Notes under the pieces: model-generated
The model's input: the letters and a program-made list of their open reading frames with translations, nothing else
Databases searched by the model: none
Told to the model about the DNA's origin: nothing
Part shown: one piece after another, positions 1-64,000 of the stretch
Numbering within the stretch: position 1 is the stretch's first letter
Layout: each line of letters starts with the position of its first letter
Assembly: GCA_937925845.1 (NCBI GenBank)
Contig: CALAML010000045.1
Span: 65,616-129,615, forward strand
Length of the DNA stretch: 64,000 nucleotides
DNA from: an uncultured Acidimicrobiales bacterium
Lineage (GTDB): Bacteria; Actinomycetota; Acidimicrobiia; Acidimicrobiales; CALAML01
Direction: 5' to 3'
Translations under genes and position numbers: made by a program

Positions 1-13
1 CCCGACGGGCCCG

Positions 14-988
14 TTGAACCGCTCGGTCGTGGCTCTGGCGTACGACGGCCTCTGCATGTTCGAGTTTGCGGTGGCCGCTGAACTGTTCGGTCTTGAGCGA
101 CCCGAGCTCGGAGTCGACTGGTACGACTTCGAGGTGGTGTCGATGGATGCCGCACCGCTGCGCACCCTCGGAGGGTTGCAGCTCACCGGGGCCGGCGGAC
201 CGGACCGGTTCGAGGATGCGGGCACCATCATCATCCCGGGCTGGTGTGACTGCGCCAAACCCCCGCCCCAACAGCTGATCGATTCGCTGGTGCGGGCCCA
301 CGCCAACGGTGCCCGGCTGATGTCGATCTGTTCCGGCGTGTTTGTGCTGGCGGCAACCGGGCTGCTCGATGGCGCATCGGCCACCACCCACTGGCGCTAC
401 ATCGATGAACTTAGGACGCGCTACCCGGCCATCGATGTCCGCCCCGACATCCTCTATGTCGACAACGGCTCGGTGCTCACCTCGGCCGGAAGCGCGGCCG
501 GCATCGACCTCGGCCTGCACCTGATTCGTCGCGACTACGGCCCCGAGATCGCCAACGAAGTGGCCCGGCGAATGGTGGTGCCGGCCCATCGTGATGGTGG
601 CCAGGCGCAGTTCATCCAGCGCCCGGTGGCAGCGGAAGACGACGTGTCGATCAGCCAGACCCTTGAATGGGCTCGGGAACATCTCGGTGAACCGCTCACG
701 GTGAAGGACCTGGCCGACCACGCCCGCATGAGCCAGCGAACCTTCGCCCGGCGTTTTCACGAAGCCACCGGGGCCACGCCCCATCGATGGCTCACCCTGA
801 ACCGGGTGCTGCGGGCTCGCGACCTCCTGGAAACGACCAGTCACAGCATCGAGCGGGTGGCCGAACTGTCCGGGCTCGGAAGCGCCGCCAACCTCCGGCA
901 CCACTTCGAGCGTGAACTCCACACCACCCCATCCCGCTACCGGCGCACCTTCGGCTTCGCGTCCGACCGGGCGGGCCCGACTTGCTAG
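14..988 (+). CDS. GlxA-family transcriptional regulator (DJ-1/PfpI domain plus AraC HTH)
   Basis: 324 aa from a TTG at the window edge; the frame stays open to base 2, so the true start may lie outside. The N-terminal ~180 residues form a DJ-1/PfpI-like domain with the nucleophile-elbow motif SICSG (Cys about 106), as in amidase-like regulators. The C-terminal ~110 residues (from EWAREHLGEPLTVKDLA) are an AraC/XylS double helix-turn-helix ending in HHFERELHTTPSRYRRTF. GlxA-type proteins are cytoplasmic DNA-binding regulators, often of amino-acid or quaternary-amine catabolism; the ligand cannot be read from sequence. It is a single gene, convergent with the secreted-protein pair downstream, and its stop lies 10 bp before a MITE-like element. 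Confidence 0.9.
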   Translation: MNRSVVALAYDGLCMFEFAVAAELFGLERPELGVDWYDFEVVSMDAAPLRTLGGLQLTGAGGPDRFEDAGTIIIPGWCDCAKPPPQQLIDSLVRAHANGARLMSICSGVFVLAATGLLDGASATTHWRYIDELRTRYPAIDVRPDILYVDNGSVLTSAGSAAGIDLGLHLIRRDYGPEIANEVARRMVVPAHRDGGQAQFIQRPVAAEDDVSISQTLEWAREHLGEPLTVKDLADHARMSQRTFARRFHEATGATPHRWLTLNRVLRARDLLETTSHSIERVAELSGLGSAANLRHHFERELHTTPSRYRRTFGFASDRAGPTC

Positions 989-998
989 TGGCGGGACA

Positions 999-1181
999 CT
1001 AGTGTCCTGTCAGTGAAGTCCGTTGATGAAAACGGCTGAGTTATCGGCGTCCCTCACAAGGACGCAGAACCGCCACAACTCGGTGTTATGGCGCTTTCGA
1101 GGACGCCGGGAGGGGCGCTGGGCAACGCTTCGCGTTGCTAGCCGTCGAATTCGTGACATGACTTTGCTGACAGGACACTAG
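999..1181. mobile_element. MITE-like element, copy 1 (183 bp)
   Basis: Both ends are the same 14-bp terminal inverted repeat, CTAGTGTCCTGTCA and TGACAGGACACTAG. A near-identical element lies inverted at 34132-34296. No ORF of useful size is inside, so it would be moved by a transposase encoded elsewhere. Ends containing TA/CTAG suggest insertion at TA or CTAG targets (IS630- or IS5-like behaviour), which is inference. Compared with copy 2 it carries about 18 extra bases that form a perfect GCAACGC-TTC-GCGTTGC hairpin. Confidence 0.75.
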
Positions 1182-1191
1182 GAGCAGCCTT

Positions 1192-3345
1192 CTAGGGGCG
1201 GGGCGGGATGTTGCGGCAGCCGATGTGTTGGAACGACGACTCGCCGACTACGACGGCACAGACCTGCTTGGCGCCGTCGCTCACTGGAATGCGGGCCCGG
1301 AAGCGGGGCCCACCGAGCGGGTTCCAGGCGATCGAGTCGACGTCGACCCGGCGGCTAGGAGCGCGACTCACCTTTTTGCCATCGACAAAGAACGCCACCT
1401 TGGCCGGGTTCACCAGGCAGCACTGCGGAGTATTTGCGGCAAGACCAGCGGCAAACAACCGACCGCTTGAGTCCCAGCGCAACGACTCGAAGGCGCCGAG
1501 CGGGCCGCCCGACTCGTTGCTGGCCCGGCAACCGATCAGCGGGTAGCGAGCCTCACCGGCGCGGGCATCGCTGTTGATCGCTCGCAAACACACCACATGG
1601 TTGCCTCGGGCGGGAATGGGCACGTTGATGACGAACCCATGGCGGGCGCCGTAGCTGTCCAACGGAGACGGGAACGGTCCATAGCGGCTGCCCACCAACA
1701 TTGCTTCGTGACGTACGTTGGCCACCGCGCCCTTCACCCGCTTACCGTCGACGAAAGCGTGCAGTCGCACCCGCTTCGACGGCTTCTGAGAGCCGTCGAT
1801 CAGCCAACCCCGAACCCGCATCACCCGCGGATTTGAGTCGCGGTCCCACTCGGCGATCTCGCCCATCATGGACAACGGCGGTGTGGAGAACCCGATCTGA
1901 CCCACGGCGGTGCCGCGGCGCTCACCCGGAAGGTTCACGGTCAGGATATAGCTGCTCCCCGGCGTCAAGCCGGCGTTGGTGGCGTCGAGATCCACGGTAT
2001 GGAGCCGACTACAGGGTTGCGTCGATCGTGTCGCGTTGAGCTGTTCCAGCCAGTTGGTCACCCCGGTAGTCGCAGCCTCATGCCCGAAGGCCGAAGTAGC
2101 GAGCAGCGAGTAGACCGGCTTTTCGCAGCGGTTGGTGAGGATGCGAAACGATGCCTCTGTCGGTCGGATGCGAGTGAGCTTGGTACTGCGAACCCCGGAG
2201 AAGTCAGGAAGGGCGACATCAACGAAACGCGGCCCTCCAGCGGGGCCTCCGGATACCCACACGGCTCGCAAGATTGCCGGGCCACCGAGGAAGTTGGAAG
2301 ACAGCTCGACTGCTCCCTCGGTTTCGTTGGGGCCAAACACTTCCTTTACGTACATGGTGAGTTGGCGGGTGCCGTCGTGATTGTTGAACGCCACCACCTC
2401 GTAGCGATCGGCGCGCCGGCCCGTGGCATCCACCGCAGGGTCCCATCGCAACACCGCCCCGCTATTTTCTCTAGTCCCGCCAGCCCAGGCGACCTGGAGG
2501 GGACCGAACCGGAGGTCGGTCGACGGTCGAGGTCTTGTGAAGAAGAGCATCGTTTCGTCGCGGGGTGAGATCGCTTCGACCGCGGTCGATACCCCGTTGG
2601 CCCACCAGGCACGCACGTACACCTGCTCTTCGTCGTCGAGGTCGACATCGAAGGTGGTGACGTCACCGGCCACCACGGTGCTCGACACGATCTTGCCGTC
2701 GTTGAACCGCTCGTATTCGGTCTCGACGATCTCGTAGTGACTGGCGGCGGTGCCCCGGTGCGACACCGGCGACCAGGTGACCCGCGCCGGGCCGCGCACC
2801 CCTTCGCCAACCACCCGGCCACCCGGAAGCCAGACCAGCGACGGGTCGACCGCCGTTGGGTTCAGCCTGCCCGCCAGTCCGCAGCCGCCGACCCGCTGGC
2901 CCTCGCGGTGGAGTTCCCAGCTGCCGCCTGGCTTGTCGGCCTGCTGAGTGGTGCGGCCCCGGTCATGGGTCGAGCCCCGGTGAACCGTGAGGTTGCCAGC
3001 AAAGCGATCGCTTACCAGCTCGCCCCGGACGGCGGTGATGCCGGGACCAATGGGGGTGATGACGGAGAACTGCGCACCGTAGCCGGTGCCCGGTGGGACG
3101 ATCACACAGCGATTGAGCTGGGTGCCGTTTTGAGCGCTCGCCGGCCCCGCGTACATGGCTGACCCCGCGATGACCCCGAGCAAGGCGACGACGAAGGTCA
3201 CCGCGACGCGCCGGGGGAGTCGAGCGGTGGCGGCCGTTGTCGGCTGAGACGTTGAACGCACTGGGGTCACGATCCTTGTGGCGGCGATTCGAGGCAGGGC
3301 TGAGGACGCAAGAGGAATTGGCGATCCGGAATCTCGACGGGTCAT
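1192..3345 (-). CDS. Secreted protein with fibronectin/Ig-like domains, paralogue B
   Basis: 717 aa from ATG at 3345; the ORF-track start at 3654 is an overrun into the upstream gene. The ATG overlaps the TGA of the upstream paralogue (ATGA), so the two are translationally coupled. A long basic N-terminus leads to a hydrophobic segment and an AxA site after about residue 71 (GPASA), so Sec export is expected. The middle holds repeated beta-rich modules (PGGRVVGEGVRGPARVTW, YEVVAFNNHDG). The C-terminus has two copies of an actinobacterial surface module (GWLIDG, AFVDGKRVKGAVANV, HVVCLRAINS, PLIGC), the last degenerate. No catalytic motif is visible. Likely a cell-surface or envelope protein of unknown function. 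Confidence 0.8.
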   Translation of the reverse strand: MTRRDSGSPIPLASSALPRIAATRIVTPVRSTSQPTTAATARLPRRVAVTFVVALLGVIAGSAMYAGPASAQNGTQLNRCVIVPPGTGYGAQFSVITPIGPGITAVRGELVSDRFAGNLTVHRGSTHDRGRTTQQADKPGGSWELHREGQRVGGCGLAGRLNPTAVDPSLVWLPGGRVVGEGVRGPARVTWSPVSHRGTAASHYEIVETEYERFNDGKIVSSTVVAGDVTTFDVDLDDEEQVYVRAWWANGVSTAVEAISPRDETMLFFTRPRPSTDLRFGPLQVAWAGGTRENSGAVLRWDPAVDATGRRADRYEVVAFNNHDGTRQLTMYVKEVFGPNETEGAVELSSNFLGGPAILRAVWVSGGPAGGPRFVDVALPDFSGVRSTKLTRIRPTEASFRILTNRCEKPVYSLLATSAFGHEAATTGVTNWLEQLNATRSTQPCSRLHTVDLDATNAGLTPGSSYILTVNLPGERRGTAVGQIGFSTPPLSMMGEIAEWDRDSNPRVMRVRGWLIDGSQKPSKRVRLHAFVDGKRVKGAVANVRHEAMLVGSRYGPFPSPLDSYGARHGFVINVPIPARGNHVVCLRAINSDARAGEARYPLIGCRASNESGGPLGAFESLRWDSSGRLFAAGLAANTPQCCLVNPAKVAFFVDGKKVSRAPSRRVDVDSIAWNPLGGPRFRARIPVSDGAKQVCAVVVGESSFQHIGCRNIPPRP

Positions 3346-5138
3346 CGGCTTCGCTCCACATCGATGCATCCGAGTAGGGGGAACTTCGCCTGTCCTGGCC
3401 TCGGGTTGATCTCCTTGGCCCGGGCACAGACTTTGTGAGTGCCGGTCCGGGGAAGGTTCAGCACCGCCACGAACCCGTCGTCGCCGCCGTAGTGATCCAG
3501 GGTGATGGCAGCCAGCTCCCAGAAGGGCCGCTTCTGGGGAACAGCCATGTCCTGTCGACCACGGTTGGCCATCACCGCCTTCACCCGTTTGCCGTTCACA
3601 AACAGCAGCACCCGGGTTGATGCGGAGGCCGGCTCGGCCGGGTCGAGGGCCCAACCGCTGATGGCGACCCGATCGTTGTCGAGGCCGAAGGTCTCTGTGT
3701 CGATCTGGCCGATGGTTCGAGCCGGGGGAGTGCGGACCAGGGAGACCCGCTCCGCCAGCTCGCCGGTTTTCGGGTCGGTCGTCACCACGGTGAGCACGTA
3801 GGCCCGGTTGGCTTTGAGGGCTGGGGTGTCACGGCCGAGGGTGATGCCGTGATTGCGATAGCAACGACCGTCGCGAGGGGCGTTGAATTCGTCGACGGTG
3901 CGTTTGGCCGCCGCGATCGAATAGTTGAGCTCGACCAGCCGGTAGTCGCCATAGACACAGTCGTCGGTGGAGAACGACACCTTGGCCCGCGTGGTGGTGG
4001 CCTCAACCTCAATCTCGGAAATCGATCGACTCTGGCCCGGACCCTGCCAGCTCTGGTTGAAGATCGGCACCTCGACGATCGCCGGTCCGCCGTCAGGGCC
4101 AACGTTGCGCCATACCGCCCGCAGCCGCCAGCTCCGGGGGTTCTGGTTCGCTGGGTTGGGGTGGGTCACAATCCCTTGGCGCACCGATCCGCTGAAGGCG
4201 GCGTTGCGGACATACGCGGTTCGGAGCCCCCGGGAAATCACCTGGTACTGATCCGCGGGTCGCCCCTGGCTGTCCCGGGCGGTCGACCAAGTGAGGCGGA
4301 ACGCACCACGGACCGTGCCCGGCATGTTGATCCAGGCCACATCGGTGAGTCCGAAGCTCGGCGTGTCACCGTTCAGCTCGGACTCTCCGGCTTGACCCGA
4401 TGCTTCGGCTTCCACCATCGCCGACACGCCGTCGTCCCACCAGGCCCGAAGGAAGACCCGGTCGCGGGGCTTGAGATCAACCAGCGCCTGGCTCGCGGTC
4501 GTCGACAACATCGATACCGAGATGGTCTTGGCGGTTTGGGGGTTGCCCGGTTGAACCGGATCCCTTAGGACGGTGAGTTCGTAGCGACGGGCCTGGGCTC
4601 CGTTGTCTTCGGCGATCGGCCACCGGACCAGGGCCCGGCCTCGAATGCCCACCCCCTGAACCCGGGTGCCGGGCAGCCACGTCAACTTCGGTTGCGGGGG
4701 AGTGGGGTTGACCCGCTTCGGCGGCGCACAAAAGTTGCCGAGCGTCTCGCCACTGGCATCTCTGGCGATCGGTCGCCAGCTGCGGTCGATGGCGAAGTCC
4801 ATCTGCCAACCAAGCGCCGATCGGGGATCGTCGGCCAGTTCCTGGTCCTGACCATCGCCATCGCGAAGGACGACCGTACCCGGAGCGCGGGACACGGCCG
4901 CGGTGGACCAGAACCCGTAGCCAGCGTTTCGTCCAACCAGGAAACAGGATGGCTTTGCCGGTGCCGCGGCTGCTGGGGGAGCGGTGATTGAGGTCAAGCC
5001 GATTCCGGTCACGGTGGCGGCCACAGCTCCAAGAACAGCGAAGGCAAGTACCCTGACGGCGCGAGCCGTTGGTTGGTGCCGCAGTTTGATCTGGAAGCTG
5101 GGGCGCGACAGGTGAGGGTGCGCGTTCGGGACGTTCAT
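3342..5138 (-). CDS. Secreted protein with fibronectin/Ig-like domains, paralogue A
   Basis: 598 aa from ATG at 5138 (MNVPNAHPHLS); the track start at 5210 is a TTG giving an unlikely 24-residue extension. A hydrophobic signal segment (VRVLAFAVLGAVAATVTGIGL) is followed by an Ala-rich cleavage zone near residue 60. The module order parallels the downstream paralogue: PGTRVQGVGIRGRALVRW, FLRAWWDDGVSAMVEA, and one C-terminal module with GWALDP, LFVNGKRVKAVMANR and THKVCARAKEINPRPG ending PLLGC. The last module resembles repeats common in actinobacterial secreted proteins. It is first in a two-gene operon. Function unknown; adhesion or envelope structure is a guess. Confidence 0.8.
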   Translation of the reverse strand: MNVPNAHPHLSRPSFQIKLRHQPTARAVRVLAFAVLGAVAATVTGIGLTSITAPPAAAAPAKPSCFLVGRNAGYGFWSTAAVSRAPGTVVLRDGDGQDQELADDPRSALGWQMDFAIDRSWRPIARDASGETLGNFCAPPKRVNPTPPQPKLTWLPGTRVQGVGIRGRALVRWPIAEDNGAQARRYELTVLRDPVQPGNPQTAKTISVSMLSTTASQALVDLKPRDRVFLRAWWDDGVSAMVEAEASGQAGESELNGDTPSFGLTDVAWINMPGTVRGAFRLTWSTARDSQGRPADQYQVISRGLRTAYVRNAAFSGSVRQGIVTHPNPANQNPRSWRLRAVWRNVGPDGGPAIVEVPIFNQSWQGPGQSRSISEIEVEATTTRAKVSFSTDDCVYGDYRLVELNYSIAAAKRTVDEFNAPRDGRCYRNHGITLGRDTPALKANRAYVLTVVTTDPKTGELAERVSLVRTPPARTIGQIDTETFGLDNDRVAISGWALDPAEPASASTRVLLFVNGKRVKAVMANRGRQDMAVPQKRPFWELAAITLDHYGGDDGFVAVLNLPRTGTHKVCARAKEINPRPGQAKFPLLGCIDVERSR

Positions 5139-5331
5139 AGGTGCAGCCAAAGCCTTCTGCAACCCTTCGCCGCCACGAAAGGTGCCTGGACGATTGCCGT
5201 CGGGCGGCAAGGGTGATGGTTCGGTCGAGGGACCCTGCGCCCCCCCCGGTTTGATTGGTGGTCAACCTAGTAAGCCTCGCGCCAAACGGGAATGGGCGAA
5301 TCTCCCATCCCAGCCCTGGGCATCCCGTCCG

Positions 5332-6558
5332 TCAGCCCGACTGCGTCGCCACCGCCGGATCGATGTCGTCGTCGAGGCCGCGATCAGCCGCCAACAAGGC
5401 AAACCCCTGGCGGGGTGATGCCACCACAAAGGCGGCGATGGTAACCAGGCCCAGCAGGCTGGCGCCCACGAAGGCTCCGGTGGTGGAACGTTCGATCACC
5501 GGGAGCCACACCAGCGGCCCCAACCCATGGCCGAGGAATCGGAACGACAGAATGAAGGAGAGGGCACCGCCGCGATTGTCGGGCACCAGTGTGGCGCCGA
5601 GCCCCTGGAGCACCAACACCACGAGCGCGGCCAAAGAACCGGTGATGGCCCACAGGATGGTGAGCGGGATCGGCTGAAGAGCAAAGCCGAGCGTGAGCGA
5701 ACCCAGGGTTACCGCCACCGCGGCCGGCACCGCCAACCGCCACAGCCCGACCGCATCGGTGAGTCGACCCCACAACGGGCTGGCAAGGGTGGCGCAGAGG
5801 GATGCGACAAACAGGATCAGCCCGGCCGCGGTTCCCGACAGATCCATCTTCTCCCGAGCAGCCACTCCCACCAACAGGGCGATGCCCATCGGGCCCATGG
5901 CGCCCGCGAGCGAGCCGATTCCGAGTGAAACCATCGGTCGGGTCAACAGCGGTTTGATCGGTGGCCATTCGGCGCGGCGCGGTTCGCCAACCGGCGGCGA
6001 GGTGGCCAACAGCAGCGACACTGCGGCCGAGGCCCAGAACGCAATGCGCCAGTCGATGTCGGCGGCGATGCCTCCGGCCAGTGGCGCCAACCCTCCGCCG
6101 ATGGCCTGGAAGCTGGCGTACACCCCAAGGGCCCGGCCGAAGCGATCGGGCCGAACCACCTCGGCCAAACCGGCAACCAGGAGCGGCGTGATAAAGGCAT
6201 TGGCCACTCCCTGCAACGCCCGACCCACCAGAAACAGTTCCAAGGTGGGCGCTACGGCGCACAGCACCGAAGCCACGGTGTAGCTCAAGTAGGTGATGCG
6301 CACCGTTCGTCGGCGACCCCAGCGCTCGCCGAGCGTTCCCGACACCAGCAGCAGGAGAGCGAAGGGAAACAGATAGACGGTAAAGCCGAGCCCGACAGCC
6401 TCGAGCGAGGAATCGAAGGAGTCCCGCAGCTCGGGAAACATCGGCAGGATGACCAAAGTGCCGAACGGCCCCATGAAGCCGCCGACATAGAGCGGCAGCA
6501 GGCTTAAGATCCCAGGCCGATCACTCGACCCCGATTGCTCATCCCCGTTCTCCCCCAC
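5332..6558 (-). CDS. MFS transporter
   Basis: 408 aa with about twelve hydrophobic segments. The first half carries the MFS loop 2-3 signature region (SGTLGERWGRRRTV), and TM4-5 has the GVANAFITPLLVAGLAE and GRALGVYASFQAIGGGLAPLAGGI pattern of drug/metabolite efflux MFS proteins (motif C-like Gly/Pro-rich TM5). It is a secondary inner-membrane transporter, most likely a proton-driven exporter; substrate unknown. It is transcribed away from the MarR gene upstream in the same direction, about 110 bp apart, so co-transcription with marR is possible. Confidence 0.88.
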   Translation of the reverse strand: MGENGDEQSGSSDRPGILSLLPLYVGGFMGPFGTLVILPMFPELRDSFDSSLEAVGLGFTVYLFPFALLLLVSGTLGERWGRRRTVRITYLSYTVASVLCAVAPTLELFLVGRALQGVANAFITPLLVAGLAEVVRPDRFGRALGVYASFQAIGGGLAPLAGGIAADIDWRIAFWASAAVSLLLATSPPVGEPRRAEWPPIKPLLTRPMVSLGIGSLAGAMGPMGIALLVGVAAREKMDLSGTAAGLILFVASLCATLASPLWGRLTDAVGLWRLAVPAAVAVTLGSLTLGFALQPIPLTILWAITGSLAALVVLVLQGLGATLVPDNRGGALSFILSFRFLGHGLGPLVWLPVIERSTTGAFVGASLLGLVTIAAFVVASPRQGFALLAADRGLDDDIDPAVATQSG

Positions 6559-6668
6559 ACCAGGAGATTAGAGACTGAGGATCAATTGTGCTGGCGTACC
6601 GGCATGCGTTAGGAGTCCGCGATGGCCGAGTCGCGACGCTCCGAAGGGTTGGGCGTGACTCACCCGAG

Positions 6669-7166
6669 CTACTCGGAGAAGTCGCCGTTGGCCTGGCGGA
6701 AGCTGGTGAGGGTGTTGTAGATCGAGCGTTGGGCGCTGGTCTCCAGGCCAATGAGTCCGAAGTCGATCTCGCTCAAGGCGGCTTGGCCTTTCCTGACGAG
6801 GCTGTGCCCCTCAGGTCGAAGCCGGGCCAGGGTGGTGCGGCCATCGGTCGGGTGCTGCACCCGTTCTACGAGCCCGGCCTCAACGAGGCGATCGACGGTG
6901 TTGGTGACGCTGGTGGCATGTACCTGCAGACGATCGCCGATCTTGCCCATAGGCAGTTCACCGGCCCGGGTGAAGCTCAACAACGTGAGCACCTCGAAGC
7001 GGCTGAAATTCAACCCGAGGGGCGCGAGAGCGTCGTTGATGCGGGCCAACATGATCTGGTATGCCCGAGTGATTGAGGTGGCCGCCAACATGGCGTCGGT
7101 TTGGGACCAGTCGTGTTCGGTCCAATTCCGACCCGCTTCGGCAATGGGGTCAAAACGCAAGCTCAC
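6669..7166 (-). CDS. MarR-family transcriptional regulator
   Basis: About 165 aa if started at GTG 7166 (VSLRFDPIAEAG); the track start at 7223 would place the operator palindrome inside the gene and is unlikely. The winged-helix core is clear: LNFSRFEVLTLLSFTRAGELPMGKIGDRL, then the recognition helix HATSVTNTVDRLVEAGLVER and the wing PTDGRTTLARLRPEG. It is divergent from the acyl-CoA mutase operon, and a 24-bp perfect palindrome sits between them, so repression of both directions with release by an acyl-CoA or related ligand is the likely logic. The exact start is uncertain. Confidence 0.88.
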   Translation of the reverse strand: MSLRFDPIAEAGRNWTEHDWSQTDAMLAATSITRAYQIMLARINDALAPLGLNFSRFEVLTLLSFTRAGELPMGKIGDRLQVHATSVTNTVDRLVEAGLVERVQHPTDGRTTLARLRPEGHSLVRKGQAALSEIDFGLIGLETSAQRSIYNTLTSFRQANGDFSE

Positions 7167-7192
7167 CCAGCCCAAGGTACAGTGAAGGAGGG

Positions 7193-7216
7193 AAATAGTT
7201 GGACGTCCAACTATTT
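7193..7216. promoter_or_regulatory. 24-bp perfect palindrome, probable MarR operator
   Basis: Half-site AAATAGTTGGAC is followed directly by its exact reverse complement. It lies in the divergent region between the MarR gene and the acyl-CoA mutase operon, about 38 bp upstream of the mutase ATG. MarR dimers bind palindromes of this size, so this is the natural operator for the neighbouring regulator. Confidence 0.75.
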
Positions 7217-7253
7217 GAGGCAACTAGAGCGTCAACGAGCGAGTGGGACAGCG

Positions 7254-8936
7254 ATGACCGATCGGCCAGCAGACACAACGGATGGAGCGGGGAGTTCGCA
7301 CGACCGCGAGGGCGACGAGGCCTACCAGGCCTGGCGTGAGGCCTACGACGGGGCCAAGCTCCGTGATGTTCCGTTCGAGACGATGTCGGGGGTGCCCGTC
7401 GACCCGGTCTACGGCGATGGGCCCTATCCCGGCCAGTACCCGTTCACCCGCGGCGTGCACGCGTCGATGTACCGCTCCCGGCTGTGGACCATGCGGATGT
7501 TCGCCGGCTTCGGCACCGCCGAGGACACCAACGGCCGGTTCAAGGAACTGCTGGCTGCCGGAGGCACCGGGCTTTCCACCGCCTTCGATATGCCCACCCT
7601 GATGGGCCGCGACTCCGACAGCCCGTGGGCTCTCGGTGAAGTGGGCCGAGCCGGAGTCGCCGTCGACACCCTCGCCGACATGGAAGACCTCTTCGCCGAC
7701 ATCCCCCTCGACGAAGTATCGACCTCGATGACCATCAACGGACCGGCAGCCACGGTGATGGCGATGTACGTGGCGGTGGCCGAAGCCAACGGGGTCGAGC
7801 GCGGCAAGCTCAACGGCACGATTCAGAACGACATCCTGAAGGAGTATCAGGCCCAGAAGGAGTACATCTATCCGCCGCGGCCGTCGATGCGGATCGTCAC
7901 CGACATGGTGAAGTTCACCACCGCGGAAATGCCTCGGTGGAACCCGATTTCCATCTCTGGCTACCACATCCGCGAAGCAGGCTCGACCGCGGCCGAGGAG
8001 CTGGCCTTCACCCTCGCCAACGGCTTCGCCTACGTGGAGGCAGCGCTGGCGGCCGGCGAAGACATCAACGACTTCGGCAAGCGGCTCTCCTTCTTCTTCA
8101 ACAGCCACAGCGACTTCTTCGAAGAGATCGGTAAGTTCCGAGCCGCCCGACGCATCTGGGCCCGCTGGATGAAAGAGCGCTACGGCGCCACCGAGGAACG
8201 GGCCATGCTGTGCCGGTTCCACACCCAAACCGCCGGGGTCTCGCTCACCGCTCAGCAACCCGAAATCAACATCGCCAGAGTGGCCACCCAAGCCCTTGCC
8301 GCCGCGCTCGGTGGCACCCAGAGTCTGCACACCGACTCCTTTGACGAAGCGCTGGCGCTGCCCACCGACAAGGCGGCGCGTATCGCACTCCGCACCCAAC
8401 AGATCGTGGCCCACGAAACCGGGGTGACCAACGTGGCTGATCCGCTCGGCGGCGCCCCGTTCGTGGAATGGATGACCGACGAGATGGAGCGCCAGGCCGA
8501 GGAAATCTTCGCCCACCTCGACAACCTCGGAAACGGTTCAATCCTCGAAGGCGTCTATGCCGGGATCGAAAATGGCTACTTCGTCGGCGAAATCGCCGAT
8601 TCGGCCTACCGTTTCGAGCGAGAGGTCAACGCCGGCAACCGCATCATCGTGGGTGTGAACGACTTCACCGAAGGCGACGACTCGAACCCCAACCTGCTGC
8701 GGATCGACGGTGCAGTGGAGGAGTACCAGCGCAAGCGCCTCGACACCGTGAAGCGCGACCGCAACCAGGCGGCGGTCGACGACGCGCTGGCCCGGGTAAC
8801 CGCGGATGCCGAGGATCCGAACGTGAACCTGATGCCGTCGATCATCGATGCGGTGCGTACCTACGCCACCGAAGAGGAGATCGCCATGGCGATGGAGAAA
8901 GTGTTTGGCACCTACGTCGAAAAGGCAATCGTTTGA
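7254..8936 (+). CDS. icmA: B12-dependent acyl-CoA mutase large subunit, isobutyryl-CoA mutase type
   Basis: 560 aa from ATG 7254 (MTDRPADTTD); the track start at 7101 runs through the operator. This is the TIM-barrel substrate-binding subunit of a split adenosylcobalamin mutase; the B12 domain is the next gene. Family motifs present: GTGLSTAFDMPTLMGRDSD, STSMTINGPA, GTIQNDILKEY, SISGYHIREAGSTA, HTQTAGVSLTAQQP, GGTQSLHTDS. The residues that read the acyl group are Phe83 (MRMFAGF) and Gln201 (KEYQAQKE), aligning with Phe80/Gln198 of Streptomyces IcmA rather than Tyr89/Arg207 of methylmalonyl-CoA mutase. The position that is Asp in 2-hydroxyisobutyryl-CoA mutase is Ala here. His69 (RGVHASMY) replaces a usual Tyr. 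Likely reaction: isobutyryl-CoA to n-butyryl-CoA or a close analogue. Confidence 0.85.
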   Translation: MTDRPADTTDGAGSSHDREGDEAYQAWREAYDGAKLRDVPFETMSGVPVDPVYGDGPYPGQYPFTRGVHASMYRSRLWTMRMFAGFGTAEDTNGRFKELLAAGGTGLSTAFDMPTLMGRDSDSPWALGEVGRAGVAVDTLADMEDLFADIPLDEVSTSMTINGPAATVMAMYVAVAEANGVERGKLNGTIQNDILKEYQAQKEYIYPPRPSMRIVTDMVKFTTAEMPRWNPISISGYHIREAGSTAAEELAFTLANGFAYVEAALAAGEDINDFGKRLSFFFNSHSDFFEEIGKFRAARRIWARWMKERYGATEERAMLCRFHTQTAGVSLTAQQPEINIARVATQALAAALGGTQSLHTDSFDEALALPTDKAARIALRTQQIVAHETGVTNVADPLGGAPFVEWMTDEMERQAEEIFAHLDNLGNGSILEGVYAGIENGYFVGEIADSAYRFEREVNAGNRIIVGVNDFTEGDDSNPNLLRIDGAVEEYQRKRLDTVKRDRNQAAVDDALARVTADAEDPNVNLMPSIIDAVRTYATEEEIAMAMEKVFGTYVEKAIV

Positions 8937-9361
8937 TGGATGATGGTCTGAGCAGCGGCACCGAGGCTGCGGCGCCGATTCGAGTGGTGCTGACCAAGCT
9001 GGGCCTCGATGGACACGACCGGGGCATCAAGGTGGTGGCCCGCATCCTTCGCGACGCCGGTATGGAGGTGGTGTACCTCGGCCTGCGTCAAACCACCGAC
9101 AGCATCGTGGCCGCGGCGGTACAGGAAGACGCCGACGCCATCGGCCTCTCCATGCACAACGCCGGCCATATGACGCTGGCACCGGCCATGCTTAAAGCCA
9201 TGGCCGAGGCTGAACTGGAAATCCCGTTGGTGGTGGGCGGCATCATTCCCGAAGACGACGTTCAGAGCCTGAGCGACGCCGGCGTTGCCGTGGTGCTCGG
9301 ACCCGGTGCCCCCTCGGAAGAAGTGGTGAACTCGGTGCGGGCCGCGGTCGCTGCCGCGTGA
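8936..9361 (+). CDS. icmB: B12-binding small subunit of acyl-CoA mutase
   Basis: 141 aa; its ATG overlaps the TGA of the large subunit by one base (TGATG), so the ORF-track start at 8468 is an artefact. It carries the base-off cobalamin motif DxHxxG as DGHDRG (His27 the cobalt ligand), followed by the GLSMHNAGHM and VVGGIIPEDD segments that cradle the nucleotide tail. It pairs one-to-one with the large subunit to form the heterotetrameric mutase. The length and separation match IcmB/HcmB small subunits. Confidence 0.92.
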   Translation: MDDGLSSGTEAAAPIRVVLTKLGLDGHDRGIKVVARILRDAGMEVVYLGLRQTTDSIVAAAVQEDADAIGLSMHNAGHMTLAPAMLKAMAEAELEIPLVVGGIIPEDDVQSLSDAGVAVVLGPGAPSEEVVNSVRAAVAAA

Positions 9362-10335
9362 GCCTGAGAACATCCCCACCTGAAGATCTTGTCGCCCGGG
9401 CACTCGACGGTGACCGGCGTGCCGTTGGTCGGCTGCTGACCCTCGTTGAGCGGGGCGGCGCTGATGCCGAGACCGTGGCGTCGCTGACCCAGCCCCACGC
9501 CGGCCGGGCCCATGTGGTGGGCATCACCGGCTCGCCCGGGGCGGGCAAGTCGACCCTGGTCAGCCAACTGGTGGCGGGCATTGTCGACAACGGCACCGTG
9601 CCCGCGGTGCTGGCCGTTGACCCGTCCTCACCGCTCACCGGCGGCGCCATCCTCGGCGATCGCGTCCGTATGGCCGATGTCGATGGCGTGGCCTTCATCC
9701 GTTCGGTAGCCACCCGAGGCCACGCCGGCGGGCTGGCGCTATCCATACCGGGCGCCACCCGGGTTCTCGATGCCGTTGGCTACTCGCCGGTCATCATCGA
9801 GACCGTCGGCGTGGGTCAGGTTGAAGTCGACGTCACCGCTGCAGCCGATACCACCGTGGTGGTAGTGACCCCGGGCATGGGCGACGCGGTGCAGGCCAAC
9901 AAAGCCGGACTGTTGGAGGTGGCCGACATCTTTGTGGTGAACAAGGCCGACCGCCCCGGGGCCAGCGACGCCCGTCGCGACCTCGAGCTCATGCTGGAGT
10001 TCAGCCACGTCACCGGCCAGGAGAACGAGAACTATCGACCGCCGATCCTGATGACCAACTCACTCGACGGAGACGGCGTGGCCGAAGTGCTCTCGGCCAT
10101 CGACACCCATCGACGCTTCCTCGATGACAGCGGCGAGCGAGCCGTGCGCACCCGACGTCGGATCCGCTTCGAGATCGAGAACCGACTGGCCATGGCCTTC
10201 GACGTGACCCTCGCCCAGCGCCTGGCCGAACCGGCAACCGAAGCACTGATCGACCGAGTGGCCCAAGGCGATCTCAGCGTGGTCGACGCCGCCGAGCAAC
10301 TCCGCCAGATGATGCTTGGATCTCGGGAAAACTAG
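9358..10335 (+). CDS. meaB: MeaB/ArgK-type GTPase chaperone of the acyl-CoA mutase
   Basis: 325 aa starting at a GTG that overlaps the upstream stop (GTGA). G3E-family P-loop GTPase: Walker A GITGSPGAGKST (about 57-66), DPSSPLTGGAILGDRVRM switch region, ETVGVGQVEVD (G3 equivalent) and NKAD (G4). MeaB proteins gate loading of adenosylcobalamin into mutases and eject damaged cofactor. Its place as third gene of a tightly overlapped operon with the mutase subunits fixes its partner. The C-terminus (EQLRQMML) is of normal length. Confidence 0.93.
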   Translation: MSLRTSPPEDLVARALDGDRRAVGRLLTLVERGGADAETVASLTQPHAGRAHVVGITGSPGAGKSTLVSQLVAGIVDNGTVPAVLAVDPSSPLTGGAILGDRVRMADVDGVAFIRSVATRGHAGGLALSIPGATRVLDAVGYSPVIIETVGVGQVEVDVTAAADTTVVVVTPGMGDAVQANKAGLLEVADIFVVNKADRPGASDARRDLELMLEFSHVTGQENENYRPPILMTNSLDGDGVAEVLSAIDTHRRFLDDSGERAVRTRRRIRFEIENRLAMAFDVTLAQRLAEPATEALIDRVAQGDLSVVDAAEQLRQMMLGSREN

Positions 10336-10338
10336 AGC

Positions 10339-10374
10339 CTCCGGCTGCGAAGGGGTGACCCCTTGCAGCCGGAG
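10339..10374. terminator. Hairpin between convergent mutase operon and GH16 gene
   Basis: CTCCGGCTGC...GCAGCCGGAG with inner AGGGG/CCCC forms a roughly 16-bp stem with a three-base loop and one bulge. It starts just after the meaB stop; a bidirectional terminator is likely though no T-run follows. Confidence 0.65.
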
Positions 10375-10409
10375 TATCCAGGACGGCGCTCCAGAGAGCT
10401 CATGGAGAG

Positions 10410-11861
10410 CTAGCAGGTGGTGTTGGGGTCCGAGGTGTTGTCGTTGACGCTCCACACCTTGACCGAGTTGACCCGGCCCTTGTCGGTGTTGATCTTGTCC
10501 TTCGACCGCCAAACGTTCGTGGCGTAGAGCCCAGGATCCTTGGGCACTCCGGGGCGGGCCCGGAGGTCTACGCCGGGCTGATAGCCATCGTCGGTGGCGT
10601 CTTTGGCCCCGGAGTTCATCTCCCGCGAGATGATGAGATAGTGAGGTACCTGCGGTACGAGGCGGGTATCACGCATTCGCTCCACACCGTCGACATACCA
10701 AACGAGACGGTTGCGCATCCACAGCAGCCCGATGGTGTGGCTGCCGGAACGGATGCCGGACCCAGCGTTGATCACCCCGCCGGGGGTATTGCCGCAAGCG
10801 TCGCCGGCGATCACCTTGCTCAGTAGCAGGTTCTCGGCGCCCGGAGACACTTCGTATTCGAAGAGGTCGATCTCCACCCCGTTGCCCGGGTCGGCGTCGT
10901 AGGTCTTGTTGAGCACGTTCGGGTCGGCCGGCATCATCCACGCGGAGAGTCGGAACCCGTTGCTGTCCATGTTGGAGAAGTCGACGTCGACCTCAATGAA
11001 GTGACCCGGACCCCACTTGCCGTCGTTGCCGCTGGGCGGACGCACCTCCACCTGAGTGCCGGCAGCGTTTGAGTACTCGCGGGACAGCGTCTGCACCCAT
11101 CCGGTGTAGAAGCGGTAGCGGTTGAACTCGGTGAACAAGTCGTTGTCCTGCACCGCATTGCGACTCGAGTCGGCTTGTTGCACCACCCGGCCGCCCATAA
11201 TCAGCTGGCCGCCCGCGGTTCGTGCGGTCTGGTCCTGGTGGGCGTTGTACCAGGCGCTCCACCGCTTGCCGTCCAGGCCGTCGTTGCCGACCTGGTGCAA
11301 GCCGTCGGACATGTCGTTTCGAATCCAGTTGTTGAGGTTGTTGAACTCGTCGGTGAAGACGGGGGAGTAGTTGAGGTTGGCGCCATCCTGGCCGGCGTTG
11401 ATGTTCGGCCCGTTGTTGGGACCGGGGCCGCCACCGCACTGCAGGCTGGCCCACGGGCCCCATTCGTACACACCGTTGGCATCTCGCAGAGCGATCTGGA
11501 ACTGGCGGTTGGCCAGCGACGTTCCGTTGTAGGTCTTCGACGGGGTGTTGATCGACGACCAGCCCTGCCACACCGCGCTGGCACCGGGCGCGGTGCGGGT
11601 GAAGACCTCGTAGCGCGTGGCCCGACTATCGCTGGTGGCCCCCCAATTGATAGTGACGTTGGCGGTGTCGGAACAATCGCGGCTGATCTCAAGCGGATCG
11701 GCGGTGCGGCACGACACGGCCAGAAGCAGTGCTATCGCCAATAGGCCCGACAGCGATCCCAATCGTGTCGCCGTGCTGCCTCGTCTCCGAGGTGCGGGTT
11801 GTGCTGGTTCTGGGCCGTTTCTTGGCACGGACTCACCGTCCGCCGTTGCCTGCATCGCCAT
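10410..11861 (-). CDS. GH16-like secreted lipoprotein glycosidase
   Basis: 483 aa from ATG 11861, which has GGAAGG eight bases upstream; the track start at 11921 is less likely. N-terminal signal with lipobox LLAVSC (Cys51) predicts a membrane-anchored lipoprotein. Residues ~55-135 resemble a fibronectin type III module. The C-terminal concanavalin-like domain begins near SPVFTDEFNNLNNW and has the GH16 catalytic signature as EIDLFEYE (two Glu of ExDxxE) plus the GSHTIGLLWMRNRLVWYVDG strand typical of laminarinase/agarase-type GH16. Likely hydrolyses a beta-glucan or galactan outside the cell; the substrate is not readable. It stands alone. Confidence 0.8.
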   Translation of the reverse strand: MAMQATADGESVPRNGPEPAQPAPRRRGSTATRLGSLSGLLAIALLLAVSCRTADPLEISRDCSDTANVTINWGATSDSRATRYEVFTRTAPGASAVWQGWSSINTPSKTYNGTSLANRQFQIALRDANGVYEWGPWASLQCGGGPGPNNGPNINAGQDGANLNYSPVFTDEFNNLNNWIRNDMSDGLHQVGNDGLDGKRWSAWYNAHQDQTARTAGGQLIMGGRVVQQADSSRNAVQDNDLFTEFNRYRFYTGWVQTLSREYSNAAGTQVEVRPPSGNDGKWGPGHFIEVDVDFSNMDSNGFRLSAWMMPADPNVLNKTYDADPGNGVEIDLFEYEVSPGAENLLLSKVIAGDACGNTPGGVINAGSGIRSGSHTIGLLWMRNRLVWYVDGVERMRDTRLVPQVPHYLIISREMNSGAKDATDDGYQPGVDLRARPGVPKDPGLYATNVWRSKDKINTDKGRVNSVKVWSVNDNTSDPNTTC

Positions 11862-12064
11862 TGGGAACCTTCCGTCGTAGTTGTGGGGCGGTGCCAGCTC
11901 ACACATCACTGGGCTAGCCATCCTTCAATGACACGAACCGGGCATTGGTTCCGGGGGACATCCGATTCGATCTTTTCGAGAAATGTTTCGATGCTGCACG
12001 GCGGCGGACCACAACCGCTCCGCTATGTTCTCTTCCATCGCTACCCGGGTCGAAGGAGTCTGAA

Positions 12065-12601
12065 ATGGCAGAAGTTGGCGGCCAGATCGCAACGGTTCAG
12101 CTCAAGAGCGCAACCGGAGCCGACGTCGAGCTTGGCGATTACCTCACCACCACCAGGGTGATCTCCTCGCCCCGCTACTACGGCTGACTGCCCTGTCGAG
12201 CGTTTCTTCTGCAGTTGCAGGAGCACATCGATGACATCAAAGCCATGGGCGCCGAACCACTCGGCATCTCGGTCGCGGCCGACTTCCAGGCCAAAGAGCT
12301 GATGGAAAAGTCGGTCGACTACGACCTGCTGCTCGACCCCGACCGGAACTTCAAAACCGCAGCGCTGGCCATTCCCAAGGTCAAGCTCTCCACCTATCTC
12401 ACCCCGGTCGCGGCCAAACGGTATTTGGCCGGACGCGGTCACAAGACCCGACAGGGCGCACCGACGGCCACTCCTTCCGAGCCACCCGGCGTGGCCATCA
12501 TCGACCCCGATCGAACCATCCGCTACCTGTACCAGGGCGAGACCGTCGGCGACTATCCGCCCGTCGCCGAAGTATTGGCCGCGCTCGAATCGTCGGCTTA
12601 G
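12065..12601 (+). CDS. Candidate selenoprotein: redoxin (AhpC/TSA-like) with in-frame UGA at the redox centre
   Basis: 178 aa if the TGA at 12185-12187 is read as selenocysteine (Sec41). Start is ATG 12065 with GAAGGAG eight bases upstream. The sequence before the TGA (GDYLTTTRVISSPRYYG) and after it (LPCRAFLLQLQEHIDDIKAMG) joins in one frame to give RYYG-U-LPCR, which matches the FYRGxWCPxCRxQL active site of AhpC/TSA-like redoxins with the first Cys replaced (UxxC). The rest of the thioredoxin fold is complete (LLDPDRNFKTAALAIPKV, GVAIIDPDRTIRYLYQG). A bacterial SECIS hairpin follows the TGA. Likely a thiol-dependent peroxidase or disulfide reductase. First gene of a three-gene operon. The alternative, a pseudogene with one stop, fits less well. 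Confidence 0.82.
12206..12223 (+). promoter_or_regulatory. Bacterial SECIS element for Sec41
   Basis: CTTCTGC-AGTT-GCAGGAG forms a 7-bp stem (one U-G pair) with the four-base loop AGUU. The loop starts 25 nt after the UGA and has G in its second position. Known bacterial SECIS rules ask for a loop 16-37 nt after UGA with a G in the first two loop positions, so all are met. Confidence 0.75.
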
Positions 12602-12614
12602 GAATCCCGCAGCT

Positions 12615-13904
12615 ATGGCTTCCAACGATCCTGAGCGGATGGCCCGCCCCTTGCCCGCCATTGACCTCGACGCAGCGCGAACCGGTGCCCACGATCGCTA
12701 CCGTGCGGCCCACCCGAACAGCGCCGCCGCCGATACCCGGGCCCGAGTGGTGTTGCCCGGCGGCAACACCCGGTCGGTCCTCGACTTCGATCCCTTCCCG
12801 TTCCGGGTCCACCGGGCCGAGGGGCCCTACCTGTTTGATATCGACAACCACCGCTACATCGACTTCTGCGGCAACTACACCGCCGGGCTGCTCGGCCACT
12901 CGCCCGACGACATCAAGAAGGCGGTCATCGACGGCCTCGACTCCGGCTGGTCCTTCGGCGCCACCCACGAACGAGAAGTTGAACTGGCCGAGCTGATCTG
13001 TGAGCGCTTCGTCTCGATCGATCAGGTTCGCTTCACCAACTCCGGCACCGAAGCCAACCTGATGGCGATCGGTACTGCACTGGCGGTCACCGGCAGAAAG
13101 ACGGTGGGCGTGTTCGAGCGCGGCTATCACGGCGGGGTGCTGGCATTCGGGCCGGACGCCGGCGGCCCTCACCACCAACTGAACGTGCCCTTCGATTTTC
13201 GGGTCGCCCCCTTCAACGACATCGACGCCATCGACGGCTTCATCACCGACGACATGGGTTGTGTTTTGGTGGAAGCGGTGCAGGGGTCAGGCGGCTGTCG
13301 ACCAGCCAGTACCGAGTTCCTTCAGGCGCTGCGCCAACGTTGCGACCAGACCGGCACCGTGTTGATCTTCGACGAAGTGATGACCAGTCGCCTCGCACCC
13401 GGTGGCGCCCAGGAACGCTTCGGCGTCACCCCCGATATGACCACCCTGGGCAAGTACCTCGGTGGCGGCATGACCTTCGGGGCCTTCGGTGGAGCCCGGC
13501 GGCTTATGGCCGCGTTCGATTCCGATGCCGGCGGCACCCTGACCCAGGCGGGCACGTTTAACAACAACGTGGTGTCGATGACCGCAGCGGTGGCGACCCT
13601 GCAAACCCAGCTCACTCCGGCCCGCCTCACCGATGTCAACGAGCGCGGCGATCGGCTCCGGGTTGGCCTCGACCAGGCGTTCGCCGCCTCCAGCCTACCG
13701 ATGTGGGCGAGCGGGATGGGCTCCATGGTATGTATCCACAGCAGCGACGACCGGCTCAGCGAACTGGCCTTTCACCACGCCCTCGCCGACGAGCTCTACT
13801 TCGCCCGTCGCGGCTTCATCGGCCTCTCCATGGCCATCACCGACGAACACGTCGACGCGCTGGTGGGTTCGTTGGCGTGCTTCGCTGAGAGCCTCACCGG
13901 CTGA
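12615..13904 (+). CDS. Class III PLP aminotransferase, glutamate-1-semialdehyde aminomutase-like
   Basis: 429 aa, ATG 12615 with AGGAA about ten bases upstream; a second ATG eight codons in is possible. Fold-type I class III features: LPGGNTRSV near the N-terminus as in GSA aminomutases, NSGTEANLMAI for the PLP phosphate, FDEVMTSRL with the pyridine-N Asp, and the Schiff-base Lys280 in TTLGKYLGGGMTFG. It is not the biosynthetic HemL context, since no haem genes are near. It lies 13 bp after the redoxin and overlaps the next gene by one base (TGATG), so it is the middle gene of the operon. Substrate unknown: an amino acid or amine transamination or amino shift is expected. Confidence 0.9.
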   Translation: MASNDPERMARPLPAIDLDAARTGAHDRYRAAHPNSAAADTRARVVLPGGNTRSVLDFDPFPFRVHRAEGPYLFDIDNHRYIDFCGNYTAGLLGHSPDDIKKAVIDGLDSGWSFGATHEREVELAELICERFVSIDQVRFTNSGTEANLMAIGTALAVTGRKTVGVFERGYHGGVLAFGPDAGGPHHQLNVPFDFRVAPFNDIDAIDGFITDDMGCVLVEAVQGSGGCRPASTEFLQALRQRCDQTGTVLIFDEVMTSRLAPGGAQERFGVTPDMTTLGKYLGGGMTFGAFGGARRLMAAFDSDAGGTLTQAGTFNNNVVSMTAAVATLQTQLTPARLTDVNERGDRLRVGLDQAFAASSLPMWASGMGSMVCIHSSDDRLSELAFHHALADELYFARRGFIGLSMAITDEHVDALVGSLACFAESLTG

Positions 13905-15487
13905 TGAGCTCTGCGGTCGAGGCCGCCGTTGGTCCGGCGGCTGCCAAGACGTTTCTGATTACCGGTGCCACCAGCGGTATCGGACTGGCCCTGGCCGAGC
14001 ACCTTCACCGCAGCCCCGTGGCCCATCGGCTGATCCTGGTCGGTCGACAACCACTCGACGCTTCGAGTGATCCATCGGCTGAGGGCCCGCCGCCCACGCT
14101 GAACGACCACAACTACTGCCAGGTCGACCTGGCCGAACCCGACGCCGCGGCAGAGATCGACCGGTGGTGTCAGAGTCGTGGAATCGACGCCATCGATGTG
14201 GTGATCCACAACGCCGGCGTTGGCTGGACCGGCCCGCTGTGGACCCAACCGACGTCAACGATCGACGACATGGTGGCGGTCAACCTGACCGCACCGATCG
14301 CCCTTACCCAACAGCTCCTTCCCCGGGTCCAGGCCGCATCCGGTCGGTTTGTGTTTGTCAGCTCGATCATGTCCACCGTGGCCAGTCCCGACATGGCCGT
14401 CTACGTAGCCACCAAGAAGGCACTCGACGGGTTCGTGCGGAGCCTGCGAGCTGAACGATCGATCGGCGACGTCACCCTTCAGGTCGTCCACCCGGGAGCC
14501 ACCCGAACCGCCATGCCCGACAAGGTCGGGGTCGACCCCGACGTCTCGAAGCGTTGGCGCAGTGCCGAGTCAGTAGCGGCAGAACTTCTTGACGGCCTCG
14601 ACTCGGCTGCGTCGAACCGGGCCCTCGGTCTACCGAACCGGGCCATTCGAAAGATCTCGCGCCGGGTGCCCGGTCCGGTCGCGGCGATCGTGGCCGGAGG
14701 CCGGTCGACCCCACCCGACCCGCCAGCATCCGGAGGTTCTCCAAGAGCGTTGATCACCGGTGCCGCCGACGGCATCGGCCGAGCCCTGGCCCTGCACTAT
14801 GCCAACCAGGGGTTTCAGGTAGTCGGCGTCGATATCGATCGGGAGCGGGCGGTTCGAACAGCCGACGAGGCGCCTGGGGAGCGCGTGGAGTTTCGCCACG
14901 TCGACCTCACCACGTCAGATATGGCGTGGGTACAGAACGAAGCGCCGTTCGATGTGGTGGTGCACAACGCAGGCGTAAGCGCCGTCGGCCCCTTCGCCGA
15001 GATTTCGGCTGAGCGTCATCAAAAGGTGATCGATCTCAACCTGACGGCACCGATGCTCCTCACCCGGGAACTGGTGGCCCAGGCCAAGCTCACCGCCGGG
15101 GCCAGGATCGTGCTGATCTCGAGCCTCTCGCACCAGATGAGTTACCCCGGCGCCGCGGTCTACGCCGCTACCAAGGACGGACTCGAACTCTACGGTCGGG
15201 CGCTGCACGGTGCTCTGCGTCCCGCGGCGCGGGTCACAACGGTGTTTCCAGGACCGACCCGCACCGCCCACGCCGCTCGCTATAGCCCCGACAACACCCA
15301 CGAGGCCCGCCGCATGGACCCGGCCAAGCTCGCCGAACTAATAGTGGCCACCGATCGGCGTCGGCTGATTCCCGGAGCGCCGGCCAAAGTGTCGGCGGCG
15401 CTCGGTGTCGTGAGCCCATCCGCCGGCGAAGCCATCATGCGCAAGACCGTCTACGCCAAGCTCCACGGCAAAGCCCTACAGAGCTAA
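13904..15487 (+). CDS. Fusion of two short-chain dehydrogenase/reductase domains
   Basis: 527 aa. Domain 1 (about 15-250) has TGATSGIG nucleotide motif, HNAGVGWTG, and catalytic Ser/YVATKK (Tyr about 167). Domain 2 (about 278-527) has TGAADGIG, HNAGVSAVGP, SSLSH and YAATKD (Tyr about 420). Both keep the Ser-Tyr-Lys set, so both look active. Domain 2 begins with GVDIDRE after the second strand, suggesting NAD(H) preference; domain 1 has VGRQ, suggesting NADP(H). Two full SDRs in one chain are uncommon. It closes the operon with the redoxin and aminotransferase, so a coupled transamination/redox pathway is possible, but the substrate is unknown. Confidence 0.88.
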   Translation: MSSAVEAAVGPAAAKTFLITGATSGIGLALAEHLHRSPVAHRLILVGRQPLDASSDPSAEGPPPTLNDHNYCQVDLAEPDAAAEIDRWCQSRGIDAIDVVIHNAGVGWTGPLWTQPTSTIDDMVAVNLTAPIALTQQLLPRVQAASGRFVFVSSIMSTVASPDMAVYVATKKALDGFVRSLRAERSIGDVTLQVVHPGATRTAMPDKVGVDPDVSKRWRSAESVAAELLDGLDSAASNRALGLPNRAIRKISRRVPGPVAAIVAGGRSTPPDPPASGGSPRALITGAADGIGRALALHYANQGFQVVGVDIDRERAVRTADEAPGERVEFRHVDLTTSDMAWVQNEAPFDVVVHNAGVSAVGPFAEISAERHQKVIDLNLTAPMLLTRELVAQAKLTAGARIVLISSLSHQMSYPGAAVYAATKDGLELYGRALHGALRPAARVTTVFPGPTRTAHAARYSPDNTHEARRMDPAKLAELIVATDRRRLIPGAPAKVSAALGVVSPSAGEAIMRKTVYAKLHGKALQS

Positions 15488-15500
15488 CCCAGCAACCTGT

Positions 15501-15521
15501 AACGGGTGTCAGACCCCCGTT
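15501..15521. terminator. Short palindrome with GTCAGAC core between convergent genes
   Basis: AACGGG...CCCGTT encloses GTGTCAGACC. It sits between the SDR fusion and the site-2 protease, which converge. It may act as a terminator and belongs to the loose GGGGTCAGACCCC repeat family seen elsewhere in the window. Confidence 0.4.
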
Positions 15522-15539
15522 GCACGTTTCGTGGGTGGG

Positions 15540-16703
15540 TCAGCGGATTGGTGAGGCGGTGACCGTTGGTTTGGGTTCGGGGTTCATCACCGCGTTGATC
15601 GACGGGAGATCGATGGTGCCCAGCACCTGCCCGCTACCGTCGCCGATGGCGATCAGCCGATTGGGGCTGTCGAACACGCGGTGAGCCACATCTTCGAGAG
15701 TGTCGTCGGCGAAGGCGCTCTCCATCTCGCCCAGCGACACCACCAGGTCGGTCAACGGCATCGGCTGACGCTCCCACATCGGCACCGACAACAACTGGTT
15801 GCGAGTCACGATGCCCACCGCGGCGCCATTGGAGTCGATGACCGAGAACGACTCCTGGGGCAGATGAGCGATGCGATCGAGCGACTCGGCTACGTTCTGC
15901 CAGGCGAGGAGAGCCGGCGGCGACGACTTCATAATCGACGCGGTGGTGAACTCCCTCAAGAGGCGACGCTGAGCCGCATGGGCCAACTCCTGGCGAGCCA
16001 GGCTCAAGATAAAGACGCCAGTGAGGAACGTGGTGATGTCGATCATGACGCCAACCCCACCGCCATCGACGTAGAACAAACGCCACAACCCAAAGAGAGT
16101 GAAGGCGGTGCCGATTCCGATACCGATCCAGGCCGATACCGAAATGGCCTGAGCTCGATCGCCGCTGCGGCGCCAGAGCATGGCGGTGAGCACCCGACCG
16201 CCGTCGAGAGGAGCGGCCGGTATGAGGTTGCCGAGGCACAGCACCAACAGGTTGATGATCACCAACAACACCAGTAGGGGCACCACGGCATTGGGCGCTT
16301 CAAGGGCCCGAGCCAGATAGGCCATGCCAGCAAACACCACCGCAAGTACGAAGTTCACACCCGGTCCGGCGGCGGCGATACGGAACTCGGCCTGTGGGGA
16401 TGGCGAAACCCCACCCAATTTGGCGGCCCCGCCGAGAAACCACAGGGTGATGCCATCGACCGGTAGACCATAACCCCGGGCCACCAGGGCGTGACCCAGT
16501 TCGTGGGCCAGGATCGAAAGCAGGAACCCCAACGTGCCAATGCCGCCCAGCACCAACCGGGCGGTGAAGCTGAGGTCGGGACTGTAAACCGGGAGCAGAT
16601 CGAAGCCGACATAACGCACCATCAGCATGGCCAACAGCGCCACCGACCAGTTGGTGCCAACCGGAATCCCGGCGATGCGGCCCAGCTTGATGCTGTCGTT
16701 CAT
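15540..16703 (-). CDS. Site-2 protease (M50) with C-terminal CBS-like domains
   Basis: 387 aa from ATG 16703 (MNDSIKLGRIAG) preceded by GGTGGTGGG; the track start 16718 is a TTG. Integral-membrane zinc protease of the SpoIVFB/Rip3 type: zinc motif HELGH in TM2 region, second motif NLIPAAPLDGGR (third zinc ligand Asp), six hydrophobic segments, then two CBS-like repeats in the C-terminal ~120 residues (QESFSVIDSNGAAVGIVTRNQLL and LIAIGDGSGQVLGTIDL). This class cleaves membrane-bound regulators; the CBS pair suggests nucleotide sensing. It is divergent from the M23 peptidase gene. Substrate unknown. Confidence 0.9.
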   Translation of the reverse strand: MNDSIKLGRIAGIPVGTNWSVALLAMLMVRYVGFDLLPVYSPDLSFTARLVLGGIGTLGFLLSILAHELGHALVARGYGLPVDGITLWFLGGAAKLGGVSPSPQAEFRIAAAGPGVNFVLAVVFAGMAYLARALEAPNAVVPLLVLLVIINLLVLCLGNLIPAAPLDGGRVLTAMLWRRSGDRAQAISVSAWIGIGIGTAFTLFGLWRLFYVDGGGVGVMIDITTFLTGVFILSLARQELAHAAQRRLLREFTTASIMKSSPPALLAWQNVAESLDRIAHLPQESFSVIDSNGAAVGIVTRNQLLSVPMWERQPMPLTDLVVSLGEMESAFADDTLEDVAHRVFDSPNRLIAIGDGSGQVLGTIDLPSINAVMNPEPKPTVTASPIR

Positions 16704-16966
16704 ATGCCCACCACCCAAATCTGTTCGCCGAGGTTCCTGACCGTTCCGATACTCATGATGCCGGAATTTCGGTGATCTGGCGCTGCAGGTACGGACAGTT
16801 TCGAATTGTTTTGACCACCGTTGCGCAGGGCGCCCGTCACGCTTGGTGGTTTCCGCAGTGATGTCTGGCCTGAATTTGTTGTCCGCAGCGACTGTCTGAA
16901 CGCTGAACGTGGTGGGAACAACGGTTGGCTTGGGCAGCGGAGGCGGCCACCGACAGAGCCCGAGTG

Positions 16967-18883
16967 ATGATGCCTCCTCGACGGGTCGTTGTTGCCGGAC
17001 TCAGTGCATTTGTGCTGATTGCCTCGGCTACGCCCCGCCTCTCCGGCGCCCAGGACAACTTCGCTGACACCAGCGTCCAGTCCCGGACCGGCGAACCCCG
17101 TACCGACCAACTCACCCTGCCCGACGGCACGGTGATCAGCCTGGACGGCACGGTCATCACGCCCGGCGACGGCAACCATGCCGGTGCCAACGGCGGCGAC
17201 GGTACGGCAACCGCACGTCCCAATGGCGGTGACGACTCTGGAGGTGGGGGTAGCTCCGATGGATCGGTACCGGTTGTTGTGGATGGCCAGAACGAAGCCG
17301 GCCTTGAGATTCCCGCCGACGGGCCCGATGTGGACCTGGTCGAGCAGCCGATAACCAACGGTGCTGGATCAAACCCGGCGAACCCCAACCAGCAGCCCGG
17401 CCCGTCGGCTCAACCCGGCCAAGCAGGCCAAGCCGATCAAGCAGGCCAAGCCGATCAAGCAGGTCAGGCCGCTAAGCCCGGCGCTCCCAACAACCCCGGC
17501 CAAGCTCAACCCGGCCAGGGGCAGGGGAGGGGACCGGGTCAGGGCGAGGCCAACAGCGCCAACGGCCAGCCGACGGCCGACGGCGAGGCGGCTCCAGAGC
17601 CCCTCAGCGAAGAAGAACTTGCCGCCCAGGCGGCGCGACAGGCCGAACTCGACGAAGCGACCCGCTCCTATGGCCGGATCCAGGGCGAGATGCGGGCCGC
17701 CTTCGAAGCGCTGGCCCAACTCACCACCAAACTCGAGTCGGCCGAGCGCAGACTGGAGTGGGCACAGGAGCGCCTCGCAGCAAGCGAGGCCGACCTTGAA
17801 GCGGCCGCGGCCACCCGCAAGGACGCTCTTGATGTCTGGGTTGTGGCCGCCCGACGAGCCGCATACGCCCGAGCCGAGATGAACCTTTCCGCTGGAGCCG
17901 CCTACCGATCGGCGCCGGCCAGCGACTCGGCGATTCTTGCCCTGCTCTCCGACGGCCAGGTCGACCAGGCCCGAACCTCGCAGATTTACCGCGGCTCCCT
18001 GCTCGACCATCTCGACCAGGTGGCCCACGACACCCAGGAACTGCTCGACGGCGCCAACCAGAACCTCGACGACGCCCGGACCGTAGCTACCGCAGCCGAG
18101 GAGCTCCGTAACTCAGCCAAGACCCGGCGCAATAGCGAACGGGCCGAACGGGACAAGCTCAAGGCGTTTGTGAACGTGGGCACCGATGAGTTCGAGGCGC
18201 TTTCGGCCCAGGCCTCCAGCTTCGGCTTCACCCGAGCTCAGATGGCGGCTCAAGCCATTGGTCAGCGGGCCGGCCTCGACGGCATCGGCCAACTTCTGGC
18301 GTGGGCTCAATCGGCTCAACCCGAGTGGGACTTCGCCGTTTCGCCGCCGCTTGGCAAACCACTCGAGAACCTGGTGATGACCTCCCCGTTTGGGGAGCGT
18401 TTCCACCCGGTCTACCGATCCTGGAAGCTGCACCGTGGCATCGACTACGGCGCACCCATGGGTACCCCGATTCTGGCTACCGCCGACGGCGTCGTCTTCC
18501 TCGCCGAAGTGCGCGGCGGCTACGGCAACGCGGTGGTGATCGATCACGGGAATTCGTTGGCCACCGTGAACGCCCACCTCCAGGCCTACAACGTGGTTGC
18601 CGGCGACGAAGTCAAAGCCGGCGACGTGATCGGCTTTGTTGGTTCCACCGGCGTGTCGACCGGCCCCCACCTGCACTTCGAAACCCGTATCAAGGGCGCG
18701 GCGGTGCAGCCCCTGGCCTTTGGCCTGGTCGACCTTGTGGAACTCGCAGAAGGCGTAGGCGGCAACGATCACAACCAGATCGGCGACCCGATCACCAACA
18801 CGGATCCCGGGGTGGCTCTCGACCAAAGGCTCGACACCGTGGAGCCAGAAACTGACAACAACGCGATCAGCCAGGGCGGATAA
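16967..18883 (+). CDS. Secreted M23 peptidoglycan peptidase with coiled coil
   Basis: 638 aa from ATG 16967 (MMPPRRVVV); the track start at 16925 is a TTG. An N-terminal signal peptide (VVVAGLSAFVLIASATPRLSGA) is followed by ~130 residues of low-complexity Gly/Asp/Pro/Gln sequence, a coiled coil (about 190-440, rich in Ala/Glu/Arg), and a C-terminal LytM domain. The LytM zinc site is visible as HRGIDYGAP (HxxxD) and HLHFE (HxH), with TVNAHLQAY carrying the catalytic His. The layout matches EnvC/NlpD-like or RipA-partner cell-wall factors, acting in wall cleavage or amidase activation at division. It is a single gene, divergent from the site-2 protease. Confidence 0.92.
   Translation: MMPPRRVVVAGLSAFVLIASATPRLSGAQDNFADTSVQSRTGEPRTDQLTLPDGTVISLDGTVITPGDGNHAGANGGDGTATARPNGGDDSGGGGSSDGSVPVVVDGQNEAGLEIPADGPDVDLVEQPITNGAGSNPANPNQQPGPSAQPGQAGQADQAGQADQAGQAAKPGAPNNPGQAQPGQGQGRGPGQGEANSANGQPTADGEAAPEPLSEEELAAQAARQAELDEATRSYGRIQGEMRAAFEALAQLTTKLESAERRLEWAQERLAASEADLEAAAATRKDALDVWVVAARRAAYARAEMNLSAGAAYRSAPASDSAILALLSDGQVDQARTSQIYRGSLLDHLDQVAHDTQELLDGANQNLDDARTVATAAEELRNSAKTRRNSERAERDKLKAFVNVGTDEFEALSAQASSFGFTRAQMAAQAIGQRAGLDGIGQLLAWAQSAQPEWDFAVSPPLGKPLENLVMTSPFGERFHPVYRSWKLHRGIDYGAPMGTPILATADGVVFLAEVRGGYGNAVVIDHGNSLATVNAHLQAYNVVAGDEVKAGDVIGFVGSTGVSTGPHLHFETRIKGAAVQPLAFGLVDLVELAEGVGGNDHNQIGDPITNTDPGVALDQRLDTVEPETDNNAISQGG
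17420..17473 (+). repeat. Three 18-bp tandem repeats inside the M23 gene
   Basis: CAAGCAGGCCAAGCCGAT occurs twice exactly and once with four changes, coding for repeats of QAGQAD. The unit is a multiple of three, so copy-number change would alter linker length without breaking the frame. Confidence 0.8.
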
Positions 18884-18978
18884 CTCGAAGACCGTTCACC
18901 CCAAAAGTCGATTTCGAATCCCGTGGAGCCGCATAACACACTGCTCGGTGTCACCGGTCGCTGGTAGAGTCGCACGCC

Positions 18979-19977
18979 GTGAGTGGAACTGCCGGAGTAG
19001 CCATCAGGGCCGTTGGTCTTGAACGATCTTTCGACGATGTTCAGGCGGTGCGCGGCATCGACCTGGCCGTGGCCGAAGGCGAAATCTACGGGTTTCTCGG
19101 GCCGAACGGAGCGGGCAAATCAACCGTGGTCCGCATGCTTTGCACCCTTTTGGCACCAACCGCCGGCACCGCCGAGGTTGCCGGCTATGACGTGGCGAGG
19201 AATGCCGACGAAGTACGGCTCCGTATCGGCGTTGCCCTTCAGGACGCGGCGCTCGATGACAAACAGAGCGGCCGAGAAGTGCTGCTGTTGCAGGCCCAGC
19301 TCTACGGGCTCACCAAGAGTGAAGCTCAAATCCGGTTGGAGGAGGTGAGTCACATCCTGGAGATGGATGCCATCGATCGGATGATCGACACCTACTCCGG
19401 CGGTATGAAACGACGGCTCGACCTGGCCGCAGCGTTGATGCACAACCCCGATGTGTTGTTTCTCGACGAGCCCACGACCGGCCTCGATCCCACCAGTCGA
19501 AACGCGGTGTGGGAGGAAGTCCGAAGGCTGAACCAGGACCTCAACATGACCATCTTCCTCACCACCCAGTACCTCGAGGAGGCCGACCAACTGGCCGACC
19601 GAGTCGGCATCATCAACAGTGGACTCCTCGCTGCGGAAGGGACACCGGACGACCTCAAACGCAGCGTCGGCCAGGACGTCGTGGTGGTAACGGTGGCTGG
19701 CGATCCGGCGGCGGCGGTGGCCGCAGTTTCTGGGCTCGACGTGGTTGACCACGTCGATGCCAACTCGCGGACCGATCGGGGTCGACCCATCGGCGAACTC
19801 GTAGTGAGTGTCACCGACGGCCCCAAGTCCGTCAGCCCGGTGGCCGTGGCTCTCGATGCGGCCAACGTTGAGGTCCGCGATCTCACCCTTCGGGCCCCAA
19901 CCCTCGACGATGTCTTCTTCGAACTCACCGGTGGCCGCATCGGCAACGAATCCAGCGAACCGGAGGTAGTCCGATGA
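18979..19977 (+). CDS. ABC transporter ATPase, DrrA family
   Basis: 332 aa from GTG 18979. Walker A GPNGAGKST (about 41-49), Q-loop, signature YSGGMKRRLDLA, Walker B VLFLDEPTTGLDP, and switch His replaced by the TTQYLEEADQLADR form typical of DrrA-type exporters. The C-terminal ~90 residues (SGLDVVDHVDANS to RAPTLDDVFFELTGG) are the usual DrrA tail. It powers the ABC-2 permease encoded next, with ATGA overlap. Such pairs export lipids, antibiotics or other hydrophobic compounds; the cargo here is unknown. Confidence 0.93.
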   Translation: MSGTAGVAIRAVGLERSFDDVQAVRGIDLAVAEGEIYGFLGPNGAGKSTVVRMLCTLLAPTAGTAEVAGYDVARNADEVRLRIGVALQDAALDDKQSGREVLLLQAQLYGLTKSEAQIRLEEVSHILEMDAIDRMIDTYSGGMKRRLDLAAALMHNPDVLFLDEPTTGLDPTSRNAVWEEVRRLNQDLNMTIFLTTQYLEEADQLADRVGIINSGLLAAEGTPDDLKRSVGQDVVVVTVAGDPAAAVAAVSGLDVVDHVDANSRTDRGRPIGELVVSVTDGPKSVSPVAVALDAANVEVRDLTLRAPTLDDVFFELTGGRIGNESSEPEVVR

Positions 19978-20840
19978 GCGACTCATCACTCAACCCCAGC
20001 AGTGCTTTTGCCGGGTCCGGTCCCGGTGATTCGCCATTGTTGGCCGGTGCGACCGTGCGGGCCCGTCGATCCAGCTTCCTCGGCGACCTCAAAGCGGTGG
20101 CCACCCGGGCCCTGCGCCTCATTCCCCGTGAGCCCGAATCAATCATCCCGGCGCTGATGATCCCGTTGTTTTTCTTTATCGTCTACATCGGCTCCCTTCA
20201 GGACGTGGCTGAAGGTGTCGCGCCCCCCGGAGTCGACTTCGACTTCAAGGCATACCAGCTGCCGGTCGCCATCGTGTTTGCGGTCACCGGCGTCTCCCGG
20301 GCCGCCAGCCTGGTCACCGATATTCAGAACGGCTACTTCGATCGGCTGTTGATGACGCCGGTGCGCCGGAGCGCCCTGCTTTTGGGGCTGATGGTGGCCG
20401 ACTTCGTGCTGGTGTGCACGCTGTGTATTCCGGTCCTGGTTCTGGGCTTCGCCGTAGGTGTCCGCTTCGAGACCGGGATTCTGGGCGTGCTGGTATTCAT
20501 CCTGCTCGGCGGGCTGTGGGGTTTGGCCTTCACCGGCTTCCCGTACGCCATCGCACTCAAGACCGGCAACCCGGCGGCGGTCAACTCCAGCTTCCTGCTG
20601 TTCTTCCCCTTCGCCTTCCTCACCACCTCGCAGCTGCCCCTCGACTTCCTCACCGGATGGCTCCGAAGCATCGCCCTGTTTAACCCCATCACCTACCTGC
20701 TCGATGGGATGAGATCGTTGGTATCGGAAGGCTGGAACGCGGCCAAACTCGGCAAAGCGTTCCTCGCCATCGCCGGGCTCGGCTCGGTGGCCTTCCCGTT
20801 GGCCTTTTCCGCGCTCCGAGGTCGGGTCTCCCAGAAGTGA
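19974..20840 (+). CDS. ABC-2 type transporter permease
   Basis: 288 aa, overlapping the ATPase gene by four bases. Six hydrophobic segments follow an N-terminal cytosolic stretch; the ABC-2 core is recognisable in ALMIPLFFFIVYIGSL, SLVTDIQNGYFDRLLMTPVRRSALLLG and FFPFAFLTTSQLPLDFLTGWLRSIALFNPITYLLDGMRSL, all characteristic of DrrB-like permeases. It forms the membrane half of the exporter. No other operon member is evident, since the next gene lies 71 bp away with its own start. Confidence 0.93.
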   Translation: MSDSSLNPSSAFAGSGPGDSPLLAGATVRARRSSFLGDLKAVATRALRLIPREPESIIPALMIPLFFFIVYIGSLQDVAEGVAPPGVDFDFKAYQLPVAIVFAVTGVSRAASLVTDIQNGYFDRLLMTPVRRSALLLGLMVADFVLVCTLCIPVLVLGFAVGVRFETGILGVLVFILLGGLWGLAFTGFPYAIALKTGNPAAVNSSFLLFFPFAFLTTSQLPLDFLTGWLRSIALFNPITYLLDGMRSLVSEGWNAAKLGKAFLAIAGLGSVAFPLAFSALRGRVSQK

Positions 20841-20911
20841 TCGCCCTTGGTGGAGCGCGATCGGTATCTCTCAGGCGGGAAACTTTGGCCTCGGGTCGGG
20901 GCTGACGCGTC

Positions 20912-22732
20912 GTGGTTCTTGTTCAGGCCGACGGCGTCTCGGCGAGCCGGCCCGGCCGGCCCCTGTTTGCCGACCTTTCGCTGACGGTTGCTGTCGGCGA
21001 CCGCCTCGGGGTGGTTGGTATCAACGGCACCGGGAAGTCGACCATGTTGCGGGTGCTCACCGGCACCGAGACCCCGGAGTCAGGAACGGTGCGCCGGGGC
21101 CGCGACATCACCATGGCCGTGCTCGACCAGGCGGCGGCGCTGCCCACCGGCACGGTGCGCGAAGCGGTTGGGGAGGGGTGGCAAGCCGAAGCGGCCCTGG
21201 ACCGACTCGGCCTAAGCCCAATGCTCGACAGGCCGGTAGGCGGCCTGTCCGGCGGCGAAGCCAAACGGGTGGCCCTGGCTCGCGCTCTCGCCGCCGAAGC
21301 CGACCTGTTGGTGCTCGACGAGCCCACCAACCATCTCGACATCGAGGCCATCGGCTGGCTCGAAGATCATCTGCGCTCCCACCGCGGCGGGTTGATCCTC
21401 GTGACCCACGACCGCCACGTGCTCGACCGGGTCACCACCCGCATCCTCGAACTCGACCGCGGCGGCACCTTCATTCACGAAGGCGGCTACGACTCCTACC
21501 TCGCCGGACGCGAAGATCGCGACGCCGCCGACAAAGCGGCCAGCGTGGTGCGACGCAACCTGGCCCGCCGCGAACGCGAATGGCTCCTGCGGGGAGCCCC
21601 GGCTCGAACCTCAAAGTCGAAGCATCGCATCGCCGAAGCGGAGAAACTCATCGCCTCGGTCGACCCGGCCGCAGCAGCTCGCGAGGGCGACCTCGACCTG
21701 CACTTCGGCACGCCCCGCCTGGGCGACAAGGTGCTGGAGGCCACGAACATTGGCGCTCACCTGCCCGACGGTACCGCCCTGTTCGACAACCTGGAGTTCT
21801 CGCTCGGCCCCCGCGAACGGCTGGGGTTGATCGGCGTCAACGGTTCCGGCAAGTCGACCCTGCTCGACATCATCGCCGGCGTTCGGGAACCGGAAACCGG
21901 CTCGATCGAGGTCGGGCCCACCGTGCGCCTCGGCTACTACGACCAGCGGGGTCGGGAGCTCAACCCAAACCATCGGGTTCGCGAAGCGGTGTTTGGCGAC
22001 ACCAAGATCGACCACAACCAGTCGAAGCTGCTCGAAAGGTTCTGGTTCACCTCCGACACCCAGATGGCCCAGGTGGAGCTGCTCTCCGGGGGCGAACGGC
22101 GACGGCTCCAACTGCTCCAGGTGCTGGCCGACCGCCCCAACGTGTTACTCCTCGACGAGCCGACCAACGACCTCGACCTCGACACCCTCCGAGTGCTCGA
22201 GGACTACATCGACACCTTCCCTGGAGCGGTTGTGGTAGTCAGCCACGACCGGGCGTTCCTGGACCGCACCGTTGAAGAAGTGATCGTGTTGGACCCGGCG
22301 GCAGCCGGCTCAGCCGCAACCGGCCTACCGGTCGGCCGTCTGCCCGGCGGCTACGAGGCGTGGGTCGCGGCTCGCAAAGCCAGAGCCAAAGCAGGGACCG
22401 GAGTCGGCGGTCGCGGATCTGGCGGGAGTGGCGCCGGTGGTGCGGCAGCAGCGAAGGGTGGATCGGCAGGTTCCAAAGCCAAGGGGCCAGCCAAGGATGG
22501 GGCCGCAGCCAGCCGATCGCACTCCACGATCCGCCACGAGCTCAAGACCGTGGAGAAGGCGATGGCCAAGCTCGAAAAGAAGGTGGCCAAGCTCGAAGCC
22601 GACCTCGCCGACATCGGCGACGATCACGACAAGCTGGCCGAGATCGGCGCCGAGTTGGCCCAAGTCCAAAGCGAACACCTCGCCGCCGAAGAATCCTGGC
22701 TCGAACTCAGCGAAGAACTCGAATCCCGCTAA
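20912..22732 (+). CDS. ABC-F family ATPase (Uup-like)
   Basis: 606 aa from GTG 20912. Two ABC cassettes without membrane segments: cassette 1 with GINGTGKST, GLSGGEAKRVALAR and LLVLDEPTNHLD; cassette 2 with GVNGSGKST, LLSGGERRRLQLL and LLLDEPTNDLD. The inter-domain linker (SVVRRNLARREREWLLRGAPARTSKSK) and a C-terminal Gly/Ala-rich stretch followed by a Lys/Glu coiled coil (KTVEKAMAKLEKKVAKLEADL) match Uup-type proteins, which bind ribosomes or branched DNA. It probably acts on the ribosome E site; a role in antibiotic resistance is not implied by the sequence. Confidence 0.93.
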   Translation: MVLVQADGVSASRPGRPLFADLSLTVAVGDRLGVVGINGTGKSTMLRVLTGTETPESGTVRRGRDITMAVLDQAAALPTGTVREAVGEGWQAEAALDRLGLSPMLDRPVGGLSGGEAKRVALARALAAEADLLVLDEPTNHLDIEAIGWLEDHLRSHRGGLILVTHDRHVLDRVTTRILELDRGGTFIHEGGYDSYLAGREDRDAADKAASVVRRNLARREREWLLRGAPARTSKSKHRIAEAEKLIASVDPAAAAREGDLDLHFGTPRLGDKVLEATNIGAHLPDGTALFDNLEFSLGPRERLGLIGVNGSGKSTLLDIIAGVREPETGSIEVGPTVRLGYYDQRGRELNPNHRVREAVFGDTKIDHNQSKLLERFWFTSDTQMAQVELLSGGERRRLQLLQVLADRPNVLLLDEPTNDLDLDTLRVLEDYIDTFPGAVVVVSHDRAFLDRTVEEVIVLDPAAAGSAATGLPVGRLPGGYEAWVAARKARAKAGTGVGGRGSGGSGAGGAAAAKGGSAGSKAKGPAKDGAAASRSHSTIRHELKTVEKAMAKLEKKVAKLEADLADIGDDHDKLAEIGAELAQVQSEHLAAEESWLELSEELESR

Positions 22733-22735
22733 GCA

Positions 22736-22780
22736 AAAGTTTGCACTTTTCGGGGTCAGGGCCAGAAAACTACAAACTTT
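22736..22780 (+). terminator. Imperfect inverted repeat after the ABC-F gene
   Basis: AAAGTTTGCACTTTTC pairs with GAAAACTACAAACTTT (14 of 16), with a 13-base loop containing GGGGTCAGG. It begins four bases after the ABC-F stop and is a plausible terminator. Confidence 0.5.
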
Positions 22781-22966
22781 CGGTTGGGTCGTCGCAGGCT
22801 CTTTAACAGGGGACCAGCTGGAGCTGAACTTCTACGATTACCGGCTGGCCCAGGACGATCTCGTTGTCGGGTGCCTCGACGTCAAGCGAGACCGGTTATG
22901 AAGGTCGGTTTACATGCAACCGCAGACATCAGGCGGTTGGTACACCGGAAATTCGTTACTGCGGTG

Positions 22967-24967
22967 ATGGCCTCGGACACTAGCGTCGGGGTCATGCTGG
23001 CCGAGATTTCCCATTCTGCGCGCCCGAATAGAGCTGACGACCTGTCGTTTGCCGCGGTCCGATCGTTGATGGCGCGCTATCGCGGCCGGCTGACCTTTGT
23101 CACCGTATTGCGGGTGATCTCGTCGGTATTGCCGGCCCTGCACCCCTACTTCATCGCCCAACTGGCTACCTCCATCGACGAACCCGACCGGGCTGGCCGA
23201 TTCCTGGCGTTGCTCTTCTTCACCGGTTTCGCCCACTTCGTGCTGTGGACGATCTGTGACTACTACGTGGCCGCCAAGATCAACCCGCTCACCTACGAGT
23301 TCAAGCGACTGGCCTTCGACACGGTCTGGTCGGAGGACTATCAGCAGTTTGTCGATCGCCCTTCCGGCAAGGTGGCCAGCTACGTCAACGACTTACGCAA
23401 ACACAGCCTGGTGCTGTGGGACTCGGCCCACTACGGCTTCCTGCCGGTGCTCTCCGCGGTGCCGGTCTACATCGTGCTGCTCTGGCAAACCTCGGCTGGC
23501 AACGCCCTCGTCTACGGCCTGTTTCTGATCCTGGCCGGCTTTGCCCTCGCCGCGATCGGGCGACCGGTCAATGCCCGACAGCGGCACCTCACCAACATCA
23601 CTTCCGACAACACCGGCCGGGTCTTCGACTCGTTCTCCAACTTCGTGAACGTGTTCTCGTTTCGAGCCCACCGCCGAGAGATCGCCCGCAACGATACGCA
23701 GATCGATGGCCTGATCGACCAGGACATCCGAGCCACCTACGCCCTCGCGACCTACTGGGGTGCGGCCTCACTCATGATCCGGGGCCTGCTGTGGGCCGCG
23801 GTGATCGGCTTCAGCTGGTACCAGTTCGACCGGGGCGCCATCGGCTTCACCGCCATGGTCATCTCCGTCACCGTGCTGTTGGATTTCACCAACCAGTACT
23901 GGGCCGTGGTGCACCACATCGGCGAATGGATCGACAAGTCGGCCGCCTTCCGTGAGGCCTACACCTACCTGTTTCCCGGACGAAACATCGTGACCGACCC
24001 CGCCCGCTTGGCCTTGGCCGCTCGACCCGAGGACGCCGGCCTGATCGCCGCATCAGCGCCTGCGTCGGTATCTGCATCATCAGCAGCGTTAGCGACAGTG
24101 GCGGGCGCCACCGCCGCGGCCAAAGCCGCGACCAACTCGCGTTCAACAACCGCTGGCTCGGCTGGTTCCTCGGCTTCTCCATCGGCCCCCGGGACCAAGC
24201 CGGCCAGAGCAGCGCCCACGGCGCTGCGGCTCACCGATCGCATCGAGGTTCGTAACCTGCGCTTCGCCTACCCCGACGAACCCGACCGCTTGGTGCTCGA
24301 AGACGTCAGCTTCACCGTGCGGCGGGGAGAACGACTCGGAGTGGTGGGCCGAAGCGGCGAGGGAAAGTCGACGCTGGTGAAGATCCTCCTTGGTTTTTAC
24401 GCCCCGACCAGCGGCGAAGTGCTGGTCGATGGTCGCGCCGTCGGGCCGGAAGAGCTGGCCACGCTTCAGTCGTATGTTCCCCAGGACACGTCGCTGTTCC
24501 AGGAGACCATCGAGTACAACATCGGCTACGCCGAACCCGGTCCCGCTGATCCGGCCCGCATTCGCGTCGCCGCCGACAAAGCCAACATCGGATCGTTCAT
24601 CGAGTCGCTACCCGACGGCTACCAGACCTATGTGGGCGAGCGCGGCATCAAGCTCAGCCTGGGCCAACGTCAGCGGATCGCCATCGCCCGCGCCTTTCTG
24701 AAGGAAGCCGACCTGGTAATCCTCGACGAAGCCACCTCGGCCCTCGACTCCGAAACCGAAGCCAAGATTCAGGAGTCGCTGATCGAACTCTGGGAAAAAC
24801 GAGCAGCCATCGTGATCGCCCACCGACTCGCCACCCTCAACGACGTCGATCGCATCTTGGTGATCGAACACGGAAAAGTGGTGGAAGAAGGCGCCAAAGA
24901 GGATCTGCTTGCGGCACCAGGAAGATTCGCCGAAATGTGGGGCCTCCAGAGAGCCGGCCTCCACTAG
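22967..24967 (+). CDS. ABC exporter, fused membrane and ATPase domains
   Basis: About 666 aa. The start is uncertain: ATG 22967 and ATG 22994 (MLAEISHSARPN) are the best candidates, and the track start at 22784 is unlikely. Six TM helices of a type IV ABC exporter (about residues 30-330) with the coupling region FRAHRREIARNDTQIDGL. An unusual ~70-residue Ala/Ser/Thr-rich linker (about 355-425) joins the ATPase domain: Walker A GRSGEGKST, Q-loop YVPQDTSLFQE, signature LSLGQRQRIAIARA (Leu for the first Gly), Walker B LVILDEATSALDSE, His switch IAHRLATL. Likely a homodimeric exporter; substrate unknown. Confidence 0.88.
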   Translation: MASDTSVGVMLAEISHSARPNRADDLSFAAVRSLMARYRGRLTFVTVLRVISSVLPALHPYFIAQLATSIDEPDRAGRFLALLFFTGFAHFVLWTICDYYVAAKINPLTYEFKRLAFDTVWSEDYQQFVDRPSGKVASYVNDLRKHSLVLWDSAHYGFLPVLSAVPVYIVLLWQTSAGNALVYGLFLILAGFALAAIGRPVNARQRHLTNITSDNTGRVFDSFSNFVNVFSFRAHRREIARNDTQIDGLIDQDIRATYALATYWGAASLMIRGLLWAAVIGFSWYQFDRGAIGFTAMVISVTVLLDFTNQYWAVVHHIGEWIDKSAAFREAYTYLFPGRNIVTDPARLALAARPEDAGLIAASAPASVSASSAALATVAGATAAAKAATNSRSTTAGSAGSSASPSAPGTKPARAAPTALRLTDRIEVRNLRFAYPDEPDRLVLEDVSFTVRRGERLGVVGRSGEGKSTLVKILLGFYAPTSGEVLVDGRAVGPEELATLQSYVPQDTSLFQETIEYNIGYAEPGPADPARIRVAADKANIGSFIESLPDGYQTYVGERGIKLSLGQRQRIAIARAFLKEADLVILDEATSALDSETEAKIQESLIELWEKRAAIVIAHRLATLNDVDRILVIEHGKVVEEGAKEDLLAAPGRFAEMWGLQRAGLH

Positions 24968-25062
24968 TCTTGAAGGTCAGCCCGGAGCCAGCGCGAGTGA
25001 GTGTTGTCACTCAGGCGACGTTTGATCTGTCGGAAGAAAGATGCGGGCGGTAGCCTTGCGCT

Positions 25063-25794
25063 ATGGCAACCGAAACGGCATCGACCGGCTCCGAACCCAC
25101 CACCGACGCAGATGTGGCCGACGAAGCCGCCACCGACGGTGAAGCCTCTGCCAACGGAGACACTCCGGCGGAAGGCTCTGTCGAGGAGGCCAGCGGCCTG
25201 GTGCTGAACGTGAGCGAGGAAGCCCGCAAGATGGTGCTCTCGCTCCAAGCCGAAGAAGACGACGCCGAGGCATTGGGCCTTCGCCTCGAGATCACCGGCG
25301 CCCAAGGTGTCGAGTACAGCTACGACCTGTCGTTCGAGACCATCGCCGACTGTGCCAACGGCTACCACGTCGAAGAATCGGAAGGGCTCACCGTGATGAT
25401 CCCCGATGACAGCGTGGAGAACCTCACAGGCGCCACCCTCGACCTGCCATCAAACTCCGCCCAGGGCGGCCTGGTGATCCGCAACCCGAACCGGCCCGAC
25501 CCGCTCGCCGGCATCGACCTCGAACTCACCGGCTCCATCAGCGACAAAGTCACCCAGCTGATCAACGCCGTCATCAACCCCGGCCTTGCCGCTCACGGCG
25601 GCTACACCACGCTGGTCAAGGTTGAAGACACCACCGTGTACCTCTCGATGGGCGGCGGCTGCCAAGGTTGTTCCATGAGCGCCATGACCATGACCGAAGG
25701 CATCCGCACCCAGCTCATGGAACTGATCCCCGAGATCACCGAAGTCGTCGACGACACCGACCACTCCGCCGGTGAGACCCCGTTCTACTCATAG
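25063..25794 (+). CDS. NfuA-like Fe-S cluster carrier protein
   Basis: 243 aa from ATG 25063. An acidic, Thr/Ala-rich N-terminal 45 residues are probably disordered. Residues ~48-140 look like a degenerate A-type (IscA) domain lacking the usual Cys trio (ARKMVLSLQAEEDDAEALGLRLEITG). The C-terminal ~80 residues are the NifU scaffold domain (INAVINPGLAAHGGYTTLVKVEDTTVYLSMGGGCQGCSMS) with the CxxC that binds the shared 4Fe-4S cluster. The architecture matches NfuA. It delivers clusters to apo-enzymes; possible clients in this window include the Fe-S enzyme MoaA. Confidence 0.9.
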   Translation: MATETASTGSEPTTDADVADEAATDGEASANGDTPAEGSVEEASGLVLNVSEEARKMVLSLQAEEDDAEALGLRLEITGAQGVEYSYDLSFETIADCANGYHVEESEGLTVMIPDDSVENLTGATLDLPSNSAQGGLVIRNPNRPDPLAGIDLELTGSISDKVTQLINAVINPGLAAHGGYTTLVKVEDTTVYLSMGGGCQGCSMSAMTMTEGIRTQLMELIPEITEVVDDTDHSAGETPFYS

Positions 25795-25822
25795 CTGAGA
25801 GATTCGGACGACGAGCGCAAAA

Positions 25823-26431
25823 ATGAAGTCGCTGGCGGCATTGGTTTTTCCCGGGTTTCAAACGCTGGACTTCTTTGGCCCCATCGAAATTCTGGGTGAT
25901 CCGGCCAACGGGTTTGCTATCTCGACGGTGGCCAAGGCCACCGAACCGGTCGTCAGCCGTCACGGGCAACGGATCAGCGTCGATCGCGTCCTCGCCGATG
26001 GAACGGCCTACGACCTGTTGTTCCTTCCGGGTGGCGATTCGGCGCTGGAGGCGGCGAAGGATCCAGAGCTGATGGACTGGATACGACAAACCGCCGAGAA
26101 CGCCCAGTTGGTCATGGCCGTTTGTACCGGTTCAGTGCTCCTGGGAATGACCGGTGTGCTGGACGGACGCAAGGCGACAACCAACAAGGTCGATTTCACC
26201 GCCACCGTTCCGCTTGCGCCCAACGTGGATTGGGTCAAGGAAGCGCGTTGGGTCGAAGACGGGAAGTTCTTTACGTCCTCAGGGGTGTCGGCCGGTATGG
26301 ATATGGCGCTCGGAGCGGTCCGTCATCTGTTTGGTGCAGCACAGGCCGAAGAGACGGCCCAAGGCATCGAATACCTCTGGAACAGCGACCCCAGCAACGA
26401 CCCCTTCGCGCAACTCGAGGGTCTGATCTAA
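25823..26431 (+). CDS. DJ-1/PfpI family protein
   Basis: 202 aa from ATG 25823, 28 bp after nfuA. One DJ-1/PfpI domain: FPGFQTLDFFGPIEIL at the start, the acidic residue preceding the nucleophile in LLFLPGG, and nucleophile-elbow VCTGS (Cys101), then GVSAGMDMALGAVRHL. The pattern is closest to isonitrile-hydratase-type or ThiJ-like members that lack the AraC domain present in the first gene of this window. Enzymatic role unknown: hydratase, glyoxalase or chaperone activities are all known in the family. Confidence 0.88.
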   Translation: MKSLAALVFPGFQTLDFFGPIEILGDPANGFAISTVAKATEPVVSRHGQRISVDRVLADGTAYDLLFLPGGDSALEAAKDPELMDWIRQTAENAQLVMAVCTGSVLLGMTGVLDGRKATTNKVDFTATVPLAPNVDWVKEARWVEDGKFFTSSGVSAGMDMALGAVRHLFGAAQAEETAQGIEYLWNSDPSNDPFAQLEGLI

Positions 26432-26438
26432 CCGCCTG

Positions 26439-26473
26439 GGTAGCAGCCCGGCGCTATTCGTCGAGTTGCTACC
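26439..26473 (+). terminator. Possible terminator hairpin
   Basis: GGTAGCA and TGCTACC are separated by 21 bases, a few bases after the DJ-1 stop. The 7-bp stem and large loop make it a weak candidate. Confidence 0.3.
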
Positions 26474-26614
26474 TTCTGGGGCTTAGCACTGGCTTTGAAT
26501 CATCCGTTGGTTTCGGCGAGACTCGCCTTGTCGGAATCGGGGGGCTTTGACTCGTCGCCCTGACCTCACCAATTGGCTACGGCACGCGCTTGCGGGTCGA
26601 AGAGGGGAAACACG

Positions 26615-28351
26615 TTGTACCAGGAACTCAAAGAAGTCTGGACCGAACTCACCGCTCCGGGGGCCCAGTTCGAGATCACCGATGTTGAGGTGCGGGGCCA
26701 AACCCTGAAGGCCTACGCCGGAGCCCCCGGCTCACTACGCGACATCTGGGCCCTGGCCGCCGGGTACGGCGATGCCGACTACCTGGTCTACAACGACGAG
26801 CGCTGGTCCTACGCCAAAGTGCAGGCCGACTCGGCCGCCCTCGGCGCCTGGCTGGTCGAGCAGGGCGTGGGCGTTGGCGACCGGGTCGGTATCGCCATGC
26901 GCAACTACCCCGAATGGATGCTGTCGTACTGGGCCATCACCTCGATCGGTGCCGCCGTGGTAGGTGTCAACGCCTGGTGGACTCCGGCCGAGCTCAAGTA
27001 CGCCCTTGAAGACTCCACCCCCAAGGTCGTTATTGCCGACCAGGAACGCTACGACCGCATGGTGGAATCCGGTGGGCTCGCCGACGCCAAGGTGGTCGGG
27101 GTGCGTATGGACTCCACCCCCGAGGGCGTCACCCCAATGGCTGAGGTACTCGCCGGCGGCGGCACCATGCCCGAGATCACCATCGACCCCGACAGCGACG
27201 CCTGCATCTTCTACACCTCCGGCACCACCGGCTTCCCCAAAGGCGCCCAGCTCACCCATCGAGGCTGCACCAACAACCTGATGAGCCTGGCCTTCTGGAA
27301 CACCGCAGTACGGATGGCGGGGGAGCGAGCCGGGACCGGAAGCGCCAGTGTTCTGGGCGACGACGCCCCGGCTGACGGCGATGCCGCTGCGGCCCCGAGC
27401 GCACCCTCGGCGCTGGTGGTGACCCCGCTGTTCCATGTGACGGCCAACAACTGCGTGGCCCACGGCATGACCCTGCTCGGCGGCAAGCTGGTGCACATGT
27501 ACAAGTGGGACGCCGGCGAGGCGCTCAAGCTGATCGAGGCCGAACGCATCGCGGCGCTGAGCGGCGTGCCGGTGATGTCACGTGAGCTGCTGGCCCACCC
27601 CGACTTTGCCACCACCGACACCTCCAGCCTGGCCAGCCTCGGCGGCGGCGGGGCCCAAATCCAGCCCGACCTGGTGGAGAAGATCGACGCCGGCGTGAAG
27701 TCGGCCCGCCCCAACACCGGCTACGGCATGACCGAAGTATGCGGCATCATCACCGCCAACTCGGCCGACTTCTTTGTGGACAAGCCCGAGAGCGCAGGCC
27801 CGGCTATGCCGTGCTTCGAAACCAAGTGCGTCGACCCCGAAGGCAACGAAGTCCCGCTGGGAGAAACCGGCGAACTGTGGGTGAAGGGGGCCCAAGTCAT
27901 CCGGGGCTACCTCAACCGCGAAGACGCCACTGCTGAAAGCATTACCGACGGCTGGCTCCACACCGGCGACATCGCCCGCATCGACGAAGACGGCTTCATC
28001 TTCATCGTGGACCGGGCCAAGGACATGCTGCTGCGAGGCGGCGAAAACGTCTACTGCGCCGAAGTGGAAACGGCGCTGTTCGATCACGACAGCGTGGCCG
28101 AGTGCACCGTGTTTGGTGTTGAAGACGAACGGCTCGGCGAAGAAGTGGGCGCCGCCGTGGTGCTCGCCGACGGCGCCACCACCACCCCGGCTGAACTTCG
28201 GGACCACTGCGCTTCGCTTATCGCCAAGTACAAGGTGCCCCGCTACATCTGGCTGCTCGATGACCCGCTGCCCCGTAACGCCAGCGGCAAGTTCCTCAAG
28301 CGCGAAGTCAAGGAAAGCCTCGACCCGGCCAACGCCGACCAACCGGCCTGA
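26615..28351 (+). CDS. AMP-forming acyl-CoA synthetase
   Basis: About 578 aa from TTG 26615, chosen because AGAGGGGAAA lies just upstream; the track start at 26573 lacks a site. ANL-family motifs in order: YTSGTTGFPKGA (P-loop), FHVTANN, GYGMTEVCG, GWLHTGDIARIDEDGFIFIVDRAKDML, and the C-terminal catalytic Lys in PRNASGKFLKRE. It activates a carboxylic acid with ATP and loads CoA, probably a fatty or aromatic acid. An Ala/Asp-rich insertion near residues 245-265 (AGTGSASVLGDDAPADGDAAAA) is unusual. It may feed the downstream small membrane protein or act alone. Confidence 0.92.
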   Translation: MYQELKEVWTELTAPGAQFEITDVEVRGQTLKAYAGAPGSLRDIWALAAGYGDADYLVYNDERWSYAKVQADSAALGAWLVEQGVGVGDRVGIAMRNYPEWMLSYWAITSIGAAVVGVNAWWTPAELKYALEDSTPKVVIADQERYDRMVESGGLADAKVVGVRMDSTPEGVTPMAEVLAGGGTMPEITIDPDSDACIFYTSGTTGFPKGAQLTHRGCTNNLMSLAFWNTAVRMAGERAGTGSASVLGDDAPADGDAAAAPSAPSALVVTPLFHVTANNCVAHGMTLLGGKLVHMYKWDAGEALKLIEAERIAALSGVPVMSRELLAHPDFATTDTSSLASLGGGGAQIQPDLVEKIDAGVKSARPNTGYGMTEVCGIITANSADFFVDKPESAGPAMPCFETKCVDPEGNEVPLGETGELWVKGAQVIRGYLNREDATAESITDGWLHTGDIARIDEDGFIFIVDRAKDMLLRGGENVYCAEVETALFDHDSVAECTVFGVEDERLGEEVGAAVVLADGATTTPAELRDHCASLIAKYKVPRYIWLLDDPLPRNASGKFLKREVKESLDPANADQPA

Positions 28352-28419
28352 TGTCGTGGCCAGGTGCGCCAACATCGTTGGTGCACCTGGTTCTGCGGTG
28401 AAGCCTTGGAGGTAGTCAG

Positions 28420-28821
28420 GTGAGTACGGCCCAGAAGATCTTCATCGTCTACGGCATCGTCATCGCCGCCTACGCCTTCCTGCTCGGCATCCCGTTGGCC
28501 GCCGCTCGAGCAAAGGCTCCGACGGCCAGTCGGCACCTGGTGAACGCCCACCTGTCGGGCCTGATGCAGGCGCCGCTGCATTTCGGCCTGGCCTTTGTTG
28601 TGGGTGCGGTCGGCTTCGAAGGCACTCTGGCCACGGTCGGGGCCGCCCTGGTCGTGGCTGGTACAGCCCTTGAAACCGCCGGTGGCACCAGCAACTGGTT
28701 GAGCGAGACCGACGACCAGTTTGCCGAGAACTCAACCGGCTACAAGCTCAACTCGCTCAGCGGACCGCTGGCGATCATCGGCATCCTGATCTGCCTCTTC
28801 GGAGTCCTCACCAACCTCTAA
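28420..28821 (+). CDS. Small four-TM membrane protein, possibly related to styrene-oxide isomerase / hydroxylaminobenzene mutase
   Basis: 133 aa from GTG 28420 with GGAGGT about 8 bases upstream. Four hydrophobic segments: KIFIVYGIVIAAYAFLLGIPLA, APLHFGLAFVVGAVGF, VGAALVVAGTALETAGG, and GPLAIIGILICLFGVL. The segment NAHLSGLMQAPLHFG resembles the conserved AHLxGLM-type stretch of the styrene-oxide isomerase / HAB mutase group, which binds haem through a His in this region. The length fits HabA (about 135 aa). This is a pattern match from memory and needs a profile search. It follows the acyl-CoA ligase by 68 bp and could share its transcript. Confidence 0.7.
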   Translation: MSTAQKIFIVYGIVIAAYAFLLGIPLAAARAKAPTASRHLVNAHLSGLMQAPLHFGLAFVVGAVGFEGTLATVGAALVVAGTALETAGGTSNWLSETDDQFAENSTGYKLNSLSGPLAIIGILICLFGVLTNL

Positions 28822-28835
28822 TCAGGCCCGCAAAA

Positions 28836-28890
28836 CCTGAAATGTCGGCGCTGGACGTTGATATTTCACGCTGAGCGCCGACATTTCGGG
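28836..28890. terminator. Long hairpin between convergent genes
   Basis: CCTGAAATGTCGGCGCT pairs over 17 bp with AGCGCCGACATTTCGGG (one U-G), loop 21 bases. It lies between the membrane protein and the DUF4407 gene, which converge, so a bidirectional terminator is likely; a repeat element is the alternative. Confidence 0.6.
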
Positions 28891-28923
28891 CTGGTATCGG
28901 TTCGGATGGAGGGACAGGAGGGG

Positions 28924-30315
28924 TCAGCTTCGGGTTGGTGGCGGGGGAGTGTTTGAACCGGTCCACTGGGCTGCTTCGGCTGAAGCCTGCTCGGTAGTCG
29001 AGCGACGGCGGGCCCGGCGGTTGGAGCGGCTGGAATCGTCCATGTCGATGACCTGGCTGGCCTTCCAGTTGTCGAGGACCACGCCGGCGATCTCGGTTTC
29101 GGTTTCGACCACCTTGGTGTTGACCTGCTCCGTAGCGTTGGAGTGCAGCCGGTAGTTCACCTTGGCTTCGTCGATCACCAGCTCGCTCAGAATCTCGGTG
29201 GCCTCGGGATACTTCTTGGCGTCGGCCTCCAACTGGGCGCTCTCACGCTCGTTTAGTGCCTTGGCTCGGCGCTCGTACATCGTAGGGGGAGAGAACACCA
29301 TCATCATCTTCACCAGCACCGGCAGCGAGTCGATCAGGATCACAAAGATGCGAAGAGCCCAGAAGCGGCTGGCCAGCACCGCGTTTTCCTCGGTGATCCG
29401 ATCCAACGCTTCCATGCGGGCCAACAAACCGGTGCGCTCATCGTTGAAGCGAAGAAACTCGGATCGACGAGCCTCCATCTCACTCTGCAGCAAGCCAAGC
29501 TCGGCCATACCGGCATCGATGTCGGCTTGGGCGGAGGTGAGGGCGGCGACAGAGCCGGCAGTGCGGCTCTCGGCGGCAGCGGTCTCGGCTTCATCAAGCT
29601 CGGTCTCCAGAGCCAGCAGCTCGGCGTCGAGCTCGGCCCGGCGTTCGGTCAGGCGACGAAACTCCGGACCTTCTCCATAGGTGGCGGTGCCACAGGTGCC
29701 TCGGGCTTCACAATCGATCTGAGCGATCACCTCGTCACGCTGGGACCGAAGATCGGTCCGCTCGGTGCGAAGGCGGGCGACTTCGGGATCCTCCGAAAGG
29801 TCGCCGGCGGTGGCGCCCTGGCGAACGACGGCCCGGTCGGCCTCGATGGCAACGGTCAGCGCGTTCATCCGCTCGGTGGTCGGGTCGTCGAGCAACGATG
29901 CTTCGAACGAACGCTGGCGCTCGCCCTGCATGGTTTCGAGTTCGGCCTCGATCTCGGGCTGGAACACCCGAAGGATCAGTGGCTCGGCAATGATGCCGCC
30001 AATCACCACGGCCAGCGCCAGGCGGGGCAGCAGGATCAGCATCGACCGCCACCAGCTGCTGTCGCGGTTGGTGGAAGCCACCAACCAACGGTCGAGGTTC
30101 ATGATGATCAAACCCCAGACCACACCGAAGCCCACGGCCGCAGCCGGCGGAGCATCGACGGTCATCTGGAGAGCCAAGGCGGCGGCGAAGCCACCCATCA
30201 ACGAGGTCGACAGGACGGCGCCGCCGATACCCATGTAGCGACCCCGGTCGCGCGGGCACTCCTCAAGCAGTTCGAGATTGGCTCCCGAGAGCGAGAGCAG
30301 AAAACGAGAAATCAT
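28924..30315 (-). CDS. DUF4407-family membrane protein with coiled coil
   Basis: 463 aa from ATG 30315, with GGAGG nine bases upstream (the track GTG at 30330 includes the ribosome site). DUF4407 layout: N-terminal GANLELLEECPRDRGRYMGIGG, two or three TM helices up to about residue 110 with the motif IMNLDRWLV, a long Glu/Arg/Ala coiled coil (about 130-310) with a Cys pair (CEARGTC), a further TM (LRIFVILIDSLPVLVKMMMVF), then a charged, Ser/Arg-rich cytosolic tail. Function of the family is unknown. Confidence 0.85.
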   Translation of the reverse strand: MISRFLLSLSGANLELLEECPRDRGRYMGIGGAVLSTSLMGGFAAALALQMTVDAPPAAAVGFGVVWGLIIMNLDRWLVASTNRDSSWWRSMLILLPRLALAVVIGGIIAEPLILRVFQPEIEAELETMQGERQRSFEASLLDDPTTERMNALTVAIEADRAVVRQGATAGDLSEDPEVARLRTERTDLRSQRDEVIAQIDCEARGTCGTATYGEGPEFRRLTERRAELDAELLALETELDEAETAAAESRTAGSVAALTSAQADIDAGMAELGLLQSEMEARRSEFLRFNDERTGLLARMEALDRITEENAVLASRFWALRIFVILIDSLPVLVKMMMVFSPPTMYERRAKALNERESAQLEADAKKYPEATEILSELVIDEAKVNYRLHSNATEQVNTKVVETETEIAGVVLDNWKASQVIDMDDSSRSNRRARRRSTTEQASAEAAQWTGSNTPPPPTRS

Positions 30316-30744
30316 CGGTAGTGCCTCCACGCACCAACACCAGGCCGACGGCGGTTGTCCACCACCGGCAACGGGATCGGAGTTGGGCGGTTCTGATACC
30401 GCGGAAAGAGCGGCATGGGAGTGGCATCGCGGCGCATCCGGGGCCGACGGAAGTCGACCACGGGACGGCGCCGGTTCCGGCTCGGGTTTCTACGATTCTG
30501 TTTGAAGAAACGGGGCCAGGAAGCAGCCACAGCCAACCTTTCACGGCGAGGTGATTTCCCCGCCTCGACCCATGGTCGGCACCTCGAATCCGGACATGAG
30601 ACGAACCGGTCAACGGGCGCCGAAAGGTGGGCTAAAAACGCCGGAAAGACGCGGCGGTTAGGCTAAATTTCCTGGTTCGAAACTCTCTATGGGCCCGCCG
30701 AAGAGAGGCGGCACCATCGACTGCTCCGTGGGGCCTAGAGGCTT
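30316..30744. other. Intergenic region without a gene
   Basis: About 430 bp between the DUF4407 start and the dxs end, both on the minus strand. Near 30695-30711 a CCGCC-GAAGAGA-GGCGG hairpin could end the dxs transcript. The ORFs listed here (30278-30666) have no family features and overlap one another. I see no tRNA or riboswitch. The DUF4407 promoter must lie here. Confidence 0.5.
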
Positions 30745-32589
30745 CTAGCTCAGCCAGCTTTGGGCGGTTTCGGCCAGGCCGTCGCCATCGAGGCCCAACA
30801 TGGCGTGGATGTTGGCTGGCGTGTCGTGGCTGATGTAGTCGGTGGGCACACCACAGACCCGCACCGGCGGTACATCACGACCAAGATCGGCGATCGCCGC
30901 GCTCATCGCTGCGCCCGCACCACCTTCGGCCAGGCCATCTTCAACCGTCACCACCAGCTCGTGGGTAGCGGCATCAGCGATCATCTCGGGGTCGAGAGGC
31001 TTCACGCAGCGAACATCCCACACGCTTGCTTCAACACCATCGGCGGCCAGTTGTTCGGCCGCTTCATGGGCGGCAGCCACCATGTTGCCAACCGCCAGGA
31101 AGCAGACTCGGGGAGCATCAACGGTGCGGACCTTGCGGGCCCGGAAGCCAACGCCATGCTCGCCCGGCTCCATGGTCGGCGGCATGGCTTTCGACCAACG
31201 AATCGCCACTGGTCCGTCGGTGTGTTCGAGGGCGTCGTGAAGCATCACGCCAACCTCCTCATAGGAGGCCGGGGCCAGGATGGTCATGTTCGGCACCTTC
31301 GACAGCAACACCATGTCGAGGATGCCGTGATGTGACGCACCGTCGTTGCCGGTGATGCCAGCGCGATCGAGACAGAACACCACCGGCTGACCATGGAGGC
31401 CGACGTCGAGGTTGGTCTGGTCGAAGGCCCGGGTCAGGAAGGTGGAGTAGAGGCCAACCACCGGACGCAGACCACCCATCGCCATACCGGCAGCCGCAGT
31501 GACCGCATGCTGTTCGGCGATGCCGACATCAAAGAAGCGATCGGGGAACCGATCGGCGAAAGGCAAAAGGCCCATCGAGTCGGGCATGGCCGCAGTGATG
31601 GCTACCACCTCGGGCCGGGCCTCGGCCTCCTTCACGATGGCTTCAGTGAACGCTGCGGTGTAGCTGCCGGGCTTTCCGGCCGGTGACAGGTCGTGCATGT
31701 TCTTGATCGGGTCGTTCTCGGCTGGCGCGTAGCCCATCCCTTTTTGGGTAAGCACGTGAACCACGGTGGGGCCGGAGAACTGGGCCGCGTTTCGCAGCGC
31801 AGTCTCGATGGTGCGAATGTCGTGGCCGTCGAAGGGGCCGAGGTAACGCACGCCGAGGGTTTCGAAAAAGGCGGGCGGCTGCCACATCTGGCGCACCGAC
31901 GCCTTCCAGGCATCGAGCGCTCGCTTGGCCCGAGAACCGACCACTGGAAGTTGGGTGGTGGCGCCTTCGAGCTTGGCCTGGCGACGCATGTACACCGGGT
32001 TCGACCGGATCTTCACCAGGCTCTCACCCAGCCGGGAAACGGTGGGGGCGTAGGACCGGCCATTGTCGTTCAACACAATGATGGCGTCGGCACCGCTGTG
32101 CCCAAGATTGTTGAGGCCCTCAAAGGCCATGCCGCCGGTCATCGACCCGTCGCCCACCACGGCCACCACCCGGCGACCCTCACCGGTCTCAGCCGACTGG
32201 GCCGCGGCGATGCCGTGGGCGTAGCTCAAAATGGTGGAGGCGTGACTGTTTTCGATCCAGTCGTGTTCGGACTCCGAGCGGCTCGGGTAGCCCGAGAGGC
32301 CACCGCCATCACGCAGCGTTTCAAACAGCTTGCGGCGGCCGGTGATGATCTTGTGCACGTAGGCCTGATGGCCGGTGTCCCACAACAGGATGTCTTCGGG
32401 GGAATCGAACACCCGGTGCAGCGCCAGCGTGAGCTCGACCACGCCAAGGTTGGAACCGAGATGGCCGCCACTGTTGGAGTTCGACACCGACTCCACAATG
32501 AAGTCCCGGATCTCCCCGCTGAGCTGTTCCAGCTCGGCATAGGAGAGCGATCGAAGGTCGGCAGGTTCTTCAATCCGATCGAGAAGCAT
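30745..32589 (-). CDS. dxs: 1-deoxy-D-xylulose-5-phosphate synthase
   Basis: 614 aa, full length for DXS, which condenses pyruvate and glyceraldehyde 3-phosphate as the first step of the MEP isoprenoid pathway. Thiamine diphosphate enzyme motifs: GGHLGSNLGVVELTLALHRVF with the catalytic His, WDTGHQAYVHKI, VVGDGSMTGGMAFEGLNN for TPP/Mg binding, YLGPFDGHDI, the pyrimidine-binding region DVGIAEQHAVTAAAGMA and DRAGITGNDGASHHG. It is a single gene; no other MEP gene is near. No riboswitch was found upstream. Confidence 0.97.
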   Translation of the reverse strand: MLLDRIEEPADLRSLSYAELEQLSGEIRDFIVESVSNSNSGGHLGSNLGVVELTLALHRVFDSPEDILLWDTGHQAYVHKIITGRRKLFETLRDGGGLSGYPSRSESEHDWIENSHASTILSYAHGIAAAQSAETGEGRRVVAVVGDGSMTGGMAFEGLNNLGHSGADAIIVLNDNGRSYAPTVSRLGESLVKIRSNPVYMRRQAKLEGATTQLPVVGSRAKRALDAWKASVRQMWQPPAFFETLGVRYLGPFDGHDIRTIETALRNAAQFSGPTVVHVLTQKGMGYAPAENDPIKNMHDLSPAGKPGSYTAAFTEAIVKEAEARPEVVAITAAMPDSMGLLPFADRFPDRFFDVGIAEQHAVTAAAGMAMGGLRPVVGLYSTFLTRAFDQTNLDVGLHGQPVVFCLDRAGITGNDGASHHGILDMVLLSKVPNMTILAPASYEEVGVMLHDALEHTDGPVAIRWSKAMPPTMEPGEHGVGFRARKVRTVDAPRVCFLAVGNMVAAAHEAAEQLAADGVEASVWDVRCVKPLDPEMIADAATHELVVTVEDGLAEGGAGAAMSAAIADLGRDVPPVRVCGVPTDYISHDTPANIHAMLGLDGDGLAETAQSWLS

Positions 32590-32777
32590 TTCACGCTCGC
32601 AGGGGTTGGGGTGCTGTTCTCAACGCTAGCGGTTCGGGTTGGTAATGCCCAGCCGTATGGCCGCGGCGGCCGCCGGTCAGAAGTGACTTGCACCACCTCC
32701 CCACAACAGGGTCAAGAACTGGCGGTGTTTCTGCATCAAACCCCCACAATTCACCGTCGCCCGTCCCGAATCCGACG

Positions 32778-32818
32778 AACCGGGTCTCTTCGGGGTCAGA
32801 CCCCAAAGGGACCCGGTT
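32778..32818. repeat. REP-like palindrome with GGGGTCAGACCCC core
   Basis: AACCGGGTC and GACCCGGTT enclose GGGGTCAGACCCC, giving nested inverted repeats over 41 bp. Related cores occur near 15501, 22751, 45957 and 48373. It lies in the ~400-bp divergent region between dxs and the DUF2332 gene, where no other gene is supported. Confidence 0.6.
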
Positions 32819-32992
32819 TATGCTGTTGATCCTTGCTGATGCGATGGGACTTGCCGGTCGGTGCTGGTCACCGTGGGTGAGATAGCCTGTCTCAGATAGT
32901 CGCTATTGCGGCACTATCCGTGGGAAAATGGCCCTGTGGTGAACGGAAACTCTTTCCGGGATCGCCCGACGGCAGCACGGAGGTGACGGCAT

Positions 32993-34135
32993 TTGGGTAC
33001 CTGGGCTAGAACCGCCCCAGTGGGTGCACGGATCCGGTTGGCGAACATCATCGATTTCCACGCGGACGCCTGCGCCCGCGAGGGTTCCCGGCTCTACTCC
33101 TACCTGCTTCGCCGGGTCGCCGAAGATGTCACCGTCGGTGGTGCCTTCGGTCCGCTGTTGCTGGGTCATGCTCACGACCGCTTTGCCTCGGCGCCGCTCT
33201 CGCGGCTCATGGCCTCGGTGCACCGCATCGTGCTTGAGGGCCGAGCGCCCGAACTGGCGCTGCACTACCCCTCCGTTGGCGGCTGGTTCGACGCCGAAGT
33301 GTTGGTCGAACTCGCCGACCCGGATGCGGCCGACGTACTGGTCTTTCGCGACTCGGGCTCCGGGCTTGACCCCTGGCCGGCCTTTGTCGAAACCGTCCTC
33401 GTGAGCGAGTCGGAGATCAGCGCTTATCTTGATCTTCCCGATCAGACCAACGACGTCACCCGATCCGCTGGCTTGCTCGCCGGTTTTCTCCGCGTCGCCG
33501 ACCTCTGCCCGATGCCGATGCGACTGCTCGAGATCGGCGCGTCAGCGGGATTGAACCTGCGATGGGATCAACTGCGATACGAGAGCCCCCAATGGTCCTT
33601 TGGTCCCAAGTCCTCGCCGGTGCGACTTTGTGAGCCGTGGCTCGACCGGGCTCCAGTCGTGGGGCGAGCACCGGAGATCATCGAACGTCGCGGCTGCGAC
33701 GTTCTCCCGATCGACCCCACCTCAGTGGTGGGCCGACGGATGGTGCGATCATTCATTCGACCTGATGACATGATCCGCCTCAGCTTGGTGGATCGAGCGT
33801 GCTCGATCGCCGCCGACCATCCAGTCACCATCGATGCCGCCAACGCCGCCGCCTGGCTGCCGGAACAGCTTCAGCGGCAGGTGCCAGGCGCGGTCACGGT
33901 GGTGTTCCACTCGATGCTCTGGTCATCACTGAGTCCACTCGAACAGGACCAAATTGAAGCGACGGTGACTACAGCTGGCGGACAAGCCACACCCGATGCT
34001 CCGGTGGCCTGGTTGCGACTCGAATCGATCCACGGTCGGCCCGTGACCCGGCTCACCTGCTGGCCTCACCAGGCCGAAAAGGTTGTGGCCCGTGGCGAAG
34101 CCCAGGGCCCCCAGCGCTGGAAGCTCAGCGCCTAG
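32993..34135 (+). CDS. DUF2332-family protein
   Basis: 380 aa from TTG 32993, supported by a strong GGAGGTGA eight bases upstream. It matches the DUF2332 layout: FHADACAREGSRLYSYLLRRVAED at the N-terminus, DPWPAFVETV, and LLEIGASAGLNLRWDQLRY in the middle, a motif that resembles the glycine-rich SAM-binding loop of methyltransferases. The C-terminus ends WLRLESIHGRPVTRLTCWP and so on. No function is established for the family. Its stop codon TAG is the first part of the CTAG end of a MITE, so the insertion may have set the present C-terminus. Confidence 0.82.
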   Translation: MGTWARTAPVGARIRLANIIDFHADACAREGSRLYSYLLRRVAEDVTVGGAFGPLLLGHAHDRFASAPLSRLMASVHRIVLEGRAPELALHYPSVGGWFDAEVLVELADPDAADVLVFRDSGSGLDPWPAFVETVLVSESEISAYLDLPDQTNDVTRSAGLLAGFLRVADLCPMPMRLLEIGASAGLNLRWDQLRYESPQWSFGPKSSPVRLCEPWLDRAPVVGRAPEIIERRGCDVLPIDPTSVVGRRMVRSFIRPDDMIRLSLVDRACSIAADHPVTIDAANAAAWLPEQLQRQVPGAVTVVFHSMLWSSLSPLEQDQIEATVTTAGGQATPDAPVAWLRLESIHGRPVTRLTCWPHQAEKVVARGEAQGPQRWKLSA

Positions 34136-34296
34136 TGTCCTGTCAACAAAGTCATGTCACGAATTCGACGGCTCTCAGCGCCCCTCCCGGCGTCCTCGAA
34201 AGCGCCATAACACCAAGTTGTGGCGGTTCTGCGTCCTTGGGAGGGACACCGATAGCTCGCCGAATTCATCAACGGACTTCACTGACAGGACACTAG
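34132..34296. mobile_element. MITE-like element, copy 2 (165 bp, inverted to copy 1)
   Basis: Begins CTAGTGTCCTGTCA and ends TGACAGGACACTAG. Its reverse complement matches copy 1 along the whole length, apart from scattered changes and the lack of the 18-base hairpin insertion. Its left CTAG supplies the TAG stop of the DUF2332 gene. No transposase gene is inside. Confidence 0.75.
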
Positions 34297-34312
34297 GAGC
34301 TGGAGTCGGCGA

Positions 34313-34389
34313 GCTGTAGCGCTCGGCGTTCGGCCCGGTGATGAGGGGCCGCCGATGAGGCCGAGAGCCAACACCACCGCCGGAGCCCG
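34313..34389 (-). pseudogene. Decayed duplicate of the PAP2 gene 3' end
   Basis: On the minus strand this stretch repeats the end of the adjacent PAP2 gene: the region coding LVLALGLIGG and the following LITG is matched at roughly 85-90% over about 50 bp, with small deletions that shift the frame. It lies directly beyond the PAP2 stop, in the same direction, and is followed by the MITE. It looks like a remnant of tandem duplication. Confidence 0.6.
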
Positions 34390-34391
34390 AC

Positions 34392-35522
34392 CTAACTCAG
34401 AGCGGCGGCGGCTCGGCGCTCAGCCCGCTGATTGCCCAGCCCGGTGATAAGGCGGCCGCCGATGAGGCCCAGGGCCAACACCAGCGCCCCGCCGGCGGCA
34501 TCGATCCAGTAATGGTTGGCGGTAACGACGATGGCGAAGAGAGTGGCGACCGGATACGCCGCGATCAGCGCCTTTGTCCAGCGGCGCTGCAACACCGGCC
34601 ACAGCATGATGAGACACCACGCCGACCAGCCGAAGTGGAGGCTGGGCATGGCCGCATACTGATTCGAGACTGCCTGCATGGCGCCCGAGTCGAACGACCA
34701 CAAGCCGCCGTGCACCGCCAGACTGTCGACGTATGCGTAGTCGTTGCCGCCGAACTCCAGGCCACCGTAGGGCGGACCAACGGCCAACAAACGCGGCGGC
34801 ATCAGCGGATAGGTGGAGAACCCGATCAGGGCCAACACCGTGGTGACGGCCAATGAGTTGCGGGCCAGGCGGTGACGGGCCGGGAATCGCCTGAACAGCC
34901 AAATCAGCACCCCGATGGTCACGATGAAGTGCAGGGTGCCGTAGAAGATGTTCCAGGCCTTCAGGAACCACCCCCAGTCGACAAACCAGCCCTGCACGAC
35001 CTCTTCGAAGTAGAGGCCCATACGTTTCTCAAGGTCGATGATCTCGACCGCATTGTCATAGGCCCGCCGAGGCGACACCGCGGCTGATCCAAAGGTGTTT
35101 CGGATCAGCGAATACACCCCGTAGAAAACCAGCACGATCAGTATCTCGACCCACCAGCGGCCGCGACGGTTACCCACTGCATCAGCGGCACCGTCGGGAC
35201 TATCGATGGAAGTGGCGGCGGTTGTGGCGGCCTCGGTGTCGCTCAGCTCGTCTTGGCCTGGGTCCATGCTGGTCTCGCCAAGCCCGGCCGCCTCGGCGCC
35301 AGCCGTTTCGACACCGGATGTTCCGGCTTCGGCTGTTCCGGGTTCGACATTGTGCGTCCTGGTGGCGCGCCCGGCTTCGATCGGATTGTTGAAGTCGATT
35401 CCTTCGGATGGAGCCTGGTCGGTGTCCACCGCAGCTCCGGCATCCACCTCGGTCATGGAGCTCAAGAACGAGTTGACTATCGCCGACTCGTCGTCGCCCA
35501 CATCACGGCTGCTCACCGCCAC
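34392..35522 (-). CDS. PAP2-superfamily membrane phosphatase / phosphotransferase
   Basis: Up to 376 aa; GTG 35522 or the GTG two codons later (35516, better spaced from GAGGGA). The first ~120 residues are acidic, Thr/Ala/Ser-rich and probably disordered. The membrane part has about six TMs with the phosphatase motifs: PSLHFGWSAW (motif 2 with His) and VTANHYWIDAAGG (motif 3 with His and Asp). The motif order and the RLLAVGPP insertion resemble Aur1/inositol-phosphotransferase-like PAP2 proteins. It probably acts on a lipid phosphate. An incomplete duplicate of its 3' end follows it. Confidence 0.87.
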   Translation of the reverse strand: MAVSSRDVGDDESAIVNSFLSSMTEVDAGAAVDTDQAPSEGIDFNNPIEAGRATRTHNVEPGTAEAGTSGVETAGAEAAGLGETSMDPGQDELSDTEAATTAATSIDSPDGAADAVGNRRGRWWVEILIVLVFYGVYSLIRNTFGSAAVSPRRAYDNAVEIIDLEKRMGLYFEEVVQGWFVDWGWFLKAWNIFYGTLHFIVTIGVLIWLFRRFPARHRLARNSLAVTTVLALIGFSTYPLMPPRLLAVGPPYGGLEFGGNDYAYVDSLAVHGGLWSFDSGAMQAVSNQYAAMPSLHFGWSAWCLIMLWPVLQRRWTKALIAAYPVATLFAIVVTANHYWIDAAGGALVLALGLIGGRLITGLGNQRAERRAAAALS

Positions 35523-35822
35523 TCCCTCGATGGTCCGACGCTCGCTGATCCCCAGCGCGCCTCTAACGCAGACACCGCGACCAGCCCAACCGGCCCAGGC
35601 AGGCTGCGGGAACTTCTGTGTTGTCGGGGGTTGGTAGCAGAGATCATATGGAGGGGGCGGACGCGGCCGTTAGGCCCAATCTAGTTGCCCCACAGCACCG
35701 TTCAGTCGCAGCGGTTAAACCACCCGTGTCCATCGGCACCGATCACCACAAACAAACCGGCTCCCCGCTGGGCCAGAGAACAGCCACCCGAAGGGCAGAC
35801 AGCGTTGTGTAGCCGGGCTGGG
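35523..35822. other. Intergenic region without a gene
   Basis: 300 bp between the PAP2 start and the thioesterase end, both on the minus strand. It must hold the PAP2 promoter. The small ORFs listed here are out of character for coding sequence, and I see no repeat or RNA gene. Confidence 0.4.
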
Positions 35823-36203
35823 TCAGCTGCCGACTTTGTCGAGAAAGCGTTCGCGATCGACGATGATGCGGGTCACCTTGCCGACAGCAATGAGGCCGCG
35901 GTCGTCGTGGGCCGAAACCGTAAAGGTGAGCTGACGACCCTTGATCTCGATCAGGTGGGCTTCGGCCCGAACCTCGCACCCCACCTGGGTCGGGTTGATG
36001 TGATCGAGCTTGATCTTCATGCCAACGCTGGTCTCGTTGTCGGCGAGGCTATTGCCCACGGCCGCCACCGTTGCCGCCTCACAAAGGGCCAGCAGTCGAG
36101 GGGTGGCCAGGACCGCGACATCGCCCGAGCCCTGCTCAAGTGCGGTGTCGGTTGTGCAGACGACGTGAGTGACCTCTCCCGCCGCCCCTCGTTCGGGTGC
36201 CAC
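35823..36203 (-). CDS. FlK-type hotdog thioesterase
   Basis: 126 aa from GTG 36203 (VAPERGAAGEV); the 481-aa ORF in the track is a run-on antisense to tldD. It aligns with fluoroacetyl-CoA thioesterase FlK along most of its length (ending SAHDDRGLIAVGKVTRIIVDRERFLDKV). The FlK catalytic residues are all present in order: Thr in VLATPRLL, Glu in LCEAATVA, His in KLDHINPT. It probably hydrolyses a short acyl-CoA. True fluoroacetate specificity should not be assumed, since many family members act on other thioesters. It is divergent from tldD. Confidence 0.83.
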   Translation of the reverse strand: MAPERGAAGEVTHVVCTTDTALEQGSGDVAVLATPRLLALCEAATVAAVGNSLADNETSVGMKIKLDHINPTQVGCEVRAEAHLIEIKGRQLTFTVSAHDDRGLIAVGKVTRIIVDRERFLDKVGS

Positions 36204-36314
36204 ATCGGTACGATAAACCCTTGAGGCGACTGCTGAACAATCATGGCTGGGGAAACCCGGCGCTGGTGTTTGGCCCCATCGTCGGGAGACCCCGAACCAA
36301 CCAGAGGCGACAAC

Positions 36315-37706
36315 GTGATCGAACCCGATGTTCTCGAAAGCACCATCAACACCGCGCTGGCTACCGGCGGAGAGTTTGCTGAGGTCTTCGCCGAAGACCG
36401 ACGGTCGTCGTCGGGGTACTTCGACGATGGGAAAGTCGAAGAGCTGACCTCGGGCCGCGACCGCGGCGCCGGCATTCGTGTGGTGGTGGGCGACACCACC
36501 GGCTTTGCCCACACCGCCGACCTCTCCCAAGCCGGATTGGCCAAAGCGGCAGAAGCGGCGGCCGCCGCCGCACGCGGTGGTAGCGGCGGCGTGGAAGCCG
36601 TCGGCCTCACCAGTCAGAAGGTGGACCGAACCATCTCGGTGGAGATCGAGCCGGAGAGCATCGCCAAGCAAACCAAGGTCGACCTGTTGGGCACCGCCGA
36701 CAGCGCCGCCCGCGACGTGTCGAACTCCATCACCCAGGTGATGGTGCGCTACTCCGACAGCCGCCGTCGGATCCAGGTGGCCAACAGCGACGGCCTGTTG
36801 TCGGGCGATGACCAGGTGCGCACCTTCTTTGCTGTTTCCTGCGTGGCCAGCGGCGACACCGGCATGCAGACCGGCCGCGAGAGCGTCGGCCACACCTACG
36901 GCTTCGAACTTTTCGACCGCTACGACGTCGAAGAACTGGCCCGCACCGCAGCCGGTCGAGCGGTTACTAAGCTCGAAGCGGTTCCGGCCCCGTCGGGCAC
37001 TATGCCGGTGGTGATCGGCAAGGGCGGTGGCGGCGTGCTGTTCCACGAAGCCTGCGGTCACGGCCTCGAGGCCGATCTGATCGCCAAGGGCGCATCGGTC
37101 TTCGCCAACCGTGTTGGTGAGAAGGTCGCCGCCGATGGTGTCACCCTGATCGACGACGGCACCATGGGTGGCGAGTGGGGCAACTTCGCCATCGACGATG
37201 AAGGTCGCCCGGCCCAGTCCAACACCCTGATCGAAGACGGCGTGCTCGTCGACTACATGTGGGACCACCTACGGGCCCGCAAAGAAGGCCGACCCAGCTC
37301 CGGCAACGGTCGGCGTCAGAGCTACGCCCACCTGCCGATGGTGCGCATGACCAACACCTACATGGCCAACGGCAACGAAGATCCGGCCGACATCATCGCC
37401 GACACCCCCGAGGGCGTGTACATCGCCCAGCTCGGTGGGGGTCAGGTCAACACCGCCACCGGCGACTTCGTGTTCGGCATGACCGAGGCCTACCTGATCG
37501 AAGACGGCAAGATCACCACGCCATTACGCGAAGGCAACCTGATCGGCAACGGCCCCGAAGTGCTCACCCAGATCGACCGACTCGGCAACGACTTCGAGAT
37601 GGGCCACCCCGGCACCTGCGGCAAAGACGGCCAAGGCGTCCCTGTGGGCGACGGCACTCCAACCCTGCGGGTCACCGCCCTCACCATCGGCGGCACCGCG
37701 GCCTAG
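36315..37706 (+). CDS. tldD: TldD-type metalloprotease subunit
   Basis: 463 aa from GTG 36315 (MIEPDVLESTI); ATG 36243 would add an unlikely 24 residues. The zinc-binding HExxxH motif is present as FHEACGHGLEAD, with the later Cys-containing C-terminal GHPGTCGKDGQGVPVG typical of TldD. TldD pairs with TldE to form a barrel-shaped heterodimer that cleaves unfolded peptides and, in some bacteria, leader peptides of ribosomally made natural products. Here it is followed by two TldE paralogues on the same strand. The operon has no obvious precursor-peptide gene. Confidence 0.93.
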   Translation: MIEPDVLESTINTALATGGEFAEVFAEDRRSSSGYFDDGKVEELTSGRDRGAGIRVVVGDTTGFAHTADLSQAGLAKAAEAAAAAARGGSGGVEAVGLTSQKVDRTISVEIEPESIAKQTKVDLLGTADSAARDVSNSITQVMVRYSDSRRRIQVANSDGLLSGDDQVRTFFAVSCVASGDTGMQTGRESVGHTYGFELFDRYDVEELARTAAGRAVTKLEAVPAPSGTMPVVIGKGGGGVLFHEACGHGLEADLIAKGASVFANRVGEKVAADGVTLIDDGTMGGEWGNFAIDDEGRPAQSNTLIEDGVLVDYMWDHLRARKEGRPSSGNGRRQSYAHLPMVRMTNTYMANGNEDPADIIADTPEGVYIAQLGGGQVNTATGDFVFGMTEAYLIEDGKITTPLREGNLIGNGPEVLTQIDRLGNDFEMGHPGTCGKDGQGVPVGDGTPTLRVTALTIGGTAA

Positions 37707-37764
37707 GAGAGTCGTAGAGACTCCGAACCGAGCCCACCGAGCCAGACATGCCCAGGAGGCGTTA

Positions 37765-39108
37765 GTGATCGAGACGTTGAACGAGGTCGTCGAAAAGGTT
37801 GTGGCCCAGGCCAAACCCGGCGAGGCCCTCGAGGCGGTGGCGGTGCATTCGGCCGACACCGAGATCCGGGTGTACGAGGGCGAGATCGAACAGTTCTCGG
37901 CCGCGGAGTCCCAAGGCGTCGGGGTGCGGGTCATCGTCGACAACCGGCAGGGCTTCGCCTACTCCGGCACCCTCGACCCCGAGGCCATCTCCGAAGCACT
38001 CGCCGAAGCCCGCGACAACGCCACCTTCGGTTCCCCCGACGAATACCTCGGCTTAGCTGAGCCCGACGGAGTCGAAGCGGTCGAGCTCGACCTCTTCAAA
38101 CCTGGCCTGGCCGACGTTCCCACCGAAGACAAAATCGCCATGGCCATCGAGTTGGAGCGAGCCACCCGCGCCGCCGACGACCGCATCAGTGGCATCGAAA
38201 GCGCAGAGTACGCCGATTCGATCGTCGCCTCGGCAGTGGCCACCAGCACCGGCCTACGCAACTCAAGCCAAGAGACCGGCTGCTTTCTCACCTCCTACGC
38301 CATGGCTGCCGAAGGCGACGAAACCCAGACCGGCTTCGGCTTCTCGGTGGGCCGGGACTTCGACGAACTCGACGGGGCCCAAGCCGCGGAGGACGCGGCG
38401 ATGCGGGCCACCCGCCTGTTGGGCGCGGTCAAGCCCGAAACCGAACGCCTCACGGTGGTGCTCGACCCGTTTGTAACCGCGCAGTTTCTCTCGATTCTCG
38501 CCGGCAGCTTCTCCGGAGAAGCGGTGCTGAAGGGCTACTCCCTCTTCGCCGACCGCCAGGGCGAAACCGTGGCCCACCCCACCATCACGCTGGTTGACGA
38601 CCCCACCCGACCCGAAGCGTTCTCCGCCACCTCCACCGACGGCGAAGGCCTGGCCACCCGCCGCAACGTGTTGATCAACGCTGGCGTGGTCGACGGCTTC
38701 GTGCACAACAGCTACACCGGCCGCCGTACGGGAACGGCCAGCACCGGCTCGGCGGTGCGCGGCTTCGCCAACACCCCAGGCGTTGGCTGCATGGCGGTGT
38801 CACTCGACCCCGGTAGCCGAACCCAAGCCGAGTTGATCTCCGACATCGACCACGGGGTGTTGATCCAGGGCGTGTCCGGCCTGCACTCGGGCGTCAACCC
38901 GGTCAGCGGCGACTTCTCCACCGGCGCCGATGGGCTCATGATCCGAAACGGCGAAGTAGCCGAACCGGTTCGCGAGTTCACCATTGCCTCAACCCTGCAA
39001 AAGATGCTCACCGACGTGATTGAGATCGGTGGCGACGTCGAACACCTCCCCATGTCGGCCACCGGCCTCAGCCTCGCCATAGGCGAAGTCACCGTCAGCG
39101 GCACCTGA
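37765..39108 (+). CDS. tldE: TldE/PmbA paralogue 1
   Basis: 447 aa from GTG 37765 with AGGAGG five bases upstream, 58 bp after tldD. TldE fold: RVYEGEIEQFSAAESQGVGVRVI, the conserved DEYLGLAEPDGVEAVEL, and the C-terminal STGSAVRGFANTPGVGCMAVSLDPG and GLHSGVNPVSGDFSTGADGLMIRNG. No HExxxH, as expected for the non-catalytic partner. It is most probably one of two alternative partners of TldD. Confidence 0.92.
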   Translation: MIETLNEVVEKVVAQAKPGEALEAVAVHSADTEIRVYEGEIEQFSAAESQGVGVRVIVDNRQGFAYSGTLDPEAISEALAEARDNATFGSPDEYLGLAEPDGVEAVELDLFKPGLADVPTEDKIAMAIELERATRAADDRISGIESAEYADSIVASAVATSTGLRNSSQETGCFLTSYAMAAEGDETQTGFGFSVGRDFDELDGAQAAEDAAMRATRLLGAVKPETERLTVVLDPFVTAQFLSILAGSFSGEAVLKGYSLFADRQGETVAHPTITLVDDPTRPEAFSATSTDGEGLATRRNVLINAGVVDGFVHNSYTGRRTGTASTGSAVRGFANTPGVGCMAVSLDPGSRTQAELISDIDHGVLIQGVSGLHSGVNPVSGDFSTGADGLMIRNGEVAEPVREFTIASTLQKMLTDVIEIGGDVEHLPMSATGLSLAIGEVTVSGT

Positions 39109-39175
39109 CCTCAGCCGAACGAACAACCTGATCGACGCGTGCCCGAGTTGGGCCGAGAGCTGCGAGAATGGGCCC

Positions 39176-40567
39176 ATGACTGTTGCCTCCGCCCCGTCGC
39201 CCGGATCGGCCGCCACCCCGGCCGAAGTAGAGAAGCTGATCGCCATCGGTCAGGGAGTGGTCGACCAGGCCGCGCCCGGCGAAGCGGTGGAAGCCTTTGT
39301 GCGGGAAGGCACCAGTACCTCGGTGCGGGTGTACGACGGCGAGGTGGAATCGTTCACCTCGGCCAACGGCTCCGGCATCGGCATACGGGTGATCGTCGAT
39401 GACCGGATGGGATTCGCCCACGCCGGATCGCTGGCCCCCGACGTGATCGCCGACACCCTGGCCGAAGCCCGCGACAACGCCCAGTTCGCCGAACCCGACG
39501 AGTTCGTGGCGCTGGTCGAACCCGACGGCGTGGCACCGGTGGAGATGGACCCCTGGTTCGAAGAGGCGGTCACCCAACCCGACACCGACAAGATCGATCT
39601 GGCTATCGAACTCGAGCGGCGGGTTCGAGGCGCCGATGAGCGCATCACCGGCATCCGTACCGCCTCCTACGGCACCAGCTTTGGCACCGCAGCCGTGGTG
39701 TCGACCACCGGGATCGCCGTCGGCTCCCGCGGTACCGGTGCTTCGATGGCCGTGCAGGCGCTGGCCGCCGATGGTGAAAGCACCCGATCGGGCTATGGCG
39801 TGTCGGCCGGACGGATGCCGGGCGAACTTGATATGGACGAAGCAGTCACCGATGCGGTCGACCGGGCCACCGGCTTGCTCGGCTCGACCAAGCCCGAGTC
39901 GGGCACGGTCACGCTGGTGTTGGAGCCACGACTGGCCATGACCATCCTCGGCATGGTCGCCGGAACCATGAGTGCCGAGCGGGCCCAAAAAGGACGGGCC
40001 CTGTTCGGTGATCGGGTGGGCGAGGATGTGGCGTCGCCGATGCTCAGCCTTCGCGACGACCCGACCGACATGCGTTCCATGGGCGCCGACAACTTCGACG
40101 GCGAAGGTTTGGCCACCCGGCCCAACGAACTCCTGGTCGATGGGGTGCTTCAGAGCTTTCTGCACAACAGCATCACCGCGAGGCGCGACGGGCTGAGCTC
40201 AACCGGCTCCGCAGTGCGGGGCTATGCCAGTACGCCCGGTGTCGGGCCCCAACTGTTGGTGATGGACCCTGGCACCACACCGGCCGACCAACTTCTCGAT
40301 GGCATCGAACTCGGGCTGATGGTGCAGTCGTTCTCCGGCCTGCACTCCGGCGTCAACACCACCTCGGGCGACTTTTCCGTAGGCGTTGAGGGCTACCTGA
40401 TTCGCAACGGTGAGAAGGCCGAAGCCATCAGCGAAGCCACGGTTGGCTCCACCCTTCAGCGTTTGCTGCGAGACATCCGATCCATCGGCGATGACCTCAC
40501 GTGGCTACCCAGCGGCAACGGTGCGGCCAGCCTCGTGATCGATGGCGTCACGCTCTCGGGTGCATAG
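39176..40567 (+). CDS. TldE/PmbA paralogue 2
   Basis: 463 aa from ATG 39176. It parallels paralogue 1 throughout: RVYDGEVESFTSANGSGIGIRVI, EPDEFVALVEPDGVAPVEM, STGSAVRGYASTPGVGPQ and GLHSGVNTTSGDFSVGVEGYLIRNG. It also lacks a metal motif. The N-terminal 15 residues (TVASAPSPGSAATPAE) are an extension absent from paralogue 1. The two are divergent in sequence, so the duplication is not recent. It may let one TldD form two different complexes. Confidence 0.9.
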   Translation: MTVASAPSPGSAATPAEVEKLIAIGQGVVDQAAPGEAVEAFVREGTSTSVRVYDGEVESFTSANGSGIGIRVIVDDRMGFAHAGSLAPDVIADTLAEARDNAQFAEPDEFVALVEPDGVAPVEMDPWFEEAVTQPDTDKIDLAIELERRVRGADERITGIRTASYGTSFGTAAVVSTTGIAVGSRGTGASMAVQALAADGESTRSGYGVSAGRMPGELDMDEAVTDAVDRATGLLGSTKPESGTVTLVLEPRLAMTILGMVAGTMSAERAQKGRALFGDRVGEDVASPMLSLRDDPTDMRSMGADNFDGEGLATRPNELLVDGVLQSFLHNSITARRDGLSSTGSAVRGYASTPGVGPQLLVMDPGTTPADQLLDGIELGLMVQSFSGLHSGVNTTSGDFSVGVEGYLIRNGEKAEAISEATVGSTLQRLLRDIRSIGDDLTWLPSGNGAASLVIDGVTLSGA

Positions 40568-40602
40568 GCGGCTAACCCTTCTGGCCAACTTTCCTTCGGG
40601 AA

Positions 40603-40616
40603 GCTGATTGATCAGC
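40603..40616. terminator. Possible bidirectional terminator hairpin
   Basis: GCTGAT-TG-ATCAGC between the second tldE and the convergent SAF-domain gene. The stem is only six bases with a two-base loop, so folding as RNA needs at least a small rearrangement. Confidence 0.3.
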
Positions 40617-40635
40617 CGACGGAGGCGCTCTTCGG

Positions 40636-41313
40636 TCACTGAGGGGCCAGCACCACCGTGACTAGATTTCCCCCCTGGGTTGCTTCGGCGATGGTGGCTA
40701 CGAACTCAATATCGATGGCGACCGTTGCCCGACCGGCTGATGAGGCTGAGGGGGCTTCGCTGATGGTGAGCACCCGGCCTCGCACATTCAGCGTGCCCGC
40801 TTCGTTGGCATCGCTGGACGTGCCGGTGGCGGCGGTCACCAGTTCGATGGCGTCGCCCTCAGTCACCTGAAGGCCGGCCGGGATCGCCACCGCAACACCA
40901 CGCTCATCGGCGGTGAGGCCTGATCGCCCGGCAGCATCGTCGTCGCCGATGCGAGCGCCGACTACCACTTCGTTGGCCGCCACCTCGGTGAGCACCGACA
41001 TACCGATCACCTCCGTGAGGTTGCTAGCCGCGCCGTCTGGTATCCAGCCAACGGGCTGCTGACGAAGCTCGAGATCGCCGGATGTGATCACCCGTCCGAT
41101 CTCAAGGCGATTCCGAGCCACCACCACCGGCTCACGTTCGCCGAGGTCGGCGACCACCGACCGGGCTTGGGCCAGCGTGGCGGTGACGATCAGCCCAATC
41201 ACGGTTGCCAGCACCAGGGTGATGATCCAAAACCGGCGGGGGTTGGCCCGCAGTGGATAACGCAAGGCTCGGGCAGTAACGCCGAGTGATGCGGCGCGAG
41301 AGGTCCCAGACAT
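40636..41313 (-). CDS. SAF-domain membrane protein (CpaB/RcpC-like)
   Basis: 225 aa, ATG 41313 with GGAG eight to nine bases upstream. A cytosolic N-terminal ~28 residues, one TM (FWIITLVLATVIGLIVTATLAQA), then a SAF domain (about 60-125: VVVARNRLEIGRVITSGDLELRQQPVG ... ANEVVVGARIG) and a beta-rich tail. CpaB/RcpC proteins act in Flp/Tad pilus assembly, but no other tad gene is nearby, so the pilus role is only a family link. Confidence 0.8.
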   Translation of the reverse strand: MSGTSRAASLGVTARALRYPLRANPRRFWIITLVLATVIGLIVTATLAQARSVVADLGEREPVVVARNRLEIGRVITSGDLELRQQPVGWIPDGAASNLTEVIGMSVLTEVAANEVVVGARIGDDDAAGRSGLTADERGVAVAIPAGLQVTEGDAIELVTAATGTSSDANEAGTLNVRGRVLTISEAPSASSAGRATVAIDIEFVATIAEATQGGNLVTVVLAPQ

Positions 41314-41405
41314 AGAGGCTCCAAAGAAGAGGGGAGCGGAATGCGGGGAAGTGGAGGATCGGCGGGGAGCCGATAATGGGGAGCTATGGCCGAAAGGTCG
41401 GACAG

Positions 41406-41777
41406 CTAGTCGCTTGAGCTGGAGGCCTTGGACTCAGACTTCTTCTTAGTATCCGACTTCTTCGATTCGGACTTTTTGGACTCGGACTTCTTGGAATCTG
41501 ACGACTTCGAATCGCTCGACGAAGAAGAGGACGAGTCACTCGACTCACTCGATGACTTGGAGCCGGAGCCGCCGGACCGGGAGTCGTTCTTGTAGAAGCC
41601 CGACCCTTTGAAGCTGATCCCGACGTTGCCAAAGACCTTCTTCACGTTGCCTTTGCCGGGATCGGCGCAACCCTCAACGGCCTTTTTCGGGCACTTCTTC
41701 AAGGTGTTGGCTTTGAACGACTGACTGAGCTCGAACTCGTTCTCACAATCGAGGCAGCGGTAGTCGTACGTTGGCAT
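41406..41777 (-). CDS. FmdB-type zinc-ribbon protein with Ser/Lys tail
   Basis: 123 aa from ATG 41777, with GGAGAGACGC just upstream. The N-terminal ~55 residues are the FmdB/zinc-ribbon domain: MPTYDYRCLDCENEFE with the first CxxC and KKCPKKAVEGC as the second pair, then VFGNVGISFKGSGFYKNDSR. The last ~65 residues are almost only Ser, Lys, Asp and Glu (repeats of SESKK and SDSKSSDSKK), so low-complexity and likely flexible. Such FmdB proteins are common in actinobacteria; the role is regulatory or unknown. Confidence 0.88.
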   Translation of the reverse strand: MPTYDYRCLDCENEFELSQSFKANTLKKCPKKAVEGCADPGKGNVKKVFGNVGISFKGSGFYKNDSRSGGSGSKSSSESSDSSSSSSSDSKSSDSKKSESKKSESKKSDTKKKSESKASSSSD

Positions 41778-41940
41778 GCGTCTCTCCAGGGTTTCCAGCA
41801 TCAAGGCCGACATCAGGGGCGCCGACATCACAGTGTCGACATGAGCGACCCAACGATTTATACGCTGGCACTCCGACACCGAGAGTGCCAATCCTAGCGG
41901 GCCGGTCCAGAGCCCCCCAACGTCGGCTGACCCAGCGAGC

Positions 41941-41962
41941 GTTCAGCCTGATGACAGGTTGG
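41941..41962 (+). promoter_or_regulatory. Possible response-regulator site upstream of its own gene
   Basis: GTTCAGCCTGATGACAGGTTGG lies about 18 bp before the response-regulator start. It is nearly the same as the GTTCAG-7-CAGGTTGG pattern upstream of the protease gene (44095-44115), suggesting autoregulation and control of the protease by the same factor. Confidence 0.45.
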
Positions 41963-41979
41963 CCTGCCAGACTTGTCCG

Positions 41980-42666
41980 GTGAGGATTCTCATCGTCGAG
42001 GACGAAGACGACATTGCGCTGGCCGTGAAACGGGGTCTGGAGGCGGACGGCTTTGCGGTCGATACCGCAGACAACGGAGTAGACGGGCTGTGGCTGGCGC
42101 AGAACAATCCCTACGCCGCGATCGTGCTCGACATCATGTTGCCGGGCATGAACGGTTACAAAGTGTGCGCCACACTTCGCCAAGAACAGAATTGGACGCC
42201 GATTCTGATGCTGACGGCCAAGGACGGCAGCCTGGATGAGGCCGAGGGGCTCGATACCGGAGCCGATGACTACCTCACCAAGCCCTTCTCCTATGTGGTG
42301 TTGTTGGCTCGAATCCGCGCTCTGCTCCGCCGGTCGGACCGGACGCTGTCTCAACAGACTGCCGAGCTTGCGGTTGGTGATGTTCGGTTTGATCAAAGAA
42401 CCCGCCAGGTCTGCCGTGGTGAGACCGAGGTTGAGCTGTCGCCACGGGCTCTGGCCGTGCTTGAGTACCTGATGCTGCGGGCCGGTGAGGTGGTAACCAA
42501 ACGGGACATCCTCGAAAACGTTTGGGACCACGCCTTCGAAGGCGACCCCAACATCGTCGAGGTCTACATCTCTCGGATCCGCCAGGCCCTCGACGCTGCG
42601 TTTGACCGCAAGGCGATTGAGACGGTGCGTGGTGCCGGCTACCGGTTCGCGTCCGACGGAGGCTGA
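41980..42666 (+). CDS. OmpR/PhoB-type response regulator
   Basis: 228 aa from GTG 41980 (VRILIVEDEDD). Receiver domain with acidic pocket EDEDD, phosphoacceptor Asp51 (VLDIMLPGM) and Lys in LTKPF; output winged helix of the OmpR class (LSPRALAVLEYLMLRAGEVVTKRDILENVWD ... VRGAGYRF). It ends three bases before its cognate kinase gene. The kinase and a secreted trypsin-like protease follow on the same strand, and a repeated GTTCAG motif precedes both this gene and the protease. Confidence 0.95.
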   Translation: MRILIVEDEDDIALAVKRGLEADGFAVDTADNGVDGLWLAQNNPYAAIVLDIMLPGMNGYKVCATLRQEQNWTPILMLTAKDGSLDEAEGLDTGADDYLTKPFSYVVLLARIRALLRRSDRTLSQQTAELAVGDVRFDQRTRQVCRGETEVELSPRALAVLEYLMLRAGEVVTKRDILENVWDHAFEGDPNIVEVYISRIRQALDAAFDRKAIETVRGAGYRFASDGG

Positions 42667-42669
42667 TCG

Positions 42670-44055
42670 ATGCGAACCGTTCGAGTGCGCACCGCGGCGG
42701 TGGCCAGTCTGGTGGTGGCATTGGCGTTTCTGGCGGTCTCGTTCTTTCTGGTCCAACAGCTCCGAGCGAGCCTGATCGCCGAGGTGGATCGGTCCAACGA
42801 TGCTCGGGCCGCCGATCTGGCGACGGCCAACGAGTTGGAACTGAACGAGCTGACGCTTTCTCTCGATGAGGACACTGTGGCTGCGCTGCTTGTGGCGGTT
42901 GACGAATTCGACGACAGCATCAAGGAAGTCCAGATCAGCACCGATGCCAACCTGACCGCTCAGCAGGTGACCGAAGCCTTTCCCGAGCTGAACGTTCCGC
43001 AGTCGGTGAGTTACCCCAACCTGGTCGACACCGTTGGTTCCGACAACCTTCGGGGGGTGACCCAGGACCTTCTGTTGCTCGACGAAGAGGATGGCTCCCT
43101 GTTCAGCGTGGGTGACCTGGTGTTTGTCGCCTCATCGCTCGACCCCGTCGACCGGTCTGTAAGCAACCTGATCCGCAACCTCGCCGTGGTTGGGCCGCTG
43201 TTGGTGCTGGTGGTGGCCGCTCTGGTGTGGTGGCTCACCGGTCGAGCGCTCCGACCGGTCGAGAACATCCGGGCCGAAGCTGAATCGATCGGAGCCTCGG
43301 CCCTTCACCGACGGGTGCCAGAAACCGGAGTAGACGATGAAGTGGGTCGACTGGCCACCACGGTGAACTCGATGCTCGAACGCATCGAGGTTTCTCAGCG
43401 AACCCAACGCCAGTTTGTGGCCGATGCATCCCATGAGCTGCGGAGCCCGCTCGCCTCGATCGCGGCCCAACTCGAAGTGGACCGAACCCACCCCGAGACG
43501 GCCGACCACCAGGCCACCGCCGACATGGTCGGGAACCAAACGGCTCGGATGCAGACGATGGTGGAGGACCTGTTGTTGCTGGCCCGGGCCGATGACGGTT
43601 CGCTAGCGGCTCCTGTTGGCTTGGTTGATCTCGACGATGCGGTGGTGGAGGCCCGACAGGCAGTGGCGGTTCCGCCGGAGGTGAGGGTGGACTTGTCGAA
43701 GGTGTCGGCCGGTTCGATCCGTGGCAATCCAGAGCAGATCCACCGACTGGTCACCAACCTGTTGGCCAACGCCGTGCGCCACGCCACATCCCTTGTTGCC
43801 GTGGGGGTTTCGGAACACGCCGACAGCGTGGTGCTGGTTGTGGACGACGATGGCACCGGGATCGACCCCTCCGACAGAACTGCCATCTTCGAACGATTCG
43901 TGCGGCTCGATGAAGCCCGAACCCGCGATCGCGGCGGAAGCGGCCTCGGTCTGGCCATCAGCGCTGAGATCGCCGCAGCTCATCAGGCCACCATCGAGGT
44001 CGGCGACAGTGCTCTTGGTGGGGCCCACTTCAGCGTGACCTTTCCGCGCGCCTAG
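42670..44055 (+). CDS. Sensor histidine kinase
   Basis: 461 aa. TM1 about 10-31, a periplasmic/extracytoplasmic sensor of ~135 residues (acidic, DEDTVAALLVAVDEFDDSIKEVQ), TM2 about 168-189, HAMP (RALRPVENIRAEAESI), HisKA with His255 in DASHELRSPLASI, and HATPase_c boxes N (LLANAVRHA), G1 (VDDDGTGI) and G2 (RDRGGSGLGLAI). The kinase and response regulator form a standard two-component pair; the signal is unknown, probably envelope or extracellular protein status given the downstream protease. Confidence 0.95.
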   Translation: MRTVRVRTAAVASLVVALAFLAVSFFLVQQLRASLIAEVDRSNDARAADLATANELELNELTLSLDEDTVAALLVAVDEFDDSIKEVQISTDANLTAQQVTEAFPELNVPQSVSYPNLVDTVGSDNLRGVTQDLLLLDEEDGSLFSVGDLVFVASSLDPVDRSVSNLIRNLAVVGPLLVLVVAALVWWLTGRALRPVENIRAEAESIGASALHRRVPETGVDDEVGRLATTVNSMLERIEVSQRTQRQFVADASHELRSPLASIAAQLEVDRTHPETADHQATADMVGNQTARMQTMVEDLLLLARADDGSLAAPVGLVDLDDAVVEARQAVAVPPEVRVDLSKVSAGSIRGNPEQIHRLVTNLLANAVRHATSLVAVGVSEHADSVVLVVDDDGTGIDPSDRTAIFERFVRLDEARTRDRGGSGLGLAISAEIAAAHQATIEVGDSALGGAHFSVTFPRA

Positions 44056-44080
44056 GGGCTGCTCCTTGGCCCAGCGGTCG

Positions 44081-44113
44081 AACCTGAACGCGGCGTTCAG
44101 CATCGTTCAGGTT
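44081..44113. promoter_or_regulatory. Inverted and direct repeat operator before the protease gene
   Basis: AACCTGAACG and CGTTCAGGTT form a 10-bp inverted repeat with a 13-base spacer. GTTCAG also occurs twice in direct order 10 bp apart (44095 and 44105), the helical-turn spacing used by OmpR-family dimers. It sits 30 bp upstream of the protease ATG. Confidence 0.5.
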
Positions 44114-44143
44114 GGTGAAAGTCGGAGCCCTGATGGTGGGGGC

Positions 44144-45301
44144 ATGACAAACGAACAGCACACCTCATCATCGACAAACTCCAACTCAGCGGCCGCTGGC
44201 TTTTCGGCCGCGAGGCGACCAGGCAAGCGCCGCCGAGGCCGCCGACGGCTTCGGAGCCTTGCCGCCGGACTCGTGGCCCTGGCCACCCTCGGTCTGGCCC
44301 CAACCGGCGCTGGTGCCATCGTCAACGGCAACCCGGCAAGCACCAGCCAGCACCCCTGGCAGGTCTCGGTTCAGGATTCCGAAGGCCATGCCTGCGGAGG
44401 ATCGATCATCTCGGCCACCCAAATTGCCACCGCAGCCCACTGCTTCGCCAACGGTCGAGGGCTCAGCGTCGTCGCCGGCTCCGATGTGTTGTCGGCCAAC
44501 GATGGCCAACGCATCGCCGTGTCCAAGCTGGTGAACCATCCTTCCTACGCCCAGAGCGGAGTCGCCGATGTGGCCATGATCACCCTGGCCAAGCCGCTCG
44601 AGTTCAACGGCAAGGTCCAGCCCATCGGCCTGGCCACCACCGCGGAGATCAACGCCGCCAGCTCCGCCACGGTCACCGGGTGGGGCGCAACCTCCGAGAA
44701 CGGCGAGGGGACTGACCGGCTTCAGAGCGTGACGGTGCCACTGGTAGGCGATCAGGCCTGCAATACATTGCTCACCGAGGGCGGCATCGATTCCGCAGCT
44801 GAGGTCTGCGCTGGCGGAACGGGCACCGACTCGTGCTACGGAGACAGCGGCGGACCCCTTGTTGTTGCTACCGACACCGGTCCCAAGCTGGCCGGAATCG
44901 TGAGCTGGGGCGAAGTGTGCGGAGGCGACAGCCCAGGCGTCTACGCAGAAGTCCCAACCTTCACCGAGTTCATCTCGTCGGGCGGAGCCAAGGTCGGAGA
45001 CTTTGTTCCCGAAAACCCGATCGTCGACAACGACTTCGACGAAGAGCCCAACTTCGATGAAGACTTCGACTTCGACGATGAAGAGTTCGACTTCGATGAC
45101 GAGGACTTCCTCGACGACGAATACGACTACGACGATGAGTTCGATTTCGACGACGAGGACTTCCTCGACGATGAATACCTCGATGAAGACTGGGGCTGGG
45201 ACGAAGATCTCGACTTCACCTGGATCGACGACTACGACTGGGACGAAGACTTCTGGTTCGAGCTCGAAGCCGCCTACATCACCATGGCGCTCGGAGCCTG
45301 A
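44144..45301 (+). CDS. Secreted trypsin-like serine protease with hyperacidic tail
   Basis: 385 aa from ATG 44144 (the track start at 44066 overlaps the operator). Arg-rich N-terminus (GKRRRGRRRLRSL) and a hydrophobic stretch suggest Tat or Sec export, cleaved at GAGA before IVNG. Chymotrypsin-fold triad: His99 (TAAHC), Asp142 (VADVAMI), Ser235 (CYGDSGGPL); disulfide Cys pattern kept, and the S1 Asp (GTDSC) indicates trypsin-like Arg/Lys specificity. The mature domain starts with the exact IVxG of activated trypsins. The last ~85 residues are almost only Asp, Glu, Phe, Tyr and Trp in repeated blocks (DEDFDFDDEEFDFDDEDF), unlike ordinary proteases. Confidence 0.92.
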   Translation: MTNEQHTSSSTNSNSAAAGFSAARRPGKRRRGRRRLRSLAAGLVALATLGLAPTGAGAIVNGNPASTSQHPWQVSVQDSEGHACGGSIISATQIATAAHCFANGRGLSVVAGSDVLSANDGQRIAVSKLVNHPSYAQSGVADVAMITLAKPLEFNGKVQPIGLATTAEINAASSATVTGWGATSENGEGTDRLQSVTVPLVGDQACNTLLTEGGIDSAAEVCAGGTGTDSCYGDSGGPLVVATDTGPKLAGIVSWGEVCGGDSPGVYAEVPTFTEFISSGGAKVGDFVPENPIVDNDFDEEPNFDEDFDFDDEEFDFDDEDFLDDEYDYDDEFDFDDEDFLDDEYLDEDWGWDEDLDFTWIDDYDWDEDFWFELEAAYITMALGA

Positions 45302-45352
45302 CACTCACCACAGCACCAGAGGTCTCAACGAACCACGCAACCAACGAGGAGC

Positions 45353-45384
45353 AGGTAGCCCCGGCCAAGCGGCCGGGGCTACCT
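45353..45384 (+). terminator. Strong hairpin after the protease gene
   Basis: AGGTAGCCCCGGCC-AAGC-GGCCGGGGCTACCT is a perfect 14-bp stem with a four-base loop, 50 bp after the protease stop. No T-run follows, which is usual for high-GC actinobacteria. Confidence 0.8.
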
Positions 45385-45461
45385 CGCGTCGGGACCGCAT
45401 GCGAATGTCTGTGCGGTCTACGCTTGGCTTCCGGGGCCTGCAGGGCTGAAGGAGGCTTGTG

Positions 45462-45935
45462 ATGAGCGATGTGGTGATCCCAAAGTTCGGCGAGTTGCTC
45501 GCCGATCACTTGGGCGGCGTCGAGGCTGGCGCTCTTCCGTTCCTCCTCTCTCAGCTGGAACGAACCGCAGCCGAGCGCTATCGAGGTTGGGCCGAGGCGG
45601 TCCCTGAGCACCGCGATGGCCTGCTCGCCTGTGCGGCCAGCGAAGATGAGATCGCCGATCGGGTGGAGCAGCTGTTCCCGCCAACCGAAGCCCAGCGAGC
45701 GAGCGTTCTTGCGATGATCGGTGAAGCCAGAGATGCCTACTACGCCGCGTTTGACGGCTACGGGCCGGTCGAACAGATGACGATCCAAGCCAATGCCGAA
45801 CGCCAAGGTGCCGGCGCATGGCAGTCGTTGAAGAACACCTATCCCGACCACTCCGATGCGCTCGACGCCCTGTCACAGCTAGAAAGCACCAGCGCCGACT
45901 ACCTCGACAAAACCCTCAAGCTTCTGCACCACTAA
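45462..45935 (+). CDS. Small helical hypothetical protein
   Basis: 157 aa from ATG 45462, with AAGGAGG six bases upstream. It is all-alpha by pattern, with amphipathic helices (VEAGALPFLLSQLERTAAERYRGWAEAVPEH), no signal peptide and no TM. The spacing of Glu/His looks ferritin-like or DinB-like, but no clear EExxH is visible, so I do not assign metal binding. It stands alone between the protease and moeA. Function unknown. Confidence 0.75.
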   Translation: MSDVVIPKFGELLADHLGGVEAGALPFLLSQLERTAAERYRGWAEAVPEHRDGLLACAASEDEIADRVEQLFPPTEAQRASVLAMIGEARDAYYAAFDGYGPVEQMTIQANAERQGAGAWQSLKNTYPDHSDALDALSQLESTSADYLDKTLKLLHH

Positions 45936-46055
45936 CCAGGAGAGCTGGGGTAGTTCGGGGTCAGACTCCAAAGACCCCAACTTGGACCGCAGTGTGCGCA
46001 ATTGGGCCTTGGGGTTCCTGCCCGCCTAGAAGGCAAATGGAGCTAGCCTGCGGCC

Positions 46056-47273
46056 ATGATCCCGCTCTCTGAAGCTCGTGAGTATGTCATTGGTTCCGTT
46101 TCGCCGCGGGCCACTGCAACTGTTCCGGTCGCTGAATCGGTTGGTGCGGTGCTGGCTGAGGATGTGCATGCCGTTGAGGACATCCCGCCGTTTGCCAACA
46201 CGGCCATGGATGGCTTCGCGGTGCAAGCGGACGACACCATAGGTGCCGAGGACAACCCGGTCACCCTCAAGATTGCCGGCACCATCGCCGCTGGCGCCGC
46301 GGGCGATATTGAGGTGAAGCAGGGGAGCGCGGTGCGCATCATGACGGGTGCGCCGATCCCGCCCGGTGCCGATGCCGTAGTGATGGTCGAACGCACCAAG
46401 GCCAACGATGACGGTACCGAAGTGGTGGTGGACCTCGAGGTTCCCGTGGGCAACCACCTTCGGCCCGCGGGCGACGATGTGAAGGTGGGTGATCTGGTCT
46501 TCTCCGCGGGTGCTGAAATTACCCCCGGCCATCTCGGTGTGCTCCTGAGCCTCGGCCGCACCGAGGTCTCGGTGATCTCCAAGCCAGTGGTGGGCGTTGT
46601 CTCCACTGGCGACGAATTGGTGGTGGGCCCCCAGAAGCTCGAACCGGGCCAGATCCGCGATTCCAACCGCGGCACCATCCTGGCCCTGCTGGCCGAAGCC
46701 GGTTTTGAAACCGTCGATCTCGGCCTAGTGCCCGACGATGAAGCCGCCATCGAAGAGGTGATGCGCCGGGGCGCAACCGAATGTGATGCGGTTGTGACCA
46801 GTGGGGGAGTATCGATGGGCGACTTCGACTACGTGAAAGCGGTCCTGAAACGCATCGCCGACATGCGCTGGATGCAGGTGGCGATCCGGCCGGCCAAGCC
46901 GCTGGCCTTCGGCACCCTCGATGGCACGCCCGTTTTTGGTCTTCCCGGAAACCCGGTGTCGTCGATGGTGAGCTTCGCTCTCTTTGCCCTGCCGTCGCTT
47001 CGCAAGATGTCCGGTTTCGCTCATATCGACGGACCCCGAGTGGAGGCGGTGGCCGACGAAGCCATGGCCCGTCGGCCCGACGGCAAGACCCACTTTGCGC
47101 GAGTGGTATGGCGCTATGAAGACGGTGCCTACCGTTTCACCAGCGCCGGAGGCCAGGGATCGCACCAGCTGTCGGCCATGGCTGACGCCAACGGCTTGGC
47201 CCTGATCCTCGACGGCGACGGCCTCGCCGTAGGCGACCGGTGCGAGATGATGGTGACCGGGCCGCAGGGTTGA
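46056..47273 (+). CDS. moeA: Molybdopterin molybdotransferase / gephyrin-like MoeA
   Basis: 405 aa. It inserts molybdate into adenylylated molybdopterin. MoeA motifs: ANTAMDGFAV near the N-terminus, IMTGAPIPPGADAVVMVE, VVSTGDELVVGP, IRDSN, SGGVSMGDFDYVK and GLPGNPVSSMVSF. It is followed on the same strand by moaA, moaC and a three-TM membrane protein. In corynebacteria a MoeA-like protein (Glp) instead serves cell division with an adjacent membrane receptor, so a division role is possible but not shown. Confidence 0.95.
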   Translation: MIPLSEAREYVIGSVSPRATATVPVAESVGAVLAEDVHAVEDIPPFANTAMDGFAVQADDTIGAEDNPVTLKIAGTIAAGAAGDIEVKQGSAVRIMTGAPIPPGADAVVMVERTKANDDGTEVVVDLEVPVGNHLRPAGDDVKVGDLVFSAGAEITPGHLGVLLSLGRTEVSVISKPVVGVVSTGDELVVGPQKLEPGQIRDSNRGTILALLAEAGFETVDLGLVPDDEAAIEEVMRRGATECDAVVTSGGVSMGDFDYVKAVLKRIADMRWMQVAIRPAKPLAFGTLDGTPVFGLPGNPVSSMVSFALFALPSLRKMSGFAHIDGPRVEAVADEAMARRPDGKTHFARVVWRYEDGAYRFTSAGGQGSHQLSAMADANGLALILDGDGLAVGDRCEMMVTGPQG

Positions 47274-47324
47274 CCCGCCCGCGGCGGGCCGGGCTGGGCG
47301 TCTAGAAATGGGGTTAAATCTGTC

Positions 47325-48350
47325 ATGTCGCTGGGGGAATCCGGCGAAACGACGTACTCTGGCCACGTGGGAAGCGATCTACAAGACAGCTTTGGACGGG
47401 TGCACCGAGACCTACGGATCTCGATCACCGACCGCTGCAACTTCCGCTGCGCCTACTGCATGCCCGAAGAGGGCATGACCTGGCTGCCCCGGGAACGGCT
47501 GCTGACCTACGAAGAGATCGAACGCATCGCTCGAGTGCTGGTGGAGCGCTACGACTTCGACAGCATTCGCCTCACCGGCGGTGAGCCCATGGTTCGGGCC
47601 AACCTGCCGGTTCTGGTCGAGAAGCTGTCGAGCCTCGGTGTCGATCTGGCCATCACCACCAACGGCGCCACCCTCGCCGGTGCCGCTCAGGATCTGGCCG
47701 ACGCCGGCCTGGAGCGGATCAACATCAGCCTCGATTCACTGCAAGCCGAGCGCTTCTTTGAACTCACCCGCCGCGACGAACTCGACCGAGTACTGGCCGG
47801 GATCGACGCCGCAGTGGCCGCCGGCCTTGCTCCAGTGAAGATCAACGCGGTGCTGATGAACGGAATCAACGACGACGAAGTGGTCGACTTCATCGAGTTC
47901 GGTCGAGAGAAAGGCGTCTCGGTTCGGTTCATCGAGTTCATGCCTCTCGACGCCGACGACAACTGGTCGATCGATCGAGTAGTTGCGCAGGCCGACATTC
48001 TTGATGCCATCGCCGAGGTCCACCCCTTCACCGCGGTGGCCCGCAACAACGACCCGGCCAACCGATACGTGTTCGACGACGGCATCGGCGACTTCGGCGT
48101 GATCGCCACCGTTACCGACCAGTTCTGTGACAGCTGCGACCGGGTCCGCCTCACTGCCGATGGCCAGTTCCGCACCTGTCTATTTGCCACCGACGAAACC
48201 GACCTGCGAGCCATGCTGCGCAACGGCGCCACCGACGACGAACTGGCCGAGGCCATCGTCACCGCGGTCGGCAACAAGTGGGCAGGCCACCAGGTGAACA
48301 ACGTGCTGTTCATCCGACCGAAGCGGTCGATGTCACAAATCGGCGGCTAA
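47325..48350 (+). CDS. moaA: GTP 3',8-cyclase
   Basis: 341 aa from ATG 47325, though GTG 47367 (VGSDLQDSFGRVHRDLRIS) matches the usual MoaA start better. Radical SAM enzyme making the first intermediate of the molybdenum cofactor from GTP. The CxxxCxxC motif is CNFRCAYC, followed by RLTGGEP; the C-terminal second 4Fe-4S site is CDSC...RTC; the chain ends with the conserved GG (QIGG). It sits between moeA and moaC. Confidence 0.97.
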   Translation: MSLGESGETTYSGHVGSDLQDSFGRVHRDLRISITDRCNFRCAYCMPEEGMTWLPRERLLTYEEIERIARVLVERYDFDSIRLTGGEPMVRANLPVLVEKLSSLGVDLAITTNGATLAGAAQDLADAGLERINISLDSLQAERFFELTRRDELDRVLAGIDAAVAAGLAPVKINAVLMNGINDDEVVDFIEFGREKGVSVRFIEFMPLDADDNWSIDRVVAQADILDAIAEVHPFTAVARNNDPANRYVFDDGIGDFGVIATVTDQFCDSCDRVRLTADGQFRTCLFATDETDLRAMLRNGATDDELAEAIVTAVGNKWAGHQVNNVLFIRPKRSMSQIGG

Positions 48351-48432
48351 GGGTCTCCCTGACATAGCGGATCTGACCCCCCGTTCTTCCGAGGGATTGG
48401 CGCAGTAGGCGAAGCCGGTCCACAATCCGTGC

Positions 48433-48915
48433 ATGACAGAGCCAGAACTGACCCACCTCGACCCGATGGGTCGCGCCCGCATGGTCGATGTGACTCCGAA
48501 AGAGCCCACCCATCGCCGGGCCCTTGCCAAAGGGAAGGTGTGGATGACGCCCGAGACCGCCTCGCTCGTGGCTCGCGGCGCAGTAACCAAGGGTGACGTG
48601 CTGGCGGTGGCCCGAGTTGCCGGTATCCAGGCGGCCAAGAGGGCACCGGACCTCATCCCCCTCTGCCACCCGCTCCTGGTGGGCTCGGTGTTTATCAACT
48701 TCGAGATCGGCGAAGACTTCATCGAAATCGAAGCCTCCGTCGAAACCGTCGACCGCACCGGCGTAGAGATGGAAAGCCTCACCGCCTGCACCATCGCCGC
48801 CCTCACGATCTACGACATGTGTAAATCCGCCGACAAGTCCATGACCATCGGCGATATCGCTCTTTGGGAAAAGACCGGTGGCCGCTCCGGCGTCTACCGC
48901 CGCAAGGGGGTCTAA
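48433..48915 (+). CDS. moaC: Cyclic pyranopterin monophosphate synthase
   Basis: 160 aa, ATG 48433. It acts directly after MoaA. The catalytic region is intact: KGDVLAVARVAGIQAAKRAPDLIPLCHPL with the active-site Lys and His, then VETVDRTGVEMESLTACTIAALTIYDMCK. Length is standard. The molybdopterin synthase genes moaD/moaE are not in this window. Confidence 0.97.
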   Translation: MTEPELTHLDPMGRARMVDVTPKEPTHRRALAKGKVWMTPETASLVARGAVTKGDVLAVARVAGIQAAKRAPDLIPLCHPLLVGSVFINFEIGEDFIEIEASVETVDRTGVEMESLTACTIAALTIYDMCKSADKSMTIGDIALWEKTGGRSGVYRRKGV

Positions 48916-48947
48916 CTGCCCGCGATATCTGCCCTCCGGGCGGGCAC

Positions 48948-48985
48948 GAACCCCAAAGGCCCGCCAGGGCCGACGGGTTCCCTTG
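48948..48985 (+). repeat. Intergenic hairpin repeat, unit 1
   Basis: GAACCC...GGGTTC encloses GGCCC-GCCA-GGGCC, a nested hairpin of 38 bp. A second unit follows 22 bp on. It lies just after moaC and could act as terminator. The core GGCCCGCCAGGGCCGAC recurs near the tRNA at 52.7-52.8 kb. Confidence 0.65.
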
Positions 48986-49007
48986 CACAGGAGCTTTTGG
49001 CTGGCAG

Positions 49008-49047
49008 GAAACCCCAAAGGCGCCCCAGGCGCCGACGGGTTCCCTTG
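49008..49047 (+). repeat. Intergenic hairpin repeat, unit 2
   Basis: Same outer frame (AAACCC/GGGTTC, CCCAAAGG, GACGGGTTCCCTTG) with the inner stem changed to GGCGCC-CCA-GGCGCC. Both inner arms changed together, keeping pairing. Between this and the next gene (49048-49356) I see no coding sequence. Confidence 0.65.
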
Positions 49048-49356
49048 GGGCCCTGTCCCTCGCGCCGAACGGGGTGCCTTTGCCCGTCGGCCAGCCGTCT
49101 GTGGTTAACGGGCTGGTGGTTTCAGCGAGCGAAGCTTGCTGTGATTGGGTGACCAGCGGTGGCTTGGTTGCCACTCACTGTCGGTGTTTGTGGCTCTGGC
49201 GGCCGATAGGTGGACGGCGACATAGAAATGTCACGAATGGTCACCACCTCAGCCAACTTCCCGGCCAAACTCAGGGCCGGGGCTTGGCGGAGTCCATGAC
49301 AGTTTTGACATGGTGAGCCACTTGAGGCTCACCCACCGTAAGAAAGAGCACTCCGG

Positions 49357-49944
49357 GTGTACCAAGCATTCCTCGCACTCCTGGTCCTGGCTTGGGCCGT
49401 CTATCTCGGTTCGACGTTCCTTGGCCGCCGAGGCAACACCAACTCGGGATCATCGATCAAGAGCTTCAGCCAGCAACTCCGCACTATTCGCGGAGCCAGC
49501 CCATCCACCGACGAATACGGCCGGGTCTCCGTCGACCCCAGCCCTCTGCCGGTGCCGCCCTGGGCCGCACCCATCTCATTGCGCGATGCCCACCAGCGTC
49601 GGGTCGAAGTTATCTTCACCCTGCTCGGCGGTGCCGCCATGGCACTGATCCTCGGACTGCTGATCACCCGCTGGTCGCTCCTGCTGCACGTCGTGCTCGA
49701 CCTTGCGCTGATCGGCTACCTGTTTATGCTCGCCCGCAGCCAGCAACTCGCAGCCGAGCGGTCCGAGAAGGTCTACCACCTCGACGCCCGAGACCGCTTC
49801 CAGCTCCGGCCGTCCGCCACCGGCGCCGAGCTTGAGGATCAAGAAGCCGAGCTCGCCATCGCCGTGGGTGCGGGCTCACCACTCACCCGACGTCCCATGG
49901 AACCGACGCCCGGATTCCGGGTTATTGGCGGCGGTCGCCAGTAG
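49357..49944 (+). CDS. Three-TM membrane protein, candidate GlpR/SepX-like
   Basis: 195 aa from GTG 49357. TM1 at residues about 5-22 (FLALLVLAWAVYLGSTFLG), a ~65-residue cytosolic Ser/Pro-containing loop, a TM2-TM3 hairpin (EVIFTLLGGAAMALILGLLIT and LLLHVVLDLALIGYLFMLA), then a soluble acidic tail ending FRVIGGGRQ. This order, and its place close to moeA, recall the actinobacterial division proteins GlpR (corynebacteria) and SepX (Streptomyces). That link is by layout and context only; I do not recognise a diagnostic motif. Confidence 0.8.
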   Translation: MYQAFLALLVLAWAVYLGSTFLGRRGNTNSGSSIKSFSQQLRTIRGASPSTDEYGRVSVDPSPLPVPPWAAPISLRDAHQRRVEVIFTLLGGAAMALILGLLITRWSLLLHVVLDLALIGYLFMLARSQQLAAERSEKVYHLDARDRFQLRPSATGAELEDQEAELAIAVGAGSPLTRRPMEPTPGFRVIGGGRQ

Positions 49945-49946
49945 GG

Positions 49947-50399
49947 ATGAGCGGTAGCGTCACGATCCGTCGTCTCGGACTCGTTGACGCACCAGCTCTA
50001 ATTCGGCTCTTCAACGCGGTCCTCGACGAGTTCTCGGCGCAACTCGCGTTCTTCAACGACAATGGTCCGGAGAAGTTTCTGGCCGACCAGACCTCGTTTG
50101 CGCTTGGGGCCTATGACCTTGATGAGCCGGTCGGGCTCGCCTGGGGTATACAGATGCGGTCCCCAAACGGGCGCCTCACCCACTATCTCCACGAACTCAG
50201 CGTCCGTGACCAATGGCGTCGCCAAGGGGTAGCTACCGCACTTGTCACCGAAGCAATCTCCTTGGCGCGAGCCGCCGGGTCGAACAAGTTTTGGCTCTCA
50301 ACCGGCGCCCACAACGAAGGGGCCCAAGCGCTTTATGCGTCGCTCGGCGGCGACCGAAAACCGCTGGGAGACGTCAACTACTGGTGGAGCTTGGGCTAG
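49947..50399 (+). CDS. GNAT-family acetyltransferase
   Basis: 150 aa, ATG 49947, two bases after the upstream stop, so co-transcribed with the membrane protein. GNAT fold: N-terminal VTIRRLGLVDAPALIRLFNAVL, motif A HELSVRDQWRRQGVATALVTEAISLA with the acetyl-CoA loop RRQGVA, and motif B SNKFWLSTGAHNEGAQALYASLG. The pattern resembles small aminoglycoside or protein N-acetyltransferases; substrate unknown. Its stop overlaps the convergent thiolase stop within CTAG. Confidence 0.88.
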   Translation: MSGSVTIRRLGLVDAPALIRLFNAVLDEFSAQLAFFNDNGPEKFLADQTSFALGAYDLDEPVGLAWGIQMRSPNGRLTHYLHELSVRDQWRRQGVATALVTEAISLARAAGSNKFWLSTGAHNEGAQALYASLGGDRKPLGDVNYWWSLG

Positions 50400-51565
50400 C
50401 GCAGAACCTCGATGATGGTGACGTTGGCCTGACCGCCGCCCTCACACATGGTCTGTAGGCCCCAAGTGCCGCCGGTGCGCTCCAACTCGTTCAACATGGT
50501 GGTCATCAACCGGGCGCCGGTGGCACCCAACGGGTGACCGAGGGCGATGGCGCCGCCGTTCACATTCACTTTCTCATGAGGCACGTTGTGCTCGTGCATC
50601 CACGCCAGCGGGACCGAAGCAAAGGCCTCATTGCATTCGAACAGGTCGAAGTCGTCGATCTTCATCCCGGTCTTTTCCAGGGCGTACGCCGTTGCCGGAA
50701 TCGGACCGGTCAACATGTAGATCGGGTCGTCGCCGCGAACCGACATGTGGTGGATGCGCGCTCTCGGCTTCAAGTCATGATCGGCGACCGCTTGTTCGCC
50801 GGCGATCAGCATGGCCACCGCAGCATCGGAAATCTGGCTGGCAACGGCCGCAGTGATGGAGCCACCCTCGGCCAACGGGGCCAGGCCCGCCATCTTCTCC
50901 GGGGTGGTGCCTCGGCGCACGCCCTCGTCGGCGGTCACCTCACCCAGGGCAATGATCTCGTTGTCGAAACGACCCTCGTCCTGCGCGGTAGCGGCCCGTT
51001 CATGAGAGGCCAGAGCAAACGCCTCCATCTGCTCGCGGCTGATGTCCCACTTGTCGGCGATCATCTGGGCGCCCCGGAACTGGCTCACCTCCTGGTCGCC
51101 GTAGCGGGCCAACCAGCCAGTCGAAGTGGTGAACGGGTCGGTGATCTCCGGTTTATCGATGCTCGGATGATCCATCACCGTCATCGCCGCGCCAATGGGG
51201 ATCATCGACATGTTTTGCATTCCCCCAGCCACCACAAGGTCCTGAACGCCAGCCATTACCCCCATCGCGGCAAAGCTCACCGCCTGCTGACCCGAACCAC
51301 ATTGGCGGTCCACCGTGGTGCCCGGAACCTCCTCGGGTAAGCCGGCAGCGAGCCACGCGGTGCGGGCAATGTCGCCGGCTTGGGGGCCCATGTTGTCGAG
51401 ACAACCCATCACCACGTCGTCGACCGCAGCCGGGTCGATGCCGGTGCGATCGACCAACCCCTTCATGACGTGGGCGCCAAGGTCGGCAGGGTGCACCCCG
51501 GAAAGGCCACCGCCGCGCTTGCCTACGGGCGTGCGAACCGCATCGACGATAAAGGCCTCACCCAT
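50396..51565 (-). CDS. Acetyl-CoA acyltransferase (thiolase)
   Basis: 389 aa, ATG 51565 with AGGAG six bases upstream. Degradative/biosynthetic thiolase: nucleophile Cys in DRQCGSGQQA, His in VNVNGGAIALGHPLGATGARL, second Cys in TMCEGGGQANVTI. It catalyses thiolytic cleavage of 3-ketoacyl-CoA, or its reverse. It is not linked to other beta-oxidation genes. A 14-bp palindrome upstream may be its operator. Confidence 0.95.
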   Translation of the reverse strand: MGEAFIVDAVRTPVGKRGGGLSGVHPADLGAHVMKGLVDRTGIDPAAVDDVVMGCLDNMGPQAGDIARTAWLAAGLPEEVPGTTVDRQCGSGQQAVSFAAMGVMAGVQDLVVAGGMQNMSMIPIGAAMTVMDHPSIDKPEITDPFTTSTGWLARYGDQEVSQFRGAQMIADKWDISREQMEAFALASHERAATAQDEGRFDNEIIALGEVTADEGVRRGTTPEKMAGLAPLAEGGSITAAVASQISDAAVAMLIAGEQAVADHDLKPRARIHHMSVRGDDPIYMLTGPIPATAYALEKTGMKIDDFDLFECNEAFASVPLAWMHEHNVPHEKVNVNGGAIALGHPLGATGARLMTTMLNELERTGGTWGLQTMCEGGGQANVTIIEVLR

Positions 51566-51584
51566 GCTGTGCTCCTGTCAATAT

Positions 51585-51598
51585 CATCTCTAAAGATG
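51585..51598. promoter_or_regulatory. Short palindrome upstream of the thiolase
   Basis: CATCT-CTAA-AGATG lies about 20 bp upstream of the thiolase ATG, with TCTAAAG repeated immediately beside it. It could be a TetR- or MarR-type operator; no regulator gene is adjacent. Confidence 0.35.
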
Positions 51599-51799
51599 TC
51601 TAAAGTTTGGTGCCGGGTTGGTGGCCGCAAACCGGCACCAACCCGTGGGTTTCAGCCTAGTTGGCCAACGAAACCCTGACGACTGGCGGCCCCATGGGTC
51701 TCCTCGTTGAATCGGCGGCAGGGGACACCCACTGACGCGCCGGTCGGGCCGGCCCCAGCAACACTCAAGTAGCTGCTCGGATACGCCGTTATCCGAACT

Positions 51800-52627
51800 A
51801 TGCCGGCCGACCATAGACGCTTCCAGCGAAACCGAAAGTCCTATATTGACGCTCCCGCCGAGTCGTCGCTGCCTCGGGACTCAACCCTTGAACACGGTGA
51901 GATTCCCGTGTGGAACGCGCCGACCGCGCCCGACTTGGGCGGCGAGATGCAGCAGTCGATCCGGGCCGCCATGGTCATTGCCGGTCTACTGGTCTTCGCT
52001 GGTGTTGGCTACTTCTTCGCCCTTCCGTGGTTCCAGCATGCCGCCGAAATCGACGCGGTCCCGGAACTTGCTCGCGTCGAAGCGGTGCTTGAAGACGGCA
52101 AAGTTGTGATCAAGGGAACGTTCCCCTCTGAGGCTCAGGCCCAAGATGCGGTAGATCTGGCTGCTGCCGCGGTTGGGGCCGAGAACGTCGTGTCGGAGTA
52201 CACCGTCGACGAAAGCCTCTCAGAAGATTCGCTCACCATGTCGCTTGAGGTTGGCGATCTGGTGTTGTTCGAAACCGGAAGCGACGAGCTCACACCGGGC
52301 TTCAAGCCCGCCCTCGACATCAGCGTTGTCATGCTGACTCAGGTACCCGACGCCCACCTCACCCTGGTTGGCCACACCGACAACGTCGGTTCGGCCGACT
52401 CCAACCTCGAACTGGCAAGCAAACGAGTGAACGCCATCGTCGACTACATGGTCAACGCCGGTATTGACCGCAACCGGTTGACCCCGGTTCCCAAGGGCGA
52501 GGCCGAACCCATCGCACCGAACTCCACCCCCGAAGGCCGCCGACTGAACCGCCGGGTCGAAATCCTCTTCGGTGACGTGCTCACCGTCGACGACGGCAGC
52601 ACCACCCAAGCCGTCGAAGGCGAGTAA
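51800..52627 (+). CDS. OmpA-family protein with TM and BON-like domain
   Basis: 275 aa from ATG 51800. A ~50-residue N-terminal cytosolic stretch, one TM (AAMVIAGLLVFAGVGYFFALPW), a BON-like region (about 80-135: ARVEAVLEDGKVVIKGTFPSEAQAQDAVDLA) and a C-terminal OmpA domain with the peptidoglycan-binding NHTD-type segment LVGHTDNVGSADSNLELASKRVNAIVDYM and NRRVEILFGD. The layout resembles mycobacterial ArfA. It tethers the membrane to the wall; there is no outer-membrane barrel. Confidence 0.88.
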   Translation: MPADHRRFQRNRKSYIDAPAESSLPRDSTLEHGEIPVWNAPTAPDLGGEMQQSIRAAMVIAGLLVFAGVGYFFALPWFQHAAEIDAVPELARVEAVLEDGKVVIKGTFPSEAQAQDAVDLAAAAVGAENVVSEYTVDESLSEDSLTMSLEVGDLVLFETGSDELTPGFKPALDISVVMLTQVPDAHLTLVGHTDNVGSADSNLELASKRVNAIVDYMVNAGIDRNRLTPVPKGEAEPIAPNSTPEGRRLNRRVEILFGDVLTVDDGSTTQAVEGE

Positions 52628-52647
52628 GGGCCCGGGCAGGGTCTTAC

Positions 52648-52701
52648 TCAGCGAACAACTCGCCAAGTGAGGAGGCCCGCCAGGGCCGACGAACGACGTG
52701 G
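52648..52701. repeat. 54-bp direct repeat, copy 1
   Basis: Begins TCAGCGAACAACTCGCC and ends GAACGACGTGG. The second copy at 52757-52810 is identical, 109 bp on. It carries the GGCCCGCCAGGGCC hairpin core also found at 48.95 kb. Confidence 0.85.
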
Positions 52702-52756
52702 TGGTGTGGTGGGGTTTTGGCCCTGGGCAGGCTCTCACTGGTCGACGTTGTGAGCG

Positions 52757-52810
52757 TCAGCGAACAACTCGCCAAGTGAGGAGGCCCGCCAGGGCCGACG
52801 AACGACGTGG
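52757..52810. repeat. 54-bp direct repeat, copy 2, touching the tRNA 3' end
   Basis: Identical to copy 1 and ending in the last three bases of tRNA-Ala (minus strand). The intervening ~55 bp also partly repeats the sequence before copy 1, so this is an imperfect tandem duplication. No integrase gene is near. Confidence 0.85.
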
Positions 52811-52880
52811 AGGTGAGGGGAATTGAACCCCTGGCCTCTTCGATGCGACCGAAGCGCTCTACCAACTGAGCTACACCCCC
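52808..52880 (-). tRNA. tRNA-Ala (CGC)
   Basis: The minus strand folds as a full cloverleaf: acceptor GGGGGTG/CACCTCC with the G3-U70 pair that marks alanine tRNAs, D arm GCTCAGTTGGTAGAGC, anticodon stem CTTCG/CGAAG with anticodon CGC, five-base variable loop, T arm AGGGGTTCAATTCCCCT, discriminator A. The 3' CCA is not encoded. It reads the Ala codon GCG. Confidence 0.95.
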
Positions 52881-52972
52881 GAAGGGACTCTCAGGCTAGC
52901 AGCGCCAGGAAAGAGCCCGACACGAATTGCGGGTCGACTTTCTCCTGCGGTGTCTTCTCTAACGGAGCCTGC

Positions 52973-53896
52973 TCAGTTTTCGGTCCGGTGAATCGGGGCG
53001 CTGTGATCCCAGTCTGAGAGCAGTGTCCGAAGACCGGTGATTAACAGCAGCGGCACGTCGAGCATCGGGTGATGGCCCGCCGTCGGCAATTCGATCACCG
53101 GCGCCACTCGGCCGAGTCGCTCGTACATGTACTCGCCGATGGTCGGAGTGACTAGGCCGTGCTCGGCCCGAAACAGTGCGACTCGACAGTTGATCTGGGG
53201 AAGCAGGTCGGTGGCTTCGTGGCGCCGCGAGGGCGCAAAGAAGACGCGGGGATCGAACTTCCACGTCCACCCGCCCTCGGTCGGCGTAAGCGAGTGCCAG
53301 GCCACGTTGGCTTTCACATACGGTTCGTAGTGATCCTGGGCCGGCACCGTTCGGAACCGAGCGGCCGCCACTTCTCTCGACGGGTAGGTCTTGGGCTCAC
53401 GGAACGACTGGCCGTGCTTGCCCTCCTTGACCTCCGGGTCGGGCTCCTTCACCGGCGAGTCGATGACCACGATGCCGGCCAGGTCCTCACAATGACGGGC
53501 CGCGGCATTCAGGCTTACAAAGCCGCCCATGCTGTGTCCGACCACCACCGGCTTGCCCCGAAAGCCCGCGTGGGCGCCGACGGCCACCACTTCATCGCTC
53601 CAGAGATCGAGCGAGTAGCTCTCGCGGCGACCGCTGTCGCCGGCACCCGACATATCGAGCGCGGCTACCGAATATTCGCCGAGCATCGGCGCGATGTGGG
53701 ACCACCAGTGGGCATGGGCCGCGCCGCCATGCACCAGCACCACCCCGGGTCGGTCCGGCGGACCCCACAACAAGTAGTTGATGTCGCAGCCTTCGACCAC
53801 AACCGTGCGGCGCTCGGGCCGGGTTTCGATCGCCCGACGAAACCAGGCCGGGGCTTCAGGGTCCATCGGTGCGGGTTCGTCCAGATTCACACTCAC
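52973..53896 (-). CDS. Alpha/beta hydrolase
   Basis: 307 aa, ATG 53896. Alpha/beta-hydrolase fold: oxyanion-region LVHGGAAHAHWWSHIAPML, nucleophile elbow GHSMGG (Ser about 116), acidic residue in LFRAEHGLVTP and catalytic His near the end in LPTAGHHPMLD. It hydrolyses an ester, epoxide or similar. It shares no operon and lies downstream of the tRNA on the same strand. Substrate unknown. Confidence 0.9.
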   Translation of the reverse strand: MSVNLDEPAPMDPEAPAWFRRAIETRPERRTVVVEGCDINYLLWGPPDRPGVVLVHGGAAHAHWWSHIAPMLGEYSVAALDMSGAGDSGRRESYSLDLWSDEVVAVGAHAGFRGKPVVVGHSMGGFVSLNAAARHCEDLAGIVVIDSPVKEPDPEVKEGKHGQSFREPKTYPSREVAAARFRTVPAQDHYEPYVKANVAWHSLTPTEGGWTWKFDPRVFFAPSRRHEATDLLPQINCRVALFRAEHGLVTPTIGEYMYERLGRVAPVIELPTAGHHPMLDVPLLLITGLRTLLSDWDHSAPIHRTEN

Positions 53897-54055
53897 GAAG
53901 TCACCATAGAACCCGACAGAGGGCGAGCGCGGCGTATCCGCGGCGAAAAACCCCGCCAGAACGCGACTTTTTGCTGTTTCGGGGCGTCCCTATCTGCGGG
54001 CCCGGCCAAAAACCGAGCCCGGACCCCTGCCCACTATCCAGAGCGAGGAGCTTCG

Positions 54056-54931
54056 GTGAAATCCCGAACCCAGACCCCGTCGAGCACAACCCGACCTTCT
54101 TCGGGATCCTCCGGAAGGTCGCGGGACGACGGCAAAGCCGATCTCGGAATCATCTTTTTGGTGGCCGGCCTGGTTGTGCTGGCACTGGTGGGGTTCGGAG
54201 CTCTGAACGTGAATTGGCCGTGGGACTCCGTCGAACTGGCTGACGACGAAAAGAAGGTCATCGTCGTTCAACAGCCTGAGATCTATGCGATCGAGGCGAT
54301 CAACCTGGACTGTCGGGCCCGGGTTCGGGCTCAGGTCCCGGTCGTGGGAATCAAAGAGCACCGAGCCCTCGGCCAGGTGTACCGCACCGACAAAGTCAAC
54401 ATGTCGGCGGTAGGTGACGTTGACACCTGCGTTGAGTCAAGCGGCGTCGAGATCACCCAGGGCTTTGGCACCCAAACCCACACCGTGGTCATTCCCGCCT
54501 CGGCCATCCGCTTCGAGCGGCCTCGAGTTGATGCCCCCGCCACCCAAGACAGCGTGGAGTTCGACAAGGGCGCTGTGGGCAAAGTCACCGACGCGTTCCC
54601 CTGGGTCGCCGACTCCGAGGGGCTGACCCCGGCGGCCTACACCTTCGCCCAAGGCGTGATCGGCTCCAGCCAGTGCATGCGAGAGGCCTACGACGTCACC
54701 AGCGAACTCATCGTCGAGGCCTACCGCCAACAGATGATCGACCAAGGCGGGGACCCCGATCTTGTCGACGTCACCATCGAGGGCGAGCCCGACTTCTACC
54801 AAAACCGTGACGAACTCACCACGCTGGACGACTTCGAATTCACCACCAACGAAGCCGCGATCGACTGCGAAGTTACCGACCCGACCGCCGGCGGAGCGCT
54901 GTCAGCAACCGAAGAAGCCGACGGTAACTAG
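54056..54931 (+). CDS. Membrane-anchored hypothetical protein (DUF4230-like)
   Basis: 291 aa from GTG 54056, with GAGGAG six bases upstream; the 590-aa ORF in the track is a run-on antisense to the hydrolase. Ser/Thr/Arg-rich N-terminus, one TM (LGIIFLVAGLVVLALVGFGAL), and an extracellular part with the pattern VGDVDTCVESSGVEI ... THTVVIPASAIRFERPRVD, which recalls DUF4230. The C-terminal part is acidic with three Cys that may form disulfides. Function unknown; the family match is tentative. Confidence 0.75.
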   Translation: MKSRTQTPSSTTRPSSGSSGRSRDDGKADLGIIFLVAGLVVLALVGFGALNVNWPWDSVELADDEKKVIVVQQPEIYAIEAINLDCRARVRAQVPVVGIKEHRALGQVYRTDKVNMSAVGDVDTCVESSGVEITQGFGTQTHTVVIPASAIRFERPRVDAPATQDSVEFDKGAVGKVTDAFPWVADSEGLTPAAYTFAQGVIGSSQCMREAYDVTSELIVEAYRQQMIDQGGDPDLVDVTIEGEPDFYQNRDELTTLDDFEFTTNEAAIDCEVTDPTAGGALSATEEADGN

Positions 54932-55133
54932 CGATCCCAGCACGCCGCTGGACTCTGCAAAGGACACTTTCCGGGACAGACCTGGCGGGATCTTGCCGAG
55001 CACCCTGTCGGTGAGATCGCTCGCGCCCGGTAACCCTGGATCACTCCCGCCCGATGTGGCTTTGGCCGAAGGGGTAGGTCTACCCTGAGAGTGCCGCGGT
55101 GTTTTGCGGAACGATCTCTGGGGGAAACACAAC

Positions 55134-56315
55134 ATGGCCACCGTCACACTCGAAGGAATCACCAAGCGGTACCCGAACGGTTTCCAGGCCGTCACCGATC
55201 TCGACCTCGATATTCGCGACGGTGAGTTTCTGGTACTGGTTGGGCCGTCCGGCTGCGGCAAGTCCACCGCCCTGCGAATGATCGCCGGCCTTGAGGAGAT
55301 CAGCGACGGCAGCCTGCGCATCGGCGACACCGTGGTGAACGACTACGAGCCCAAAGACCGCGACATCGCCATGGTGTTTCAGAACTACGCGCTCTACCCC
55401 CACATGAGCGTGTTCGACAACATTGGCTTCGCCCTCAAACTGGCCAAGGTCAACAAGGCCGAGATCGAAGAACGAGTACATCGCGCCGCCGGTATTCTCG
55501 AGCTGGAATCGGTGCTCGACCGCAAGCCGGCGCAGCTCTCCGGTGGTCAGCGGCAGCGGGTGGCGATGGGCCGGGCCATCGTGCGCCAACCCAAGGCATT
55601 CCTGATGGACGAGCCTCTCTCCAACCTCGATGCCAAACTGCGCGTGCAGATGCGAGCGGAGATCGCCCGCATCCAGCGCGACCTCGGCGTCACCACGTTC
55701 TATGTCACCCACGACCAGGTCGAGGCCATGACGATGGGGGACCGGGTTGCGGTGATCAAGGACGGCGTGTTGCAACAGGTCGACACCCCCCAGGGGCTCT
55801 ACGACGAACCCGACAATGTCTTTGTGGCCGCGTTTATCGGGTCGCCATCGATGAACCTTTTCGAAGGATCGGTCGACATGAGCGGAGACAACCCGATCCT
55901 CACCTTCGGAGCGCAGACGATCGTGCTCGACCAGCGGTATGCCTGGGGCAATGCGGCGCTGAAGGGGCACGGTGGAGGACCGATTGTTATCGGCATCCGA
56001 CCTGAAGATCTCGAAGATGCCTCCATCGATCCTGAGGCCGACGGTAAGCCGACCATCACCGGTCGGGTGGAGCTGGTTGAATCACTTGGCGCCGAGCTGG
56101 TGGTGCACACCGCCATCGCGGCCAAGGCAGCAGAGACCGGGGATCCCGACGCGGTGGAAGAAGTAGCCCTCGAAGGATCCGAGTCGATTTGTACTGGCCG
56201 GTTCAGCCCTCGAAGCCGAGTGGCACGAGGCGACCATATTCAGCTTTCCGTCGACGCCGACCGCCTCCGGTTCTTCGACCTCGAGACCGGCATGGCTATC
56301 CGCGGCGCCCGCTAA
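55134..56315 (+). CDS. ugpC: Carbohydrate ABC importer ATPase (UgpC/MsmK-type)
   Basis: 393 aa from ATG 55134 with GGGGGAAAC upstream. CUT1-family ATPase: Walker A GPSGCGKST, Q-loop FQNYALYPHM, signature LSGGQRQRVAMGRAI, Walker B FLMDEPLSNLD, switch His YVTHDQVEAM, and the C-terminal regulatory OB/TOBE domain (residues ~240-390) ending RFFDLETGMAIR. It powers sugar uptake, probably with the binding protein and permeases encoded 1.5-7 kb downstream, though it lies in its own transcription unit. UgpC-type ATPases can serve several importers. Confidence 0.93.
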   Translation: MATVTLEGITKRYPNGFQAVTDLDLDIRDGEFLVLVGPSGCGKSTALRMIAGLEEISDGSLRIGDTVVNDYEPKDRDIAMVFQNYALYPHMSVFDNIGFALKLAKVNKAEIEERVHRAAGILELESVLDRKPAQLSGGQRQRVAMGRAIVRQPKAFLMDEPLSNLDAKLRVQMRAEIARIQRDLGVTTFYVTHDQVEAMTMGDRVAVIKDGVLQQVDTPQGLYDEPDNVFVAAFIGSPSMNLFEGSVDMSGDNPILTFGAQTIVLDQRYAWGNAALKGHGGGPIVIGIRPEDLEDASIDPEADGKPTITGRVELVESLGAELVVHTAIAAKAAETGDPDAVEEVALEGSESICTGRFSPRSRVARGDHIQLSVDADRLRFFDLETGMAIRGAR

Positions 56316-56383
56316 CGCATCCATCCATCCATTCGAGAACCCGGCAATCTGAGAACTTTCCCCGTCCTGCTACCGTCGGGTGG

Positions 56384-57331
56384 GTGACAGAGAAAACAGC
56401 AGCAGACGGTTCCGAAAACAACCTGGTGCAGAGCGATCCCCGACCACTGGGCGCCACAGGTCAGCACATGGGCCCGCTCGGCTTCGGCTGCTGGCGGTTT
56501 GTCTCGTTTCAGGTCGACCACCCCCAGCAGGTGATCGAGACCGCCCTCGACAACGGAATGAACCTGATCGACACCGCCGATGTCTACGGCCTCGATTGGG
56601 GCGGCACCCACTTCGGCGAAGCCGAGGAGCTCCTGGGCACGGTCCTGGCCGCGGCTCCGTCGCTTCGGGACCGAATGGTGCTGGCCACCAAGGGCGGGAT
56701 CACACCGCCCACCCCCTATAACTCCGGATCGCCCCATCTGCGCCAGGCGATCGATGATTCGCTGCGCCGGCTTCAGGCGGACACGATCGACCTTTACCAA
56801 ATCCACCGGCCCGATCTCTATACCCACCCCGCTGAAGTCGCTGATGCGCTGGCCACAGCTCGCGATGCCGGGAAGATTCGCGAGGTCGGCGTGTCCAACC
56901 ACACTGTGGCCCAGACCCGTGCTCTCGCGGCGCACCTGCCGTTCCCGCTAGCCACCACCCAACCCGAATTTTCCGCCGACCATCTCGATCCGATGTTCGA
57001 CGGCACCTTCGATCTGGCCATGGAACACAATCTGGTGCCGCTGGCCTGGAGTCCGATTGGCGGCGGCCGTCTGGCCCTCGGCGTGCCCGGACCGGCCGGC
57101 CCGACCCAGGAACTCCTGGCGACGATCGATCGGCTCGCTGAACGCGAAGGCACCACCCGGGTCGCGATCTCGCTGGCTTTTGTGCTGGCCCACCCGGCGG
57201 CGCCGATTCCCATCGTGGGGAGCCAAACGCCCGAACGCATCATCGACGCCACCAAAGCGCTCTCCGTGAGGCTCGACCGCAACGACTGCTACGACATCAT
57301 CGAAGCCTCAACCGGCACCCCGATGCCATAG
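56384..57331 (+). CDS. Aldo/keto reductase
   Basis: 315 aa from GTG 56384 (VTEKTAADGSEN); the track start at 56189 overlaps the ATPase gene. AKR catalytic tetrad: Asp and Tyr in DTADVYG, Lys in ATKGG, His in QIHRPD; NADP-binding end VGSQTPERIIDATKAL. The GFGCWRFVSF start resembles YdhF-type members. It may reduce a sugar-derived carbonyl, given the flanking importer genes. Its TAG stop is part of the 19-bp terminal repeat of the MITE that follows. Confidence 0.9.
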   Translation: MTEKTAADGSENNLVQSDPRPLGATGQHMGPLGFGCWRFVSFQVDHPQQVIETALDNGMNLIDTADVYGLDWGGTHFGEAEELLGTVLAAAPSLRDRMVLATKGGITPPTPYNSGSPHLRQAIDDSLRRLQADTIDLYQIHRPDLYTHPAEVADALATARDAGKIREVGVSNHTVAQTRALAAHLPFPLATTQPEFSADHLDPMFDGTFDLAMEHNLVPLAWSPIGGGRLALGVPGPAGPTQELLATIDRLAEREGTTRVAISLAFVLAHPAAPIPIVGSQTPERIIDATKALSVRLDRNDCYDIIEASTGTPMP

Positions 57332-57494
57332 GAGTCTGCTGATTAATCATGCTAGCGAATCAACACCGATGCATCCCGCCACTCTGCGTCGGGGATTTTC
57401 GTCCATTCCGCATCTAGGAGTGCCAAAAATCTCTCCTTGAGTGGCGGGCGCCTCGGCGCCGATTCGCGGAGCAGCATTAATCAGCAGACTCCTA
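57329..57494. mobile_element. MITE-like element of a second family (166 bp)
   Basis: Perfect 19-bp terminal inverted repeats, TAGGAGTCTGCTGATTAAT and its complement, including TA at both ends. Further inward pairing (GCGAATC with GATTCGC, CCCGCCACTC with GAGTGGCGGG) makes most of the element one long imperfect hairpin. It carries no ORF. It shares no ends with the MITE at 999 and 34132. It lies between the reductase gene and the sugar-binding-protein promoter. Confidence 0.7.
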
Positions 57495-57620
57495 AAACTC
57501 CGCCGCCAAAGCCGCCGGACCATAGCAAGAACGCGAGGCCGGGATTCGCATCACTGAAATCCGACAATGCTGCGATTTCGGTGTGCCAGTCGCCTAGTCT
57601 TGACTTCGCGCTTGTGTCTA

Positions 57621-57634
57621 TGCAAGCGTTTTCG
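57621..57634. promoter_or_regulatory. LacI-family operator (cre-like)
   Basis: TGCAAGCGTTTTCG, in reverse CGAAAACGCTTGCA, fits the LacI/GalR operator pattern TGNAANCGNTNNCA at all but the last position. It lies 90 bp upstream of the sugar-binding-protein start. The LacI regulator at the end of the cluster is the likely ligand. Confidence 0.55.
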
Positions 57635-57723
57635 GTACCCACATTGGAGGTTGCGCACCCAGCGCTGCCAGGTGGGTGTGGTTGAGTGTGTTTGCTCGGC
57701 TGCATTGATTGAGGGGAATTCCT

Positions 57724-59115
57724 TTGAAACGAAACAAACTGTTGAAGCTGCTCGCTGTTCTGTTTGCGTTTGCTCTTGTGGCAACCGCATGCGGTGACAG
57801 CAGCGGAGATGATGACACTGCTGCTGGCAGCGACGCCGACGCCGATGATGGCGGTTCCGGTGACGATGGCGATGGCGGCGACGACGGTGACAGCGATGAC
57901 GGCGGTGGCGAAAGCTCCGGCACGGTCACCATCACCGGTCCTGAGCGGGACGAGAGCGAAGCCGGAGCCATCCAGGAGGTCCTGAGCGCCTGGGGTGAAG
58001 AAAACGGCATCGAAGTTGAGTACACCGGCGACGCCGACTGGGAAGCCAACATCGACATTCAGGTTCAGGGTGGCAACCCCCCGAACCTTTCGATCTTCCC
58101 CCAGCCAGGCAAGCTCGCCGACTTCGCCCGTGAAGGCTCGGTCGTCGCCTTGGCCGACAACGTGGTGAGCGGCATGGAATGGCCAGAAGCCTGGACCGCA
58201 TTCGGCAACGTCGACGGCACCCAGTACGGCGCCCCGGTCAAGGCCGACCTCAAGTCTCTGGTCTGGTACCAGCCAGCCAAGTTCGAAGCGGCGGGCTACG
58301 AAGTCCCCGAGACCTTCGACGACTTTGTTGCTCTCACCGAAACGATGATCGCGGATGGTAACACGCCGCTCTGTGTCGGCATCGAGTCCGGTCAGGCCAC
58401 CGGTTGGACCTACACCGACTGGGTTGAGGACATGGTTCTTCGCCAGCACGGCCCCGACGTGTATGACCAGTGGGTCGGTCACGAGATTCCCTTCAACGAT
58501 CCTCAGATCGTCGAGTCGATGCAGACTGTCCTTGACCTGTGGGACACCGAAGGCATGGTGTTCTCGAGTGGTGGCTCCATCGCCGCAACCGCATTCCAGG
58601 ACAACGGCCAGCCGCTGATCGATGGCGACTGCATGATGCACCGCCAGGCCTCGTTCTACAGCGCCTTCATCCCCGAAGGCACCGCCTTCGCTGATGGTTC
58701 CGAAGACGCCGTCGACGTGTTCTACTTCCCGGACATCAACGGCGACAGGCCAGTTCTTGGTGCCGGTACCCTCGTGGCCGCCTTCGACGACAACGAAGCC
58801 ACCATGGCCGTTGCCGAGTACATGGCTGGCGCCGACTACGCCGAGGCTCGCCAGACCGCTCAGACTGCACTCAAGGAAGGCGGCCTCTCCGGCTTCCTTT
58901 CCGCCGCTGAAGGTCAGGACACCGGTGTCTACCAGCCGCTGGAGCAGTCCTTCCTCGACATCTTGGCCAACGCCTCGATCGTTCGCTTCGATGCGTCGGA
59001 CCTCATGCCGGCCGAAGTTGGCGCCGGTACCTTCTGGAGCGAAGGTACCTCCGCCGTAAACGGCGACCAGGATGCCGCCGGAGCCGCCGACGCCATTGAG
59101 GCTTCCTGGCCGTAG
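57724..59115 (+). CDS. Carbohydrate ABC importer substrate-binding lipoprotein
   Basis: 463 aa from TTG 57724, with GAGGGG seven bases upstream. Lipoprotein signal with lipobox VATAC (Cys23), then an Asp/Gly linker of ~45 residues (DADADDGGSGDDGDGGDDGDSDD), then the CUT1 solute-binding fold: VTITGPERDESEAGAIQEVLSAW, NPPNLSIFPQPGKLADFAREGSV, YGAPVKADLKSLVWYQPAKFEAAGYEVPETFDDF. It captures the sugar outside the membrane. A LacI-type site precedes it, and hairpins follow it before the permease genes. Confidence 0.94.
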   Translation: MKRNKLLKLLAVLFAFALVATACGDSSGDDDTAAGSDADADDGGSGDDGDGGDDGDSDDGGGESSGTVTITGPERDESEAGAIQEVLSAWGEENGIEVEYTGDADWEANIDIQVQGGNPPNLSIFPQPGKLADFAREGSVVALADNVVSGMEWPEAWTAFGNVDGTQYGAPVKADLKSLVWYQPAKFEAAGYEVPETFDDFVALTETMIADGNTPLCVGIESGQATGWTYTDWVEDMVLRQHGPDVYDQWVGHEIPFNDPQIVESMQTVLDLWDTEGMVFSSGGSIAATAFQDNGQPLIDGDCMMHRQASFYSAFIPEGTAFADGSEDAVDVFYFPDINGDRPVLGAGTLVAAFDDNEATMAVAEYMAGADYAEARQTAQTALKEGGLSGFLSAAEGQDTGVYQPLEQSFLDILANASIVRFDASDLMPAEVGAGTFWSEGTSAVNGDQDAAGAADAIEASWP

Positions 59116-59128
59116 GTCATTGCGACTC

Positions 59129-59154
59129 GTCGGGCGGGGATCAACCCGCCCGAC
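59129..59154 (+). terminator. Attenuating hairpin after the binding-protein gene
   Basis: GTCGGGCGGG-GATCAA-CCCGCCCGAC gives a 10-bp stem, 14 bp after the stop. A hairpin in this place commonly lowers permease expression relative to the binding protein. Confidence 0.65.
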
Positions 59155-59215
59155 AAGTTCGACCGCACCTCACTCCATACCGGAGCTGAGGAGCGGTTGT
59201 AGAAGTTGTTGACAG

Positions 59216-59247
59216 GGGCCACACACGTGTCAACGCGTGTGTGGCCC
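59216..59247 (+). terminator. Second hairpin before the permease gene
   Basis: GGGCCACACACG and CGTGTGTGGCCC form a perfect 12-bp stem with an eight-base loop, followed by TTTGTC. It strengthens the view that transcription is damped between binding protein and permeases. Confidence 0.7.
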
Positions 59248-59320
59248 TTTGTCGGTCGAAGGCGCCTTTTGCCCTCGGCCACGAGTGTGGGCAGAGCAAA
59301 AAGGGTTTTTGGGGGAAGAC

Positions 59321-61456
59321 GTGGGTGAGATCGTCGACAAGATCATCACCACGCTCATCGGCGTGGCGATTGCGGTGGGGGTGAGTGCTGGTCTGTGGGT
59401 CGGGGTCAACCTGCTGTTCCACCAGACCACGACCAACTGGCGGAAGTTCTCGGCCATCGCCACCGGTATCTGCGCCGCCATTGCCGCCATTGTTCTCGAT
59501 GGCAATCGAGCACTGAAGAACCTTGGCCCGCAACAGAGCATCACCGATGCTTTGGATGACGTGGCCAACGTGTCGCCGCCGGTCACCATGGCCATTCTGC
59601 TGGGCGTGGTTGGTTTGGCAGTCGGCAAAGCGGTCTCTGCCTACCGGGGCAACCCGGCCTTCCTGCTTCCGGTTGCCGCCGGTTTTGCAGTGCTTGGCCT
59701 ATTGCTTGGGCTCACCCGAACCGAGGAAGTAGACCTCGGTCGATTCGCCGACATCTTCTGGTGGCCGCTGATAGTCGCACTCCTTGGCGGCGCTGCCGGT
59801 TGGATTCTGGGCGGCATCGAAGGGGCGACAACCCGGCGGCCGATCGGGCTTGGAGCCGGCGCGGGGGTGGGGTTGTTGTTTGGAGCATTCCTTACCAACC
59901 GGGCCCGACCCGAGGTCGACATTGTCGCCACGGTTGTGGCCACACTGATCGGCGCCGCGCTCCTGGGTGGCCTGGCCACAGTCCGCAAGAGGGCGCCGAT
60001 TCCCGGAGTGCTCATCGGTGGTGCTCTCGGTTGGATCGTCGGGGCCTTCGGCTTGGCCGATCTTGGTGGTGGACCGAGCGGCTGGGGGCTGATCGCCATG
60101 GCGGTGCCCTTCGCTCTGATCGGACTACGCATTGGATGGAACGATCTTCCCGATGTGGTGCAACGGGCTCAGATCGACGCCAAGGCCCGCTCGTGGATCT
60201 TCCTCGGACCGGCGGTCGGCTTTATCAGCCTGACCGTGATCGTGCCTCTGCTGCGCACCATCTACCTGTCGTTCCTTGATGAGCGGAGCGAAAATTACGT
60301 CGGCTTCGGCAACTACGCCGACATCTTTGGGAACCGACTCAACGAAGAGAGCTTCGACCTCGACAACTGGAGCAACCTCTTTACCTCCCGACTCTTCCTG
60401 ATCGGTATCCCCCTGTTGATCATTGGCGGCATCATCGGTGTGTTGGTCGGCCGGACCACCGGCAATGCGTTCACCCTCTCGAGCCCGTCGTCGGTACCGA
60501 TGGCCATTGGCTTCTTTATTCTGGCCTTTGCGCTGTTCACCACCGTTCGAGGCACCGTTATCAACAACCTCTGGTGGGTGTTCACCGTCACCCTCGTCTC
60601 AACCGGCCTTGGCCTGGCCATCGCGGCATTAGCCGATCGGACCAAGCTGGAGAAGGTGGCCAAGGCGTTGATCTTTATGCCGATGGCCATCTCCTTCGTG
60701 GGTGCCAGCATCATCTGGAGAGCGGTCTACACCGCCCGCGACCCGTCGAAGGCCCAGACCGGTGTGCTGAACGCCATCTGGGTCGGGTTGGGTCGCCTCA
60801 GCACCGGTTCGGGGCTGCCAACCCTGATCGCCAGCGCCGTATTGCTACTGGCCCTGGCGGTGTTGATCGGTGTGCTGGTTCGGGCCGTAGTGCGCAAGAG
60901 CCTCGACGGTGTGGCTCCGGTGACCGTCGGTGTGATCCTGCTCACCTGGTTCACCTACCGATTCCTCGGCCCGGGCATCGGCGGCTTCCGCACCGGTGCT
61001 AACGATGAGCAGGTGGCCGACACCATCCTGTTTGTGCAGAACTCGCCCTTCAACAGCTTCTGGCTGATGGTCATCCTGATCTGGATTCAAACCGGCTTTG
61101 CCATGGTCATCCTTTCCGCGGCTATCAAGGCCGTCCCGGCCGAGCTCACCGAAGCGGCCCGGGTCGACGGCGCCACCGAGGGCCAGATCTTCTGGCGCAT
61201 TACCATCCCCCAAATCCTGCCCACCCTCGGGGTCGTGATCACCACGATCATCGTGGTGGTGATGAAGGTGTTCGACATCGTCAAGGTGATCACCAACGGT
61301 CAGTTCGAGACCCAGGTGCTGGCCAACCAGATGTTCAACGAAGCGTTCTCATTCCGGAACCGAGGTGTTGGTTCGGCCCTGGCCATCGTGCTGTTCCTCT
61401 CGGTGCTGCCGGTAATGGTCTACAACATTCGTCGCATGCAGGCGGAGGAGGCGTAA
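59321..61456 (+). CDS. Oversized MalF-type sugar permease
   Basis: 711 aa from GTG 59321 (GGGGGAA upstream), against ~300 for a common CUT1 permease and ~515 for E. coli MalF. The first ~285 residues hold about eight hydrophobic segments rich in Gly/Ala before the usual first permease helix (SWIFLGPAVGFISLTVIVPLLRTIYLSF). A further TM-containing insertion sits inside the domain (about 370-460 and 535-590). The ATPase-coupling EAA loop is present: EAARVDGATEGQIFWRITIPQILP. It overlaps malG-type permease by one base (TAATG). Confidence 0.9.
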   Translation: MGEIVDKIITTLIGVAIAVGVSAGLWVGVNLLFHQTTTNWRKFSAIATGICAAIAAIVLDGNRALKNLGPQQSITDALDDVANVSPPVTMAILLGVVGLAVGKAVSAYRGNPAFLLPVAAGFAVLGLLLGLTRTEEVDLGRFADIFWWPLIVALLGGAAGWILGGIEGATTRRPIGLGAGAGVGLLFGAFLTNRARPEVDIVATVVATLIGAALLGGLATVRKRAPIPGVLIGGALGWIVGAFGLADLGGGPSGWGLIAMAVPFALIGLRIGWNDLPDVVQRAQIDAKARSWIFLGPAVGFISLTVIVPLLRTIYLSFLDERSENYVGFGNYADIFGNRLNEESFDLDNWSNLFTSRLFLIGIPLLIIGGIIGVLVGRTTGNAFTLSSPSSVPMAIGFFILAFALFTTVRGTVINNLWWVFTVTLVSTGLGLAIAALADRTKLEKVAKALIFMPMAISFVGASIIWRAVYTARDPSKAQTGVLNAIWVGLGRLSTGSGLPTLIASAVLLLALAVLIGVLVRAVVRKSLDGVAPVTVGVILLTWFTYRFLGPGIGGFRTGANDEQVADTILFVQNSPFNSFWLMVILIWIQTGFAMVILSAAIKAVPAELTEAARVDGATEGQIFWRITIPQILPTLGVVITTIIVVVMKVFDIVKVITNGQFETQVLANQMFNEAFSFRNRGVGSALAIVLFLSVLPVMVYNIRRMQAEEA

Positions 61457-62403
61457 TGGCCACAGTTACCCCGGGAAAGTCAACCGGAGGCGTCGGCGAT
61501 TTCATTTACCGCATGCTGCGATCCATCCCCACCGGTGTGTTGTGGATGCTGGTGCTGATCTGGTCGATCCCGACCCTCGGCCTGGCGGTGAACTCGTTCC
61601 GCAGCCGAGACAACCAGCGGGCCCGAGGGTGGTGGACCATCTTCGGCGACGATCAAGCACCCAACCTCGACAACTACGAACAGGTTCTCACCGCATCGTC
61701 CACCAACTCGATCGCCGACTCGTTGGCCAACTCCTTTGCCATCGCTATTCCGGCCACGATCATCCCGATCGCCATCGCCGCCTTCGCCGCCTATGCCTTT
61801 GCCTGGATCGAGTTCCCGGGCCGAAAGTGGCTCTTCATCGGCATCGTGTCGCTGCTGGCGGTTCCGATTCAGGTGGCCCTGGTGCCGCTGTTGCAGTTGT
61901 GGGGCGGCGGGGCCCACTCAACGCTGCCGCTGCTCGACAAGACCGTCACCCTCTTCCCCGACTTCGACTTCGCCGGCACCTCGGCCGCGGTATGGCTCAC
62001 CCACACCGGATTCGGATTACCCTTCGCCATCTTCCTGCTGCACAACTACATCTCCAGCCTGCCGAAGGATGTGTTTGAGTCGGCACGCATCGACGGAGCT
62101 GACCACTTCGCCACCTTCTGGCGGATCGTGCTGCCGCTGTCGATGCCGGTGATCGCGGCCTTCGGCATTTTCCAGTTCCTCTGGACCTGGAATGACTTCC
62201 TGGTGGCCAACACCATGGTGGGGGCCAACCGCGACGCCCTGCCAACCACCGTGGCCCTGGCCAACCTGGCTGGCGACTACGGCCGCAACGAGCACGTCCT
62301 GGCGGCGGGTGCCTTTGTACAAGCCTTCTTCCCGCTTGTGGTGTTCTTCTCGCTTCAGCGCTACTTCGTGAGAGGACTACTCGCCGGCTCAGTCAAAGGC
62401 TAA
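61456..62403 (+). CDS. MalG-type sugar permease
   Basis: 315 aa, ATG at 61456 overlapping the upstream TAA. Six TMs with the CUT1 EAA coupling loop ESARIDGADHFATFWRIVLPLSMP and the typical end QRYFVRGLLAGSVKG. It pairs with the large permease to form the membrane channel for the sugar bound by the lipoprotein. An insertion between TM3 and TM4 (LWGGGAHSTLPLLDKTVTLFPDFDFAGT) is longer than usual. Confidence 0.95.
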   Translation: MATVTPGKSTGGVGDFIYRMLRSIPTGVLWMLVLIWSIPTLGLAVNSFRSRDNQRARGWWTIFGDDQAPNLDNYEQVLTASSTNSIADSLANSFAIAIPATIIPIAIAAFAAYAFAWIEFPGRKWLFIGIVSLLAVPIQVALVPLLQLWGGGAHSTLPLLDKTVTLFPDFDFAGTSAAVWLTHTGFGLPFAIFLLHNYISSLPKDVFESARIDGADHFATFWRIVLPLSMPVIAAFGIFQFLWTWNDFLVANTMVGANRDALPTTVALANLAGDYGRNEHVLAAGAFVQAFFPLVVFFSLQRYFVRGLLAGSVKG

Positions 62404-62430
62404 GTCCCGGATTGACCGGGAGGCGACTGG

Positions 62431-63459
62431 TCAGCCGGCGGGAGGGGCGGTGGTGCCCCGCACCACAAGCTCGGTCGCCGATACCAGCGGCTCGTAGCTC
62501 GGCGCCCGCTCTTCTTCTTCCATCAACTCCATCAGCGTGCGGGCGGCCCACGCACCGTTGGCCACCACCGACTGGCGGATCGTGGTGAGGTCCATCACCT
62601 CAGCCAACTCGTGGTCGTCGAAACCAATCACGGACACATCTTCGGGAACCCGAAGGTTGTTCTCCCGACACACCTTGATGGCAGCCATGGCCATCTCATC
62701 GCAAACGGCAAAGACCGCGGTCGGTCGGGGCTCGGTCTTGAGCAGCTCGATCATGGCCTCACGGCCGCCCTGGATGCTGTACTCGCCGACCTCCTCCAAC
62801 TCCGGATCAAGCTCGATCCCAGCCGCAGCCAACGCGGAGCGGTAACCGTCGCGGCGGCCATCACGCGTTCGTCGGTTGCCGCTGACGGTGCCGATCAGGC
62901 CGATTCGGCGATGCCCCAACGAGGTGAGATGGCCAACGGCGCACTCCGCCGCCGCCAACTCGTCGTTCACGATCGACTGGAGGTGTGGGGTGGCGTGACC
63001 GATCGTGACCACCGCAAGACCGCTCGCAGCCAGCTCCGCAACCTCTTCATCGGCCGGTTCGGCATCAACCAGGATCAGTCCATCGGCCCGCTTTTCAAAG
63101 CCGTGAAGTTGCGGCACGATCTCGTCGCTGTCGCCGTCGGGAGTCACACCCAGCACCAACAGGTCATAGCCACAATCGCGAAGTACGGCCTCGGCCCCGG
63201 AGATTGCCTGCGACGCGTACCAACCGCTCAATACCGGCACCGCCATCGCCACCGCGTTCGAACGGCCCTTGGCAAGGCGGGACGCGTTCGGGTCAGCTCG
63301 ATAGCTCAACTCGCGGGCAACCTGGAGTACGCGGGTTCGGGTGGCTGGCGCCACATTGGGTAGGCCACGAACGGCACGGCTTACGGTGGCTACCGACACT
63401 TGGGCCGCGGCGGCGACGTCTTCGATCGTTGCGGTTGTGGTATCGCCACGCTTAGCCAA
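62431..63459 (-). CDS. LacI-family transcriptional regulator
   Basis: 342 aa, ATG 63459. N-terminal LacI HTH (TIEDVAAAAQVSVATVSRAVRG) and hinge (VLQVARELSYRADPNA), then a periplasmic-binding-like sugar domain (VVTIGHATPHLQSIVNDELAAAE, GLIGTVSGNRRTRDGRRDGYRSAL, SVIGFDDHELAEVMDLTTIRQ). It lies at the end of the sugar importer cluster, convergent with it, and probably represses it through the site upstream of the binding-protein gene. Its start overlaps the upstream gene end by eight bases. Confidence 0.95.
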   Translation of the reverse strand: MAKRGDTTTATIEDVAAAAQVSVATVSRAVRGLPNVAPATRTRVLQVARELSYRADPNASRLAKGRSNAVAMAVPVLSGWYASQAISGAEAVLRDCGYDLLVLGVTPDGDSDEIVPQLHGFEKRADGLILVDAEPADEEVAELAASGLAVVTIGHATPHLQSIVNDELAAAECAVGHLTSLGHRRIGLIGTVSGNRRTRDGRRDGYRSALAAAGIELDPELEEVGEYSIQGGREAMIELLKTEPRPTAVFAVCDEMAMAAIKVCRENNLRVPEDVSVIGFDDHELAEVMDLTTIRQSVVANGAWAARTLMELMEEEERAPSYEPLVSATELVVRGTTAPPAG

Positions 63460-64000
63460 AGGTCACCTCGAAGAGTTTGGGCCAGTTCTTGCCGGTGATC
63501 AGGAACGTGTCCGTTTCGGCCCGGTAGGCGATTCCGTTCAACACATCGGCCGACTCCGCCTCGCCCGGGGTCAACAGCCCGGCGGCATCAATCTCGGCTA
63601 CGACCTCACCGGTTTCCGGGTTGATCCTGACGATGGTATTCGTCAGCCAGACGTTGGCGTACACCTCACCGTTCACACATTCCAACTCGTTGAGCCGTGC
63701 CAACGGGTTGCCGGCAAGGGTCACGGTGACCGAGCCAGTCTCGGCGAACGTTTCCGGATTTCTGAAGTACAGCGTTGAGGTGCCGTCGCTCATCACAAAG
63801 CGATTCTGATTATCGAGGCACAGACCCCAACCCTCGGTGGGGTAGTCGAAGGTGCCGGTCAGCTCAAAACTGGTGGCGTCGTACACCAGCGCAGTGTTGG
63901 CCTGCCAGGTGAGCTGAACCAGACGGTCACCCACCTGTTCCAGGCCCTCAGCAAAGAGCGAACTGCTCACGTCGGCACGCTGGGTCACCTCGCCTGAGGT
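63452..64000 (-). CDS. Glutaminyl-peptide cyclotransferase, partial
   Basis: Open to the window edge, so the N-terminus is missing. The visible ~183 residues are a beta-propeller of the plant/bacterial-type glutaminyl cyclase (QTWQANTALVYDATSFELTGTFDYPTEGWGLC-like blade, LNELECVNGEVYANVWLTNTIVRINPETGEVV, LNGIAYRAETDTFLITGKNWPKLFEV). Such enzymes turn N-terminal Gln to pyroglutamate, usually outside the cell. Its end overlaps lacI start, so the two are co-transcribed. Confidence 0.88.
   Translation of the reverse strand, partial: TSGEVTQRADVSSSLFAEGLEQVGDRLVQLTWQANTALVYDATSFELTGTFDYPTEGWGLCLDNQNRFVMSDGTSTLYFRNPETFAETGSVTVTLAGNPLARLNELECVNGEVYANVWLTNTIVRINPETGEVVAEIDAAGLLTPGEAESADVLNGIAYRAETDTFLITGKNWPKLFEVTFG

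Follow-up and report, generated by a model that had tools for sequence, protein, structure and literature searches.

Introduction

The usual view of bacterial MITEs is that they are decayed transposons whose interiors do not matter. The closest relatives in kind of the element described here are RUP, the Correia elements or NEMIS, and ERIC/YPAL (PMC2229807; PMC10969869). RUP of Streptococcus pneumoniae is 107 bp long and has been proposed to be mobilised by IS630-Spn1. Our element resembles it in being short and non-coding, with IS630-like ends and TA targets (PMC2229807), but RUP, as described in pneumococcus, shows neither an RNA core conserved across a phylum nor ends taken from another transposon family. 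In Neisseria, the Correia elements (NEMIS) likewise combine inverted repeats, a conserved core and a hairpin RNA that RNase III binds or cleaves (PMC2229807; PMC2649163); they differ in belonging to one genus and in a core described as carrying an IHF site, where ours has a covarying internal loop. Among enterobacterial elements, ERIC/RU-1 (127 bp) and YPAL/RU-2 (about 168 bp) are similar by description, having a fixed length, a palindromic sequence and a hairpin in RNA (PMC2229807; PMC2759123), although YPAL has no TA ends and is flanked by duplications of 3-26 bp (PMC2229807). The IS630 insertion sequences of Acidimicrobiales and Streptomyces share the CTAG target and CTAGTG ends with our element but differ from it in encoding a transposase and, in the loci examined, in having no RNA core.

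Here we examine a pair of inverted repeats in a 64,000-nucleotide stretch of an Acidimicrobiales genome (the window). We consider it probable that they are non-autonomous transposon copies with an interior that is a conserved RNA module, travelling in interchangeable transposon ends. We found no description of the element when searching 5.4 million open-access papers by end sequence and topic. A search of 4227 Rfam models gave no convincing family match even at an E-value of 5, and neither SRP RNA nor any other resemblance emerged from it. The element represents a large RNA-like family that is apparently uncatalogued.

Copies in the window and in the draft genome

The first-pass annotation had reported two copies of a MITE in opposite directions, and both are found exactly where it placed them (Table 1), with about 95% identity at aligned positions, one 17-bp indel aside. 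The difference in length is due to a single 17-bp hairpin segment near 1122-1139. The ends are shared, as had been noted, but they are longer than the 14 bp given: the palindrome, which is imperfect, spans each element as a whole, and the RNA fold z-scores of the two copies are -9.8 and -8.2. The window had been described as free of transposases, and its 36 main ORFs indeed include no transposase domain. Convergent genes flank both copies, and the insertion point of copy 2 is exactly the TAG stop codon (34133-34135) of the DUF2332 gene. Elsewhere in the window (36243-40567, + strand), three PmbA/TldD-type metallopeptidase genes lie in a row.

Table 1. Positions of the two element copies, their parts and their flanking genes in the window
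Feature	Position	Strand	Remarks
Element copy 1	999-1181	+ (sense)	183 bp; sense from conserved loop motifs and RNA folding
Element copy 2	34132-34296	- (sense)	165 bp
TA target duplication, copy 1, left	1000-1001		inside CTAG; partner 1179-1180
TA target duplication, copy 1, right	1179-1180		partner 1000-1001
TA target duplication, copy 2	34133-34134		partner 34294-34295
TA target duplication, copy 2, other side	34294-34295		partner 34133-34134
Terminal stem, left arm, copy 1	1001-1020	+	A of TA, then inverted repeat GTGTCCTGTCAGTGAAGTC; pairs with 1160-1179
Terminal stem, right arm (inverted repeat), copy 1	1160-1179	-	pairs with 1001-1020
Internal loop, left strand, copy 1	1057-1067	+	CAAGGACGCAG; conserved
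Internal loop, right strand, copy 1	1098-1108	+	CGAGGACGCCG; conserved
Extra hairpin segment, copy 1	1122-1139	+	CAACGCTTCGCGTTGCT; in 3 of 12 complete own-genome copies
Internal loop, left strand, copy 2	34229-34239	-	CAAGGACGCAG on - strand; conserved
Internal loop, right strand, copy 2	34188-34198	-	CGAGGACGCCG on - strand; conserved
AraC-type regulator with DJ-1/PfpI domain	14-988	+	flanks copy 1; convergent with next gene
820-aa ORF without Pfam match	1192-3654	-	flanks copy 1
DUF2332 gene	32993-34135	+	flanks copy 2; convergent with next gene
PAP2-superfamily gene	34392-35522	-	flanks copy 2

A genome-wide search, which had been suggested together with the annotation, yielded further copies in the draft genome that contains the window (5.1 Mb, 328 contigs, 87% complete). 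There are 12 complete copies and 5 cut by contig ends, at least 17 in total, and this number places the pair far beyond chance. CTAG borders every complete copy, and sequence identity among copies is 90-99%. Its features make the element a MITE: it is short and multi-copy, has terminal inverted repeats and encodes no transposase itself. That initial identification is upheld by its copy number, its ends, the TA duplication and the empty sites of its relatives (see below).

The draft also contains a 61-bp deletion remnant and a diverged relative of 206 bp (L019:1364-1569). The latter has different ends (CTAGTGTCCCGAC), shares the left arm and AAGGACGCAG with the other copies, and is a second subfamily within one genome. 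At four further loci (C40:64330, C47:12361, C231:6995 and C86:31938; L025, L030, L038 and L045, respectively) a lone CTAGTGTCCTG(T/C)CA end is present and its partner end is missing; these may be decayed copies, and L025 overlaps a weak match to the core.

Target site, transposase partner and mobility

We compared 64 family members flanked by TA at either end: the inner base is G in 63 on the left and C in all 64 on the right, and the outer base is variable. A constant inner G/C next to a variable outer base identifies the 2-bp TA as the target duplication and gives element ends that begin with GTG, which is the IS630 pattern; a 4-bp CTAG duplication of the IS5-group type is ruled out by the same bases. 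In this order, the IS630-family elements that we identified by their DDE_3 domain mostly have CTAGTG ends spaced 1.1-1.3 kb apart. The ends of the short element match IS630 ends at a mean of 9.1 of 12 positions in their best match (6.3 for shuffled ends), and in several relatives the short element and an autonomous IS630 have ends in common (L179 with L160, L359 with L368). Judged by these similarities, the ends of the window copies appear to be of the IS630 class. We found no autonomous element that has the exact end of the window copies, GTGTCCTGTCAG, the nearest IS630 end agreeing at 8 of 12 positions, and no IS630 transposase (PF13358, DDE_3) is present in the own draft, which is 87% complete and has contigs that break at copies. 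IS481-type transposases (PF00665) were also considered as a partner and rejected, no matching ends being found near any of them. Where a REPIN/RAYT system would have a tyrosine transposase (RAYT) as its partner, our element has ends of the DDE type and a TA duplication.

In genus g36 we joined the flanks of eight occupied sites of one genome (G175) and searched for them in four sister genomes. Two of the sites (L198 and L205) are uninterrupted in G118, G223 or G262, where a single CTAG or TA marks the junction, and relatives of the element have therefore moved. For the copy 2 site of the window, absence is seen at the level of genes, in genomes of other genera.

Conservation of the interior

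In other families of the order, relatives have the same length, 165-168 bp, and retain internal blocks in common even when their ends are not alike. A first covariance model, built from 12 sequences, was run on 298 genomes of the order and detected the element in 35; a second, built from 28 sequences, detected it in 58 of 397 Actinomycetota genomes and 48 of 237 genera; among the matches listed, nearly all are 164-170 bp long. The motif CGAGGACGC is invariant where the ends differ, and across the whole phylum the interior is better conserved than the ends. No match was found in the viral contigs and phages searched. A loose sequence pattern retrieved six loci, including contigs of Acidobacteriales and Planctomycetota, and a stricter pattern retrieved none. 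The contigs outside the phylum carry TAGTGTCCTGTC ends together with GTCCGTTGA; the Acidobacteriales element (L075:3051-3202) matches the model with 37 bits and the Planctomycetota contig (L079:5838) matches it weakly, with 18.5.

Derivation of the interior from an IS630 element by internal deletion was considered and rejected. The core has no significant covariance-model match in 41 transposase-bearing loci, and similarity between the element and these loci does not extend past about 20 terminal bases.

RNA fold, covariation and strand

In the consensus fold, a 20-bp end stem is followed by a small symmetric loop, then by two inner stems and a large internal loop, and an apical hairpin closes the structure. 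Both strands of the large internal loop are conserved, with sequences like CAAGG(A/C)CGCAGGACGAAG and GAGGACGAGAACGCCG. In alignment A2, for which no structure was used, pairing holds in 93.3% of cells, and two-sided, compensatory changes are found in 40 of 46 base pairs. The covariation score is 0.659, compared with 0.221 for shuffled alignments and at most 0.135 for slid partners, and covariation of the structured-RNA kind thus extends beyond both controls. The inner helices 3, 4 and 6 covary as well as the end helix does, and covariation is therefore not just a product of matching ends. The data suggest that selection acts on the core itself and not on the ends alone.

When the orientation of 28 members was set by the loop motif and not by folding, RNA folding was better on the motif-defined strand in all 28 (mean -19.6 kcal/mol), and their paired columns contain 153 G-U against 14 A-C combinations. 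DNA energy parameters favour the same strand, though less so (mean -8.3; 27 of 28). All 26 members of a phylum-wide set also fold better on one strand (-22.1), against a control of neighbouring 165-bp stretches that have no strand bias (mean 0.0, sd 9.9); this set is a weaker test because its strand is set by the model, which favours the better fold. As far as folding models can tell, the strand data favour selection on RNA, short of proof.

One core with several kinds of transposon ends

With a member from genome G628 as the query, a search of Streptomyces returned 48 plasmid records, some of which match only positions of about 29-134. These partially matching loci have the same core and other ends. 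One of them (L359) ends in CTAGTGCTGTGGCCGG, and a similar end lies beside an annotated IS630 transposase (L368, PF13358); the far end of that insertion sequence was not located. Three others (L356-L358) end in CTAAGGGCTGTCCCGTAA, which is the end of an IS112-family IS5 element (L363, PF01609) of 888 bp with both ends found. The IS630-type and IS5/IS112-type Streptomyces members are identical at 79 of 100 core positions. IS112-family elements of Streptomyces, with ends (TAAGGGCTGTCCCGTAA) identical to one coat of the core, differ from our element in encoding a DDE_Tnp_1 transposase, and L363 contains no match to the core.

Further types of ends occur elsewhere. Genome G119 carries 24 copies with GGGCCCGTGTC ends (GGGCCCGTGTCATAA), and their 3-bp TWA duplications agree on both sides in 22 of the 24; no autonomous partner for these copies was seen. 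It also holds length variants with the same TWA-type ends (L341, L345 and L351, of 211 bp, and L337, of 97 bp), one type with an insertion in the internal loop, present in several copies, and the other with most of the core deleted. Of four loci examined among those in G004 that match in the core only, three (L218, L220 and L221) are elements with longer, CTAGGTG-type inverted ends, and L219 has no clear ends. Members in G196 (L222:510-663 and L223:505-660) and G060 (L216:611-777) have CTGCTGAGCAAA and CTGAGGACCTGCGC as ends in place of CTAGTG, and possibly carry further transposon coats. The same core is found with several kinds of ends and so outlives changes of transposase.

Alternative explanations

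The first-pass annotation had also proposed that the pair can promote inversion of the 33 kb between its copies. Such a recombination switch would be in keeping with the inverted orientation and the identity of about 95% over 165 bp, but gene order does not bear it out. The order that spans copy 2, DXS(-), DUF2332(+), PAP2(-), recurs in five genomes from other genera (G100, G002, G132, G130 and G098). In each of them the DUF2332 and PAP2 homologues lie side by side and converge, with DXS ahead of DUF2332, just as in the window; the covariance model detects no element between the DUF2332 and PAP2 homologues in any of the five. Because these genomes keep the same un-inverted order with no element at that place, copy 2 sits at an ancestral junction, and we regard a switch as extremely improbable. 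The relatives searched included none from the same genus or family, and this comparison of inversion state is one of the copy 2 junction.

The hairpin itself could be explained in other ways. In an ordinary IS630-derived MITE the transposase would conserve the ends, the interior would be a passive remnant, and the hairpin would simply follow from the palindrome, an account that agrees with the TA within CTAG, the IS630-class ends and the 90-99% identity of copies in one genome. It is nevertheless unlikely, given that the interior is conserved across the phylum while the ends vary more (with CGAGGACGC invariant where they differ), that covariation is as good in the inner helices as in the end helix, and that the core is not found in the IS630 elements examined and occurs with IS5/IS112 ends as well. 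We think somewhat less of the idea that the hairpin acts as single-stranded DNA, for instance in extruded form or when on the lagging strand, during transposition or replication. Conservation of both arms, strand specificity and the preference of DNA parameters for the same strand in 27 of 28 members would fit this idea, but the effect is much larger with RNA parameters and G-U is strongly favoured over A-C; moreover, IS630 and IS5 transposases are DDE enzymes, which act on double-stranded ends. Template switching, by which long quasi-palindromes are known to be corrected, could produce apparently compensatory changes in place of selection. This is very improbable, as correction of this kind should have made the internal loop perfectly paired too, whereas the loop remains unpaired and conserved, and should not give an excess of G-U over A-C on one strand.

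Proposed mechanism and role

The element combines signatures of mobility, a conserved fold, a strand bias and two kinds of ends on one core, and these features are consistent with our preferred reading of an RNA module in interchangeable transposon ends. In this model, a transposase provided in trans, probably of the IS630 family for the window copies, would cut and paste the ends. The interior, about 100 nt, would fold on one strand into a hairpin made up of two stems, an apical stem-loop and a large internal loop that is rich in purines and fixed in sequence, and selection would act on this RNA fold. Since the core is not tied to one transposase, it could have been re-dressed repeatedly, in the ends of other IS630 lineages and, in Streptomyces, in IS5/IS112 ends.

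The RNA is presumably transcribed and bound by something. By crude ORF calls, the sense orientation relative to neighbouring genes is co-directional in 18 cases and opposite in 15, and just 5 of 56 members classified on both sides lie between divergent genes. A simple 3'-UTR or other cis role in messages is left unsupported by the lack of orientation bias. With no preferred orientation and rare divergent placement, a simple cis role is disfavoured, and the RNA therefore most likely serves the element itself and not the genes beside it, by aiding its spread or making its insertion tolerable. More tentatively, an ancient RNA core may be the unit of selection, spreading through Actinomycetota on the ends of whichever DDE transposon is active (IS630, IS5/IS112, perhaps others), with its RNA acting in trans for its own spread or survival.

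An interior that is better conserved than its ends, that has an RNA fold, and that occurs within the ends of two unrelated transposon families makes this element a testable case of a non-coding RNA as the persistent part of a mobile element, in a family that occurs in culturable genera such as Streptomyces.

Follow-up and report, generated by a model that had tools for sequence, protein, structure and literature searches.

How should an open frame be read that would encode a complete redoxin but for a single stop codon at the redox centre of its product? This question is raised by a locus in the 64,000-nucleotide stretch of an uncultured Acidimicrobiales bacterium analysed here (the window), where the two halves of an AhpC/TSA-like redoxin are separated by an in-frame TGA. 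Comparison with homologous sequences makes us highly confident that the two halves form one selenoprotein gene in which UGA codon 41 would be read as selenocysteine (Sec).

Gene structure and conservation of the UGA

The computed gene structure (Table 1) agrees with a preliminary description of this DNA, which had proposed a single open frame cut only by TGA at codon 41: the frame starts with ATG 12065-12067, ends with TAG 12599-12601 and has TGA 12185-12187 as its sole interruption. Read-through translation yields the redox centre RYYG-U-LPCR that had been predicted to form on joining the halves, and the ribosome binding site before the first half was also found, as was the close spacing to the next gene, which starts at 12615, 13 bp after the TAG. 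By profile search, the product belongs to the redoxin domain family PF00578 (43.2 bits against a gathering cut-off of 26). Elsewhere in the window, frames joined across a TGA and bearing UxxC, CxxU or UxC motifs were listed mechanically and judged by eye; none had a recognisable redox context.

Table 1. Coordinates of the redoxin gene and its elements in the window
Feature	Positions	Strand	Description and basis
Sec-containing AhpC/TSA-like redoxin gene (proposed)	12065..12601	+	178 aa with U41; UxxC motif is U41-L-P-C44
Ribosome binding site AAGGAG	12053..12058	+	6 nt 5' of the ATG; from the sequence
Sec UGA codon, codon 41 (proposed)	12185..12187	+	TGA at this residue in 66 distinct segments from homologues; Cys homologues have TGC/TGT
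Bacterial SECIS hairpin (predicted)	12206..12223	+	7-bp stem, loop AGUU 12213-12216; covariation, synonymous-recoding control, pair counts in 37 sequences, bSECIS rules

The surroundings of the gene add little. The downstream aminotransferase and SDR genes hold no functional clue to the redoxin, the 503-aa protein encoded upstream on the minus strand (10410-11921) matches nothing in Pfam at E 1e-5, and a conserved neighbourhood, looked for at two homologous loci (L049 and L064), was not seen.

In 23 of the 248 genomes of the order a homologue has a single TGA, placed at the residue that corresponds to U41, and most strong matches at phylum level likewise carry one TGA. Pooling order and phylum gave 66 distinct Sec segments and nine Cys segments with TGC or TGT at this residue, two of the nine being a clear outgroup. 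Alignment of homologues had been named as a check, with decay of the downstream half in relatives as a result that would speak against a selenoprotein; codon 41 is aligned with TGA or a Cys codon, and in relatives sharing the TGA the downstream half is conserved and undecayed. The redoxin gene combines an in-frame UGA, coding conservation on both sides of it and UGA or Cys codons at the same residue in its homologues.

The window protein itself sits on a long branch and is 28-38% identical to its closest relatives; a same-family search returned the window's own genome only. Scanning 84,980 genomes for a DNA pattern retrieved 44 stretches: seven are true homologues, of which five come from records with Acidimicrobiales or Acidimicrobiia in the title, and 37 are chance matches with no homologous sequence downstream of the TGA. 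TGA-bearing homologues were also observed in MAGs whose record titles name Acidobacteria and Actinomyces (L073 and L059), where mistaken taxon labels or gene transfer may be in play. Two candidates from the order-set search, L044 and L045, were rejected as family members, being an ordinary peroxiredoxin and an unrelated protein. One further locus (L094, G272 C130:56122-57197) holds a tandem pair of Sec redoxin genes, each with its TGA in RHFG-U-LHC.

The hairpin downstream of the UGA

Folding of the mRNA with ViennaRNA bears out the hairpin that had been described at this site: the arms CUUCUGC (12206-12212) and GCAGGAG (12217-12223) pair into a 7-bp stem around the loop AGUU, which lies 25 nt past the UGA and has G at its second position. 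The 45 nt after the UGA have a minimum free energy (MFE) of -14.0 kcal/mol. These values lie within the rules for bacterial SECIS elements (bSECIS), which ask for an upper stem of 4-16 bp, a loop of 3-9 nt with G among its first two bases, a distance of 16-37 nt from the UGA and an MFE of at most -7.5 kcal/mol (PMC13188914). Taken by itself, however, the window's hairpin is not decisive, because synonymous recodings often give a comparable stem: the same 7-bp stem arose at the same place in 768 of 20,000 recodings of the window (3.8%) and a qualifying stem anywhere in range in 682 of 5,000 (about 14%), while the folding z-score is only -1.05. We have accordingly rejected the single hairpin as proof of a SECIS.

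Compared across relatives, the hairpin becomes decisive at the level of sequence. It is kept at the same position and with the loop AGUU in 37 sequences, the window included, with a mean unbroken stem of 6.05 bp versus 0.87 bp in synonymous recodings (maximum 1.68 in 500 trials). Among 13 sequences, again including the window, 96.7% of the stem cells are paired, two-sided stem changes number 21 versus 7.7 by shuffling, and the covariation score is 0.68 versus 0.26 by shuffling, a signal that is lost when the register is slid. Codon choice points the same way: wherever a Sec homologue has Gln-Leu at U+9/U+10 (37 of 37), the codons are CAG-TTG, TTG making up about 13% of the Leu codons in nine window genes, whereas in the two Cys homologues that share this Gln-Leu the codons are CAG-CTG and no more than one loop-adjacent stem pair is kept. 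Judged by these sequence comparisons, the hairpin is under RNA-level constraint.

Two subfamilies with the motifs RHxH-ULPC and RHAG-ULIC depart from this pattern in having shifted or weaker hairpins, the canonical form being absent in some RHxH-ULPC members. Eight loci with TGA at the same residue make up an RHxH/RHLA-ULPC subfamily, in several members of which the canonical bSECIS hairpin is weak or missing; this subfamily may use a different form of SECIS. One of the eight, with a weak canonical hairpin, is a second Sec redoxin paralogue in the window's own genome (L113, frame end 1756; G000 C134:8201-8752), with the motif RHIH-U-LPC.

Selenocysteine machinery and alternative readings

The window derives from a 5.1-Mb draft genome of 328 contigs (87% complete, 0.93% contamination). 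Its tRNA-Sec scores 66.5 bits, above the Rfam cut-off, and was confirmed by ARAGORN with the anticodon TCA; selB and selA, each above its cut-off, adjoin on one strand, and selD is present as well, all of them on contigs other than the redoxin's. The expectation that selA, selB, selC and selD should be found elsewhere in the genome thus held for all four, and the absence of selB and tRNA-Sec, which the preliminary description had named as refuting, is excluded. The selD of this genome (L017:1501-2421) is itself a selenoprotein gene, with an in-frame TGA in its active site HGAGUGCK.

Across the order, selA was detected in 22 of the 23 TGA-bearing genomes versus 131 of the 225 others (Fisher p = 1.9e-4), the sole exception, G169, being 83% complete. 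A few TGA-bearing genomes of the phylum set (G316, G415, G500) also lack selA, and in one genome of the order set with a Cys homologue (G107) selA was not found.

These observations bear on three other ways to read the locus. That a Cys redoxin became a pseudogene by a nonsense mutation, or seems to be one through a sequencing error, is very improbable: TGA is one base change from TGC and TGT, and the assembly behind the window is a draft, but dozens of diverged genomes share this TGA and retain the downstream half intact, which refutes this reading, and the hairpin is kept under RNA-level constraint. Two separate genes, the first stopping at the TGA and the second translated from an internal start such as TTG 12215, are scarcely credible; although a mechanical ORF 12215-12601 exists, its product alone would lack both the redox residue and the initial strands of what is predicted to be a single thioredoxin fold, the RYYG-U-LPC motif crosses the junction, and homologues run on in frame, including the uninterrupted Cys forms L021, L095 and L097.

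We likewise give very little credence to a UGA reassigned to, or read through as, another amino acid such as Trp. The codon does lie in frame, but UGA terminates neighbouring genes at 13904 and 19977, Cys rather than Trp replaces it in homologues, and the tRNA-Sec of the genome has the anticodon TCA. On recurrence, the junction-crossing motif, the UGA stops and the Cys substitutions, all three readings were rejected in favour of a single Sec-containing redoxin gene.

Relation to known redoxins and predicted chemistry

The redoxin gene is new individually and previously unannotated, and it probably belongs to an unnamed clade. The high novelty implied by the preliminary description does not extend to the kind of selenoprotein, since Prx-like thiol:disulfide oxidoreductases with UxxC are long-known bacterial selenoproteins (PMC13188914 Table 1; PMC2398784, Prx-like 1). 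With PF00578 above its gathering score and a UxxC motif, the product falls into this broad class; it shares with the bacterial Prx-like family (PF00578, UxxC/UxxU) the domain, a single-Sec UxxC and an in-frame bacterial SECIS, a likeness at the level of domain and motif, and differs in the RYYG-U-[LAT]-P-C signature of its own clade.

Among NCBIfam models, the SelL-related redox protein NF040769 matches best and over the whole length, yet the window protein reaches 65.4 bits and all relatives tested 53-115 bits, so that none is named by this model because the scores fall below its curated cut-off of 120. SelL itself has a UxxU diselenide motif in place of UxxC. Classical Sec peroxiredoxins (TxxU) share the AhpC/TSA fold and a peroxidatic position that starts helix 1, but the window redoxin has Tyr38 instead of Thr at U-3, in departure from the typical PxxxTxxC/U active site, and a CxxC-type partner cysteine. 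A Pfam search of the window redoxin gave no match up to E = 1 to PF13911 (AhpC-TSA_2), which we take to be the model defining the PRXL2/SelU family.

An AlphaFold2 model built from a 22-row alignment (pLDDT 87.2, pTM 0.86) has a thioredoxin fold in which U41 is placed behind strand 30-35 and directly ahead of helix 42-53 (helix 1); the UxxC of the model starts helix 1 of a Prx-like2 fold, as is expected for PRXL2/SelU. Its top Foldseek match is the C44S/C47S form of human prostamide/prostaglandin F synthase (PDB 9us9, 9usa), at 21% identity, and the same protein came first in a PDB profile search (E 9.6e-16), its CxxC lying under the UxxC (profile lRhygClpCr versus LRRFGCVVCR). The human enzyme uses Cys; published work assigns it to the SelU family (SelU3, Prx-like2 domain; PMC3473315). 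Eukaryotic SelU has a eukaryotic-type SECIS instead of the bacterial-type hairpin seen here. The redoxin is best explained as peroxiredoxin-like with a thioredoxin fold, akin to PRXL2/SelU and SelL.

If the gene is read as proposed, SelB would bring Sec-tRNA to UGA codon 41, guided by the hairpin, and the ribosome would insert Sec and continue to the TAG; that Sec is actually inserted is what we infer from the conserved UGA, the hairpin and the machinery. The best reading of the product is a thiol/selenol oxidoreductase or peroxidase with Sec41-Cys44. From fold and motif, its most likely cycle would begin with attack on a peroxide, an endoperoxide or a disulfide by the selenolate of Sec41, the residue that opens helix 1; Cys44 would resolve Sec41 to an intramolecular selenenylsulfide, which thioredoxin or a similar donor may then reduce again.

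The direction of change between Sec and Cys forms is a related issue. A 2006 survey of the Prx-like family counted three Cys-to-Sec changes and zero Sec-to-Cys changes (PMC1794560). In our tree, Cys forms appear to branch from within the Sec forms, and the well-supported branches require no fewer than four changes of label; this pattern suggests that Sec has been replaced by Cys in Actinomycetota. Two congeners that are sister rows in the tree illustrate such a replacement together with the loss of hairpin and selA: G390 has the Sec form, the hairpin and selA, while G370 has the Cys form and neither of the others. This direction is a lead and not a result, because the sampling profile was rich in Sec forms. 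A wider picture, in which Sec is ancestral for the Actinomycetota UxxC redoxins, the rare Cys forms arose later by conversion and lost the SECIS, and RYYG-U-xPC proteins are a bacterial Sec counterpart of SelU/PRXL2 that reduces endoperoxides or lipid peroxides, is tentative and, taken as a whole, rather doubtful.

Gene callers using table 11 would split or truncate the redoxin gene, and its lineage is thinly covered in the selenoprotein literature surveyed. In 37 diverged sequences the AGUU SECIS stands at a constant distance and with an unchanging TTG, which provides a handle for finding further such genes, and the likeness to human prostamide/prostaglandin F synthase suggests an assayable activity for this group of redoxins.
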